Assembly (NCBI GenBank): GCA_003008705.1
Contig: PDUO01000019.1
Location: 430,552 to 494,551, forward strand
Origin: Pezicula radicicola
Taxonomy: Eukaryota > Ascomycota > Leotiomycetes > Helotiales > Dermateaceae
Direction of reading: 5' to 3'
DNA: 64,000 nucleotides
In this document: one piece after another, positions 1 through 64,000 of the stretch
How positions within the stretch are numbered: the stretch's first letter is position 1
How the letters are laid out: each line of letters opens with the position of its first letter
Made by a program: the position numbers and the translations under genes
Notes under the pieces: generated by a model
Database searches by the model: none
Told to the model about the DNA's origin: nothing
Seen by the model: the letters and a program-made list of their open reading frames with translations, nothing else

Positions 1-349
1 CGGTGCTAACCACGGCGATCAAATGCGTTATCAGACTTATAACGCTGAAGTGCGCTCCATTTCTCCAGCACAGGATGAAACGGCTGGCTTCATGCATGCG
101 TACGCTACATCTTTCATAGTAACTGGAGATCCAAATACTATTAAGGGGAGGTTCCAAAACCGGCCACAGTGGTGACCTCGGGTTGGAAAGGATGGAAAGG
201 ATAAGGAATAGACGATGGTGTTTGGGGAGGGCAACAATGAAAGAGCTGGGGGATCGGATGCTGGAGTCACGGCTGACTTCCGTGAGTACCGTTGGGCGGA
301 GAACGAGTGCGAGTTTTGGTGGAAGCATACGGAGCATTTTGAAGATTGA
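1..349 (+). pseudogene. Carboxylesterase type B, C-terminal remnant with two in-frame stops
   Basis: Only the 3' end of this gene lies in the window; it reads in the frame starting at base 2. The start, GANHGDQMRY, matches the catalytic-His segment of type B carboxylesterases (alpha/beta hydrolases), followed by FIVTGDPN, a common late motif of the family. The same frame continues to a plausible C-terminus (ENECEFWW) ending at 347-349. It is broken by TGA at 173-175 and TAG at 209-211. Both could come from C-to-T changes (CGA to TGA, CAG to TAG), the second in the CpA context favoured by RIP. There is no frame change, so sequencing indels are an unlikely cause. An unrecognised intron covering both stops is possible, but I see no convincing splice pair. 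Confidence 0.7.
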
Positions 350-3104
350 TTTGCATTTCAGAAATCTGAAATTGAGGTGCTGGGACTAGGTGACGATGAG
401 GTGAAGCGAGAGTGGGTGGTAGAGAAATAGCAGCGGGCTTATTCAGACAAATTTATTGCTGATTTTGAATGGTGTGTGGTCTTGCAATGTGGTTAGATCA
501 AGGTATTACTACCTGTAAGCAATATTCTAACGTTGCTATACTTCCTAAACTTATGAGTTCTCGGAAATCAACTCACTTAAGTCATTCATCTGATTTAGGT
601 AAATTTGATTCTAGATAGCTGACTTTCTAGGCGACTGACTTAACTAAAAAGCTATTTAGCTTGAGTAACCCGAGCAGCTTAAGTGATTTGCAGTACACAA
701 CTAATTAATGAATTTAAGCGCTTACGAACATGTCAGTCTTTAGATCAGAGTTGGGCTTACCTGTAAGTATTGAATCCTCGCAAAACCTCCCTGTCAAAAC
801 CTAATAGTAACCGAGTAGTCATTAGAAGCCCTTAACTACTATTTCCTTGTAGGTAAATCGTACAAGCTGGCGTATTAAAACAATTTTGACGTCAGAACTC
901 AACGTAATAACTAGAATTATTTTGACGAGATATATTAACATGAGCATGCGAGAGGCTAGTTTCGTCGTGAGTGATCTACGCAGATCCTTAGTCTCAAGTA
1001 CTGGATGACATTGCTCGGTGATCTTTCACCTTAGTCTGTGACACTCAGCATTATCTACAACCATGTTAGCATATTCGGTATAAGAACTGTACTATAACGA
1101 CTTTGAAAGTCCACTGCTCCTTTACAATGAGAAAACCTGTCGTCAGTTTATCTAAGTGCATATTTCTATTGGTCGCAAATGCGATAAAACGACCTATTGA
1201 AAATCCCATGTAGTTAACATGGGAATTTACTTCTACGGCAGACGCATGACTTACCTATTATAGTAATCAATACGAAGTCTAAAGCTCTTGGAGCTCGCTT
1301 GAATTTTACTTGCGAAGCGACCTCGGTTGTGATGTCAGTTGCCCAACATGTGAATTGAAAATTCTCATATTAAATGCATATAAGAAGAATTAGAAACTGC
1401 AACAAGTAAAAAAAAATTCTCTCTAGAACAACTTAAGCCAAGTACTTGAAATCCCAAAAAGAAGATGAAGACCTTTCCCATCAAAATCATCTTCACGTTT
1501 TAGTTACCTACCGATCAGTATGGCGGATACAACCCAAAAGACCGGTTTCGAACACCTCAGAAACAAAGAATTCCATGATCTTGAAAGGTATTTTTACTCG
1601 CAAAATTAAATATCAAGTTAGTGCTAACAATAAATATAGAGAACATCACAACTCAGCAAAAAAGGGTACAGCAGATCCTACATTCTTTGAACGTCTTCGG
1701 GTAGAGTAAGTAAACCCTTTAACCCGCCGTATCTAGAATATCTTTCCTAAATGAGTGCTGACCGCCACATGATAGACGTAAAGCTAGAATATCTCATGGA
1801 GTAGGATTAGCTGGGGATATTGTGGGTGATGTTGCGCATGGTTTGGGTGGAAAATCGAACTCTGTTGGTGGTATATTGCTTATAGTTTCGAAGGGACTTC
1901 ATCGTGGTGCAGGGAAAGAAACTTGATGGATAATATTTTTGTTTTTACTTATTAAACCGTGGATTGATGGTTTAGTTGAGGTTTAGTTATTCTATTGGTT
2001 TATTAGGTGCCTGTTTTATAAAGGAGTGGAGTTGGGCTCTGCCGCAGCATAATTTAGTGCAAGGCCTATATAAAATTACTGCTCGTCAGTAAAATCTTCC
2101 TCTCTTCATCAACAGCACGATTTTCATCGAAAGCTTCGTTTTTCCCACCCACCTTCCCTATAGTTATATATATAGTTAGTTAGCCCTATTACGGGAGCGT
2201 TGGCAGCAAACAAGCACCCTAGAGCACCATTTACTATACAAATTAGGAGTAATTCGATGTCGCCGTATAGGCTAAAGCTACTCTAGGCGTACCGGTTTAG
2301 GCGCTGTACTCTGGCAAGGCACGAAATAAGACAATATTAAAACCGTTTATATTGATAATAGCAATTGACTTAGTAAGTCTAAAATCAACGAACTAATTCG
2401 ACGAAACGGGATGAATAAACTGGTCTTTATCTCTATAATGTGAATAGTAGAACTTGGGCGTTCTGCTACTGTAGACATAGTACCCTAAATAACCTACTTA
2501 GCTACTATTACAAAGTAGAACGCATACCGATTTATAACGAGAATGTGGGCTATTACAGAGTAGTAGAATAGGAGTAGGAGAGCCAAACGTGGTGTTAAAT
2601 CCATACATTACATGAATCTAGGAATTGCCTTTTTTTAATTTGGAGAACTTCTATCGGTTGATTTAATCAACTACTCGACGGGCAGACTAGTGGTTTACTC
2701 ACTTAGTATGCTCATTGTCGAAAGGTGTTGATTAGTTGTCTATAGGAAGAAGCTATCTACAAGAGATGTGGTCTTATAACCACATAAAACCAAGGGGATA
2801 GTCCCCTTTGGGCTAGGCTTGCGCTGTAGCATCCAAAACATGGTAAAAACGTAGTGAAACGTGTGGTATTTCGTTCCAACAACTTCCTTCCATAAGAAGG
2901 GGTGACAGTAAGCCTCATATACCGCACAAGATGAATAAAAATATTTTGTGTCCTATACTGGAAACTTGCCAAAGGAGAAAAAAATTAAAAAGGATAACGC
3001 TACAAGAAGCAACGAACGAGACTAAACCAAAAGGACTGTATCTTTTAGGTTAAACAACAATTAAGAACACAGCACTAGATCCGCTGCCGTCAAAAAGAGG
3101 CCCC
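350..3104. other. Gene-free AT-rich stretch
   Basis: No open frame here shows family resemblance. The sequence is AT-rich with many stops on both strands. Around 2020-2600 it has a different texture (a TATAAAA-like box, a pyrimidine stretch, then a GGGAGCGTTGGCAGC segment) that recalls the LTR/leader boundary of a fungal retroelement, but no gag or pol reading survives. Best read as decayed repeat DNA; I cannot name the element. Confidence 0.35.
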
Positions 3105-4336
3105 CTAAGATCCTAACTGTTTACCCCGATTGACCATCCACTCACCAGCGGTATAAACCTTATCCCCATCCCCCTTCAAAAGCTCATAAATCTTACCTCC
3201 TACCTTCACATCTCCTTTTGCACGGAATTTTTCCAGAGGTACCATCAACACATCATTGGCTGGTCGAACAAAGTATACAACGCTGTATCTTTCAATATTG
3301 ACTTGTTTTCCCGGTGCAGGAACTACGCGATGCTTGCCTGATTTTAATTCGCCGTTGGTGAATTTTACCATGCCGTCTCCTAGATTGACTATGGCATAAC
3401 CAGGAATTGGTCTAGGTAGAACATAAATGTTAGTTTGGAAGGTCTTGGTCTGGAAAGAGGAGCCAAGTTTTGAGTTTTGAGAAGACATCATTTTTTGATT
3501 TCATGAATTGTGAGATAGTCGAGACGGCGTTGGCAAGTCTTTTTTCAAGTCAAGAAAGAAGTGTCTGGAAGAAAATGGAGAATTCAAGAAAATCAAACTT
3601 CTCACTTGACAAACTCCCATTCTCCAACCTTCTTTGGATCATGACTCTGAATTTGCAAACCACCAAGCCAATTAAATAGAATTGTAATGCTTCCAAAGTC
3701 CGTATGTGAAGGAAGGCCAATACCGTTAGAATGCCAATATTGTGGAATCTGTCGTGTCAATCGACAATGGTCTCCTGATGGCGAAGTGAACTTATTCAGG
3801 TCTGCAAACGCGTTTGGAGGAAGTCCAAATTGCTTAGCAAGTGTGCTAAGCACAAGCATGCCACAAGTATGAGCATTCTTTGTAAAGTCTTGAAGGAGTG
3901 GTTTGGCGGCTTCGATGGTTGTAGGATAAGTACGACTTGGTGTTACACCATGCATGTGGTCCTTGGCGATGTTGAAGAATTCCGTTGCATCGGGACGTTG
4001 GTCTTTGTCCGTCTTTTTGACCGTGCCAGCTTCTTTGTAGCCAAAAAGCGATTCACTAATCTGCCAGGTAAATCTCTTCTTTTCCTCAATTGGAGATTTG
4101 AAAGCCTCTATTGCAAGTTCTCGGAGCCTTTCGCTTTCGTCAAGCAATGCCTGGCCTTCAGAAGAGTCGGTCATATTCAAATAGAAGAAGCCGTCGGTTT
4201 TGCAGGCTACTAGCACTTTCTGAGCTTCAGCATCATCACTGGCTAGAAGCTTTGCGAGTGAGATGCTGGCGATGGGGGCGGTTGGGACATCTTCCGGGAA
4301 AGGAGGCAGGTCGTCGATGGAAGTTTTCATAATCAT
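3105..4336 (-). CDS. 2-oxoglutarate/Fe(II)-dependent dioxygenase (isopenicillin N synthase-like)
   Basis: Two exons, 4336-3606 and 3411-3105, separated by a 194 nt GT-AG intron. The join restores the typical VKPIPGYAIVNLGD segment exactly, giving 345 residues. ATG at 4336 is the first possible start; a second ATG at 4330 is equally plausible. The N-terminal DIOX_N part includes CKTDGFFYLNM. The catalytic jelly roll has the iron-binding HTDFG (HxD), the distal His in GKHRV and the 2-oxoglutarate-binding R-x-S in ERYS. Relatives oxidise small organic molecules in plant-hormone-like, alkaloid or secondary metabolism; the substrate cannot be read here. The gene is divergent from the dehydroshikimate dehydratase gene, with about 900 bp between starts. 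It has no signal peptide and should be cytosolic. Confidence 0.9.
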
Positions 4337-5236
4337 ATTGAAGGAGATTGGGAGAGATTGAAAGCAGTATTTCTCATTGAAGGCCAAAGTAATGGACGAA
4401 GAGAAGGATGGCACTTCTTGATTAGTGTTGAAGGACTGTATTTTGTTAATAGTGATTACCGATAGGCTATGCTCCTTGATGACATGAGCATGATAATGGA
4501 AGGTATGGCCAATAGGATCTCTGATCCACGCAAGATCTTCTCCCCGGAGTCACCAGACTTGGCAGACGCCACTCCCGATTTGCAAACAGCCCAAAATTTG
4601 ACTTGTACTTGTACAACCAGGCGACTCTGGTCCTGCTCAGATCTTACTTACAACCAACCGAGCAGAGGAATACGTTTATTTAGAGTAAGGTGAGAGGAAA
4701 AGTTGCTAACATTGCGCTGAGACCTTAAAAATCACTTTATAGTTACTTACGAAGTATTGTTTATAATTGCTTCCTTTTGATACTTCTCGGTAAGTTAACG
4801 ATATAATCAATATAGGACGAATTCCAAAGGCTAGAGGACTAAACACTATCACTATATATAGTTATTAGCTCTTTAGCCTTAGAGTATTAAAGTAGAGGTA
4901 GAGGTATAAGTAACTAATACACGAGGTCCCGATAATTCCGTGTAGCCAATCAGCTAGTGCAAAGCGTTCGGAAATCAATTCCGATACCTTAGTTTTAACA
5001 ACCCAAAATTGACTTTAAATTATTGTGCTACCCCTACTCCATCATCATCGCTATCAACTACTTCATTTCCGTTCTTCGGCTTTTCGATTCCGTTTGGCGC
5101 GGGGACAGAATTTATAAGATCGAGGGAGATATTATAGCACACAGACAACCACATTTCAAAGCTAGAAGAAGAACAATTGGAAATCCAAGCAACACCACCC
5201 ACCATATCTTCTTCTAAAACCCAACATCCACAAATT
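4337..5236. promoter_or_regulatory. Intergenic region between divergent dioxygenase and dehydratase genes
   Basis: About 900 bp holding both 5' flanks. The middle part (4700-4960) is strongly AT-rich and looks decayed. I see no operator that I can name and no ORF that I believe. Confidence 0.4.
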
Positions 5237-6247
5237 ATGAAGAATCATCAACCCGGAATAGCCACCATCTCACTCGGCTGGCACACCACCCACACACTCG
5301 AAAGAAAACTTCACAGCGCAGCCCAAAATGGATTTAAGGGTGTAGAGATGGTATATTCAGACCTCTCCAAATACGCAACATCGCGATCCATCACAATGCA
5401 AGAAGCAGCACCGGCCATTAAAGAACTATGCGAGAAACTCGACCTAACAATCATCTCCCTATGTGCTTTCGAAAACTTCGAAGGCGCTTCAACTCCACTG
5501 GAAACACGTATGGCGATTGCGAAAGAGTGGGTAGACCTTGCAAGGATACTTGGTACTTCTATGATTCAGATCCCAAGTACCTATTCCGAGAACGCATCTG
5601 GAGATTGGGATATCATTGTGAGAGATTTGCGACTCTTGGCTGATCTGGGAGCGTCTGGTGGACCTTGTATTTCATTTGCTTATGAAGCATTGGCTTGGGG
5701 TCTCCATATTGCATTATGGGAAGATTCTCTTCGAGTTGTAACACTGGTTGATCGACCTAACTTTGGTCTTTGTTTGGATACGTATCACGTATTAGCGCGT
5801 TTATGGGCCGATCCCAGATCGAAATCTGGAAGACTTCCAGGTGGAGACGCAGCTCTACATATGAGTCTTGAAAGGTTTATGAAAGATTGTCCGGTGGATA
5901 AGATATTTTATATTCAGCTAAGTGATGCGGAGCGTCTGGATCCGCCTCTTTTACCAGACCACGAAGCTTATGTGGATTATAAAGATCCGACTGAGCTGTG
6001 GTGTCCATTTGGAAGATTGTTTCCATTCGAGCCGGAGAAGGGTGGTTATCTGCCCATGGTCGATATCTGTAGAACTTGGCTGGTAGATAAAGGTTGGAAA
6101 GGATGGGTGAGCATGGAAGTCTTTCATCGTGAAATGCGTGAGGAGGCTACAGGTCCTGAGGTTTTAGCTGGGCGGGGAATGAGATCCTGGGTTGAGATGA
6201 AGAAGGTTCTTGGATTGCCACTCGCGATGGATGTAGCCAAATTATGA
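5237..6247 (+). CDS. 3-dehydroshikimate dehydratase (QutC/Qa-4 type TIM barrel)
   Basis: A single exon of 336 residues. ATG at 5237 is the first methionine and directly precedes the family's N-terminal strand GIATISLGWH; the longer frame upstream has only a TTG. The xylose isomerase-like (AP endonuclease 2) barrel shows family landmarks: GFKGVEMVYSDL, LCAFENFEG, the YEALAWG metal-site strand and NFGLCLDTYHVLAR. These closely resemble fungal dehydroshikimate dehydratases, which convert 3-dehydroshikimate to protocatechuate in quinate/shikimate catabolism. No other QUT-cluster gene is visible nearby, so it stands alone or serves a secondary pathway. It converges with the HET gene, whose stop lies 129 bp away. 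Cytosolic. Confidence 0.88.
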   Translation: MKNHQPGIATISLGWHTTHTLERKLHSAAQNGFKGVEMVYSDLSKYATSRSITMQEAAPAIKELCEKLDLTIISLCAFENFEGASTPLETRMAIAKEWVDLARILGTSMIQIPSTYSENASGDWDIIVRDLRLLADLGASGGPCISFAYEALAWGLHIALWEDSLRVVTLVDRPNFGLCLDTYHVLARLWADPRSKSGRLPGGDAALHMSLERFMKDCPVDKIFYIQLSDAERLDPPLLPDHEAYVDYKDPTELWCPFGRLFPFEPEKGGYLPMVDICRTWLVDKGWKGWVSMEVFHREMREEATGPEVLAGRGMRSWVEMKKVLGLPLAMDVAKL

Positions 6248-6376
6248 GTTGGTTGTTTGAAATAGAGTGCCTAGAATGAGTAGACCCCATTACATAACAC
6301 ATTTTAAGACCAACTCCACATCCCTATAAAACTATCCCACAACTCCATCTCCCCAACCCTACCACCAAAATACCCA

Positions 6377-9300
6377 TCACGCCAAACAAACAATTCCTTC
6401 CCTCCCTCCAGCCCTCCTCCACTCTCCCTTATCAACCCTTCCCAGCCCAACTCTCCTCGCAACAACTCCATCCGGTACATCGCAATCCCACTCAACAAGC
6501 ATAACATTAAACAAAGGATATTTTTGATATCCCTCACCAACACCACCTTCACCACCCGAATCAATACCAGGACCAGGTTCAATATCCAGCCCATAAAACT
6601 CCGCTTCCGAGATAACAATAAATTCATGTCTCTCTCCTAAATGATGAGGTCCATCACCATCCAATAACATCGTCCCTATCTCCCTTAACTCTGAATTGAG
6701 GATATTATATCGTATTGGAGAATCCAAGGCTCCAACAGGACCGACATCCTGAGAAATAGTTTGGGTTCCTAGACGGAAAGAAGAGACGCAAGAGGTACGG
6801 AATACTAGATGATGGTTTTCAAGTACGTTGAGTATCGTTTCTGGGAGATCTGAAGTTTGTAAAGAGAGAGAAGGACGTTCTGTGACTGGGAGTGAGTAGA
6901 AAGGATCTTTTTCCCATTCTTCAGGGACATCTGTTGTTTTTGATAATAGAGGGATTCCCCATCCGTTTTGGTTTAGGGCTTGAAGCTCTTTGGTTTCGTT
7001 TTCGTTCTTGTTTTTGATGTGCCATCTTAGGAGAGGTCGTATACGTTCTTGTCTTCGATCTTCATCTTCTGTAAGAGGGATGCGTTGTAAGGTTCCAAGT
7101 ATTTTATCGATTCCTGCGTAGAATGGTTCTTCATATTTTACTTTGCCTTTCCATCCTGCCCAGGACCAGCTTGGGAAGACTGATTTTGAATTATTATCTA
7201 GTACTCGAGGTTGTAGTTTCTCGGTCGGCTGCCATAGAAGTGCTACATCTAACAGGATTTCTGGCAGGCCGTAGCGCATAGGGAATTTGAAAAATTGGCG
7301 AAATATATGTAAGAGACCACCAAGTGCGTCAAGGACATCGGCGTCATTGGTTAATTGGCGATGTGTATATTGTTCAACTAGATGTGCGTATTGTTTGAAT
7401 GTTTCCGAGCGTACAATGTGAGTTGTCGTATCAGGAAATATCATTATACTTCCATCTATTTTCCCATCATTACCAAGATGTTGTTTTCGTAATGAGAGCC
7501 AAGGAAGTGCTTGAATATTAAAGCCAGTGTCGCTTGCTAGCATGTCTTCGTGAGCAGTCGAGGTACGACAATGCCATATCATTTGACCGTCTTGGAAGAT
7601 CAAAAGACGCCTGGAGAGAAGTCTCTCTTGAAAAGTCCAAGCTCGCGAGTTCCAGATTGTCGAATCTAAATCATGTGGCGCCTGAATTGGAGATAGTAGA
7701 TAAATCCCCGAGCTTGTCTTAACAGCAATCTGTTTGAGATCTCGAGAATTCGGGCGGACACCTTTAAGTCCTACCATGGAATTCCTGGCGTCCGCTGCAA
7801 CAATGGTAAATATCGCTTTCCCATATATCCAATCCATGGCCTTGATTTGATTATGCTTCTCCTCGTCATCAGCGTCTTGGATAATGCACAGTGCATCGAT
7901 CCATAGATAGCGTTCGCCAGCCACCCTAACGACGTCAATCGCATCCTTAATCGTCTGTGGTACCCATTCTGCAAGCTCCTTCAATCCGTTCTTGCGTGAC
8001 AGCTCATCGATATTCGATCTCCCAAGTCTCAAAGTTTCAATCTCGGTGTGACCCCATACATAACTAAGTGCAACAAAGCGCACATCATGTAAATTTGGTA
8101 CATCCACCACACAGTAATTTTGTACGTCTACAACACGGAGTGATGGTGGTGCTTGTATTGATGATGACCAACTCTGCTCACTACACCGAGAGCCGTGGTT
8201 TGTTTCGCAGTCGTGTAACAACATAGCACTCATAGCAGAGTCAATCTGTCCTTGATCAAGAATACAGCCATACCTGAGCGCGCCGTGGACAATATCAGCA
8301 TACGGCTCAGCTCGTATACGTAGCGCGAACTGGACTAGCGCTGTAAGCTGTGCCCCAAAGCCACGCCCGTATCCCATAAGGCTTGCTTGGACCTGACCTG
8401 AGCGTGATAGATCTTTATTCGTCCATATCTTGATTTTCAGAAAGCACTCTAGTGGATGAAGCAAGTTACCCGAGCCGGTCTGCGTATTGTATTCTTTTCT
8501 GCTTGTACTTTTAAGACGCTCTAAATCTTTTGAGCGAGCCCTGGAACGACCGCTCGGAGTCTGATGAGGTCTCCTGCTCTCGGAAAGAATTGCAGTACGG
8601 GTCATTACCCTCACCAAATGCTTTGTGAGAACTACCGAGTTTCTCTGGTACATCTGACTGACCTGTACAGGATCAAGGTAGTTAAAAGCACCATCGTATC
8701 GTTCCTTACCGTAGCCAAAAGGCCAGAGATTATCGCCGTAAAAAGTACCTTCATCAGCCCACTCTTTAAAAGACTTGCCTTGGAGGTGCGGTTGCAGATG
8801 TTGAGCGATCTGTGGATGTCTGAAGGCATCATTTTGAGGCCTTGATAGTTCTTGTAAGAAGAATCGACAGAGTCGACACCAGTGTGAATGATACAGAATC
8901 CGCTCAAGTGGAGTTTCGAATTCAATATCCACATCTGAATTCTTCTCGGGTGCGGCATCGTTCGTTTCGAAGGAAATTCCCCGACATTTGCTGCAGAGTC
9001 CTTCAGCACTCTTCTTGCTCCGAGCATAATCACTCAGATCATCATTCATCTTATCTGTGATAACCTTCGCCTTGGAAGCCTCCCAGAAGTCAGAGGTGTT
9101 CCTGGTCGCCGTACTGATGCCCTCTTTTGCACTGTTGAAAAGTGGATTCGTGGCATTTGCTAGATTACCAACTGCAGATTGTGAAGCATTCTTGACGGTG
9201 GTAAACTGCTCGGATATTTGTCTTTCTATCTTTTGGTGGCTTAGCTTATGTCACATGGGGGTTTAAGTTCTTTACACTTACAGATTGGCGATTCAGTTCT

Positions 9301-10022
9301 GGAACTTGCCACTTGAAAGAAGATCTTTTACTGCTGGTGCTGGACTCTCGTGATAAAGTAGTTGCGCCATCTATACTCGCATCTCTTGTTACGTTTCCTA
9401 AATCCGGTTTCCTACCTCTGTTGACTGGAGGTGGGGTCTTGTATCATTGATTGTTAGCTATTATTGATCAACATATAAAGTAGTTCCATTCTGCAGTAGC
9501 ATTCATTGGTGCCAAGCACCAAGTTGAAGTCGGCCATCGAAGATACATGTGACTTGCCACCAATCGTGCAAATAGAGAGCAGAGCAGAGGTTTCTCAACC
9601 ACCAAAACCAACTAAGAGATAAACACAGACAAAGTAGAATAATACCATACCTTCTGCCCATTCAGCTCATTACCCTGAGAGCCTCTCAAAAAGCCCAACA
9701 CAGACCCCGAAGCCTTATGAAACCCCTCCTTCCCCTTCTCACTCAAATCGACAATACCCAACCTAGCCTTCAGAACAGCCTCTTCGGAAGCACTAGCCAA
9801 CTGTTGAACGTGAGGAGAGAAACTCGAGCTAATGCTTTTTGACGGCTTAGGTCTTGTAGGTAAGGGAGGACGTTCTTCCGTATCTGCAGCTGCGGCTGCT
9901 TCGTTGAGCAGCTGATCATGCGCTCGGACATCGTTGAACTCTTTCTCTAGATCATCTAATGTGATCTGTATTATTGGGGCGTCTAGATCATCGAGCCCTT
10001 CTTCGTGGAATTTGGAATTCAT
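6377..10022 (-). CDS. HET-domain protein with long N-terminal amphipathic extension
   Basis: I reconstruct three exons: 10022-9651, 9437-9282 and 9229-6377, with introns of 213 and 52 nt, coding 1,126 residues. The last intron uses an AAG acceptor. A shorter model starting at ATG 9049 is possible, but the frame upstream of it is open and protein-like. Residues 1-235 are low-complexity, Pro/Ser-rich, with Ala/Ser/Lys amphipathic stretches. A Cys cluster (CSKC, then HWCRLC) follows. The HET domain lies at about 560-720 with RFVALSYVWG and RYLWIDALCIIQD. The tail contains an SWSWAGW segment often seen in HET proteins. HET proteins trigger cell death in heterokaryon incompatibility and related non-self responses; the partner here is unknown. 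Exon 1 and exon 2 are inferred from splice signals and frame only. Confidence 0.82.
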
Positions 10023-10987
10023 TTCATTGGGGTTACTGTATGGACACGTTTGGTTGACTTTGGCTCTTGAAAGGCCAAGAACTGAGCGTGTTAAAATGTT
10101 TTGGTTGGTACGGGCCGTCCCTAAGATTGCTTACTAATCATCAGACTGAGTTGTTACAGCCCAAGAACTACGGTCGGCCATAACTAGCTAGCCGCCATAA
10201 CCTAATTTTTGTTTCGCGGATATCAATTTGTAACTTGTTTATACTATTAATTAGTTATTTGCAATATTAATAGTAGTAATCTACAGAAATATATAATTTA
10301 GAAAGCATTACCTGGTTTGTTCGAATTGGGTCTGTATAGGTAGTGGACGACAGAGTATAATGAAGAATTGAAAACAAAGAAAATTGAGTAGTAGAAAGCG
10401 CGAAAATTTTATAGATGTAGAATTTAATGTTCACGAAAAGACTCTTACCGTACAAATTGGTCTATGAGAGATAATTTTAAATAGCTGTACATTGGATATA
10501 AGAAATGGGGTTGAGTAACTCACCTCCCCTTAGTAAAATGATCTCTTGTAAACCAATTTGTGCGGTAATAGAATTTACAGAGGTAATGTTTGTTTCGTAA
10601 ATGGAAAGTTAGGTTATAGCGGTTAGCTAAACCGTAAGAACACAAACCGCTGTGAAGGCAGCAGTACCTTTCCTACAGTACATTACAGCCTATAATTAAT
10701 GCAGTGGAATAGCTCAGATGTCAGCCGGAGTTCATTTCTCAAAGAATCATCATAAAAGACCTCCAAGTTCTTTAATTTTAATGATCAAATGACCAAGTCT
10801 TTATCTATCGGATATCTAATTGGTATCTCTTCCCAGAAAAGACAAATCAATGACCGACCATCATTCACCCATTGAGTACTCCAGCAAATGCCACATACCA
10901 TTCCCACCAGTGTAGAAGAATCCCACCCCCAGAAAGAAATTCATCGCAAATATGAACACAACCTTAGTTCCATTCGCGTCTAAAAAA
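10023..10987. other. Intergenic, HET 5' flank and sirtuin 3' flank
   Basis: AT-rich. It contains one MITE (10446-10567), listed separately. I see no gene. Confidence 0.5.
10446..10567. mobile_element. MITE family A, copy 1 (122 bp)
   Basis: Terminal inverted repeats of about 33 bp begin TACCGTACAAATTGG on the left and end CCAATTTGTGCGGTA on the right, with few mismatches. Each end sits at a TA dinucleotide, as for Tc1/mariner-type target sites. The interior is too short to code. Related copies lie at 31178 and 42011, plus a single end near 42379. Confidence 0.8.
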
Positions 10988-12358
10988 TCAGATGTGTGGT
11001 GTAGGTTTAACCGAATCTAAAGTAGATGTATCCGCTGAAGCTGCTTCTTCTAGGGTTGAGGAGGTAGCGGCCTTGATCGTATCAATACCCTGTTCAACCT
11101 TAGGTGTATCTTCGGTCTTGTGTTCTGTCTTGTCCTCTAGTGCCTTGTTGATATTTTCCTGTTTAGTTGCGCCCACCGATTTCGGATCATCCTTGACCTC
11201 GACTGATTTCCAGCCCTCACCAGCTAACATATCCCTCACAGCTTTTGAAGCAGCCGACTCATCAGCAATACTAATGGATTCCAAAGCAGCAGCACCGGCT
11301 CCAGGCGTGATTGACTTCGAATCCGAATCCAGACCCTTGTTGACCCACGTTTGATGCTGACTTGACATCTGCAATGTATCCTCCACTTCACCTGTCAACT
11401 TGGCGATCTCCTCTTCCAAAAGCTCATCCTTTGATAGCTTGCCCTTTCTCTCTTCCTCCTGGGCGAGCAAACGTTCCTCATTCTCCTTTCCAGCTACATC
11501 TCTCCAAAGACTCTCAAGCTCATCTCTCCAGCCCAATGCATCTGCTAGCTTTCTCACTCCGGTGTCACAGTCCCCGATGACACATACGTCATCGGGTCGA
11601 CTCCCAAGATCTCCCACTCTCTCCAAATTGAATAGCAATCTTGGTACACCCTCACTGGCAAGCCCTGGCAGTTGTGAAAACGGAGCAACACTCAGGCTTG
11701 TTCCCATGACGATAACAAGGTCGGCGCTAGCAGGAACTTGGAGATTGGAGAAGAAGCTTTGTGGTAGTCCTTCACCAAAGAACACAATATCTGGTTTCAC
11801 CAGACCATTGCATTGTGGAACGATACAATGAGGTACATCACCACTATCGACAGCCTTTAACATCAGATCCTCTGGATACTCAGTCTTGCACTCGATGCAT
11901 CGTTGCGTTGCAAAGCTACCATGCGCTTCAATAATCTTATGCGACGAAACACCAGCCTTCCGTTCCAAACAATCAATATTCTGCGTAAACAGCATCTTCA
12001 GCATCCCCTTCATCTCTAGTAATGCAATGAAGGCATGTGACACTGTAGGCGAGAACTTGCCAGGATATAGCTCCTTAGCCAGAACATAGAAGGGATGGGG
12101 ATTCTCGCGGAAGAATGATATGTCGAAGACGGCTTCTGGGTGTGGGAGATCGAGACGTGCTAGGTTGGCATAGAGACCTGTCTTTGGCGATCTGAAGTCA
12201 GGGATGCCTGCTGAAGTTGATATGCCAGCACCAGTCATCACAACGATGTTTCTGGCTTGGCCATTATTGATGAACTTTGCGATGGCGCTGAGAGACCGCG
12301 ATTCGAGTGCGTATGGTGGTGTGTTCTCGTCCACTAGCTGTGAGTTCTCTTGGCCCAT
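10988..12358 (-). CDS. HST2: NAD-dependent protein deacetylase, Hst2-type sirtuin
   Basis: A single exon of 456 residues with ATG at 12358. The sirtuin core covers about residues 25-285. The NAD-binding GAGISTSAGIPDFR is at about 43-56, TQNID at 125-129, the catalytic His in EAHGSF at 146, and the zinc ligands C154, C157, C178 and C183. KPDIVFFGE and the late GTSL motif are also present. Order and spacing match class I Hst2/SIRT2 enzymes, which deacetylate histone H4K16 and cytosolic proteins. The last 170 residues are acidic, Ser/Ala-rich and probably disordered, a common tail in fungal Hst2. The start lies 608 bp from the divergent deacetylase gene. Confidence 0.93.
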   Translation of the reverse strand: MGQENSQLVDENTPPYALESRSLSAIAKFINNGQARNIVVMTGAGISTSAGIPDFRSPKTGLYANLARLDLPHPEAVFDISFFRENPHPFYVLAKELYPGKFSPTVSHAFIALLEMKGMLKMLFTQNIDCLERKAGVSSHKIIEAHGSFATQRCIECKTEYPEDLMLKAVDSGDVPHCIVPQCNGLVKPDIVFFGEGLPQSFFSNLQVPASADLVIVMGTSLSVAPFSQLPGLASEGVPRLLFNLERVGDLGSRPDDVCVIGDCDTGVRKLADALGWRDELESLWRDVAGKENEERLLAQEEERKGKLSKDELLEEEIAKLTGEVEDTLQMSSQHQTWVNKGLDSDSKSITPGAGAAALESISIADESAASKAVRDMLAGEGWKSVEVKDDPKSVGATKQENINKALEDKTEHKTEDTPKVEQGIDTIKAATSSTLEEAASADTSTLDSVKPTPHI

Positions 12359-12966
12359 CTTGTAACGTGACCTGGATGCCTTGCCAGGTTTGGAGTGGCG
12401 GGGTCTGTGTCGTCGACCTATGCTGGCGGTTTCCTGGGTTGGAGGTTGAGGTTGAAGTGGTGGATGTTGTCAGTCGTTATCACAACAAGTGATCCTAGAA
12501 TGAGCGTCGGTCTTTGGCTTGTCGCGCAAGGGTTCTTTGATGGTGTGCGTCGTAAGTTTTTTGATAACTTGGCGGGCAGTTGTTCAAACGAAAAGAGACT
12601 GGCGTCATGCCCTGCAAGGCTGACAGGCTGTGGTGGGCTGTGGCAGGCTCCAGTCAGGCTGTAGTGCACGGATGTCGCTAAAATTAAAGCCCGGACCGAT
12701 GCTAGTCCGAATCTAAAATGGACGACAATTAATCTCCTGGTCCCCCTTTCCAACCAAAAACAGTTCGCCCGACAATACGAAAGAGAGAGCAGTGAATGGT
12801 ACGCTCTCAACATACTTCTCATCAACCCTTACAAAGGAGATGATTCCGCCTTGTGAGGTCGTTCCACTCTGTCCGATATGAACACACAGAGGGTCCCCAT
12901 TCCCGAATGTTCTACAAATCCAAGTGTCCACCCTTTCACACTACTCTGTAAAAATCCCCAAATAGG
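12359..12966. promoter_or_regulatory. Shared 5' region of sirtuin and polysaccharide deacetylase genes
   Basis: 608 bp between two start codons on opposite strands. A short repeated CAGGCTG/TGTGG motif lies around 12600-12660. ORFs in it (for example 12418-12825 minus) show no family features. Confidence 0.45.
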
Positions 12967-13911
12967 ATGCGCGTGAGCATCCTACCCCTCTTCCGTCGGA
13001 CCCGTCGTCTGGCCTTCAACGTCCCAGTCCTCCAACTATTCCGCTACCTAACAAGTTACGACTCACCACTACGCACACATTTCAAGATCGACGACGAACA
13101 GCCACATGATCATGATCATCCCATCCCTCGCAAACCCCGATTCCGCCACTCACCACTACGACGCATGTGTACCATGCTAGCCATCCTTTTCTTGTTATTA
13201 CTAGCTCTAGCAATAATACTAGCATACGTGATTTACAAACCACCTATTTTGCTGTTCGATTTCCTACAATGGAAATATCCGGATGTACTCTTTCACGTTT
13301 CCCTTGAGCAGAAGATGGTTGCGCTTACCCTGGATGATGCACCTTCGACGGAAACAGCTCAAGTCTTAGATATCTTAAAGACATATGGAGCTAAAGCAAC
13401 TTTTTTTGTCATTGGAAGTCAGGTTGAGCCGCCAGGACGTTTGGAATTATTGAAACGGATGCATGACGAAGGCCATGAGATTGGGAATCATGCTTGGGAA
13501 GATTATCCGTCTTTTAAACTCCCGTTACCAACACTGGAGCAACAAATCAAAGATGTAGAGGCACTTCTTCCACCGAATACAGGACCTAAGGGGGAACCGG
13601 CACCTAAATATTTCCGACCAGGTTCAGGACTCTTCAATAAACCTATGCTGGAGGTAGCGGAGCGTTTGGGGTATAGAGTGGTATTGGGAAGCATTTATCC
13701 TCATGATCCACAGATTCCAAATCCTGAGATCAACTCAAAGCATGTTTTGAGTATGGTGAGACCTGGAGGTGTCATTATCATGCATGATCGAAGATCGTAT
13801 TCTCCGGCACAGTTGAAATTGGTTCTCAAAGGGCTGGTCGCTGGTGGTTGGAAGGTTGGATCAGTTGGAATGCTATTACGGGCGGCAGAGGAGGAAGCGA
13901 AGGTATTCTAG
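12967..13911 (+). CDS. Membrane-anchored polysaccharide (chitin-type) deacetylase, NodB fold
   Basis: A single exon of 314 residues with ATG at 12967. A basic, His-rich cytosolic head (1-66) is followed by one strong transmembrane segment at about 68-92, giving a type II topology with the enzyme in the secretory lumen or wall. The NodB domain from about 115 to 300 has all its motifs: LTLDDAPS (metal Asp pair at 123-124), HEIGNHAW (metal His), FRPGSG and IIMHD. The enzyme should remove acetyl groups from N-acetylglucosamine polymers such as chitin. It has no chitin-binding module. It converges on the Ulp1-like gene. Confidence 0.9.
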   Translation: MRVSILPLFRRTRRLAFNVPVLQLFRYLTSYDSPLRTHFKIDDEQPHDHDHPIPRKPRFRHSPLRRMCTMLAILFLLLLALAIILAYVIYKPPILLFDFLQWKYPDVLFHVSLEQKMVALTLDDAPSTETAQVLDILKTYGAKATFFVIGSQVEPPGRLELLKRMHDEGHEIGNHAWEDYPSFKLPLPTLEQQIKDVEALLPPNTGPKGEPAPKYFRPGSGLFNKPMLEVAERLGYRVVLGSIYPHDPQIPNPEINSKHVLSMVRPGGVIIMHDRRSYSPAQLKLVLKGLVAGGWKVGSVGMLLRAAEEEAKVF

Positions 13912-14380
13912 GGTTGTTGGCGTTTAGGGATTTGTTATTTCTTGAAGCTTGGAATTGAGCTATATTGGAATGCGGATTACCTTAATTAGGCACAATGGTT
14001 TCTAGATCGCCTTTGGGATGAAAATAAACTATCAAATGCTAAAAATCAACTGCAATCTGATCTAAGAGGACTTTGTAGTACTCACCTCGTCGCTTCATTT
14101 GGATATTAATTGAGTCTCCTGCGACCATTTTTGACCATCAAGAATTACCTCTAGTAAGATAAACACTAAAATTAACAAAAACCCGCCCAAAAAAGGTATA
14201 AACGCTCTCTCTACTCTACCACAACCACCCACCTACCCCTACAACAAATTCATAAACCCCACAACACCTAAACCCCATCTAAACAAGCATCTAACAGCAT
14301 ACACTCCCATAACACCCTATACGCAATCACCCAAATAAAAAGCATATAAAAAACATACAAAAAGCCCCCCTCTACAACAA
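13912..14380. other. Convergent 3' flanks
   Basis: Between the stops of the deacetylase and Ulp1-like genes. A/C-rich sequence with no feature I can name. Confidence 0.4.
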
Positions 14381-16084
14381 TTAAACACCACCATCAACAA
14401 CTCCAGTCTCAGCAGCATAATACTCACTACGACTAGAAGAACTAGACTTAGAAGAAAATCTCTTAACACCTGTATTCTTCCCTTCTTCAACCTTATCCTT
14501 ATCAACAGATATGTATTCAATAACCCCTTCTTCGTCATCAGAATCTGAGATAATAATAGGTATAAATTTACTAGATCCTAATAATGATTTTTGAGTGGAT
14601 ATTCTTTTACTGTCTGGTAGGTTATATTGAGTTTCTTCATCTCTTGGTCGTTTTATAGCAGATGGACCTGCAGAAGAGCGTGGTGCTGAAAATGGTGGAA
14701 TACTAGATGATCTAGTTGCTATATTGGTACTAATTGAGGGACCTGCAGAAGGGCCAGGGGAAGTTGAAGGTGGCAGAATATTAGAAGGTCCAGGTGATTT
14801 AGGTACTAAAGTATTAACAGTTGAAGGATCTGAATAGGCACCTGCTGGAGGTTGGTAAGGTGGTGGGACATAAGAAGGTCCTGCTGATCCAGGAGCTTGT
14901 CTATTAAGATGAGCTCGATATCTACCCTTCATCCAATTCTTGAATTGATCAACGTTGTATCCGGCTTCTCTTTGCTTTGCAATGTAGCCATCGAACGAGA
15001 TATTTAGGTTTGCTTTGATCCATTCTACTAGGCCTCGCTTTGAGGTTTCGTTTTCGAAAGGGTATACTATTGGTTGGACGTTGATTTGGCGTGGGGGAGG
15101 CTTTTGTGGGTATCTAGGTTGGTTCTTGAGAGCAGGGGTCGCCGTGACAGGTGTGAATTGAACTAAGATTGGGTCGTCCACCGTTCCAGCTTGAGTTCTT
15201 GGCGGTGCAAAGTTACGAAGTGGTTTGCCTTTTGAGGGATTATAGTCCGTTTCTTGTTCCGGAGGGAATAGCCCGAGCGAGTTTCTAAGTGTTTCCGGGT
15301 TAATACTATAATTGAAAAGCTCGTATGCTACGCAGATACGCTTGTCAAGAAGATCTCCAAGTTTGACTGACCCAAGGTCGAAACCAGTAATGATATTTGT
15401 TGCAAAAGTGAGGATGAAAGGACCACACTCAGTTATGTTAGATTCCTGCAAATTTTTGTCCAAGGTGTACACAGCCCATTCATCTTCGACGAACTTTTCT
15501 CCTGCTTCAAAGCGAAGAAGTTCGATTATGGGATAGAGTTTGTTGCCGACAGCGCGGTTATAACTGTCCAGATATCCGATCATTTTAAGCTTCGGAGAGA
15601 TAACAATCAGAGTCCAGTGATTGTCATTCTCATGACGCGGTATGAATATATGGTCGGGGTCGAGAATCTTTTCTCCATTGATATTTCTTCTTCGAAGGCC
15701 TCCGAGTCTTGTCATTTTAGTAGGCCCAATGCTTTTGTTTGAGAGACTGTTGTAAAAGAAGCTGCCGAGATTCACTAGCCGTGGTGCGGCACCATCCTTT
15801 ACATATTGCCATCCGTTTCTTGCATTGGCTTCTTCAACCAAAAGACCTATATATGTGTTAATGGCTTCATCGTCTAGCCATTGGTTTGAAGGAGATAAGA
15901 GAGGGGCCCCAAGTGGCAAACCTCCATCCTCGCTTCCAGGTCCAGCGATGCGTTTGAGACTCTTTCTGGTCAATGTTCCGTCTCTCCTCTGGTAAATAAT
16001 TCCATCGTCGGCCTTTTGTAGTATTGGCAAAATTGTCGCCTGCTTCTCCACTGGTATCCGTACCTGGCTCCAACTCGAGGCCAT
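14381..16084 (-). CDS. Ulp1-like SUMO/ubiquitin-like cysteine protease (C48) with C-terminal SIM
   Basis: A single exon of 567 residues. ATG at 16084 (MASSWSQ) is the first methionine; the frame upstream opens with TTG. The catalytic domain lies near the N-terminus: LDDEAINTYIGLL (about 70-82), His156 in NDNHWTLIVI, Asp173 in IGYLDSYN and Cys220 in ITECGPF with an upstream Gln. This is the His-Asp-Gln-Cys arrangement of Ulp1/SENP proteases, which process or remove SUMO. The rest is Pro/Ser/Gly-rich and probably disordered. It includes a basic KRPRDEE patch and, at about 508-518, IPIIISDSDDEEG, a textbook SUMO-interaction motif. Canonical fungal Ulp1 carries its protease domain at the C-terminus, so this layout is a variant. 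Confidence 0.85.
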   Translation of the reverse strand: MASSWSQVRIPVEKQATILPILQKADDGIIYQRRDGTLTRKSLKRIAGPGSEDGGLPLGAPLLSPSNQWLDDEAINTYIGLLVEEANARNGWQYVKDGAAPRLVNLGSFFYNSLSNKSIGPTKMTRLGGLRRRNINGEKILDPDHIFIPRHENDNHWTLIVISPKLKMIGYLDSYNRAVGNKLYPIIELLRFEAGEKFVEDEWAVYTLDKNLQESNITECGPFILTFATNIITGFDLGSVKLGDLLDKRICVAYELFNYSINPETLRNSLGLFPPEQETDYNPSKGKPLRNFAPPRTQAGTVDDPILVQFTPVTATPALKNQPRYPQKPPPRQINVQPIVYPFENETSKRGLVEWIKANLNISFDGYIAKQREAGYNVDQFKNWMKGRYRAHLNRQAPGSAGPSYVPPPYQPPAGAYSDPSTVNTLVPKSPGPSNILPPSTSPGPSAGPSISTNIATRSSSIPPFSAPRSSAGPSAIKRPRDEETQYNLPDSKRISTQKSLLGSSKFIPIIISDSDDEEGVIEYISVDKDKVEEGKNTGVKRFSSKSSSSSRSEYYAAETGVVDGGV

Positions 16085-16570
16085 TTTTAAGCAACAGACG
16101 AGTACTTGAAAAGTTGAAATAAACAATTAAGTTGACTTTCGAACAGCACGGATTAAAAACTCAGACATGCTCAAATACCAAAAGCCGCAGTTCAACAGGA
16201 AGGTTAAAGAAACCATGACAGACAAAGAACCTCCAAGATCAAACAAAGGAAATGGATCATCCAAACTCGTGGACAGAACGATGAACAATTGATTTTACGT
16301 TTTCGGTATATGAAACAAAGAAAAATAGGTTTTACCTGGTTCTAGTTCAATTCGCCGCTCTTCGCTGAAAGATCGGTGCTCAATACATTTTGGTCACGAA
16401 CAAGGTAATTCAGCCTTTGTCTGGTTTAACGAATCCGAGTAGCAATATAGCTTTAATCGGAACCTAGATATACAGTGCATTTTCACAGCCGCTGTCGCTG
16501 ACATTGGGCGATGGTCGTAGGATGGTGGTTTGAGACTAACCCAATAATTTTAGGCGGGCCTAGTCCACCT
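16085..16570. other. Ulp1-like gene 5' flank and monooxygenase 3' flank
   Basis: 486 bp between two minus-strand genes. It must hold the promoter of the protease gene. I see nothing else. Confidence 0.4.
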
Positions 16571-18142
16571 CTACGCCCCATTGACTTCATTCTTCGCATA
16601 AGCAGGGGTCTCTTCACCAGCTTTCCAGAAATATTTTGTTCCTGGATGTCCTCTTGAAAGTCGATTCTCGCCCTTGATGCCCAGATAATTCTCCCTCAAT
16701 GTACCAGAAGGTGCAGCATAATCATCCCAGAAGAGACCGCGGCTCCTCAACTCAGGAAGCAGATACTCGATTATATCGTCAAACGTGCCGGGATTCGTCG
16801 CATAGCTAAAATTGAAACCATCAACATCAGAAACCTCGACCCAGCGTTCTAACTCATCCGCGACCGTCTTCGCGCTGCCGATCAATTTCGCACCCTTACC
16901 GCCTAGTATGAGGTTTTCAGCAATGGTTTTCTTGTTCCAGACAGTGCCTTGCGGAGATGTGGATGCCCAATGGTTCACCATTGAGCGAACAGCAGGTGGT
17001 GCATTGTCAATGAAGCGGAAATCTTCATCATCTCCGTACTTGCTAAGGTCATAGCCTGACCAGCCACCAAACAGAGCGAGCGCTCCTTCCCTGTCCCCGT
17101 AGCTGGCTAATTCTTCATACTTAGCACGTGCCGCTTCGTCGGTCTCTGCCACGATTGCGAGCAGCCCAGCGACAATCTTAATGCTCTTAGGATCCCGGCC
17201 GAGGTCTGCTGCCTGTTGGCGAATACTGTCTACAGATGGTCGAACAAGCTCTGGTGTGTGACCATTCAGGAAGATGGCTTCGGCGTGAGTAGCAGCGAAC
17301 TTCTTTCCTGCTGTAGATGTTCCAGCTTGGAATATAAAGGGAGTGCGTTGAGGGGATGGTTCACAGAGATGGGGACCTGAAATTCCGAGGTGTTAGTCTT
17401 GGTCTCTTATGGCATTTGGATTTCGGAAGAGAAAATCCAGAATTTTCGAGAGGGATGAGACTCTCTTCAATTCAAACTTAAAGGAACGAAGAGGCTACAT
17501 ACCTGGGACGTTGAAATATTTGCCTTTGTGGTTAATTTGCCGCACAGCCTTCGGATCCGCATATGAGCCCTTTGGAGCAGCCGTAACGGCATCATCTCTC
17601 CAAGAGCCTTCCCACAGCTTGTATGTCACATGTAGATATTCGTCCGCAATGCGATAACGCTCGTCGTGCTCCACTTGTGTGTCAAGACCAAAGTTTCGAG
17701 CTGCTGAGTCGAGGTACGAGGTGACAATATTCCATGCTACTCTCCCATTGCTCAGATGATCAACTGTAGAAAACTTGCGAGCGAGGGCATATGGAGCTTC
17801 GTATGTGGTCGAAGCGGTAACCCCAAATCCTATACTTTCTGTTGCTGCTGCCATAGCAGCCACACTGTACAATGGATCGTTGATTGGGAATTGGGACGCA
17901 GCCGGAATGGTAGGGTCGAGATTTGCAGGACCCTTGTAGATATCATAACCGCCGAGCACGTCGGCGAAAAAGATTGCATGGAACTTTGCTTTCTCCAACT
18001 TCTCAGCCAGAGCTATCCAGGCCTTTATATTGTTATACTTCGATCCGTTGTCTGATGGATATTTGAATAAACCTGGATTTAGATGGCCGGGGGCTTGCAT
18101 AGCAAAGGCATTGACAATGAGCTGTTTCTTTGGTGAAGCCAT
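16571..18142 (-). CDS. FMN-dependent monooxygenase, NtaA/SnaA/DszA family (luciferase-like)
   Basis: Two exons, 18142-17503 and 17376-16571, with a 126 nt intron (GTATGT...TTTCAG), coding 481 residues. ATG at 18142 (MASPKKQL) is the first methionine. Family landmarks include MQAPGHLNPGLF near the start, FHAIFFADVLGGYD, the NGRVAWNIVTS block, NFGLD, YRIADEYLHV, and GTSTAGKKFAATHAEAIF early in exon 2. Relatives use FMNH2 from a separate reductase to oxidise nitrilotriacetate, dimethyl sulfone or other sulfur or nitrogen compounds, so a partner reductase is needed; none is visible here. The gene is divergent from the Baeyer-Villiger-type gene, suggesting co-regulation. Confidence 0.9.
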
Positions 18143-19163
18143 GTTGGCTGGGTGGTCAAGTTCGGATAAGAAGCAGTAGACTGTCAAGGAGTAGAATAGA
18201 TGGCAATACTGCAGACGACAAGAGAAATCAAGAATTCAGAATCAGACGCGTCGTGAGGTTTGGGGGCATTCTTTTTTGTGACCCCTCCCTCCTCGTGCGA
18301 CGCGCTCTCCAGAAACCCCTCATCTTCACGTGAGAGCTGTCGTGTGATTGACCAATACTCGTATGAGGTTCATGTATCGTAAAGATACTTGAGTACGAAA
18401 TTCAACGAATGGAATCCTGAGCGAAGAGAATTTCGGATTTTAGATGTTGGATGTTGATTGAAGGATGATGACGAGTCTCGGACGACATATTCGCAATTCA
18501 CAGAAAGCGGGTCCTCTTTCTCCGCAATGTCCTCTCAAGCGAGAAGTTTATCGCAACCTCTCTGCTGAGTCCCCTTTCTTCCCTTCGTCTCCTTTGCCTT
18601 TGCCTCCACCTTTCATCCACCACTTTTGAATAGAGACACAATTGCCTCTTCCGGAAAGGCTGGGCAGGGAACGATGCATGCAAGTACGGTACGAATGCAC
18701 GTCAGGATGGGCCCCTGTTGGCTGTTGGCTTCTTGTACGACATGTTGCTGTCATATTGCACCATCCAGCTCCCCACTCTCTAACTCTCCGCCGCCTAGTA
18801 CACGTGAGTACGTGACGAATGGTACAGGCTGGCGACTGCACTTGTACGTACTCTGTACGCCGTGGTCTTATCTGGGACCCCTCAATATCCTCTATCATAT
18901 GCTGTATCCCACCTTTCTCCTTCTGTGGATCGGATTTGCGGGAGTTTGTTATGTTACCATCCAACATCTTGATAACGCGATACATAGAGGATCCACCAAC
19001 ACGACGTGACGGTAAGCAGTCGTGTTCCTATACTTTTATCGTGAAGCTTGCGATATTTGGGTAGTGTCAAAGTCTCTTGATACTTTTCTTATTGTTATTG
19101 TGGGCGTTTTGACTTGTTCATTGTCATACCGAAACGGGCGCCTGAAATTCTGTTTCTGTCAAA
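18143..19163. promoter_or_regulatory. Shared promoter of the two monooxygenase genes with CACGTG sites
   Basis: 1,021 bp between start codons. Two perfect CACGTG palindromes occur at 18327-18332 and 18801-18806. This is the E-box bound by bHLH factors such as Cbf1, which in several fungi acts in sulfur amino acid control. The GTAC-rich segment 18680-18860 is not explained. Binding is inferred. Confidence 0.5.
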
Positions 19164-21036
19164 ATGAGTTCAACTTCAAGACTCCAGCAGCTCCAACAGC
19201 AAATTGCAATTACGGCGCCATCGCTGGCGGCGCCTTCGCAACAAAAGTTCGAGCTTGAGGATCACCCAATTGACGAAGTAGTACCCCTCAAGGTATACAA
19301 AGAATTCAAACCTTCGACGATATGAAATCACTCACACTCTACAGGTCGCTGTAATCGGAGCAGGTCTGTCTGGAATCACCGCTGGCGTGCTCTTACCTGT
19401 AAAGGTTCCTGGCATCTCCCTGCAGATATTCGAGAAGAATGCAGACGTAGGTGGCACTTGGTTTGAGAATATATGTAAGTTAGAAGATCAGAATTTTGTA
19501 ACTGTAAACTCATTCATAATGGATCCCGGTGTTCGCTGCGATATACCCGCAAATGTCTACCAGTCAACTTTCGAGCCAAATACCCAATGGAGCGAGGAAT
19601 ACGCACAGGGGAAGGAGATTCTCAACTATTGGCAAGGACTCGCAAAGAAACACGACGTGTACCAATACCTGAAGCTTAGTCGTAAAGTCGCTTTCGCACA
19701 GTGGGATGATTCAAATGCACAATGGACACTCACAATTGAGAATCTCGAGAGTGGCGAGAAGTACGAGGAGAAATTCGACGTTCTTATCACAGCGATTGGA
19801 AGGTTCAATGCTTGGAAATTACCGGATTATCCAGGAATTGAGGATTACCAAGGACATCTTCGTCATACGTCTGCATGGGATCCAAACTTTGATCCTACGG
19901 GCAAGACCGTGGCAGTCATTGGCAATGGAGCGTCTGGACTCCAAATAGTTCCTAATATTCAGCCGCTCGTCAAGCATCTAGATCACTATGCTCGAAGCAA
20001 AACCTGGATTGCAGGATCTTTTGGCGGAGAAGGATCTGGCAGAACACTCGAACCTCTGTACTTCTCGCCCGAACAGCTCAAGTCTTTCGAGGACCCAGAT
20101 AAGTACTACGAGTTCCGCAAAGACTTGGAGTCCAAGTTTTACCGCAGATTTAGCACATTATTCAGAGACACAAAAGAGAACCAAGAACTAAGCGTGGAGT
20201 TCAAAAGGCTGATGGCCGAACGTCTGAAGAAGAAACCAGAACTTTTGGATGCAATAGTACCAGACTTTTCACCAAACTGTCGTCGCTTAACTCCAGGCCC
20301 TGGTTACCTCGAGGCCCTCACAGAAGAAAATGTCAGTTTCATCACGACGCCTATTCAAAGATTTACCAAAGAAGGAATTGTAACAATCGATGGAACGGAG
20401 AGAAAAGTCGACGCAATCATCTGCTCGACGGGCGCTAACATCTCTGGTCGACCGCCCTTCCCCATCATCGCTAACGATCTCGATATTAGAGACGTCTGGT
20501 CCCCAGACCCTTACACTTACCTTGGTGTCAGCACTCCCGGGTTCCCCAACCTCTTGTTTATTCAAGGCCCCAACGGGACTGGACATAGTGGAACAGTCCC
20601 AAACCAAGTAGAAACACAAATAACCTACCTTTCCCAGCTCCTCCGTAAAGTTTCTCAACAACGCATTCGAACCTTTGTACCTTCCAAAGCAGCAGCTGAT
20701 GACTTCGTCGCCTACGCTGATGCCTTCTTCCCCAAGACTGTCTTCACTGAGAACTGCAGTTCTTGGGCCAATGGCGGTAGACCTGGAGGGAGAATCCATG
20801 GTCATTGGCCAGGAAGCGCATCCCACCTTAACTACGTTAGGAGAAATCCACGTTGGGAGGATTGGGAATGGACATATAGAAATACGAGCGGCAATCGATT
20901 TGCATATTTTGGAAATGGATGGACAAAGAAGGAGCAACCTGATGTAGTTGAGAGCAGTGATCTGACTCCTTATCTTAGGAAAAGACCCCAGGAGATTGAT
21001 TTGAGGAGCTATCATGAAGAATGGTTTGATTTGTAG
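19164..21036 (+). CDS. FAD/NADPH flavoprotein monooxygenase, Baeyer-Villiger type
   Basis: Exon 1 runs 19164-19292 and exon 2 19345-21036, with a 52 nt intron. Exon 1 carries the ATG and 43 residues. The product has 606 residues if the next 48 nt (19475-19522) stay in the mRNA, 590 if removed. The FAD-binding GAGLSG is at about 47-52, then GGTWFEN. The BVMO fingerprint reads YQGHLRHTSAW (family F-x-G-x3-H-x3-W), followed by the NADPH-binding GNGASG. A late FIQGPNGTGHSG also fits fungal members. Such enzymes insert oxygen next to ketones or hydroxylate soft nucleophiles. The neighbouring FMN monooxygenase and transporter suggest a degradation module; the substrate is unknown. Confidence 0.9.
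19475..19522 (+). other. Intron-like 48 nt insert lacking a 3' AG, in frame
   Basis: The sequence starts GTAAGT after GAG-AAT-ATA-T and ends ATGG just before ATCCCGGTG. Removing it yields ENIYPGVRCDIP, the near-universal motif of the family. No AG lies at the required border (GG instead). The 48 nt contain no stop and keep the frame, so read-through adds 16 residues. Confidence 0.7.
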
Positions 21037-21641
21037 AATTCGAGAAAAGAGGGTTTATGGTAGAAATCATTTTAGCACCGGATAGAACGAAAAGAGGATA
21101 GCAAATTATACCTTGTCTCAATGCAATAAGCCAATCCACCATTCTATCCTATTTCCCACGTGTAAACCACGCAACTATCACGGAGGTACCACCATGATGG
21201 TACTTCCCGCGCAGTGGTACTCCGAACGTACATCAAAAACCCAACCAGCAAACCACTAACATTATCAATTCCCGGCATTCAACCACAAATAAATTTGACT
21301 TAACTACCGCGGCGGGGCCTCGTCGCGAAATCGTAATAGCATGGTGTTGGCACGCCATCTCGCCAAACCCAACAACCCTTGTCGTAGACCCCAGAAATCG
21401 CGCCAATTTCACAATCACAAACTTTTCTTTTCTGCTATTCGACCCAGCCCAGAGCTTCGAGGTTGTGAAAAGTCTAATCTATTCTTCGGGATATATAGGT
21501 GGACTGTATTTCCTTCTTTTCCTTCGAAATCCAATCTAGTAGCTTCATAGTTCATCTCAGCTTCTAGAACTACGGAGCTTCGCTTATTGTCCTACTTGAA
21601 CGATCATACGAAGTACCTCCTTCCCCTGAGAAACTTCCAAA
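21037..21641. promoter_or_regulatory. Intergenic region before the UNC-93-like gene
   Basis: It contains another perfect CACGTG palindrome at 21157-21162 and a GGTAC-containing imperfect palindrome around 21185-21220. It should hold the transporter promoter. No gene. Confidence 0.4.
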
Positions 21642-23255
21642 ATGGCAGACCATAACAAAGATGAAATTGTTACTTCTGGGCTTTCCTCCGATACTGAGGA
21701 GCAGCAAATCACTCGCGAATATCAAAAACGTATGTCTTTCTTTGTTCTTAACTTCTCGCTTACCTATTCCACTTCAACACTGTTCTTTTCTATAATTCTT
21801 ATCCATCTCATTAGTTATCCACTTTCATCAGAAATAATGATTATTATATGCTAACCCTCTTTTCAAAAATAGCAAAATGGTATCGCAGCACCTTCTATAA
21901 TGCCTTAATCCTCGGAATCTGCAACTTCCTCGCTCCAGGAATCTGGGGAGCTATGAACTCACTCGGAGCAGGAGGAGAAGAAAAGGTAATGCCACATTTT
22001 TCATTTCCTCTTCGCAAGTTTTTCCAATCCTAAGACTCCAATCCCAAGACTCCAATCAAGTCCCATCCCATTCTCCCTCCAAAAAGAAAAAGAAAAGAGA
22101 TAAAATTACTAACACGAAAACCCGTCAGCCCTACCTAGTAAACGGCGCCAACGCCCTAACATTCTGCCTAATGGTAGTCTCCTGTTTCTTCTCCTCAATC
22201 CTCGTAAAAAGAATCGGAATAAAATACAGCCTAATATTCGGAACCATGGGCTACGCACCCTACGCAGCAGGACTCTACACCAACAACCGATTCGGAACCG
22301 AATGGTTCGTCCTCTTCGGCGCAGCACTCTGCGGCATCTCAGCCGGAGTATTCTGGATGGCCGAAGCCGCCATCGCCTTAAGCTACCCAGAACCCTACAA
22401 CCAAGGAAAATTCCTCGGCTTCTGGCTCAGTTTTAGAGTTGGTGGCCAGGTTTTGGGTGGTGCTATTAATCTTGGTTTAAATGCTGGGAATAATCAGGCG
22501 GGTAAGGTTTCTTATACTGTTTATCTTGTCTTTATCGTTCTTCAGGCTTTGGGACCTTTTGCTGGGTTGTTGTTGAATAAACCGAGTAAGGTTCAGAGAA
22601 CTGATGGTGTTCCTGTCAAATTGGAGATTACGAATGGGAATCTTGTTGAGCTTAAAGAAGTTACGAAACTCTTTTTTTCGAGGAATTTTTTACTTATTGT
22701 TCCTTTGATTGCTCAGGGGGTTTATACAGAGGCTGTTATGTTTACTTTTGAGAGTCTTTGGTTTTCGGTTAGGGCTAGGGCTTTGGGAAGTTTCTTGAGT
22801 GGTATCGTTGCTATTATTTCGGGGAATTTGTTGGGTGCTTTTCTTGATCGGAAACGGATTTCTTTGAAGAGTAGGGCTAGGGGTGCTTTTTTTGTTATTT
22901 TGGGTCTTCAGGGTGCTTGGTGGGTTTGGGCTACTGTTCTGGTTCATGATTTTCATACTAGTAAGCCCACTTTTGATTGGGTTGATAGGGGTTTTGGGAA
23001 GGGGTTTGCTCTTTTTTTGGTTTGGGTTGCTGGGTTTCAGTTGAATTATATGTATCTGTAAGTCTCCCATTTCCTTTTTTCCCTATTCGTCAAGACTGGC
23101 TATAATGGTAGATTTGTGGGAGTAGCGCTAATGAGTCGGTGATTTAGGTATTTCGTTGTTGGAAATCTGGCTTCGACTCAGGCTGAGGTGGTAAGAATTG
23201 CGGGACTACTGAGAGGAACGGAATCAGCTGTTCAAGCTGTTAGCGTAAGCTCTTT

Positions 23256-23286
<31 letters not shown>

Positions 23287-23543
23287 GATCTTCCTCTTTC
23301 TAGTTTATCTAATATGCTAATCTCATGACAAAATTTTAGTACGGACTTAATAGTATCGATATCATTGCTGATGTTGGTGGTGTGTATATCAACTTTGGAC
23401 TCTGGGCTCTTGCTTTGATTCCAGGTTGGTTTGTTATCAAAGAAATCGGAGTTACTCTTGGAGATAGAAAATTGGCTAGAGAAGGAGCTGCTACTGTTAC
23501 TCCACGTCCACCGAAGGAGGATGATAGGGATGTGAAGGCGTGA
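21642..23543 (+). CDS. UNC-93-like major facilitator membrane protein
   Basis: Five exons: 21642-21729, 21873-21985, 22129-23057, 23148-23244 and 23340-23543. All four introns are GT-AG and all phases agree, giving 476 residues. ATG at 21642 (MADHNKDE). The UNC-93-like fold is recognised from FLAPGIWGAMNSLGAGG, PYLVNGANALTF, FGTMGYAPYAAGLY and ALCGISAGVFWMAEAAI, with about eleven hydrophobic helices across the exons. Fungal members are uncharacterised transporters or ion-channel regulators of the plasma membrane. It follows the Baeyer-Villiger gene on the same strand and could move its substrate. Codon use shifts inside exon 3: C-rich third positions before about 22430, T-rich after. Confidence 0.9.
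23257..23285. repeat. (TTTC)n microsatellite
   Basis: About seven TTTC/CTTT units inside the last intron of the UNC-93-like gene; they extend its polypyrimidine stretch. Confidence 0.9.
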
Positions 23544-23739
23544 GCTTATTTAGAAAGGTCATTTCGTAAGGGCGGGTGGGTTTATTGATGGATATATTCG
23601 AGTTAGATAGATTGCATTTATGAAGTTAGAGTAGAGTAATAGAAGTTAAAGAGAATTTTAGCTATCGTGGTTAAGTATAAGGTTTAGAGATTGGATGCTG
23701 TTCTGTCGAATTATTTAATAAATGTATGTTACTCTTTAA

Positions 23740-24660
23740 ACAACAAATTCCCAACACCAACAATCTGAGAAACGTAGCTGTCCTTGCCGTGCCCTCTAAT
23801 TTGCTCATCGGAAGTTAGTTTGATGCCCAACGCGGCCTCTAGACCAACCTAGTGCTCCATCAAAAGTGGATCCACGAATGCCAAAATGCTGTCTGGATCT
23901 GGTTTACTACCAGGGTTGTTAAGGTGGCGGCCTCAATGTACTAAATGGTACCAGAAGGACACAGTTTGCGGATTCCAGTAGGTGGGAACGCGGTATTTGG
24001 AAGGCTCTCTTCGTTAGAAGGCGCTTTTCAAAGCCCAAGATTATTAATAGTCCCTTGGTATGCCGCTGGATTAATTTTGCTCCATGAGGAGCAAAGTCGA
24101 CGTTAGAGTGGGTCTTGTAGTTTTCAAAGTAAGATGAGATAAATGTGGAGCTATTTGAATGATGGATCAGGTGCTTCTTTCGTCACCCCACATGCCCGAA
24201 CCAGATATTCTGGTCCTTGTAGAACACCTACGGTAAACTGTAGTGTCGTATTTATCACCTACTTCACTTTCTTCGGTACCTTGAGCTCTCACAGATACCG
24301 ACAGTAGTGTTGAACAGTCCACTGCTAATCTGTGAAATTTTGAAGCAAATGAATATATGCTATTTTCGAGCCTAGATGGTTGCTCTTGATGGTATATGGT
24401 AATAGTCCAGCAAAGCCCAACATGTGCCCTATTCTAATGGAAGTATTTTGTAGCACTGCACCAAGCGCTTGTGTTCCCACATTAACGTGAACAATCACAT
24501 ATTGACGGTCAGTTAAGCGAGGAAAGTCATCAACCATAGACAGATCAGCTTTCTGCAGTAATGAAATTATTAGCCAAGAGTATAAAAATGCTAGGAACAG
24601 ATGCAATGTTATTAGAATAGGTAAGAGCTTAGTAGGATTAAGTGTTCTCTGATTTAGCAC
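23740..24660 (-). pseudogene. Decayed coding remnants on the minus strand
   Basis: Several protein-like pieces follow one another on the minus strand, broken by stops and frame changes. At 24325-24660 one piece resembles the middle of a short-chain dehydrogenase (KADLSMVDDF, then QALGAVLQN). Around 24180-24260 another reads GPEYLVRACGVTKEAPDP. At 23740-23920 a third reads PDPDSILAFVDPLLMEH, stop, VGLEAALGIKLTSDEQ; the stop is TAG where CAG (Gln) would fit. I cannot tell whether these are one gene or several, nor name the last piece. RIP-like decay is likely. Confidence 0.4.
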
Positions 24661-25538
24661 CTTATATATTAGTACTTTATATAAATTTACACAAGAGTAA
24701 GATAGTTACTTATTTGAAGGGTGGGGGCGGCCCTATTTTATCAGACAATTTAATAACTCGACCAACTTAGCTTTTTGAATATAATATCTTTATAGAAAAT
24801 CCATCGTATAGTAATAGTATTATTAAATTTTAGGAGGTATTATATAGTTAAGATATCTACTTAAAAGAAGAGATTTGTTGCACTACAAATGCTACTTGGC
24901 AAAGGTATATTAAAAATCGACTAATTCAGGCCTCAAATTTATTTTATTTGCAGCTCGATTTTTCAGTTCAATTAACGTCGGATAGATGAATTTTCATTTG
25001 ACCATTTTCCTTTGCTAGCCCTACTGCACGCGACCTATTCTTTGGGTTCGTGAATTTATCCACCTGCTTTCGTACAGCACGACCCCTTGCTAGCGTTCAT
25101 TAGTATGCACTTTCCAGCACTAAAGTTATATTACACAGCCGAAGTCGGCCAAAGCGCTTAAACCTAAGGTAAAGGTATATCGAGCCTTATTTTGGACTAA
25201 CAAGGTTTACCTACCTAGTGTTTATTACTTTCTATGCCTTAGGACGTAATTACTATACTCTGTTGATTCTATTCTACAATGAAACATACTTATAATTGAA
25301 AACGATATATTTATAAACATTATCGTGACTTGACCGTTCGGGTCTGTGACGCTACTCTAACAGGGGTTAGGCGCCATAAATTTAAATCCGAGCCTCACTC
25401 GTGTCGTGGATAAACTTCTCAGGTTATATACAAAGTAGGCCATAGCTTAGAACACCTACCTACTGTCACTGTATTATTTGACTTTCGTTAAACTCATTTG
25501 GAATTCATTAGGCTATTTGATATGCTTTTGCCTTCACC
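24661..25538. other. Gene-free AT-rich stretch
   Basis: Very AT-rich with many TA steps and stops in all frames; probably RIP-decayed repeat DNA. Its right end holds the promoter of the first NLR-like gene. Confidence 0.4.
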
Positions 25539-28500
25539 ATGTCGATAAGTGCTGGTGTTGTTAGGCCTAACCCAGGCAGCAACGACGACGCCTTCGGCAA
25601 GAAAAAATATACCACCCCATGGGCTCAGAAGCGCCGCGATAAAGATGGCATGGAGGGAGCACGAGGCCCTGTTGGGCTTCATATCCTGCATTCTTCCCCC
25701 GAACCGCTAATCGATTTGATTTTCGTGCATGGTCTACGAGGAGGGTCGATAAAGACTTGGCGAAAGGGCAGCGACCCTCGTTTTTTCTGGCCAAAGTGGT
25801 GGCTACCTATGGAACCCGGATTCCGCAACGCCAATATCCATAGCTTTGGCTACGACTCAGACTGGGCAAGCACGAAGTCAAGCATTCTAAATGTACACGA
25901 TTTTGGCCAGTCACTGCTAGAAGAAATGCGGAATTCCCCTTATTTAAGAGATAATGGCAATGTAGGTTCACGTGAATTCTAATGTGCTATGTTATGGCTC
26001 ATGGCGAAACAGCGTCCTATAATACTGCTTGGACACTCTATGGGCGGTCTTGTAATAAAAAAGGCAAGGGTTCCAACTACATCACGATAGTATTCGGTCA
26101 GAACCGGCCACACTAACGTTGAAGCTTAATGACAGGCGTACATCCTTGCCAAAGATCTATCAGACTTCAAGGGCCGCATTCGATGCATATTCTTCTTGGC
26201 TACTCCCCACAGAGGGTCTGATTATGCTGCAGTTCTCAATAAAATTCTCAATGTTTCCGGTATAATGTCTTCGCGTGACTACATTACCGACATTACCAAG
26301 GGCTCTATCTCAACCCAACTGATTGACGATGACTTTGGGAAGTGTGCTAACGAGTTGGCTATATTCTCCTTTTATGAAACACTGCGAATGAATCTTGGCT
26401 TTTCATCTGGCCTGATTGTAGAAAAGAGTTCAGCTGTTCTTGGTATGACCCTATGATATTCGTAGCATTTACACCAACCATTGAGGACGAGACTAACATA
26501 ATTTTCGGCCATGTTAGGATCTGGATTTAGGAATGAACGTGTTCAATATCTCAACGCAAACCATCGGGATATCTGCAAATTCGAAAGCCGCGATGATCCC
26601 AATTATATCACACTGAAAAACGCTCTTACAAGTGCAGTTCAAGATCTATTGAAAGATGGTATAGTTTCACGTATTCCAGTCACACGAGCAAGCTAACGAT
26701 AAAAGTTTCAATAATCAAAAAAGAAGAATCTATCGAGCAAATGCTAGCATTGAAATCTTATCTTGGAATGTCAGACAGGCCAGATGAACACTACCAGAAG
26801 GTAGAAGGCTCATGTCAATGGATCACCGCTCGAGAGGACTTTCAGGATTGGAGAGATTGGAATGATGATATCCTGGCTGGAGAGCAAAATGAAATGAAGA
26901 GCACAATTCCTTCTATCTTTTGGGTCTATGCCAATCCTGGGACTGGCAAAACAACTCTCGCGGCACATGTCATATCGGAACTTCAGAAGTTTCATCTTGA
27001 GTGTGCTTATTTTTACTTCCACATGGGCCAGAAAACTTCACAGTCACTGGGAGACTTCCTAAGGTCGATTTCTTATCAAATGGCCATGTCGAATGCCGCC
27101 ATCCGCAAGAAATTAACCGCATTACGCCATGAAGGATCAACGTTTGACATGGACGATTCGTGGACAATTTGGACCAAACTTTTCAAGAGGGGTATTCTTC
27201 GAGTAAGTTACTTTTGGGTAGAATAATAATCAAGATCATTGGACTGACTAGCTTTATAAAGGCCCAAATCTATACACCACAGTATTGGGTTATTGATGCT
27301 ATAGATGAATGCAATAAGTACCAAGAATTCTTCACTATGCTTAGGGGCGAAAAACCTAGCTTTCCCCTCCGGATTTTCATCACAAGTCGAAAGGTCCCAA
27401 ATATGCAGCGGCTCTTCCGCCCCCTTGAGGCATCAACGTCAATGACATGTATTGAGATACCGGTAAAAGACAGTCTTAGCGACATCGAGTGTTACATCCG
27501 AAGTCGGATTGATAATTTGCCAATCGATACTGCTACGGACAAGCAAGACCTTGCACATAATTTGCTGCGTAGATCCAGCGCTTGCTTTCTATGGGTTCGG
27601 CTCGTCTTGGACGAACTTGAGAATGTATTTTCTAATGAAACTATTCTGCAAGTTCTACAAGGGATTCCAGAAGGAATGGTACCCTATTACGAGAGAACCA
27701 CGAGAGCAATGTCGGAAAATAAGCTGGAGAAGCATATTGCCAAAGCTGTTCTTGTCTGGGTCGTGACAAGCTCCCGAAAGATAACGACATCGGAGCTTTC
27801 ACAGGCACTTAAGTTGGACATCAACACGGTGCTTTCTAGCGCGAAAAGTGCCGTAGAGGGACTCTGTGGCCAGCTAGTATCCGTTGACAAATACTCTGAC
27901 TTGGTCGATGTCATTCATCCCACGGTTCGCGAGTTTCTGTTGTCAACTGCCGCCGCAGAATTTTCCATCTCGAAACCCCTGGCACATGCAAGAATTGCAT
28001 TGACTTGTCTACATCTTCTTTGTAGTAAGGAGATGCAACCCCCTCGAAATCGACGGGTTTTAACTCAAAACCGGCCGGAACCATCGCCGTTTCTTGACTA
28101 TGCGTTAACTCAATTTTCCGAGCACGTTTACAGTGCATCATCGGAAGCTGATGAGCTATTACTTGCAATGGACTGTTTTTTTAGAACGAATGTTTTATCT
28201 TGGATCGAAAGAATCGCTATGAAAGGCGATCTTTATTGTCTGATTCGAACATCGAAGAATATGAAGGCTTACCTGGACCGCAGAGCCAAGTATGTATCCT
28301 CACTGAGCGGACCCGTGAATAATTTAGACGTTTGGCAGATAGACTTGAGCAGGCTCGTGACGAGGTTTGGAACAGCACTTTTACAGGACCCTTCATCGAT
28401 CTACTTTCTTATACCTCCTCTCTGCCCGTCTGGTTCTGCCATTTACCAGCAATTTGGAAAGAGACCAGACGCCTTGGCGGTCGTTGGGTTCAAAAACGAT

Positions 28501-30534
28501 GCATGGGATGACTGCATTACATCAGTCGGCTTCGGTGAAGATATAGCAGCAACTGTTTCTTGTGGAGAGAACATTATCGCAGTGGGCATGGAATCAGGCG
28601 ATATAAACCTTTATAACAACCGTAGTTGTCAAAGGGAGGGTGTTCTGCACCACAAATATCCGGTCGACCTTGTGCACCTCACGGAAACATTCATTGCGGC
28701 GTGTACAACCAGATCGATTATGCTCCAGGACCTTGAGGGAAATATAATTTGGGAAACACGACTGAGGTTCCGCTGCATTCTTCTCACGTCCTATGAAAAA
28801 TTCATCGTTGCCGTATCCGAACATGGCCACGTTCTACAGTGGGACATAGTGAACGGCGCACTTATAGAGGACCGAAGCTTTATCTACAGAGGTTATGACG
28901 TTGAGACCAAATATAACGCGCTTGCTACTAGAGCACCATTTGTTGCGTCTATATCGCCAGACTTGGAAATGCTTGCCTTGGGATACAGAGGTGGTGCAGT
29001 CTGTCTCTGGGAATTTCAGAATGGTGAGTTCATTAACTGGGCACGAGATGAAGAAAACAGGCTTGCTTCGAAGATTTTGTTTAACCCAAATCCCAACATC
29101 AATCTCCTTCTCGTTATCTATACCAATCACGACCTGTCGCTTTATGAACCCTGGTCGGGAAGCTTGGTCTTCACTCAAAAGACACCCAACGATGTCGCAT
29201 TGTTGTCAGCGTCCTGTTCCCCTGACGGTCGAACGCTCGTCACCTCCGAGATGCATGGAAACATGCAAATCTGGGACTTCGAGTCATTAACCCTTCTATA
29301 CCAAGTCCTATCTCCGTTCCACTCCTTCAGAATTCTCAACTTCACCTCAGACGGATCCTGTGTGGTTGATGTGATGGATTCCGGCATCCGTATCTGGTCT
29401 CCTGCGGCCCTTGTGCGTAAAGATATTGAGGAGGACGCTAGTCCCAGTGACGACGTTATCAATCTAGCGGTTACCAACGGCCAGTATGAATCACTCAGGA
29501 ACTCGAGAGTTACCGCTCTATGTGCTCATCCCTCGCTTCCTGTTATTTTTGCTGGAAAATATAACGGTGAAGTCCTTGCTTTTAGCACGAAGACTGGACA
29601 GCAAATTTCGGTGCTTTATTCACATTCTCAGACAGCATTTATAACTGAGTTGGCGGTTACCAAGAACAATATCATAGCATCGAGTGATGTTACTGGTGTT
29701 GTACAGGTCTGGAAACTAATTTCAAGTCAGCCCTGGACGATAAAAAGTGATGTCCTACTGTTGCAGATAAATTCAACGGTGCAGGTTAAACAGCTATGCT
29801 TCAGTGTTCACGGCAACTACCTGCTTGTTGCAACTTTGAAGTCTGACCGAATCTACTCTATGAAAGATGGGGCTTGCACTGGGTCGTTACATTTCGAGTC
29901 TCAGGAGAGGAAGGTATGGCAGTGGCTTCCAATTTTTGATCAGGGGAAAGAGGAGGGAAAAGAGGAGGGAAGAGAGGAGAAATTCACACTGTTTAGTGAT
30001 CATGTGTTGAAGAGATACAGCGCCCAAGATTTCCCCTCGATGATTGATGACTCTGAGATCTGCCTACATTATGAGCTCGGAGAGGGCAAGGTAGAAACAA
30101 GCATCGACTCTGCAGTCGTTCACACGGAGACCCAGACTTTAGTCCTTGATGTTCGTGACGACTCGAGCTACGTGTCGTCCTCAACAATGTTCTTGTTCGA
30201 TCTCAGCAAGATACCATCCGGCTCACCTAGAGCAACCCTTACACCATTAAGTGGTATACTCTCTGAATTTAGCGAACATTTTGTTGGAATTAGGGAACAG
30301 ACCAAAAGCTTCGTGTTTCTACACAAGAACTCGTGGCTGTCTAGCATCAACCTGAACAGCCTTGCGGTGAACAACTACACACAGCATTTCTTCATGCCTA
30401 ACGAGTACATCTCCACCAGTCATGGGGTACTACCAGTGAAGACTGTAGATGACGATATTGTATTCTGTCTGCATGGAGACCTGGTCATTGTCAAGAATGG
30501 GCTCAAGTTCCAGGCGATCAAGGCCTTAGAATAG
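25539..30534 (+). CDS. NLR-like protein: alpha/beta hydrolase (SesB-like) - NACHT - beta-propeller
   Basis: Six exons: 25539-25961, 26013-26063, 26136-26442, 26518-26658, 26706-27202 and 27262-30534. Phases agree, giving 1,563 residues. Intron 2 is GC-AG (GCAAGG donor); the others are GT-AG. The N-terminal alpha/beta hydrolase (about 55-290) has DLIFVHGLRGG, the nucleophile elbow GHSMGG (Ser150) and LATPHRGS, as in SesB-type domains of fungal NLRs. The NACHT core has its P-loop ANPGTGKTT at about 383-391 and Walker B VIDAIDEC at about 482-489. A helical region follows, then a long C-terminal part with WD40-like strands (VCLWEF, MQIWDF, VQVWKL). In fungi this architecture senses non-self and switches on an effector enzyme; the ligand here is unknown. 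It lies 1.3 kb upstream of a second NACHT gene on the same strand. Confidence 0.88.
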
Positions 30535-31822
30535 AAACAAGAAGCGGATCATTGTTATCGACTACAATGAGGAAGGATAAACGAGGAATTCCCAAAAGAA
30601 CTCGAGCAACCCAAATATGCGAATGGCCATTTGATCAGACTGTAACAGTTGACAGCCGCGGGATTGTCGATTAAAAGCAGCTGCATTAGTATGTTGACAC
30701 AGGACATCTTTCGAGGACGTTTATGCAAATGCTTGTGTTCGCGCTCCAAGGATATATTTTCGCCATAGCATGTGTTAGATTGGGGAGAAAAGCGCGTCTT
30801 GATAAGGCTGGCCAAAGACATTGGAGTAGGCGCTGTGGAAAAAGGCTTGGATATGTGCCAATCTTGCTTGCAAATATCACTTACCCGTTGTCTTCCTCAA
30901 TCTTCCTAGCGGAAATTCTTGGAAACTAGATCGCCGGTTGTTAATACAAAAGGAAACCGATGAAACTTACCTTGTGGCGCCGCGTGACAGGAAGGTTGCG
31001 ACAAAGGTTGGTTACGGGACATGGTCCTTGTAGGTCAAGTTGTGGCTGGTGTAGATGGGTGAATCTGAAAAGGTGAAGAAAGGTTCGTCTTAGTGCGGAC
31101 TAAGGCGTAATCTTATCATGGAACGAAGACTCTAGCTAGATTCGTAGAGTAGTACCGAAGTGTAGTATAAGAAGTTGTAGCGTACGGATTGGTTTATAAG
31201 AGATTATTTTAATTAGGGTGAGTGAGGTACCCAAATCAACTGAGGCACCTAAATCCACCTCCTTATCTGAGTAGAGATCTATTCAAAATGATCATTTGAA
31301 AACCAATTCGTACGGTATATACGAGTGTATGCACTCAGAATGGGGGATCATTTCGGCCACTTAGATCAAAACTCTTCCTATACGAAAATAGTCATTGCTA
31401 TTTCACCATTTTCAAGGCGGTCAAGAATAGAGCCCTAATAATGAGCAAGTCGTAGTCTGTATCTTTCGGGAATACGGAAGTACAAACGTATATTTTTAGG
31501 AAGCATTTATCTAAGGAATAAAGTTTTTCTCATTCTACCGGCAGAGAAACCTTTATAAAGACCGGAACAGTTTTGATCCAAGTGGCCGTAATAATCCTCT
31601 ATACACTCTTTACATCCATCCCATGCTATTAATAGAGCCGTTGATTGGGTCGTTTGTTGGAGCTGCAGACTTTACCCATGAAATTCTCAGCCTCAGCTGC
31701 TATGCAACCTCCTGTCAGCTCATAATAATCACAGTCCACGCTCTGCGCGGTTTTGACGTTGCCTAGTTTATTATTCTTTTCAAGAGATTAACATTGTGGT
31801 TCTTCTAAGCTAACTTTTGAAG
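30535..31822. other. Spacer between the two NLR-like genes
   Basis: 1.3 kb with no supported gene. It contains MITE family A copy 2 and the promoter of the second NLR-like gene. Confidence 0.45.
31178..31317. mobile_element. MITE family A, copy 2 (140 bp)
   Basis: Left end TAGCGTACGGATTGG, right end CCAATTCGTACGGTA, inverted to each other and flanked by TA. The inner ends (AAGAGATTATTTT and AAAATGATC) match the copies at 10446 and 42011. It is inserted between the two NLR-like genes. Confidence 0.75.
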
Positions 31823-34603
31823 ATGGATCCTAAAACCAATACCAGGCTTTCTATCCGACAGACGGGTGTCCCCCAAATGCCTGATGCCTGGCAAATGGCC
31901 GTGGAGGCCCACCTCTCTGCCTTGACTGCCTCGCAGAAGGCAGCCTTCGTTGCTCCGGCAAATGCAGAGGACTGCATGAAACTTATCGCAAAATCGCATC
32001 GTGTCCGAGGCTATTCGCGAGTTCTGAATGTCATGAGACCTATTATTGATCCTCTACGGCGGTTTGAGGCCGTGATTGATGTGCTTGTTCAAACGAACGG
32101 CGGGCTTTGCTCTCCTATCTGGGGGCCGTTGAAGTTCGCAATAATGGTATGGCCGATGGCCTTAGCTGTACGAGTAGTATGTGCTAACGCAGTTGTCAGG
32201 TGGCTAGCGATCATATAGAAACGATTGAGAAGCTAGCGAGAATTTTACAGAGGATCGTTGCGTCGCTCGAGCGCTACAGCAATTATGAAGCTTTATTCAA
32301 AAACAACTTAAATACTCAAAGGGCTATTGGAGCCCTGTATAGTGATTTGATTGACCTTTGTACTCGAGTTGTGAGATTTCACTCACGCTCTGCCTTAAGT
32401 ACGTTAATCCTCAACGGCCACATCAGATCTCTGGCTCATCATATCCATTCGCAGCTGGTGTGTTTGTATCTTTCGATAAAGAGTTCCAGCAAGTATCAGA
32501 TAATATAACTCATCACAGTACCGAGATCGATTGGGTGGCAAATGCCGCCAATATTGAGGAAGCCAAGAAAGCCCGAGGAATTGAGGATACGGCACGGTCA
32601 AGTAAGCTTCACCTATTCTTCTCTGTCCTTGATTGATATACTAACACTATACTCAGGCCAAATGCGTGCTGATGTTCAGAAATGGCTATGTTCTGCAAAC
32701 GTTCAAGATGATCTCTATCGGCACCAGAGAGACTGCATGACTGGCTCCTGCGATTGGGCTTTGGATATGCCTGAGGTCCAAACCTTTTTAAGCTCCGAAA
32801 CCTCAGAGATTTTGAGAATTGGCGGTGCACCTGGCAGTGGAAAATCCACCCTTCTTGCCTTTCTAATCGGTTATATCATGAGGAGTACCGCAAATGATGT
32901 TCCTTACTTCTTCTGCAAAGGAACCGACGAGAAAAAAAGCCGCCCATTTCAAGTCCTGAGGACGCTGGTTTCACAAATTTTGGTAAAAGATGAATCTTTA
33001 TATCCATGGTTCGAGACACTTCACCAGCAAAGCGGACAGGAAGCAGCAGAGTCTTTCGCAAGTCTGCACTCATCTTTCCAGCTTGCGTTGAGGAATACAT
33101 CGAAGCCACTAATCTTCATCGTTGTGGATGCCCTTGATGAGTGCCAGGAGGCCAAAGATCTTATATTTTCTATAACCACGGCGGCTGCTGAAACCAAGAG
33201 AACTATTAAGGTCTTAATAACAGTATGTCTTTCTCGACTCGATTCTTTCCAGACTGTGGCACAATTCATAAGTTATACCCCTAGACTTTATATCATAGAG
33301 AATATCTTAGGACCGAAGAATTCGCAGCGCTCGATTATTTGCTTATTTTGGAGGAGTGATTACTGACTAGGAACCTGCACAGTGTCGAGAAGATCCAGAG
33401 TTACTGGATTATTTCAACCGTCCGATCTCGGAGTTGAAAATATCTCAAGACAAGGTTGGAAGTCTTGTATCTGAGTATATTGAAGAAAGAGTTACCAGGT
33501 GCAAACACATTTCCGGGACAGCTCTAGGGTTGGAAGTTCATCAAAGGGTAACCGAAGCAGCAGCAGGCTTGTGGCTTTCAGCGCGCCTAATAATGGATGA
33601 GATACAGCGCTTGCCAAGCCCAGCATCCATTGCACGGCAACTACAGGATGTCCCAATTGGAATGGTTCAACTCTATCAGCGGATATTTTCGACAATGGAA
33701 AGATCCTTTTCTCCGCTACAGCTCAGACTCTCTCAGCACGTCTTCTTGTGGATCGACATGGCAGATTTCGTTCAAGTTGGACGAAGCTCTCTAGATCGCG
33801 AATTGTTGGATCTTATATTTCAAGCTGAAAATGATGGTGAAATGGTTTTTGACTCGATAGATTTGGCGCGACAGCTATGCTCACCTCTTGTTGAGCTACG
33901 TAGAGCCGTGTGCGGCGAAATCGAGGTCGAATTTATTCACCACACGACTGCACAATTTGTTCGCATGTGTGCCAAAGAAAGTACATTCAAAGTACCACGG
34001 ATCCTCAAACCACAGAAATTAAAAGCTCTCTATCGCGGAAATACTAGTGTGTGGTTTTTCGAGAAATCTCCGAAATCGAATATGATCTTACAGAGGCTAC
34101 GAGCTAACCCTAGCATGCAAAATTCTGCGGAATACTTCGAGATGGCCTATGGTCTCTGGAATGCCTTCTTTCTGACAGAGTTGCCACCATTACTCGACGC
34201 TGATGAAATAATCGCCGCCTCCATATTATGCGACAAGTTGACGGAGTTCTTATTATCTGGAAGATGCTTGAAGTGGATTGAGATGGCCATCATCATCAAT
34301 TATGACTTTGGTTTCATCAAGCTGTATGACAATGCCATGATAGCCCTGGAGGCAGCGTATGACGGCATGTCAAGCCCGTTGCCGTCTTTTCGCAAGTTCT
34401 CCATTGCCAGAACGCAATTCTTCACAGACTACACTTATGTTCTCTCATTCACTGGGCCGACAGGTTCATGTGAGGAAGAGGCTTTGCCACTACCGGTGGG
34501 TTTCGATACGCGTCCAGTTGCTACTCAGCTTCTTTCACTCGGGATAAAGTGGACACACTTGTATCGCAGGCTATTGTGTAGAAACCCGTCTACTAATTTC
34601 TGA
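31823..34603 (+). CDS. NLR-like NACHT NTPase with helical N-terminal domain
   Basis: Five exons: 31823-32146, 32200-32398, 32455-32601, 32657-33222 and 33383-34603. Phases agree, giving 818 residues. ATG at 31823 (MDPKTNTR); the frame upstream starts only with TTG. Residues 1-220 form an all-helical domain with DVLVQTNGGLCSPIWGPLKFAIMVASDH-like sequence (motif split by intron 1), the type often placed before fungal NACHT domains (DUF7708-like). The P-loop GGAPGSGKSTL is at about 279-289 and Walker B FIVVDALDE at about 377-385. The rest is a helical region with no WD40, ankyrin or TPR repeats I can see, so the usual C-terminal sensor is missing or unrecognised. The last intron is long (160 nt). 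Role inferred: non-self or stress sensing. Confidence 0.82.
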
Positions 34604-35037
34604 GGACCGGAGCCAGATTTGCCCTTAAATATCACCAGAATTTAACATCCCAGGGTTTCCAAAAGCAATCTAGGCCCAGAGATGTTTGATTGAATCAATG
34701 ACTCGTTTGAGAGAGTAGATTTCAGATGTTTTGGGCAGATCTCCTGTTTTCTTTTTCAAGAGTTAAGTTGCGTTTGGGATTGATGTGTAACTAGGTTAGT
34801 ATTTGTCTATAGTGTGAGACTGTATGGCCTGGCAAGGACGGTCACTCAGCATTCTACGCGGCTCTGGTAAACGTTTACGATGCTCTCCTATACTCCTGTG
34901 AAGCGGATATATCGGTCATTATTAGTTGGTCATTACTCAATAAGCTACTCTTGTGATGTTCAATGACTATGTGACAATTTATCTACTATATATTTAGTCA
35001 GTTGGTTTCATTAAGTCCGTTGCATCGCGTCTCCATT
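34604..35037. other. 3' flanks of the second NLR-like gene and the MFS pseudogene
   Basis: AT-rich with no gene seen. Confidence 0.4.
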
Positions 35038-36605
35038 TCAAGATACCTCTTTTAGTGATACTGCTCGCATTCTTCGCCATCTCAAGCCCCGACGCTCTAA
35101 TATCCAGAGGATTGCGAGGGCCATGACATGAAAGGCCGCAAATACAACAAAAGACCACCCTGGGTCTACATTCCTGAGTATGACGTCTAATAATGCTAGA
35201 CCAACAGCGGAAAGCTCGCACCAGACAAAATTATTAGCGGCTTGTACTGAAGAGCCACGATCCGGGTGGAAGTCCACCATCAAAGTATTGAGTGTTTAAA
35301 GTTATCAATCTCTGTGATCTTCGTCTAGGAGATGGTTATTTGATCTGTTATACTTACTGTGAAGAGTAGCTGATTGGTGAGTCCTATGAAGAACTGAAGG
35401 ACTAATGGTACTGCTATATGCTAGAAATGTGAGTTTTGGGTTTTTATCTTTCGGCATGAGTCCTCTTACCACTCTCAGTTGAAGAGCCCATGCATATCCC
35501 ACGATTAAAGGTGCACAAATGGCAATGCAGTACTTAGTTATTCGAAGGTGAGCGTATTCGATTGGAAAGGTAGACATGTCATCTCCCCCGAGTCGATCAA
35601 TGGTCACTCCGTGAGATTTAGCTGTTTTTCGATAATCTCGGTCTAGAATCTTGCCTGGTACAGTTTCAGTTTAATACAGGAAATCATTAAAGAAATAGGA
35701 TGGTGAGTGAATTTATACCGGCTAGGTAAGATGCAAGTGTACGAGCAAAGCCAAAGGGATGTACGATAGACCTGCAACCACACCAGACACATTGTAGATA
35801 TCAACGAAGATGGTAGATAAAGAAGCCTGTAAACATGAATAAATCATGTAGAACAAGATATAGTGATTAAAGTGTCACGGTTCTTCAAGAGTGCAAGGAC
35901 GGAAAAGGGGTTAGGGAATCTAGAAGCGTCCTTGGGTTCCCTATATTGGTCTACGGCTATTGTATCTCGCGAAGGACATAGAAAGGGAAAAATGGCCTGT
36001 TCAAAAAGGGGCCGCGAAAACTACCATTACCCATTACCGACAATTTCCCTGCAGGTCTCTGGCTTAAAAAGCAGCATGACCAAGAAAACAATCGGTGATG
36101 CAATGGACAAGAACCAGAAAATGGAAGGCCAAGTCCATTTTAAAAGAAGCAATCCGCTGATTAACGGTGCAATACTCTCCGAGTATTAGCACTATCTAGC
36201 TATGTCAGCGAATGGCTCAATGTATTTTTTTGCGCGCCGAGGCTATACAAAACAGAGATGGTTACTGTATAACCTCCTCTCTCAGCAGGTGTAGCAAGGT
36301 CACCGAGGACATCGTAAGCGATAGAGATTGTCCCTAGATTATTCAGCCGTATTTCTATGAGTCCATGATAGATATAACCATACCAGATACTGCAGCGCTT
36401 TGGAGCATTCTCAAGACAAAAAGCGCCGCAAACGATCTTTGGATAGCGAGACCGATGAATGACAACAATCCACCTCTTCTGCGTCGTGGTGAAGAGAGAG
36501 TAAGGCGGGTCAACTTGAATCTCTTCGACTGCGGACTTCTGTTCCTCGCTGTTTTTAACACTGCTGGGTCCGCCGCATCTACCGTTTTCGTGCTCATCAG
36601 TCTGG
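35038..36605 (-). pseudogene. Broken MFS multidrug (DHA1-type) transporter
   Basis: Pieces of a drug:H+ antiporter appear in order on the minus strand: PPYSLFTTTQKRWIVVI, then QRSFAALFVLRMLQSA, SIAPLISGLLLLKWTWPS, ETCREIVGNG, then LDRDYRKTAKSHGV, IDRLGGDDMSTFPIEYAHLR and VDFHPDRGSSVQAANNF with the final helices. Damage: between the first two pieces (about 36440-36465) roughly the first three transmembrane helices are missing with a frame change; one base is missing near 35751-35757 (ATCCCTTTGGC where the family frame needs one more T); no good start codon; and the last intron lacks an AG where its acceptor should be. The gene is dead, but the pieces are well preserved, so loss looks fairly recent. 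Confidence 0.8.
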
Positions 36606-38178
36606 TTGCCATGACGTCACAACCCATGTTCAGCGTCAAAAAAAAAATGAAAAATAAAAACCGAACTACCGACAAGGCTATTGTGTTATTTGTTGTAGTT
36701 AACGGCCTTAGTAATCGAAGAGTTGACCTGTAATTCCCGCCTCGCTTACTGCTTGTCGCTACCCCCCGTCGCTAAGCGACATTAGCCGTATGTACCTACA
36801 CTACATCCAGATTTCTGTGTAGAGCAGATAGTAAGACAAGCTAAAAAATCAAAAACGGCGCTGTGCTATTCCTACTTCACCCGGACGTTGAATTGCGCAT
36901 TAGGTATCGTAGAAGTACGGGTTACTGTGCTTGAGCGTTATGTGATTAGAGTATATGTTGATCTTTAATGCGCAATGCTTTGCTAGTCATGCGCAGGCTA
37001 AAAATAACGACTATTCAATACAATTGACACTTATCCTGACAATATAGTCTTATAGTAAATCTAGCATTACTCCGCATCAGCTCTGTACCAAGGCTGTTCT
37101 GGTAAATTAACGTCGCTTAGGGATAGGGGTAGCGAAGGGACAGCATAAATTAGAGGCTGGGGGCTCACAAGACATTTCCCGCTATCAGTTACGTAGGCAT
37201 GAGTTTTCACTTTATTAAATTTCAGCAATAATCGTCGAGAACCCCGCAGAGTAGTGAGGCAATATGTAACGAAGGCACTCGCCAAGGATTATTTGGTCGG
37301 CTCCATTTCCAAAAATTACTTTGCGCCGATGCAGCGCACCTACATTGTCTTCCCCAGAATTTGCCGAGAATGAACCCAAGCAATCCAGGAACTACGTAGG
37401 GGACTTTCTAGGTCACGCTTATGAAACTCTAGAAGTTCCCGTTGGACCACTCCGGAAGAATAAAAGAAACTCAATGCCATAAAAACAGGTCGCATCAGAC
37501 TCGGTGAGCCATCCCCAATGAAATACGAACCCGAACACTGTCAAATTATCGCTTAAGGCGTAACAAGCTTCGCTTTTTAGGGTTTATTACAAGGGCAGTC
37601 CCGACTAGTGATTTATGAATTTGCTTGAAATCTACGGTATGTGTGCTCAAAGACCGTTTTTCGCTAAATTTTGGTGAATAATAAGGTTGAGCCACATTTG
37701 AAAACAGGATGAACCCCTCGTCAGATGTGTTTCACACAGTAGCATATATTTTATCCTTTCTCTCGAATATTAGTCAATACTTTAGGCCATATGGACGTGC
37801 AATAAGGTAACTATTAAGTAGAGTAGTTCCGTCCTATAAACTTCCTGTATTTGCCTCTGAGGCGCGTCAAGCGATTGTAGACTAGCAGAGTGTCAAATCC
37901 TCGCCCATATGGCCAATATACGAGGGGGAGTATACACGATTATATGTACAGTACAGGGAGCAATTGAAGACATGAGGAATAAGCTGTCTAAACCTTGTAG
38001 GGTTAGATTAAAGTAAGTATTGAGTTTATCCAGCTGCGGACTTTTCGGGCTGAAAAGTTACAGCTTCTAGCGCGACCACTCCAATCCCCGATCCTTCTCA
38101 GCCCCACAGTAGTCACTCCATACGCTTCTACCCCCAAACTCTTTCCCATGTGGCACTTATTCCTTAATACTAAGAACC
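36606..38178. other. Gene-free stretch
   Basis: No supported coding region, RNA or repeat. AT-rich with stops throughout. Confidence 0.4.
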
Positions 38179-38605
38179 CGTTCGGCTGCCATACTCGTAC
38201 TAGGTATGAATAAACGTTAATTATTAGGTGACGAGCCACGTTAAATTTAACGTTTATTCATCCTCAGTACGAGTATGAAAGCGCATATGATTTTATATGA
38301 CGGGGTTTTATAAGAGTTGGAAATTTTCATATACAACCACCATAGCGTTCGCTATATAAACGATCATATAATATATGAAAAACTGCATATGATCATTTGC
38401 GATTTGTATGTGATTTTAGAACAGATGTCGAATCGTACAAATGGTGTCTCTAGCACCATTTGATACCCATGCAACCTCTGTATATAAAAAATAACGCACC
38501 AACTTAGCTATATTCAGGCACTCCTAGCCCAGACAGACTATTATTTATTATGCAATTCATAATTGTTATGCTATCTTTCACACTTTATATCTAGGCAGCC
38601 GAACG
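38179..38605. mobile_element. Candidate inverted-repeat element with internal hairpin
   Basis: CGTTCGGCTGCC at 38179-38190 recurs inverted as GGCAGCCGAACG at 38594-38605. Just inside the left end, arms at 38190-38220 and 38247-38277 pair over 28 of 31 bases around a 26 nt loop. The interior is rich in TATATGATCATTTGCG-like segments that also recur at 38645-38680. No coding capacity. Likely a non-autonomous DNA element or a nest of them. Confidence 0.5.
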
Positions 38606-39281
38606 CATTAGTGGTCAAATAAAGAAGTCACAAATAATTATACAATATATGATCATTTGCGAATTTTCATATACGACTTTTTATATCCGCCATCATATGG
38701 CAGCCTAATGGGCTCTAATCAAAAGAAGTAGATGGCCACGTGGCCAAAGAGTCATTGCATTGCGCTTTTAGTGATTATGTGCGCCATTTAGCTCCATTCC
38801 CAGAACCTTGCAAGCTTCTCCTTCATTTTTTCTTTGGATCTACTCGATTTTTCTTGAGCCTTCTCAAGGGATCAATATTCGTATTATTGGGGACAGGGTC
38901 TTATTTGGAAATATTTGCTGGCAACTTGGACTTCTTAGATGTGCTCGCATAGAGTTTACAGTGTTTATTTAGTAGAAGTGAAGGACGAAATAAAAAAGAT
39001 TTAAGGGAGTGGAACTCATTCAAGTGATTCGAGTACCATATCTGCCAAGCCAATAGCACGGAAGCTTCTCTCTACGCATGCTATTTTAATACCGCATCTC
39101 GATATGTCCCAACCTCCGCAAGGTATATAGCATGAGCGAGTCATGATCTCTTAGTTAGAGTTGGCGATTGCAGTAGTACGGCCAGATAACCAACTCACAA
39201 CGCACAACAATGCCTGTTTCCATAAGCCAAGCCGCTCCCCGGATCCCCGCGATGTCCGCTCTGGAGACTGCGGAGTATCTG

Positions 39282-39588
39282 CGGAGGTTCTGGCCAAAAG
39301 TCATGCAAGTACAGGCTACGAAGCCTGTAGCCTAAGCCTTATAGCGGCCTATTGCCCTGTAAATACCACCTAAGTAGCCTGTAGGGCTTATTTGTTTAGT
39401 GATTAAGCACTATAGTTGCCCTGCTAGCCTTGAGGTAGGGTTTCGCTTAATGTGCCGTATAGTGTCCTGTCTTCAGCGTCTGAGCGCCGAAAAGCCCCTG
39501 TAAGGAGCAGGGCTACTAGCCTATAAGAGAACGCTGTAGCTACAGGCTTTATAGCCAATATTTGCACAGCTTTTGGCCGGAACCTCCG
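39282..39588. mobile_element. MITE family B, copy 1 (307 bp)
   Basis: The ends are CGGAGGTTCTGGCCAAAAG and CTTTTGGCCGGAACCTCCG, inverted and near-perfect; the right end is followed by TA (left flank TG, perhaps a mutated TA). The interior is rich in GCCTGTAG/CTATAGC-type short repeats. A second copy is at 58111-58439. Confidence 0.8.
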
Positions 39589-40417
39589 TAGTGCAACTTT
39601 TCCTTTGCATTTTGACGGACCATGTGGAAACTAAGTTGCCAAGACGGATGTGGAAGAGCCCTTAGAGACTATCCGAGTCTCGTTTATTCGAACTGCTTTG
39701 CGAAATAAGTATTCCTGGGTTATGATATCATTACTTGTTGCTTTGCAACAGTAGGATTTTCATCCGTGCAACCTGAGAGGACAGACAACTTCGAGAACGA
39801 CAAGCAGGATTTCTTCCATCTGTAAAGCCTGCATAAGTGTCTTTGAGAAACAAAATTAAGCTTTGCGGCCAGCGATCTACGGCATTCTTTTCCTTTAAGG
39901 CCAAAGATCTTCGAGGTCGAGCGTAAACTCTATCTTCAAGGTAAGCACCGTAGTATTGTAATTGGTCATCAATGGCAAGTTCTACATACTCTAGGTGAAC
40001 CCCTCATACCAGTTATGCTACAATTTATCAACGGTTTCAGCAACCTTACCGCGGAAATTAATTTTGATCGCCTAAAATTCACAGACCTTTGGCGGTGATA
40101 CAACGTTATTCTATCTGGAGTGTACTCCACAGAAGACTAGATAAAATAGGACGTCCTTTCTGTTTGTTCGTTCAAAAAAGAACTAAGTGCCGACATTTGA
40201 ACTTGGCATTAATGGTAAATTCTTACGCTTGCGCCTTGTTATCGTCTGTACCGTATCCGCCAAGATTTGCGTCGTATGGACTGATACAAACCGGGAATCA
40301 CAAGCAAGTACGTGGACGTCATGTATTTTTTCAATGCTACCTACTGACTCGCTTGCAGCGGTATATGAAGACGCGGACCCCACTCATCCCAAGTCCGATG
40401 TTCGCCATAACATACAC
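39589..40417. other. 5' flank of the 7-TM gene
   Basis: No separate gene recognised. An extra upstream exon of the 7-TM gene may hide at 40180-40417, because the frame is open there. Confidence 0.35.
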
Positions 40418-41859
40418 ATGGTGGGCCAACTATCTACACAAGACGCCCAGCTCTCAAGTCTCGCCGCTGGCTTTACTGTGGGGCTGGGGGTATGGACAAC
40501 CACGAGAGCGGTAGTGCAGACGAAACTATGCAAAAACCCAAGACGGAGTGTCTTTATTTACATGGTGTGGGGAGAGATTGCGTCGAACCTTTTTATGGGA
40601 ATTTTAGCTTGGCTTGCAGTCAATAAGGTTATTCGTGAAACGTATGTCTTCTATCGTTCTCTCTACTCTAGAGTTTGCTAATTTTTCGTTTAGATTATTG
40701 TTTTTCATCGTGTTTACTAGTCTTTGGGTGTTTGAGATCCACTTGTACTACCAGATCATCATTAATCGTTGTGGGGTTGTAGCCACTGATCAAAAGTTCA
40801 TCAAGAAGTTGAAGGTCTGTAGTGTTTCTATCTGAGTGTTTTCCTCGGGCTAATTATTATTCAACCAGATTGGAACGGCTGCTTTGATAACAGTTATCAA
40901 TATTTCAGGTATGAACATGACAGTAGAAGTCTAAATGGAGATGAGTGTTGAAGCTTAAAATTTTGATGTCAGTCTACACAATATGGATTCCTGCGAATTT
41001 AGAACCGCCTCCACTTCCAATGTAAGTAAATATCTACGTTATTTGCGTGTCTGAGAAAAGTGCTAACAATGGCCATAGTCTTGTTGTTGTCAACAGGTAT
41101 TGGGATCCCACATCCAAAGTCATTCTTCTATTCGCTGATATGGCATTGAACTGGTACTTCTTATACGTCGTCCGACAACGCCTTGTCAAGTACCATGGCC
41201 TCTTAAAATATAAACCTCTTGTCCGCTGGAACGCTTCGTTGATGGTAGTTTCGGTTCTGATGGATGTACGTCCTTAAAAGCCAACATGTTCCAATTTTCA
41301 CCTCTGACACACCCAGGTACTTCTAATTGGTTTAGAGATTCTATCCTTACGCCAAAGCTCGGTCGTCTTTGACACTTTCCATCCTCTCGTCTACGTACGT
41401 CTTCCTATCTTCATCTTACATATCTGATACCATCAAACTGACAGTTCATTTGTTGAACAGATCGTAAAACTTCACATAGAACTCTCGATGGCAGCACTAA
41501 TCATGAAAGTAGCTAGAACTGGACAAGAGGGCCGCACGCACGATATTTACAGCAACAATGCTCCCAGATCTTGGGCACATAGACGCAGTAATTCGGACTC
41601 GGCTACGATCGCGCCAGTATTTCTACGTTCTGGGAATCACGCAGTGTCCTACAGTGGCACAGCTTCGGGACCTGATACATCTTTAGCACAGTATCCTAGC
41701 AGGGATTTGGATATAGAAAATGCGGATCTCGCCACTGGGGTTACAAGAATCCTGGTGGATAAAGAAACATCATCTGGCATCAGGACCACCGTGAGTGTTG
41801 ATGTGAGGAGGGAGGGGGAGAATACTGTGCTTTTGGTTGAGAGGGATAAGTTTGATTGA
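40418..41859 (+). CDS. Fungal seven-helix integral membrane protein, function unknown
   Basis: Seven exons: 40418-40641, 40694-40814, 40869-40908, 40973-41021, 41079-41265, 41317-41394 and 41461-41859. All introns are GT-AG with matching phases, giving 365 residues. ATG at 40418 (MVGQLSTQ) is my choice; an upstream exon cannot be excluded. About seven hydrophobic helices fill exons 1-7, with SVFIYMVWGEIASN, LWVFEIHLYYQIIINR and KVILLFADMALNWYFLYVVRQRLVKYHGL. The last 110 residues are a polar, probably cytosolic tail. I know the pattern from unnamed integral membrane proteins of ascomycetes; no function is established. It lacks the CFEM domain of Pth11-type receptors. Confidence 0.8.
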
Positions 41860-42010
41860 TGGAGCTTTGCGTCTTGGAGGCTAAAATATGTTCGACTGCT
41901 TCGTAATACTTTTGAAGACCAATATTATTCCAGTTCTTTTAACATTCGGAAACCCTGGCAGAGTTCTCTAACTTCACTCAGAAGTCTAAGGCAGGGTGGG
42001 AATTGGAAAG

Positions 42011-42104
42011 TAGTGTACGAATTGGTTTATAAGAGATCATTTCGACTTGGGTAACTCACTTGTCCTAATAAAAATGGATCTCTTATAAACCAATTTGTCC
42101 GGTA
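42011..42104. mobile_element. MITE family A, copy 3 (94 bp)
   Basis: Left TAGTGTACGAATTGG and right CCAATTTGTCCGGTA ends, inverted and TA-flanked. It has the shortest interior of the three copies; AAGAGATCATTT on the left mirrors AAATGGATCTCTT on the right. Confidence 0.8.
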
Positions 42105-42378
42105 TTATTTGAAGAGACCGCTAATGAAAGAGAAGGTGGGATCTACTGAGTATAGAAGCTTTATATAAAGTTCCACTATTAAGCACTTGCTGTGAAGCCA
42201 TATTGAGTATATAGTTTAATAGTATGAGTACCAAAATTGGCCTATTTGTACGCCAAGTAAAGAAAGAGGGAGCAGTCACATGACCATTATTAGTTCCACG
42301 TCAGTGTTACCATGAAGGGGTGGCATATTTTTCAATCTCAGAATGGCAGCTTATGTATGTACATGACATGGCAATTAT

Positions 42379-42415
42379 TAAAATGATCCCTTGTAAAACA
42401 ATTTATTTGTACTTC
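42379..42415. repeat. Solitary MITE family A end
   Basis: AAAATGATCCCTTGTAAAAC and the bases after it match the right inner end of family A copies, but no partner end is seen. A truncated copy. Confidence 0.5.
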
Positions 42416-42562
42416 CGTACATTGACTTCAAGGCCATCCTACCATTGTTCAGTCTGCTCGGCTAACCGGACCGACACGGCACAAATCTGCAACACACCAC
42501 AAAAGCCCCCCCAAAAAAAAGCTGAACTTGAAAACAAGCGTCGCAACATGTGCCAAAAGCCC

Positions 42563-42567
42563 AAAAA
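42563..42567 (-). terminator. Pol III terminator of the tRNA gene
   Basis: A run of five T on the minus strand starts four bases after the tRNA 3' end, as expected for RNA polymerase III termination. Confidence 0.7.
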
Positions 42568-42571
42568 GAAA

Positions 42572-42717
42572 TGATCAGGCTGGGGCTCGATCCCAGGACC
42601 TTCTCGGTATTATGTGTTAACATTGTTAACGAGATGCTGTTGAATTATTAGTTGACTGCTGAGAAGTGTTGTGAAATGATGGAGGAACTCACTGATAACC
42701 AACTACACCACCCGACC
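42572..42717 (-). tRNA. tRNA-Val (anticodon AAC) with two inserts
   Basis: Read on the minus strand from 42717. The acceptor arm GGTCGGG pairs with CCTGATC (two G-U pairs), discriminator A. The D-arm and A box TGGTGTAGTTGG are canonical for fungal tRNA-Val. The T arm CTGGG/CCCAG encloses loop ATCGAGC (B box). The anticodon stem is TCTCG/CGAGA; the loop reads TTAACA...C with anticodon AAC. A 16 nt insert (42608-42623) lies after position 37, the normal place of nuclear tRNA introns. A second insert of 56 nt (42637-42692) splits the 3' side of the D stem. With both removed the molecule folds as a standard tRNA-Val. A T5 terminator follows. It could be a functional gene needing unusual processing or a recent pseudogene; the intact stems favour function. 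Confidence 0.8.
42637..42692 (-). other. Spliceosomal-looking 56 nt intron inside the tRNA D arm
   Basis: Starts GTGAGT, has CAACTAATAA (branch-site-like CTAAT) about 15 nt before the end and finishes CAACAG. Length and signals match the mRNA introns of this window. Exact removal joins TTATCA to CATCTCG, which restores the usual TTATCAC of tRNA-Val. Confidence 0.65.
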
Positions 42718-43422
42718 ATGTTTGCTTTGATTGTTGAATTCAAAATGCTCGTTACAATACATACTTCCAACAATTTGCTGAATTTTATTTAGAACGGCGG
42801 AGTTTTTTGTTTCAGGCCTTAAGATACGTCCTTGGAAATATCAGGATTAATTCTTGGTCCCTGAGAAAGCCAGCGACATATCAAGTATATAGTGTTATCA
42901 GCTTTCGAAAATTCAGCAACCTTAGTTTAGTGCCGCACCAACTCTCCAGCTAACATGTCGAGAGTATAGATAACATTAAGCTTTCTATACACACTCGTCT
43001 ATGCTAACAAATAGGATCTCAATATCCTCGTGAAGGTCGTAAGTACTTACCAATCTTGTCCCAATAACCTGCTGTTGTAATCAGTAGACTCGCTTGACTA
43101 CAGGGGTCCCCTTTGAGCATCGCTTAAAGGCGACTTACTATCGAGCAATGATGAAATAAAAGATAAGTATTAAGGGGAAACCTTAAGAGTTATATTTCTT
43201 TAATATATAGTTACTAAACAAAATGAATTTATCCTCTTTCTCCCTTGTTTTTCCTAATGGAAAATTGAAAAGCACTGCCAAACCTTCCTCTCGTGAGAAG
43301 TGACTTACTTGACTCAAGTGTGGTTTTGCTAGAATTCAAGAATTAACCAATTTATAGGTTGTTGGTATAGACCTTGGAACTAGTAAATTAAACATCAGAG
43401 TCTATAACTTCCTCAAAATTAT
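42718..43422. other. Gene-free stretch upstream of the tRNA
   Basis: AT-rich with no supported feature. Confidence 0.4.
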
Positions 43423-43556
43423 TATCCCTTTGTGCGTCAAACGGCTTCGACACGGACCACGAGGACGTGCACAGCAAAATACATATACTTTTTAGTGATG
43501 AAATTCTCGGGGTGTCGAATCCTTGTACGTAATGCCGTTTGACGCACAAAGGGATA
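43423..43556. mobile_element. MITE family C, copy 1 (134 bp)
   Basis: Perfect 23 bp terminal inverted repeats: TATCCCTTTGTGCGTCAAAC and three more bases on the left, the complement on the right. A second inner pair (TTCGACAC / GTGTCGAA) follows. TA at both ends. The perfect ends suggest recent insertion or strong selection. Confidence 0.85.
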
Positions 43557-46500
43557 CCGTCGTACTACTATAATAAAGGTAGAATCAAGATCGTCGTCCT
43601 AAATAGATCCTAATCTTAGCAGATTCTAGTTACCAGTTCTCTACTGCAACTCCCTCTCCAATATATATCTATCTCGGGCGTCTTTCCTAGATTTTGATAC
43701 CTTTTTTTGATCTCCTTGTGATAAAGAATCAAAAGTTTCGACTCGTGGGTAGTCGCCCTCCACGCCTCCTTCCTATCCCAATTATAACCGTACCTTCCAT
43801 ACAATTTCAACAGTGACGAAACATTTGTTCACTCAAACAAGTAGGTACAGTCCACTAGTCCAGCGTGCAGCTACAGCTCCAATGCCTCCCCTCTTCTTTT
43901 CTTTTCTTCTCTTCTCTTCTCTCCTCGAAGAGCAAATCACGAACAAGTACATATCCCAGCTCCAACACCATCTACCACACTCCTTTCTCACTGTTCTCAT
44001 ACTGTTATCGTTCAAACCAACGCCGTCATAATTGTTATTATCTATGTTCCCCAGACAAGCGTGCTGACAGTGTTCTTCTAGATCTCCTTGCCTCTTCTTT
44101 TTCTTCCTCTCTCTCTCTACCTCTCTGCTTTGTAAGTTCTTCCCCTGGTTTACAACAATAGTCTATCTCCTCTGTATATTCTGCTCGTGCTAACATCTCT
44201 ACAGATTCAGCCAATTACCACCACCACTACCACCAACAACACCAATACTCCTCCTCCTCTCCTCCACCGGAATCATGTAAGTAAACTGAATTTCTTTGTT
44301 GCCAGTCCTGCCCTCGGACTAATAGCTGGCCGCTTCTTATCGGATCGTCATCGAGAACAGCCAATTTATTCGTCTGTCAAACTCTGTACCGTTCAGTCTT
44401 GTACTTCAGGCTTGATGTGTGGTGGAACGCCTAACACCACAAATACTCAAGGATAAATAGAATCCGAAAGCTCACTTGAGTCAGATACTATCATCAACCA
44501 ATGGCTGCACTTCGTCAAAGTCGAGTAGACCTCTACTATAAGAAAAACGTAATAAAGTACGACGAAGCAGCTCTTGTTGGCACATCCTTGTCGATCATGA
44601 GCCCTTGTCCTGCTGCAGCGAGTCTACTCATCGACACCTCACCACTACCCATTCCACTCCCTGCTATCATTGTGTCTTTTCGCTTTCATTTTTTCTTATA
44701 TGCTGCACATTTACTAATAGGTGCCATTTTAGGCCTGGAAAGAGAAATAGCGGGCGTGATAAGGAAAGTAAGAAGAAAGTTCCTTCAAATGTAAGACCAC
44801 CCTAAACCCGCTCAGACAAGAAGTAAAATAGGCTTTGAGGTGCTAGTGCTGTGCTATCTTGACCTATCTGTTAGGCACGTTTAATGCCTATTGCAAAGTG
44901 GTGCAGAAAACCGGCCTACTTTGGTTATGGTGTATCTTCCTCAATAGAGATGGTGGAGTTTTCTTGTGTGTAGCTGAATCCATATCTCTAAACGCGGTTC
45001 CTGAAAAGGAGAGGCAGTCCGGCCTACTGATACTAGTATCATCAGTGGGTAGTCTGTACACTGAAATATGTGCGACGCACGGAGTACTGTGAACTGCCTG
45101 AAAAGGAGGCTGGCTTGAAATATGGATTGCTCAGCGGTCTTACTCAGTTTTATGGCATCTATGCTGACGGGTCAATTTTTTATAGCAACACCGACAAGAG
45201 CAGAGAGCCTCCTCTCCCTCCTCCGCTGGCGCCATCACTACCACTACTACCACTACTACCACCGACGGTATAAAAAGCTCTTACATTAACACCTCCTCTA
45301 GCACCTTATGACCAAAAAGTATTATCTACAGTCATATAGAAGTAGCCATCACTAGGTAAAAGTAGCCGAATTAGTAATGCCGCAACCATAATTCAACAAA
45401 CTTTTATAAAACCTTACCTACCTAGTATGAAGAACCGGAGATGAGATAGTTTTACTTCTAAGGCCTCACATTCTAGCAGGATTTAGTAGCTCACAATAAA
45501 CAGAAGCTTTCAACATGTCCAGCTCTGGATTATGGTCCCGCATAGACTGTGTTATTAGGTTTGCAAATGGCTCTCGTTTCTGGATTATAGTTAGTGTACT
45601 GCTGGGAATTGTATTAACTACGAAGAAGGACCTACATTGTCGAAGTTGGATATGTCTTTGATGGTGCTAACTGTAATTGTAACCGCTGACGAAACTACTT
45701 ATCCAATTTATACGTTGGAAGTGCTGGCAGTGTTTATCCTCTTAGCCATTTCTAGATCGGATTGGCTCGCTGATACTGGAATAACAGTAGAATTTGCTAT
45801 GACTACGACTTTGGGAAGAGTGGTGTCGTGAGACTCATTTTGGCGGCTTTCAACAATGTGGAAAGAACTAAGTAGATGGTGATTGTGAAATCTAGAGAAT
45901 TTGAAATTTGTCAGAACTTAGTGTAGGTGAATATGATGAAGAGCCGTTGGAAGCCAGAATTTCATCTTTATATTACTCATTGTACTTAGAATTGCTCTTG
46001 ACTGAATCCATTAAACATTTCATATCTCGTCCTTGGAATCGTGTAAATACATTTTCGAATCATCAGCTGTCTAGATTGATATTTCCTAGTTCGTCTTCAG
46101 TTAATGCCTGGTTCGTCTATATTATCATAGTTCCAATGAAGTCATACGCCTTTTACAGGAATAGACCTCATCCTGTAGCTGCTCAGTCATTGAACACATC
46201 GCTTAATTTGAAAAATAAGCTTCGAAGATGTAAAGACCGCAAAAGCCTTTGATCCATATCTGTTCATTATGCATTGCATTTAGATTAAGTTTGAATATTA
46301 GCTTTGATTTGCCTTGGTCAGCCCCTTTCCCGGCGATCCTCATGGACTTCGGGCGAACCTAGTGCTTGTCAAGTCGAAAGCACAGCCCCCTGACTAGGCG
46401 AGTAATCCGAAGTATCCGCTAACACAAGCACAATCGACATCTTGCATTGAAATCGTTTAGTAGTGATACCATGTAATTATTTGTACGATGGAAGCATGGT

Positions 46501-47274
46501 GAGACAATTTTTTCTAAATGTGCTTATCATTCCTGCAATTCCTAGGACTTTCCATAGATGAGTTGAAAATTGTTTCTGAGTATTAACCACTAAGCTAAGC
46601 CTTTTGTATCGCCCATCGAAGAATAAGTATACGTTGAGTTCTGGTCATTCACCCTTCTCGATGAATATTATTACTATGCTCCCCATTTCGGCACAAGTGG
46701 AAAATCCGAAGATCATAGATACGAGCCAAGGCTCTAAAGTTGGTTTAGAGTCAACGGATGATCGGTTGTGAATGGGGCAGCAGCTCATAGGATCAGTTTC
46801 AGGTACGCGCGTTGAACCTTAAACTTGTACTAGCACCAGTGGCTACTCGCTTTGTAGTGAAGGATTTGTTTATATGTAGGATTGCCTACATAATACAGTT
46901 TATAAGTTGACTTAAGCAGTCCTCTATAAATAATGAAAACTTACGTATCAACATAAAACAAAATCTAAATAATAAGGCATAACATTTTGATTACTACACA
47001 TTTCTAGCACACCCATAATTTCACAATCCACAAAGTCACTACACTCTATTCACTAAATCGAAATTCAAAGAGACCTCCAATTCCGAAGAAGTAGAATCTA
47101 TCATAAATCTATATACAAAAACAAAAACAAAAACTCCCCATCCATACAAAATCTCCCAACCAATAACCTCCCCCAACTCCCCTCCCTATCAATACCAAGA
47201 TACACACAGCATATAATCCCCCACCCCGAAGTCATAAAATAACTACTAACAGACCCACCTTCCCCCTAACCCCC
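43557..47274. other. Gene-poor stretch with broken open frames
   Basis: 3.7 kb without a gene I can support. It has a pyrimidine-rich tract at 43888-43925, splice-like signals around 44130-44205 that might belong to an untranslated leader, and short unrelated open frames at 44501-44794 and 45637-46252. None shows a known motif. The pieces with hydrophobic stretches at 45530-45830 could be remnants of a membrane protein gene. Confidence 0.35.
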
Positions 47275-48918
47275 TTAACCAGAAGCAGAAGCCGAACCAG
47301 AACCAGAAGAAGAAGAAGAACTCGATCTCCGCGTCTCAAAACTCGAAGGCCCAGAAACCAAAACTGTCGAATTAAAAAACGAAGTAGAAGAGCTACTTAA
47401 CAGAGTTGGGCAAGAGCAAGAACTGGTTGTTATCGATGACGAGCTGAAGAATGAGGATGTGAAGTTTGAGGATGCGGTGATTAGGGAAGCAGAGGCATCT
47501 GTTCGTTTTGGGAGGGTGGGACTTGTTGTCGTGGCTTTGGCTGCGATTGAGGATGGGAAAGTGGAGTTGGATGTAGATGATTGTAGGATTGATGAGCTTG
47601 TGGTTGAGGTTGGACAGGAACAGGTTGAGGAACGAGATTTTGATTTTGATGATGATGATGAGGAGGAGGAGGAGGAGGAGGAGGAGGAGGAGGAGGATGA
47701 CCTGGAAGATGAGGAAGAAGATCTCGAGGAGCTGGAACTTGAACTGCGAGACGTAGAAGACGAAGATGAGGACGAAGAGGAGGACCTCGAAGAACTAGAA
47801 GAACTGGTCCTGGAGCTCGAAGAGCTTGTTGTAGAACTTGAAGAACTTGAAGAACTCGACGCCGAACTTGAAGACCTCGTAATAGAACTTGAAGAACTTG
47901 AGGAACTTGAAGAACTCGACGCCGAACTTGAAGATCTCGTAACAGAACTTGAAGAACTTGAAGAACTCGACACCGAACTTGAACTTGTTGTTGTCGAACT
48001 AGAAGATATCGAGGACGTAGAAGTTGAAGATACCGATGAAGTACTAGTAGGCTTTGTAGACGAAGGAGAGGGTTTTGTAGCTGAGTTCTCTGTTGGTGTA
48101 GCTGTTGTCTTCTGTCCACTATCTCCTCCACTACCACCTGTACCACCTCCAGACCCGGATCCAGAGCCTGGGCCTGATCCACCACCACCTACTGTCCCTC
48201 CTCCGGTGGTTGCTGCTGGTTCGGATGAGGTACTAGATGCTATGGAACTGGACTTCGTGGTGGTGGGGATAGTAGCCGTACTGGAAGTTTGCGTAGTAAT
48301 AATAACAGCTGTACTACTTGAAATCGACTCCGAAACGACAAGAGTAGATGAACTACTTTCTAACGTCTCAGTCGCAATGAATGTAAAAGTACTACTCTCC
48401 GCAGTCTCCGTAGGAGCAATAATCACCAAGATACTACTACTCTCCGCAGTCTCCGTAGGAGCAATAATCACCAAGATACTACTACCCTCAGCAGTTGCAG
48501 TAGCCACAGCAGTCTCGGTCGCCGAACTACTAAGAAAAGGAAAGCTCTCCTGAATATAAAAGTCCTCATCACAAGACACCAAATTCAATAAACAAGAACT
48601 CGTCGTAGCAGAACCACCGGGAAGTTCTGTGAAAGAGCCGCTATTATTGAGATAGATTCCGAATTCAGATGGACAGGTTGGAAGACCGTCAACTTGTAGA
48701 TTGCAAGCGCTGGATGCTGGTGTTGTGTCGAATCTTGTGAGATTTATACTACAACCTGAAGCAGAGTAGTAACCTGTGGGTTGACCAATTTCTACAGGTG
48801 ATATCTTGACTGCATCTGAGGAAGGTGCATTTGATGAGATAACACCAGTGCATGTTTCCTGGGCGAGGGCGAGGTCTGCTAAGAGAGCCGTGATGACAGC
48901 AAGTGTTGAGCAACGCAT
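47275..48918 (-). CDS. Secreted Ser-rich, mucin-like cell-surface protein
   Basis: A single exon of 547 residues with ATG at 48918. A signal peptide (1-19, ending ADLALA) is followed by a Cys-containing head (about 20-120; eight Cys, two of them in CSINLT and SCNLQV-type contexts). Then come Thr/Ser-rich repeats including a duplicated 15-residue unit, a Gly-rich hinge (GGGGSGPGSG) and more than 150 residues of almost pure Ser with Thr/Arg. This should be a heavily O-glycosylated stalk. A CSCP motif appears twice near the end. I see no clear GPI signal: the C-terminus is Ser/Gly-rich, not hydrophobic, so a missed 3' exon is possible. Role inferred: wall or adhesion. Confidence 0.75.
   Translation of the reverse strand: MRCSTLAVITALLADLALAQETCTGVISSNAPSSDAVKISPVEIGQPTGYYSASGCSINLTRFDTTPASSACNLQVDGLPTCPSEFGIYLNNSGSFTELPGGSATTSSCLLNLVSCDEDFYIQESFPFLSSSATETAVATATAEGSSILVIIAPTETAESSSILVIIAPTETAESSTFTFIATETLESSSSTLVVSESISSSTAVIITTQTSSTATIPTTTKSSSIASSTSSEPAATTGGGTVGGGGSGPGSGSGSGGGTGGSGGDSGQKTTATPTENSATKPSPSSTKPTSTSSVSSTSTSSISSSSTTTSSSSVSSSSSSSSSVTRSSSSASSSSSSSSSSSSITRSSSSASSSSSSSSSTTSSSSSRTSSSSSSRSSSSSSSSSSTSRSSSSSSSRSSSSSSRSSSSSSSSSSSSSSSSSSKSKSRSSTCSCPTSTTSSSILQSSTSNSTFPSSIAAKATTTSPTLPKRTDASASLITASSNFTSSFFSSSSITTSSCSCPTLLSSSSTSFFNSTVLVSGPSSFETRRSSSSSSSGSGSASASG
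48391..48480. repeat. Tandem 45 bp duplication in the Ser-rich gene
   Basis: Two adjacent, near-identical 45 bp units, each encoding the 15-residue unit with SSILVIIAPTETAE. The identity at DNA level points to a recent in-frame duplication. Confidence 0.85.
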
Positions 48919-49874
48919 TTTTTGAGAATATAAATGAGAGAATTCAAGAGAACGAAGTAAAGAATGAATACCGGTAGTTGTCTTACTGGATAACTCCCAT
49001 CATTACCAAGTGAGCAATTCCTATTTTATATACCAGTGATACCATTTAATCGGACCACACCACAATCCTTCTCCGAAAACTCCGGACAAAATATAAGAAA
49101 CCGACGAGAAATGAAATGAGAGGGATTTCAGGATCAAGCCTCAAGTTTGCATATATGTGTAACATAGATGAATAGAACTCCCTGAGTTCATCCCAAAGCC
49201 TCTCCAGCACCGGCTAAAGAGTGGCTTTGCAGAAGCTTATTTGGTCGCTAAGCCTTGCTATGCATGAACTTGAAGGATCGCTTCTGGGCCGCTGGTGGAG
49301 AAGGTTTTATGCGAAGGAATCCTTCTCAGAACCTCACAAGGGTTTTTGTAGTGTGTTTTGCTGGCTCGTACATTACTGCTTGCGGCAATTCAATTGTTCC
49401 GACAGGCCGAGGACTTTTTCATTTTTGAGAGAAATGGAGTTATTTGGTTGAGTAGTGAGTCCCATACTGCTGTTAGAGAATGAGAGATGGGATATGAGTG
49501 TGCACAGAACATAAATACGAGACAGAAAGTTTAAATGGAGTGGCATGTGGTATGTTCAAATATGCCGGGTTTACGTTACGCAGTAGTTAGCTACAAAGGT
49601 GATGGCACACTTGAAAATGGATGCTTACTTAGCGCGAAATAGACAAGCGTGCTTTTTCTTCTAACCAAAACCTGCGCACCATGTCCTACGAGTAGATAAT
49701 TTTTCTATATCTGTTTCTAAAGACGGTGTGGGATGATAATAATACAGTCATTGGCCAACAACCAAGCAACCTAAAAGAACACACTTTTAATACCTATAAT
49801 GTGGGGTCATTCAACCTTCTAGGACTCCGTTCAACTCATCAATATCCAAACTCAAGAAAGACAGTCTTCAAATT
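48919..49874. other. Ser-rich gene promoter and scramblase 3' flank
   Basis: No supported gene; short open frames at 49221-49451 and 49726-49980 have no family features. Confidence 0.4.
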
Positions 49875-51585
49875 TCAAAAAAAGAAATCGGTGATGCTGT
49901 CGATGAGACCCCCATCACCTTCCCCACCACCTCCACTACCACTACCTCCATCCCCTTTCCCAGGCTGCCAGGGATCTTGATCCCCAGCACCCCATGTATC
50001 ATGTGGATCTTGCCCAAAAGTATCTTGGGGTTGTTGAGTACTATCCGTGGGATTGCTCGTTGACTCCTGGGATTGCGGTGTATCATCACCTCTGCCTCCG
50101 GCTCGCTGCATTGCTTCGTACCCCGCTATTGTCCCAGCGCCAGCCACACCAGTACCAACAATATCCTCGCCGGTTATAAGCCCCCCAGCAGTCCGACCAG
50201 CGTTACCAATAGCCCCTCCAGCCGCCTCGGAGCCAGTGATAACTCCTGTCTCTGCAGCACCGACTTCCGCAGCGGCAGCCTCTCCTCCTCCACCCCAGAA
50301 CCAGAATGGCATATAGCCCATCATTCCACTGCCATGACTGTGTCGTGAGAAATAGTCAAAATCAACTGTTACGGCCGTGGCTAGCATGACAGCTCTCTGA
50401 TCAAGAGTCATACTGATGGGATCCTCTTTCCCACCCACAACCTCAGTATATGCCTTCTTCTCCCCATCCGTGCTGGAGGGCATCTGCTGGGTATTCCCAG
50501 ATTCTTCAGCCAAAGCTGCGCTATCCATGCGAAGAGCATAAACTCCCGTATCGGTAAAAATCTCTCTAGCAAAGCCAGCAAAACTACGATTTACGGACCC
50601 GATCAATCGATTATCGTGTCCACGCAGCGAGAAGTCCCAACTTAGTACCGGCTCATCAACCTTGGCAAACTGCATAAACGCTTGACTTGCTTGGTAGTCC
50701 TCTTCTTCGAGCGAAGGATCATGTGTGAGAAAAAGATTGTATTTGCGACGTAAAGGTGCCCACTCAGATTGTGCTTCGCCAATGACTCGCATTGCATCGA
50801 GAGGTAGTGGGGATATATGCCGACCTTCGGGGTCTGTCTGTGGTACCGTGGCAAGTGCTGTCGAGATAGATTCAGGTGGTTGGACGAAGTTGGAATTGAG
50901 GTGTAAAGGATCGTAAACTTTGATACTTGAGTTGATCCAGGAGAAGGGACGGTGGAACTAAACAGGTCAGAAATGATTGACAACATCAAAGGAATATATT
51001 CTGAGATTCATGGGAAACACGCACCCTCAAGACCTCTTTCTGATGTCGGTCAAAAACATGTGTTGTAAATGCTCGATGTGTCTTAAACCATTGCCTCCCC
51101 ATTGTTTTCCCGAAGCCTCCATCATGTTCGGCCATGTAACCAACGTGATTACCATGCGGGTCCATAATCACATACCGATTCGCTTGCTCAAATCCCAAGA
51201 ACAGATTCATCATCTCGATCTGCCTCTGTACTACGAGACCCGACTGCGCCAGGATATTGGTGGCAGGATGGTCGGATTTGAGAATGGCATTGGCATCTTC
51301 AGCTACATGAACTGGCGATAGCAGGTTATTCTGCGCAGGATCTGTCGAAGCTAAGATGGCAGATGTTGATGGAGGAGGAGGAGGTTGCTCCGGAGCCGAG
51401 CTTGAGCCATGATTTGAGGGGCTTGGAGGTTTAGATTGTGAGGTGGAAGCTTCATGCTTGCGGTTTATAGGAATACGTCTGGTGCGTCCACTGCGGATAG
51501 GACCACCTGCACCTCTGTGTCTGACTTGGATCCGTAGGGAGGTGAGCGGAGGAGTAGATGGTCGATATGTTCGCAGAAGAAGCAT
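49875..51585 (-). CDS. Phospholipid scramblase family protein, mitochondrial Aim25 type
   Basis: Two exons, 51585-51025 and 50957-49875, with a 67 nt intron; the join gives VLRFHRPFSWINS, a hallmark scramblase segment. 547 residues. ATG at 51585 (MLLLRTYR) is the first methionine; the frame further upstream begins with GTG. The N-terminus is basic and Arg/Ser-rich without acidic residues, consistent with a mitochondrial presequence. The scramblase domain starts near residue 130 (LVVQRQIEMMNLFLGFEQANRY) and ends around 410 (MTLDQRAVMLATAV). An unusual Gly/Ala-rich then Pro/Gln/Asp-rich tail of about 130 residues follows. Family members are proposed to move lipids between leaflets or act in mitochondrial membrane upkeep. 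Divergent from the gene at 52091. Confidence 0.9.
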
Positions 51586-52090
51586 ATTGGAAGGCGAGGA
51601 AAGCTCGAGTCGCAGTGGAACTCTAATCGTAAGAGTCAAAGCCCATGATCCACAGTCTGACACCCTGTCATGACGGGTGCGCTAAGCCAGATTTACAATG
51701 AATGGCTTGGCTGCTGTCGGTAATCGTTGTCAACCTTATAGCAGAGCAGGGTAGAGATAATTCAATGTTGATAGGAGGAAGTATCACTGTAAACCAAATG
51801 GCACAGGCTTAAAGCATCTAAAAATTACTATACAGCCCTATGATAGCCCATAGCTATGACCAGGTCCTTACGAAACAGCCAATAAGGAACACAAATTTAC
51901 TCACATAAGCAATCATTACCCAACACCACCAGCAATGCTCCCATATCCAAGAGCAGAAGATCGAAGAGTAGCATGTTTTAGTATGTAAAGTTAAAGACAG
52001 TAGTACTTCTCTCCCCAAAAACCATTCATAGAAGTTACCCATCTACATTCTTTACACCATCTTTTGCCGCAATCTTCAATTCTTTCCAAA
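51586..52090. promoter_or_regulatory. Shared 5' region, scramblase and conserved fungal gene
   Basis: 505 bp between divergent start codons. I see no specific site. Confidence 0.4.
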
Positions 52091-53474
52091 ATGAGAGCGA
52101 TATCCAAACTCAGCCCAGAAAAGGACATTTCATACGAGAGCCTAAACACCACAAGGCCAGAACATAACGCCGAAGAGACCACCAAAATGACGAAAACTAC
52201 AAATCCTGACTTTCTCCAAAGTTCAGGGGTCAGATTCCGAGCAATAAATACTGCAAAACCACCTCAGTACGAAGCCATTTCAACGGGTATCGAAGATGTT
52301 GAACTCCACCATATTTCATCAACGGACTCAGACTTCCCTCCAAATTGTCTTTTGGAAAATGAGATATTAAGTCATCCAGCACTTAGCGATGAAAGATTAA
52401 GGTGTCAATTACTTCCTAGTCGGTTGGCTGTCTGGATACATAACAGCACTGGAATTAGGCTGTCGGCTTTGGCTGCTGAAATACTTCTTTCAGACGATAA
52501 GATTAAAGTTTCAGACTTCAGATTGTGAGTCTACTAATTTTTTTTTAAAAACAAATTGAAAAAAAGGAAAAGAAATGGGATACCACAGCACTAACATCGC
52601 CTCCAGATACGATTCTGCAGACAACATTACAGATCCCATTTCAGGGCTAGTGTCTGTAACATATGGGACAGTCAGTGAAGTTCTTCTGGGAGTAGCCGAT
52701 TATCCAATTGCAGCATGGAAGAAAGGAATCATGGAAGATAACGAATCCACAACTTCTCGTAGACCTACTACCTCACAAAATATCAATTCATCGAGATCAG
52801 AAAACCGAGATACAGAAATCTTCATTCGAGAGAAAGGCCTTGGACGTATTATTACCGTAGCTCTTAAGTCCCCAATGTCATTCACAATGGCTCTCACTCG
52901 TGGATTTCATAATGCTCCGAAACTATATCATGATAGTTCGGTAAGACCTGAACCTGAAGTAACAGGTGCTAAGAGCGGGCTTGTGGCTGCGTCGAAAGTA
53001 AGTAATTCAAGGTAATTGAATTGCTTGCTAGCCTTTTCTAACAGGATTTGCTTTAGGAATTTAGTTACGGTTTATATGATGGTTTGACTGGTTTTGTTAT
53101 GCAGCCCGTAAACGGTGCTCGTACTGAAGGGTCTGTGGGATTCGTGAATGGACTAGGAAAGGGAATCTGTGGAGTGGTTTTGAAACCTTGTGCTGGTATG
53201 AGTACCCGATTCTTCATTTTATATTTGCTAGGTATGATAATTTACTAATGGGCTTATAGGTGCATGTGCCCTTCCAGGATATTCATTTTTGGGAGTTTAT
53301 AAATCGATTCAAGGGATCTCCACCAAGTCTAATGACAAAGACACACAGGCGATGTACTTCCCAATGACTTTAGAGCAAGGCAAAGTTGAAATTAGGAATA
53401 TCTCTAAGTCTGCGAAAGAAAACATATTAGAGAGATGGATAGAAAGTCAGAGGATGTCGACGAGTGGCAGATGA
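52091..53474 (+). CDS. Conserved fungal protein with Vps13/sterol-glucosyltransferase-like segment
   Basis: Four exons: 52091-52524, 52607-52997, 53057-53195 and 53260-53474; phases agree; 392 residues. ATG at 52091 (MRAISKLS); the frame before it has only TTG. The N-terminal third is polar. The C-terminal half has EFSYGLYDGLTGFVMQPVNG and GFVNGLGKGICGVVLKPCAG, then LPGYSFLGVYKSIQ. This Gly-rich pattern (YG.YDG..G.V.QP..GA..EG..GF..G.GKG..G...KP) is shared with the non-catalytic part of fungal sterol glucosyltransferases and the C-terminus of Vps13-like lipid-transfer proteins. No glycosyltransferase catalytic domain is present. Likely membrane- or lipid-associated; function not established. 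Confidence 0.78.
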
Positions 53475-54099
53475 ACACAGGGCATTAACCTTCGAGCACC
53501 ATATAATGAAAAGTGGTAAAATATGAGAATATGAGTAAAAGTAGGAAATCATGTATATTCTGGCCTTCGAATCTACGGGGATTTCTATACACTATATATA
53601 CACAAACTGAGCATCGCAAGGGCCTCGTTTCCCATACTAATTGAGCTGTTTTTTATGTCAAATGGTCAAGCCAACAGTTCTCTGATCCTCCACTAATTAG
53701 AGCCCATGGCGACCAGTGGAAATGAGATTATATTAGTATTACACGTGATTTGTGTCCGACACAGGGCAATTCTGGAGTGCGGGCTTTAATGACTTAATGA
53801 CCAAATATACGACAGCAAAGTCACTGGACAGAATCATGAAATAAGTTTAAGGATGCAAACGTTTTCCTACTATGGCAAGTACTATATCAGCGACTAAACT
53901 TTGCACGTTTCAGGAGAACTACCTTATTCCTCAGCCATTCTAGTGCTCTATCATGAGATGGATTTCGCATATTGATCCTTTAAGTAACCTGGAACAGAAA
54001 ACTCATTCAATTCTATTAGAAGTATTGACTTGTATTAAGTTTTGGAAATATTTACCCAAATCATCAAATTGCTAAAAATAGTTAATATATTCCAATCGA
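53475..54099. other. Convergent 3' flanks
   Basis: AT-rich spacer between convergent genes. I see nothing in it. Confidence 0.4.
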
Positions 54100-55982
54100 T
54101 CACCATTCAAAAACCTCCTGTACCCTCTGTCTAACAATGCCCGAAGGACTCTCAAAACGACCATAAGTAATAACCGCCCTCCTACCAGCAACATCAAACT
54201 CAGGATTAACAATGGAAATCCTAGACCAATCAGGAACATCACCAGCACACATTACAACACCTAATCCCTCCTCTTCAATCTCCACAATCTTCTCAGTAAT
54301 CCTAGCCACCATCTGTGAATCCCACATTCCTTCCTGACGATTCATCCTTCTTAGGATGGAAATACCTCGACGTCGAAGAATTGGATCTCGACAGCAGCAT
54401 ATGACGGTAAATAAGGGACTTACTATACCGATATCGGGTGAGAATGTTGGTCCCCGCGTCGAAGATGGCGATTCAACTAAGGGTAATAGTTCGATAGCTG
54501 ATTCGGCGAGATTTATAATTTCTTCGTGTATAGAACGATATTGATCCCATAACGTCTGATCATCAATAATTGTTCTCGTCAAATCGAGAGAGATTTCAGC
54601 GTTACGTCTATGAATTTGAAGAACTAGTATCCCAATACGTTCCTTGATAGTCAGATCCTGACCACGATTCTGGACAAAATTATCTAATGCTCTCGTCCAC
54701 TGTCGTAATAATTTGAAGAAAATTTTGTTTCGGTCTTTGATTTCTTGTACTGTGATGTGTTCGAGTGTTTCTTTTGGTTTGTGGGTGAGAAAGTAAAAGA
54801 ACTCGTGTCGGTGATATTCGAGTACTTGGCGTGCTTCTGAGACGCTGGAAAAGGACTCGGGTATTAGGGTATTTGATTTCATCATGCGTGATCTTTTGGC
54901 TACATCTGATGCACGGCCACCAATAAGCTATACAGAGTGTTAGTGCTCAATTTGACCCTTCAAGGGATGTGTGGGAAATAAAAGTAGAGGTTGAGATAAT
55001 TAGATCATTATGGAAGCAAGAAGGATTGTCTACCTGGATGACTTGGGTATCGAGTCTGGTATATAGCGTTTGGAATATCTCTAAAGGGATATATGGTGTG
55101 CGGGATGAGGTCAAAACCGGGTGTTCAAGTTGTTGATTACCATGATTCGTCTGAAGTTCACAAAATATCTTAAGACCCGAGTTTATGTGAGCCAAAGCAG
55201 AACTGAAGTGACCACGAATTGACTTAATATTTGAAAGATTAGTTTACTTTGGAGTGTTCAGGAATTTATAAGTTTCGAGGAGACTCACCTCAAAGCAAAC
55301 AAATATCACACAGGATGCTAAGGCTACATCCATAGCTTGGCTCTGATTTCCAAAATTTGGGCAAAGCAGTTTGTTTATAGCAATTTGGTATTGCTGTAAT
55401 GGAAAACCGATAACATCATCAGTCGTACCTTTATTTGCACCATTCTCAAAAGACTCGTGCAAAGCGCCCAAAGCAAATATTCCATGACGGATTGCAGGCT
55501 CGAAGTGAGCCGTGTGGAGGACTAACCGATCCCAGAATTCGCATCCGTAGAATCCTGAAAGCTGGGGTGCAGTTCTTTCGCAAAAGAAGTGAAATGCACG
55601 TCGTTCTTTTGATGTTCCGGAAATTGGGACAGATAGAGATGTAAGAACAGGGCTTACGGCAGAAGCACTCGTCCTCGGTAAGCTACTGGAAGTGTGATTG
55701 GTCTGGCTGTCCAACGCGTAGCCACCGCATTTACGGCCTGTAGATGTACATTTTACACAGCTTGGTTTCGTTTCATCACATTTGATGCGCCTTGCTAGAA
55801 TCACATGACAAAGTGAGCAATGGTAGGTACGATAAATGTAAGGGCTTGCTTACTTCTGCCAAGATATATTAGTATGCCTGCCTGAATAGGTTGTGATCGG
55901 AGACTGACTTGCATGTAAAACAACCCGCTTGAGTCTTAGGTCTGTACGCTCTCTTTCGTTGACCTCGCTTTACCTTGGGCAT
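54100..55982 (-). CDS. Zn2Cys6 transcription factor with a probable 2-nt micro-exon
   Basis: Five coding pieces: 55982-55909, 55855-55854 (2 nt), 55794-55289, 55222-55034 and 54927-54100, giving 532 residues. ATG at 55982 (MPKVKRGQ). The zinc cluster, C21-x2-C24-x6-C31-x6-C38-x2-C41-x6-C48, is perfect only if the two bases AA are included between introns of 53 and 59 nt. CFTCK and RRIKCDE flank the junction. The middle region (FHFFCERTAPQLSGFYG, HGIFALGALHE) is the usual regulatory domain of fungal C6 factors (DUF3468-like). The third intron uses an AAG acceptor. It should bind DNA in the nucleus. It is divergent from the RTA1 gene 681 bp away, a natural candidate target. Confidence 0.82.
55854..55855 (-). 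other. Probable 2-nt micro-exon (AA) or twin-intron junction
   Basis: Upstream intron 55856-55908 runs GTCAGT...TACTAATATATCTTGGCAG; downstream intron 55795-55853 runs GTAAGC...TTCTAG. The two bases between them supply the third base of Lys25 and the first of Thr26. Without them the coding sequence is off frame by two. Confidence 0.65.
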
Positions 55983-56663
55983 GGTGTTCGCGAATCTCGA
56001 TTTTTTGCTTTGGAATGAGCAGGGTCCATACGAAGATATTTTGAGCTGCAAGATATTAAATGAACATCGTCGCATCTTTTACGTCGTTGTCATGCCCTAG
56101 TGGCACGGGCATAGCCTTTAAATTGTGGATAGGTCCTCCACAAGGGGCTGTGCTGTAAGATAGGGGGCCAACAACGGGCCGCTCGCTTAAGCTGTGCCTC
56201 TTCTGGACGACTTCTCATTTGCCCATCCAATTTCTGTTCTAGGACATATTAGTCTTAACAAAAATCCGTCGAGCAGGGTCCCTACGAAGAGGCCAATCAA
56301 AACCTTCACTGTTGCTTCTTAGCTAGTAGGCCGTCGATCTTCACCGGATGCTAAGCCCGATAGGCTTACATAACGTTATTTTTATTTTTCTGCCGCAGAA
56401 AAAATAACTCTGATTGGTTTGTTAGCAGGGACCTGATGCATTTGCCGCCTGTACAGTACCTAAAACCAAAACACCACACATACATGCTTACTGCAGAATC
56501 CAAGACACTTAAATCTTGGGGAATATACTTAATCCGCCATCCTCGAATTCAGAACAGTACAACACATAATACAGCTTATTTGTCTGACATGATTTGACCT
56601 TTTATCATCATTCCTTCAACAACATACACTTTCAACTTTATTTAATTTCATCACTTCTTCAAA
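55983..56663. promoter_or_regulatory. Shared 5' region of the Zn2Cys6 factor and RTA1 genes
   Basis: 681 bp between divergent starts. GTTATTTTT at 56375-56383 and AAAAAATAAC at 56399-56408 form an imperfect inverted pair. CGG half-sites typical of C6 factors occur, but no clear paired site could be assigned. Confidence 0.4.
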
Positions 56664-57793
56664 ATGGTTTTAGAATGCTATGGTGAGTAATAGTAGATAA
56701 CCTGAACTCCATGGAAACCTTCTGACCTATCTTCTCTCTCAGCAATCAGTGTTCAAGATACTCTCTGGAGTTTTTGCCCATCGATCGCAGGAGCCTACGT
56801 TATGACCGTGCTATTCGGACTTCTCACCATCGCCCATGTAGCCCAAGCGATTATGTACCGCAAGGGATACTGCTGGGTTATCGTCATGAGCGCAGCATGG
56901 CAAACAATAGCCTACATCTTCCGAATTCTAAGCATTCGAAATCCAGCGAGTCTTGGGTCTTATGCAGCCTGGTTCGTGTTGATATTGGTTGCTCCTCTTT
57001 GGACAAATGCCTTCGTCTATATGGTGATGGGAAGGATGGTTTGGAATTATATCCCCAGTGCTAAGATATTTGGGGTTACTGCTTGGAGATTCGGGTTATA
57101 CTTTGTTCTTCTTGACATAACGTATGTATTCTTGGTTTCCGAATATGATACATGGATTTTGGACTAATATCGATATAGAGCTTTCATTGTTCAGATTTAC
57201 GGGGCAGCTGCCGCTGCTACTGCTAAACAAGATACCCCACTACATGTGATATTGCGAGGTGAGTTACTGTTTTCGGATTGAATCCCACGGACACTTATGC
57301 GTTTTCAAGGTCTTCATATTTACATGGCTGGAGTTGGACTTCAGCAACTCTTCGTCCTCGTATTTTTCTTCTGCGCAATCCAATTCCACAGAGTCTTTCT
57401 CAGAAGCCAAAATTCCCCCAATAAACGTGGTGTGCTCTGGTTACTTTACACTCTATATATCGTCATCGCACTCATCACTGTAAGTCATCCATTTTACGTA
57501 CATCATCTTTCTATCGCTAACATCATATGCAGCTACGTATTATCTTCCGACTTGTCGAATACTCAAATGGACTCAAGAGTACGATCCCAAATCACGAAGT
57601 CTACCAATACTGCCTTGATAGCTTGCCAATGTGGCTTGCGATCCTACTTCTTAATATTATTCATCCTGGACGTATCATGCCAGGCAAGGTGTCCGACATG
57701 CCTTCACGCAAGGAACGAAAACGGAACATGGTCTCATCTAAGTCAGATAGATATTCGACTCCATTGGAAAACAGGCCTGGTAGATCGGTCTGA
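56664..57793 (+). CDS. RTA1-like multi-pass membrane protein
   Basis: Five exons: 56664-56682, 56743-57121, 57179-57258, 57310-57479 and 57533-57793. The first codes only MVLECY. Phases agree; 302 residues. The RTA1 family (lipid-translocating exporter type) is recognised from its seven hydrophobic segments and APLWTNAFVYMVMGRMV, FVQIYGAAAAA-type helix, GLHIYMAGVGLQQLFV, RIIFRLVEYSNG and NIIHPGRIMP. Yeast relatives Rta1 and Rsb1 give tolerance to 7-aminocholesterol and export sphingoid bases at the plasma membrane. The polar C-terminus is Ser/Lys/Arg-rich. It is transcribed away from the Zn2Cys6 gene, so the two may form a regulator-transporter pair. Confidence 0.9.
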
Positions 57794-58659
57794 GAATTTG
57801 AGTTGCCGATGATAACCTAAGTTTTGCGTATTGTCTTTCTGGATTAGGGGCGTTTGATTTGTTATTTTCGTTTCGTAAAAGCATTCTACATTCTGTACTA
57901 GATATAAAATTACCTCATAATATTATAGTAGGCAGTTACGTACGTCGCTTGCTAAATTACTACGAGTATGCCTTGTGGAATGGAACTCGGTACTTGTACT
58001 TGTACAATAGACATAGTGCAAATTGATTTCATCAAGATACTATATCTGTTGTAAGCTTTAAATCAAATGAGATACCTGAATCAAGTAAATATAGGAACAC
58101 GAGCGAATTACGGAGGTTCCGGTCAAAAGTCATAAGAATATAGGCTATAAAGCCTGTAGTAGCCTATGGCTATAGCGTCCTCTTATAGGCCTGTGGCTAT
58201 ACTTCTTACACGGCCTTTTTAGGCGCTTAGACGCTAAATGAAGGATATTATAGGGCCTTTAAGCGAAACTCCGCCCCTTAGAGGGTAGGAGCAGCTAGCA
58301 AGGCAACTATAGTACTTAATTACTAAGCGGGAAAGCTCTATAGGCTATTTAAGCAGTAATATATAGGCTCTAATACGCTATAACCCCTGAGATATAGGCC
58401 TATGGCCTGTATTCTCACGACTTTTGACCAGAACCTCCGTAGTTAAGCAAGAGTAAAGTCAATTCATTGTAATTTCATGTATTCTAACCAGACACCATAG
58501 AAAATTGTGAATTTGGCATTTACAACTTATCTATAAATGGATTCTTTATAAAACAGATAAAAATATAATAGGATAGTAGCTTAATTGAAGACAGCATGAA
58601 TACACACTACTCTAACTGGATCCTACGTGTTAATTGCTCATGCTTGATTCTTACTTATA
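57794..58659. other. Spacer containing MITE B copy 2
   Basis: No gene. The MITE is listed separately. Confidence 0.5.
58111..58439. mobile_element. MITE family B, copy 2 (329 bp)
   Basis: Ends CGGAGGTTCCGGTCAAAAG and CTTTTGACCAGAACCTCCG, flanked by TA on both sides. The interior shares CTATAGG/GCCTGTAG-rich sequence with the copy at 39282. Confidence 0.85.
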
Positions 58660-59850
58660 CTATTCTCGCACAAGCCCAACATATCTATAAAAGGTTGAGA
58701 ACCTCAGCGAACGTCCAATATACGGTTTTAGAATATTGTTCCACAAGAACTTCTGTTCTTTAGTCCAAGATGCTGTAGAAATAGAATGGACCATAATTGG
58801 AACCATACTTGCCCCGCCTCGATCAATGTATATTGTGTGTGGCTTATTAAACAAGCCCGTGATACGCCTTAAACTATTTATTTCTGGCCTATGATCAACG
58901 ATCAGCATTAATGGGACCGGTGAAGCTACTCGGCCAAGTTCAACGGCACGCTCCTGTGAGATTCGCTGTATCTCCTCTTGCAACTTTACCAATTCCCAAG
59001 CGGTCGCAATCAAGCTGTAACACGGTATAGGCGCATATGCCCAGGCCACAACAGCCATAATGAGCTCGAGTCCTGTGAAAGTTTTCAGTTCTGAAAACTC
59101 ATGGTATTCATCTCTTGTTCTGGCGATGACTCCAAAATACCCTGAAGGCTGGATGTCAGTTCTTTTGGGAGGACTGCCAGTTGTAATAACAAGACAAATA
59201 CTTCGTATATGATCTCGATTAATCGATTTTAACTCTTGGTAAAGTGGCGTAACTGGTCCGAAACCCATTGCGCCATAATGCGAACCTTTATCGATCAATA
59301 CGGTGAAAGTTGTGTGATCCCAGTTTACGAGTCCCGCGGTGGATAGCCGATAGTGTCTCGGTTTGCTTTTAACCCATTCTCTAAGCTCCTCTTGAATTTG
59401 CCTGCACGTCTTAGATAATGCTACAAAGGCACTCTTTGTTCGAGTTGGCTTATTTACGATAAATATTGCGCGGCCAGGCCATATTAATAGATCATATATC
59501 ATGTATCGGATATCGCGAGGGAGAAAATTGAGGAATAGACTATTTTGAACGAAGTCTTTTTTGTAAATATTTGGAGCCCAATATCTTATCAATTTTCGAT
59601 ATCCAACTTTTAAGTTGAATCCTAATGCTGAATCGCCTGGGTCCAGTTTTGAGAGTCTTTGGTGAAGGTTTTCGATAACAGGTTGTTCGTTTTCTCTGCG
59701 TGTAGAATTGCTTTCGGGAAGCAAGTCTCTTGATGGACGCGACATTTCCTGTGTTTCGACAGGAGAGGAAGTGCTATGATCGAGTGCTGATTTATACAAT
59801 ATGATGTCAAAAGATCCGGCGATTGGACTGCAACAATAAATAGGGTTCAT
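58660..59850 (-). CDS. Hypothetical fungal protein, F-box-like/LPREIR type
   Basis: A single exon of 396 residues from ATG 59850; an in-frame ATG at 59745 (MSRPSRD) gives 361 residues and may be the real start, because the stretch before it is not conserved-looking. LNFLPRDIRYMIYDLLIWPGR followed by ALSKTCRQIQEEL is the pattern of a large ascomycete family of orphan proteins with an F-box-like helix pair. The rest shows no known domain; there is no signal peptide or transmembrane segment. Function unknown. The F-box link is an inference from pattern only. Confidence 0.65.
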   Translation of the reverse strand: MNPIYCCSPIAGSFDIILYKSALDHSTSSPVETQEMSRPSRDLLPESNSTRRENEQPVIENLHQRLSKLDPGDSALGFNLKVGYRKLIRYWAPNIYKKDFVQNSLFLNFLPRDIRYMIYDLLIWPGRAIFIVNKPTRTKSAFVALSKTCRQIQEELREWVKSKPRHYRLSTAGLVNWDHTTFTVLIDKGSHYGAMGFGPVTPLYQELKSINRDHIRSICLVITTGSPPKRTDIQPSGYFGVIARTRDEYHEFSELKTFTGLELIMAVVAWAYAPIPCYSLIATAWELVKLQEEIQRISQERAVELGRVASPVPLMLIVDHRPEINSLRRITGLFNKPHTIYIDRGGASMVPIMVHSISTASWTKEQKFLWNNILKPYIGRSLRFSTFYRYVGLVRE

Positions 59851-60719
59851 AGCGTCGAGAAGATATTTTGAGGAAAACCATAAGACGCGTGCATGAACCA
59901 GTGGTGGATTGAAATATTTGTAGGTAGTTGTTAGCGTCAATAGCTCCCGCCCTAGACTCGACCGCTTGAGGTCAAGGTAAGACTGTCGAAAATATTTTTG
60001 TCTTCTAGCAGAAGAATGTGAAACACAATATTCATTAGCCTATTAAAGATTTCTTTATAGTTAAACATTTATACTTTACTTGTTTTCCAACACTGTAGCT
60101 GGTATAAGCCTTAATCCTATAGCTTTCTTTGAAACATTAAGTTGTCTATACAAGTAACAGCGCTAGTAAGTGTCGGCGCAACAGTTCATTTCAATTTCCT
60201 TTTGCAAACTTATTGCAACCTCAAATTTTGAAAGAGTGATAGCCAACAAGATGGAATAAATGCGTTACATCTTCAAAATTTATAATCTAGGCAAATTTTT
60301 ATGTAAGAAAAATTGCTTATAGTTTATGTTAACACGTCTAAAGAGTTTTAGGATAGCCTACGGTCGCTCGAGGTAATGCTGTGATAAAGGTTGTGAATTT
60401 TCATTCTCTATTATGGAATTGTGGGCTTTATTTCACATAGATTGTCTCCATTCTTTTGCTGAAAGCCATGGTTGATTGTACTACTAAAGACTATATGGAA
60501 ACCAAACTCAAATACACCTTCTATAGAACTAACCCTTGTACACAGCACTTGTCACCTCAATACAGATCCTCCATCTACAAGCCCAATTCACCTGGCACAT
60601 AGGTTCCATTTTCGATTGCATATTCATGTGCCCGAGCTACAAGAGAGTATTCAACTAGATATCTAATGACTAATTAGTACCTCTCAATTCAAACCACACA
60701 AAAAAGTAAAAGTATAAAC
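59851..60719. other. Gene-free AT-rich spacer
   Basis: Promoter side of the hypothetical gene and 3' flank of the hydrolase gene. No feature supported. Confidence 0.4.
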
Positions 60720-61552
60720 TTACTTATCCAAGAAAGGCAAAACCTCAGCAGTGCCAGGAGTATTTCTCCAATCCCTCATAAGATCCATAGTAATAGCAAA
60801 CATACCAAAAAGATGAACACCAGCCTGTTCCATCTTTCTGTTCGCATCAGCAGCCAATTTATCGTTGAATGTTCCGCTGGCTTCGGTGTTGGCCCAGACC
60901 GAGTAGCCTGCTTCCCGGAGGGAGAGCGCAAGGAAGGAAGTGCCTGTGTGGTTATCAGTTCTGAAGGAAAAGCTTTAAGAGATGGTTACTTACAAACATC
61001 AGTAGTGATACCAGCTAGAATAATTTGAGTCTTGTTAGTAGCCTCGACAGCAGCTCGAAAGTCGGCGTTGTCCCATGCATCGACCTCGCCGTTGCGCTTA
61101 ATGAACGGTGCATTTGGATGCATCTCGATGACCTCTTTGGGGAGCTGGCTGTTGGGTCCTGACTTTTATGAGAAAATTGCATGCTTGAAATTTCATTTTG
61201 GAAGAATTTACCAGTTTGCGCCGAAGTAGTCAGGATGGTTGGTAGGTTGAAGAGATTCCCAAGAGCGGCGTGCGCTAGGATGCTGCTGCGGAACTCGGTT
61301 GGGCTGTAGTCGTGAACAAGTCCTGAGAGACCGACTTGATGATCCACAACTAGGAGAGCCTGGAAATCGTCAGTAAGAAGATTTGTTTGAGTGGATAATG
61401 CTTTACTTACGGCGTTGTTCTTGTCAAGTCTTTCAAAAGTGAATCCTGGTAAACGGTATTAGTTGATACGCATACGAGAATTCGAGAGAAAACTCACCAG
61501 TTGCGGAAGCAATGGCAGCCAAGGAAGCAGTGGCGAGAACTTGGAACTTCAT
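60720..61552 (-). CDS. Secreted isochorismatase-family (YcaC-like) cysteine hydrolase
   Basis: Five exons: 61552-61498, 61445-61411, 61359-61212, 61158-60994 and 60943-60720; phases agree; 208 residues. ATG at 61552. A signal peptide (about 1-17, MKFQVLATASLAAIASA) precedes the hydrolase. The catalytic triad is in place: Asp36 in LLVVDHQVG, Lys100 in FIKRNGEVDAW and Cys135 in GITTDVC. LPTILTTSAQTGPNS and WANTEASGTF resemble the YcaC subgroup, whose natural substrate is not settled. Secreted isochorismatases of some plant pathogens lower host salicylate, so an extracellular role is conceivable, but YcaC-like proteins need not use isochorismate. All introns are short GT-AG. Confidence 0.87.
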
Positions 61553-62936
61553 GTTATCGAGGAGTGGCCTGAGAACAAAAGCTGCTACTGAAGATGAAGA
61601 ACGGAGATGAGGATGTGGATGAGGAAGGATATTCTTGAACCGCAGAAGCACGACCTTTTATACTCTTTTACTAGCAAAATGTGCTAGAAGAATGTGCTTG
61701 GCGTGGCTTAAGCATGTCTTTAGATAATCAGCCATGGCTTGATGCCTTCGTACTTCGTAATTTCAATTACAAGGAAGTAAGCATATGTCCGATGCAGTTC
61801 ATTGCACAAATATCCACCTGGAATACGAGGTTTGCGCCATTTACAATGGAAGAATCTCCGGAGAGATAGTTCTGCAGTGGGCTTCAATTCGGAATTCCCA
61901 CCAAGAAGCGAATACTTCTTGAGAGAAGCTGTCTGGGCCTGGTATCCTCACTGGATCTTGCAGAACGCCATGTGGATTGATATCCACCTAGAAAGATCGT
62001 TCAAAATTCCAGGCCCAAAACAGAAAATTTCACAACCAATCATTAAGCATTTTGCAATATTGTGCCTAGCAAGACATAGGAAATAACGAGGCTCATGGTC
62101 GGGTTGTTCATCGTGATAGCGAGTGTGGATATCTGCAAATGGTCGTGCATGGTCGAAGCTGAGTAACGGCATGCCAAGAATTTGAAAGGCCTGTTGGCTT
62201 CGATTGACAACCATCCAATAATGCTCGATAATGTCAACAATGTTGACAATGATAATTCCATAATTTGAAGTAGTGATTAAAAACACGACTGCGAACATAA
62301 TTTGCCACACAATCTTGAAGGCTCCAGGGCGAATTGTGGAATACTGCCAAAGAGCCCAAAGGCTTGTTCAGCTTAACTTTAGTAGCACTAGATTATGTAT
62401 AGCTGAGAGATTCATGTAAATTCACCAAATAACCCCAACTGTGGAATAATACTGTATTCATATGCTCGGCCAGAAACTTCTTTGTACTATACTTCTGATA
62501 TTGAATAAAACTATGGCACTATGAATCTTTCCATTATGAATCTCGGAATCTGGTTAGTGGGTATTTCTAAGGGAGATTCATGTCCCTCTAGAGTGGGAGG
62601 ATCCGAGTACGACATTTGACCCTGCCGACGTTCTTGAAGGACTGAAGGTCATTGACGTTGGGTTTACAATTCTAGCGGGGACCGTCGCTTAGTAACCACG
62701 TTAGCGTCTCGCTCAATCTCTTGGCATTTTCTCCGGGGACCTGACAAAGCAAGAACAACAATCATCACGTCATCGATAAATGATAACGAGTGTCTATCTA
62801 AGCATTACGTTGTGGTATGTTAAGCACCAGCTTCTATATTTCGTTATACTTTTATCAATTCTAACACCATCAGCTGAGTTACCAAATAATTCACAACTCT
62901 AAATGCTAAACGCTCAATACACGCAGTCTCACTGAC
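61553..62936. other. Gene-free stretch with weak minus-strand open frames
   Basis: Minus-strand frames at 61948-62310 have a hydrophobic segment (GIIIVNIVDII) and could be relics of a membrane protein gene, but no family motif is visible and they lack a convincing start and splice pattern. Confidence 0.35.
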
Positions 62937-63166
62937 TATCCCTTTGTGTGGCTTAGGGCTCTTTATACTAGACTTGGAACGTGCTGAACGCGAATCACTA
63001 GCTGAGAGCTTATTTAACGTATAAACGCATTAACTACTAACTAAAATCTACTTATTTATATTTAAAAATTATCTTACATAGATTATAGCTCCAGTAAAGT
63101 ATACCTAGGTTTGTACTAAGATACAAGGAGTGTTAATTAGTATTCTATAGGTCACACAAAGGGATA
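62937..63166. mobile_element. MITE family C, copy 2 (230 bp)
   Basis: TATCCCTTTGTGTG at the left end and CACACAAAGGGATA at the right end form 14 bp inverted termini, TA-flanked and the same as family C copy 1. The interior is unrelated in length (230 against 134 bp) and AT-rich. Confidence 0.7.
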
Positions 63167-64000
63167 GTGGTGATAGGTTGTGTATCTCCGGCTCTGAACA
63201 TGTTTAAACTATTTGAAGCTCTACAACCAATCCACATTCAATTTCTATTCACATACGCCAAATACACCAAAATGCAAAAGAAAAACTAGAAGGCATCTCA
63301 GTTATCGCTCGCTTAAGTCTCATCTCGCGTTTCTCCTATTGTCTCTTTCCTTATCTTCGCTTATGTGGAACTAATACCCGTACCCTGCACCTGCTGCTCT
63401 TCGAACATCATTCTTTTACCCCCCTTCAATTTGTTTTACTAACGCCACTTTCTCGTTTCTCGGGCATAGCCACGCTTTCTTTATGGTTTCCAATGGCGTC
63501 CGGGGGATTATTAAACGTTGCGACCTCAGCTGTAAATGCAACCTTATCCGCATCTTTAATAGCAGTTGCAGCCACTCCCCTTTCCTCTTCAGTGGGCATA
63601 TTGACAACCATCAGGCATAAAACCTCTCGTTGGATTATGCGCGTGATGCCTTTGGGGCACTGGGTGTACCTTTTCCTGCCCGGCCGTCCGGGTACTGCCT
63701 AGCTATGGCACGGAGTTGGTAAATTTACCATCGAAGTGCAGAGGACTGAAGGACTCTGAGGCCTTGCGTATCATCTACCCTCAAGACCAACATTTCATTA
63801 ATTGATCAAATGTAGCGTAGGTAAAGCGAGAATCTTCAAGTTTATTAATTTGAAAGTTGTGATCCTTGAATTAATTGATTAGAGAGTTCGAAGGACCTTC
63901 TTGTTATGTAAGCGACGGATAACAAAATTCCAATCAACACTTTTGGCTTCCTATTATTATTTCCTACTAGCTACTGCAATTATATGTATTGACTAGAACT
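63167..64000. other. Gene-free right end
   Basis: Open frames on both strands at 63416-63702 show no family features. Nothing else seen. Confidence 0.4.

Follow-up and report, generated by a model that had tools for sequence, protein, structure and literature searches.

Candidate mRNA-type introns in nuclear tRNA-Val genes of the fungus Pezicula radicicola

Nuclear tRNA introns and mRNA introns are usually regarded as separate worlds, served by separate enzymes. The closest described systems to the one presented here are mRNA-type introns in genes for other non-coding RNAs. For the U6 gene of S. pombe such introns go back to Tani and Ohshima (1989, 1991; see PMC10484740), and for ascomycete and lichen rDNA to Bhattacharya (2000; see PMC8527467); the latter article also describes the removal of lichen rDNA spliceosomal introns from Pol I transcripts in yeast. 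A second set of precedents concerns ectopic tRNA introns, which are described for Cyanidioschyzon merolae and the nucleomorph of Guillardia theta (PMC4090602, PMC9602550). C. merolae is also treated in PMC3978253, noncanonical introns are treated under archaeal tRNAs in PMC8450103, and archaeal-type introns in nuclear tRNA genes are spoken of in the literature, in each case as far as the available portions of these sources go. Our literature search, which covered mostly titles and the starts of abstracts and reached subscription papers poorly, turned up no report of spliceosomal introns in nuclear tRNA genes. This agrees with a preliminary description of the present DNA, which had named fungal U6 genes as hosts of mRNA-type introns and had known of no established equivalent in a nuclear tRNA gene.

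Here we analyse a tRNA-Val(AAC) gene in a stretch of 64,000 nucleotides from Pezicula radicicola (the window, that is, the whole stretch of DNA analysed), which carries a 56-nt insert in addition to a short anticodon-loop intron. We put at about 0.82 the probability that this insert is a U2-type spliceosomal intron inside a working nuclear tRNA-Val gene, removed besides the anticodon intron. What the sequences offer lends strong support to the more general reading, an mRNA-type intron in a tRNA gene: four genes of two isoacceptors, with inserts at three sites, splice signals and intact exons. That part of the preliminary description stands, backed by the recurrence of the inserts, their signals and an interrupted U6 gene in the same genome; removal by the spliceosome is a prediction, and reverse splicing, which that description proposed alongside a novel processing route, is a possible origin.

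The tRNA-Val(AAC) gene of the window and its sisters

The architecture of the window gene and the coordinates of the related loci are given in Table 1. The fungus's own genome, 61,044,626 bases in 152 contigs, was searched, and the tRNA genes were compared within this one genome. In a protein search with the sirtuin of the window, the nearest named proteins are those of Coleophoma crateriformis and Phlyctema vagabunda, at 78% identity over 86% and 77% of the query, and both species belong to Helotiales, Dermateaceae; the top match has 72% identity over 100% of the query, and the fourth, named Armillaria, has 57%. On this one search the source is probably a helotialean ascomycete. The 146-nt window gene gave 12 matches in a DNA search, made up of itself, five insert-free copies and one copy matching over the full length at 78%. 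Query positions 1-25 and 82-146 are contiguous in the five insert-free copies; both pieces are 100% identical in L002-L004, and in L006 and L007 the short piece is identical at 100% and the longer one at 95%. As the two pieces stand back to back in these sister genes, the borders of the insert are fixed and cannot slide, and they read TTATCA/GTGAGT...CAACAG/CATCTCG. The comparison of sisters thereby confirms the minus-strand borders that the preliminary description had assigned to the 56-nt insert, together with the exact rebuilding of TTATCAC that it had claimed for removal of this insert; the 16-nt anticodon intron is present as described. The exons are identical over 74/74 nt between the window gene and the six other Val-AAC genes found. 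In all seven genes AAACAT stands immediately in front of the tRNA, with CAACA some 20 nt upstream. The window gene itself could be dispensable, given that five sisters in this genome do without the insert.

The sixth sister, L005, is the full-length match, and its insert differs from that of the window gene: it is 64 nt long, reads GTAAGT...CTAAC...TAG and lies at 26/27, two bases further on. Within the 3.2-kb locus around L005 (C81, about 279-282 kb), the neighbours are a 5S rRNA gene and a tRNA gene (Lys-CTT by eye).

Table 1. Features of the window gene (positions in the window) and of related loci elsewhere in the genome (contig and position)
Feature	Position	Strand	Remarks
tRNA-Val(AAC) gene, 146 nt	42572..42717	-	two introns, different in kind, between three exons
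Exon 1, tRNA positions 1-24	42693..42717	-	5' acceptor strand and most of D arm; 100% identity to five insert-free sisters
Candidate mRNA-type intron, 56 nt, at 24/25	42637..42692	-	missing in 5/7 Val-AAC genes found; splice signals
Putative 5' splice site GTGAGT	42687..42692	-	of 56-nt insert
Putative branch-point motif CTAAT	42647..42651	-	of 56-nt insert; A to intron end 11 nt
Putative 3' splice site CAG	42637..42639	-	of 56-nt insert
Exon 2, positions 25-37	42624..42636	-	last part of D stem and 5' side of anticodon arm, with anticodon AAC
Anticodon intron, 16 nt, canonical 37/38	42608..42623	-	tRNA endonuclease type; identical in L002-L004, 15-16 nt in the other three sisters
Exon 3, positions 38-73	42572..42607	-	variable loop, T arm, 3' acceptor strand, discriminator A
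T5 run, probable Pol III terminator	42563..42567	-	starts at +5 after the gene
Presumed A box TGGTGTAGTTGG	42699..42710	-	intact, upstream of 56-nt insert; motif read in the sequence
Presumed B box GGGATCGAGCC	42584..42594	-	intact; motif read in the sequence
L005, sister Val-AAC gene	C81:280519-280671	-	matches over whole length at 78%
L061, tRNA-Val(UAC)	C3:1002804-1002960		Rfam tRNA search of genome
L064, tRNA-Val(UAC)	C113:28764-28916		Rfam tRNA search of genome
L069, U6 snRNA gene	C3:394362-394523	-	interrupted twice; T run at end
L068, diverged U6-like sequence	C146:17702-17803	+	without inserts

The behaviour of gene finders depends on whether the inserts are left in place. In the window, neither ARAGORN without introns nor Rfam at its gathering score finds a tRNA. 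ARAGORN in default mode with introns allowed likewise reports none in the unspliced window gene and draws a cloverleaf once the 56 nt are out, which agrees with the fold described earlier for the spliced form, as the T5 run does with the terminator. L005 behaves in the same way, with no tRNA unspliced by default and a Val(aac) cloverleaf after removal of its insert. ARAGORN names the spliced window gene Ile(aat), as it does L002-L004, since there are two possible placements for the short anticodon intron; for L005, L006 and L007, whose exons are those of the window gene, it gives the AAC reading. With the threshold relaxed, the unspliced window gene yields a false Asn(gtt), and unspliced L005 yields a Val(aac) whose intron measures 74 nt. 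At E up to 0.1, Rfam reports neither the unspliced window gene (in locus L001) nor the unspliced L005 gene, and the sister L002 scores 46.0 bits. Minimum-energy folds of the spliced forms with the anticodon intron kept give no clean cloverleafs, those of L005 and L064 being the worst, and they decide nothing.

tRNA-Val(UAC) genes and the splice signals of the inserts

Two tRNA-Val(UAC) genes, L061 and L064, stood out among 57 Rfam tRNA matches in the genome (63 of 2516 candidates having been scored), and a DNA search with L061 recovered these two copies only. A pattern for the Val D arm, which a gene with a deviating D arm would escape, found nine genes, namely the seven Val-AAC and the two Val-UAC genes. 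Inserts are present in four of the nine tRNA-Val genes found, including both Val-UAC genes, and they occupy three sites. Both Val-UAC inserts lie in the variable loop at 47/48: that of L061 is 59 nt long (GTAAGT...TTAAT...CAG) and that of L064 is 54 nt long (GTAAGT...CTAAT...TAG). The two genes also have anticodon introns at 37/38, of 25 or 26 nt, which differ between them. Run by default on the unspliced sequences, ARAGORN gives a false Glu(ttc) for L061 and a false SeC(tca) for L064, and with the inserts out it gives Val(tac) for both. Rfam accepts the unspliced genes as tRNA at 40.6 and 39.0 bits respectively (gathering score 29), so that their match to a tRNA is independent of the removal of the inserts. 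In the spliced form they have a U.U mismatch at 27:43. The AAACAT motif is missing from both flanks, and CAACA is present in L064.

The exons of the two Val-UAC genes are identical at 73/73 positions, and their inserts agree in 43 of 62 aligned columns, with the splice signals kept in both. Unchanged exons beside drifting inserts in which the signals persist are what selection for splicing would predict; gene conversion of the exons could contribute to the pattern. Since both Val-UAC genes found carry inserts, tRNA-Val(UAC) probably depends on the spliceosome, and its production would probably need two different splicing machines. Among the 275 Val codons in eight mechanically chosen long ORFs, 63 are GTA and 53 are GTG. 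Should these two be its only genes, the cell would need the reaction for this tRNA; inosine-34 in tRNA-Val(AAC) might allow the latter to read GUA as well, so a strict need for the splicing of Val-UAC is not certain. Probe searches detected no Val-CAC gene, which does not show the absence of one. The furthest-reaching version of the proposal, in which tRNA-Val(UAC) would be made only via the spliceosome, GUA decoding would be tied to mRNA splicing capacity, and introns would have spread among the tRNA-Val genes by recent reverse splicing, is one that we put forward tentatively and consider rather doubtful as a whole.

All four inserts begin with GTRAGT and end with YAG exactly at the exon borders. 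Among random segments of the window of the four insert lengths, a GTRAGT start has a frequency of 0.00059 and a YAG end one of 0.029, and a fraction of 0.040 hold a YTRAY motif whose A stands 10-14 nt before the end. The product of the three is about 7e-7 per insert, and the signals occur jointly in none of 400,000 random segments and in all four inserts, the YTRAY motif and the 10-14 limits having been set after the inserts had been seen. The distance from the branch A to the 3' end is 11 nt in the window insert (CTAAT), 12 in L005 (CTAAC), 13 in L061 and 13 in L064 (CTAAT); the L061 motif, TTAAT, deviates from CTRAY. The likeness to the mRNA introns of the window that was noted in the preliminary description holds up: frame joining yields 13 candidate mRNA introns in the window (1 and 0 in two controls), 46-103 nt long and of similar look. 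The insert lengths of 54-64 nt lie within this range and are far too short for a catalytic intron. In a larger, noisy set of candidates (37 versus 24 in a reversed control), the mode of the branch distance is 11-13 nt. A looser intron scan, with 105 hits against 68 in its control, was mostly noise and was replaced by stricter rules.

The inserts are also compatible with transcription by Pol III. The presumed A and B boxes, read in the sequence, lie outside all four inserts, and T runs of 5-6 start +5 to +14 after the four genes. TTTT, the Pol III stop, is missing from all four inserts and also from 14 of the 24 candidate mRNA introns of 45-75 nt, so that its absence is weak evidence, consistent with such transcription. 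In the route that we propose, Pol III would transcribe the tRNA-Val genes from A and B boxes outside the insert, through an insert lacking TTTT, to the T run downstream. The spliceosome would excise the GTRAGT...YTRAY...YAG intron of 54-64 nt, and the tRNA endonuclease and ligase would excise the separate anticodon intron at 37/38. The same route would serve L005 (26/27) and the two Val-UAC genes found (47/48). Transcription, removal, the order of the two splicing reactions and function are all predictions from the genome sequence.

An interrupted U6 gene and the rival explanations

A parallel is seen in the same genome. A search for U6 found two places, L068 and L069 (47 of 4167 candidates having been scored). 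L069 is interrupted by a first insert of 63 nt (CATTTG/GTGAGT...CTAAT...TAG/GTCAATT), whose border was read by eye, the Rfam alignment placing the 5' stem of L069 inside this insert, and by a second of 53 nt (AGCATG/GTGGGT...TTAACAT...TTAG/GCCCCTG). The first insert holds an A-box-like stretch, TGGTCTAGTGG. As the two sequences stand, L068 scores higher in Rfam than L069 (76.9 versus 49.2 bits). The joined L069 matches the Rfam U6 consensus in 86/113 columns versus 75/106 for L068, and in 46/48 versus 42/47 columns of the U6 core. On this comparison L069 is taken as the probable main U6 gene, and L068 may be either a copy derived from spliced U6 or another U6 that is functional. The two mRNA-type introns of L069 suggest that Pol III transcripts are probably spliced in this fungus; if L068 is functional too, the U6 parallel is weaker.

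Among the rival explanations, the one that survives best, albeit as an unlikely one, is that the insert-bearing copies are dead or dying tRNA genes whose inserts are never removed, and that the insert-free copies supply the cell. This would account for the five of seven Val-AAC genes found without an insert, and according to a review (PMC4090602) a eukaryotic tRNA gene with an insertion in its D or T arm, when it is one of many synonymous genes, is supposedly a pseudogene. But the exons show no decay (74/74 and 73/73 identical), a state that gene conversion could help to maintain, and both Val-UAC genes found carry inserts in a genome that uses the codons GTA and GTG. Moreover, T runs are retained downstream, the conserved upstream flank is retained in the case of Val-AAC, and the inserts hold splice signals and not random sequence.

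Less probable again is that the tRNA splicing endonuclease cuts out the inserts, acting away from its canonical position as with the ectopic introns of C. merolae, nucleomorphs and Crenarchaeota. Introns outside 37/38, the D arm included, are documented in eukaryotic tRNA genes (PMC4090602 and PMC9602550), and each insert site allows three of the four central-helix pairs. However, none of the four inserts (16 registers) forms the full helix of four pairs, against one of three canonical controls (4, 3 and 3 pairs), a comparison that hardly discriminates, as 4157 of 20,000 random sequences reach four. The yeast enzyme cuts strictly at 37/38 (accessible part of PMC4033280), and the inserts lie away from that position, at 24/25, 26/27, 47/48 and 47/48. 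Endonuclease cutting also leaves the GTRAGT, YTRAY and YAG of all four sites unexplained. Insertion of a mobile element or of a self-splicing intron (group I or II) into the tRNA genes is very improbable. The insertions do vary in site and sequence, and group I introns interrupt tRNA genes of bacteria and plastids (PMC4033280), but Rfam reports no group I/II match in the window (gathering score) or in L001, L005, L061 and L064 (E up to 0.1). No insert was matched outside tRNA-Val genes in DNA searches that pass over common words and would overlook diverged copies; the inserts of the window gene and L061 were searched within their genes, and those of L005 and L064 on their own. Each of these explanations fits worse than a spliceosomal intron.

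Origin, further cases and comparison with known systems

The spliceosomal reading leads to the question of origin. An insert in two of the seven Val-AAC genes, with identical exons and different sites, would favour recent independent gains over losses, and an origin by reverse splicing is possible. DNA searches of the genome, which diverged copies would escape, revealed no donor mRNA intron. When the inserts were aligned with one another, the window and L064 inserts outscored all 276 pairs formed from candidate introns of 45-75 nt, as did those of L061 and L064, which share a site; the score of the window insert against L005 and against L061 was reached by 0.7% of the 276 pairs, and L005 gave nothing against L061 or L064. 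These are six comparisons against a noisy candidate-intron background, and we read the similarity only as a lead towards possible spread between tRNA genes.

Searches for further cases gave mixed returns. Probes of 12 isotypes found 7 places in the genome. A probe of 18 genes of this genome gave 44 matches (40 of 84 candidates having been scored); no copy among the matches listed is split by an insert, and a few are short at the 5' end. The same probe gave a 35-nt partial match to positions 10-44 of tRNA-Arg(TCT) at C62:85318-85352 (minus strand), with two more Arg(TCT) matches on that contig. Two patterns combining splice sites with a B box recovered both Val-UAC genes and two other matches at chance level, the counts being 3 matches (controls 3 and 3) and 1 match (controls 2 and 4). 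Other isotypes with inserts may thus exist.

A pattern of a B box plus a T run, with at least 74 forward and 288 reverse matches (controls 28 and 23), was used to pick loci. Several tRNA genes of unusual build were seen in the genome. L119 (C47:841455-841640, minus strand) and L120 (C36:436510-436690, minus strand) have an anticodon-loop insert some 80 nt long with a second T-arm-like block, GGTTCGATCCC, inside it, which gives the look of a tRNA fragment nested within an intron; ARAGORN confirmed no full nested tRNA in either. L065 (C109:672923-673077, minus strand), Ile(UAU)-like by eye, has an anticodon-loop insert of similar length, about 80 nt, with a long stretch of complementarity between its two ends. 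L060 (C77:252794-252942, minus strand) has a long anticodon-loop insert, with 84 letters unshown in the Rfam alignment, and by eye a C in place of U33. L085 (C1:2021872 region, plus strand) is a Leu-type tRNA, by eye apparently without the first bases of the acceptor stem.

If the spliceosomal reading is true, tRNA precursors made by Pol III would be possible substrates of the spliceosome, and splicing would be linked to decoding. The gains of introns against sisters with identical exons would then offer a direct test bed for the origin of spliceosomal introns. Insert-bearing tRNA genes are easily missed or misnamed, as by Rfam and by ARAGORN in default mode, and more may exist elsewhere.

Comparison with the described systems places the tRNA-Val inserts as a probable extension of the known mRNA-type introns of non-coding RNA genes, those of U6 and rRNA, to nuclear tRNA. 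As in the U6 gene of S. pombe, a Pol III gene appears to be split by a short spliceosomal intron, and the U6 gene L069 of the present fungus has two. Unlike in that case, the hosts are tRNA genes, at least four in number and of two isoacceptors, each of which has an anticodon-loop intron too; furthermore, U6 works inside the spliceosome, whereas tRNA does not. The rDNA of ascomycetes and lichens likewise combines mRNA-type introns with a structural RNA and a transcript not made by Pol II, removal being known for rDNA and predicted here, but the transcript is Pol I rRNA there and Pol III tRNA here. With the ectopic introns of C. merolae and the G. theta nucleomorph, the inserts share a location in the D arm or at other sites outside 37/38. 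The C. merolae introns, in contrast, have been connected with the tRNA endonuclease and with bulge-helix-bulge motifs, and the available portions of the sources describe no GT-AG borders or branch points for the ectopic introns of either organism. Finally, the canonical 37/38 intron is itself present in each of the four genes, with the second insert at 24/25, 26/27 or 47/48.
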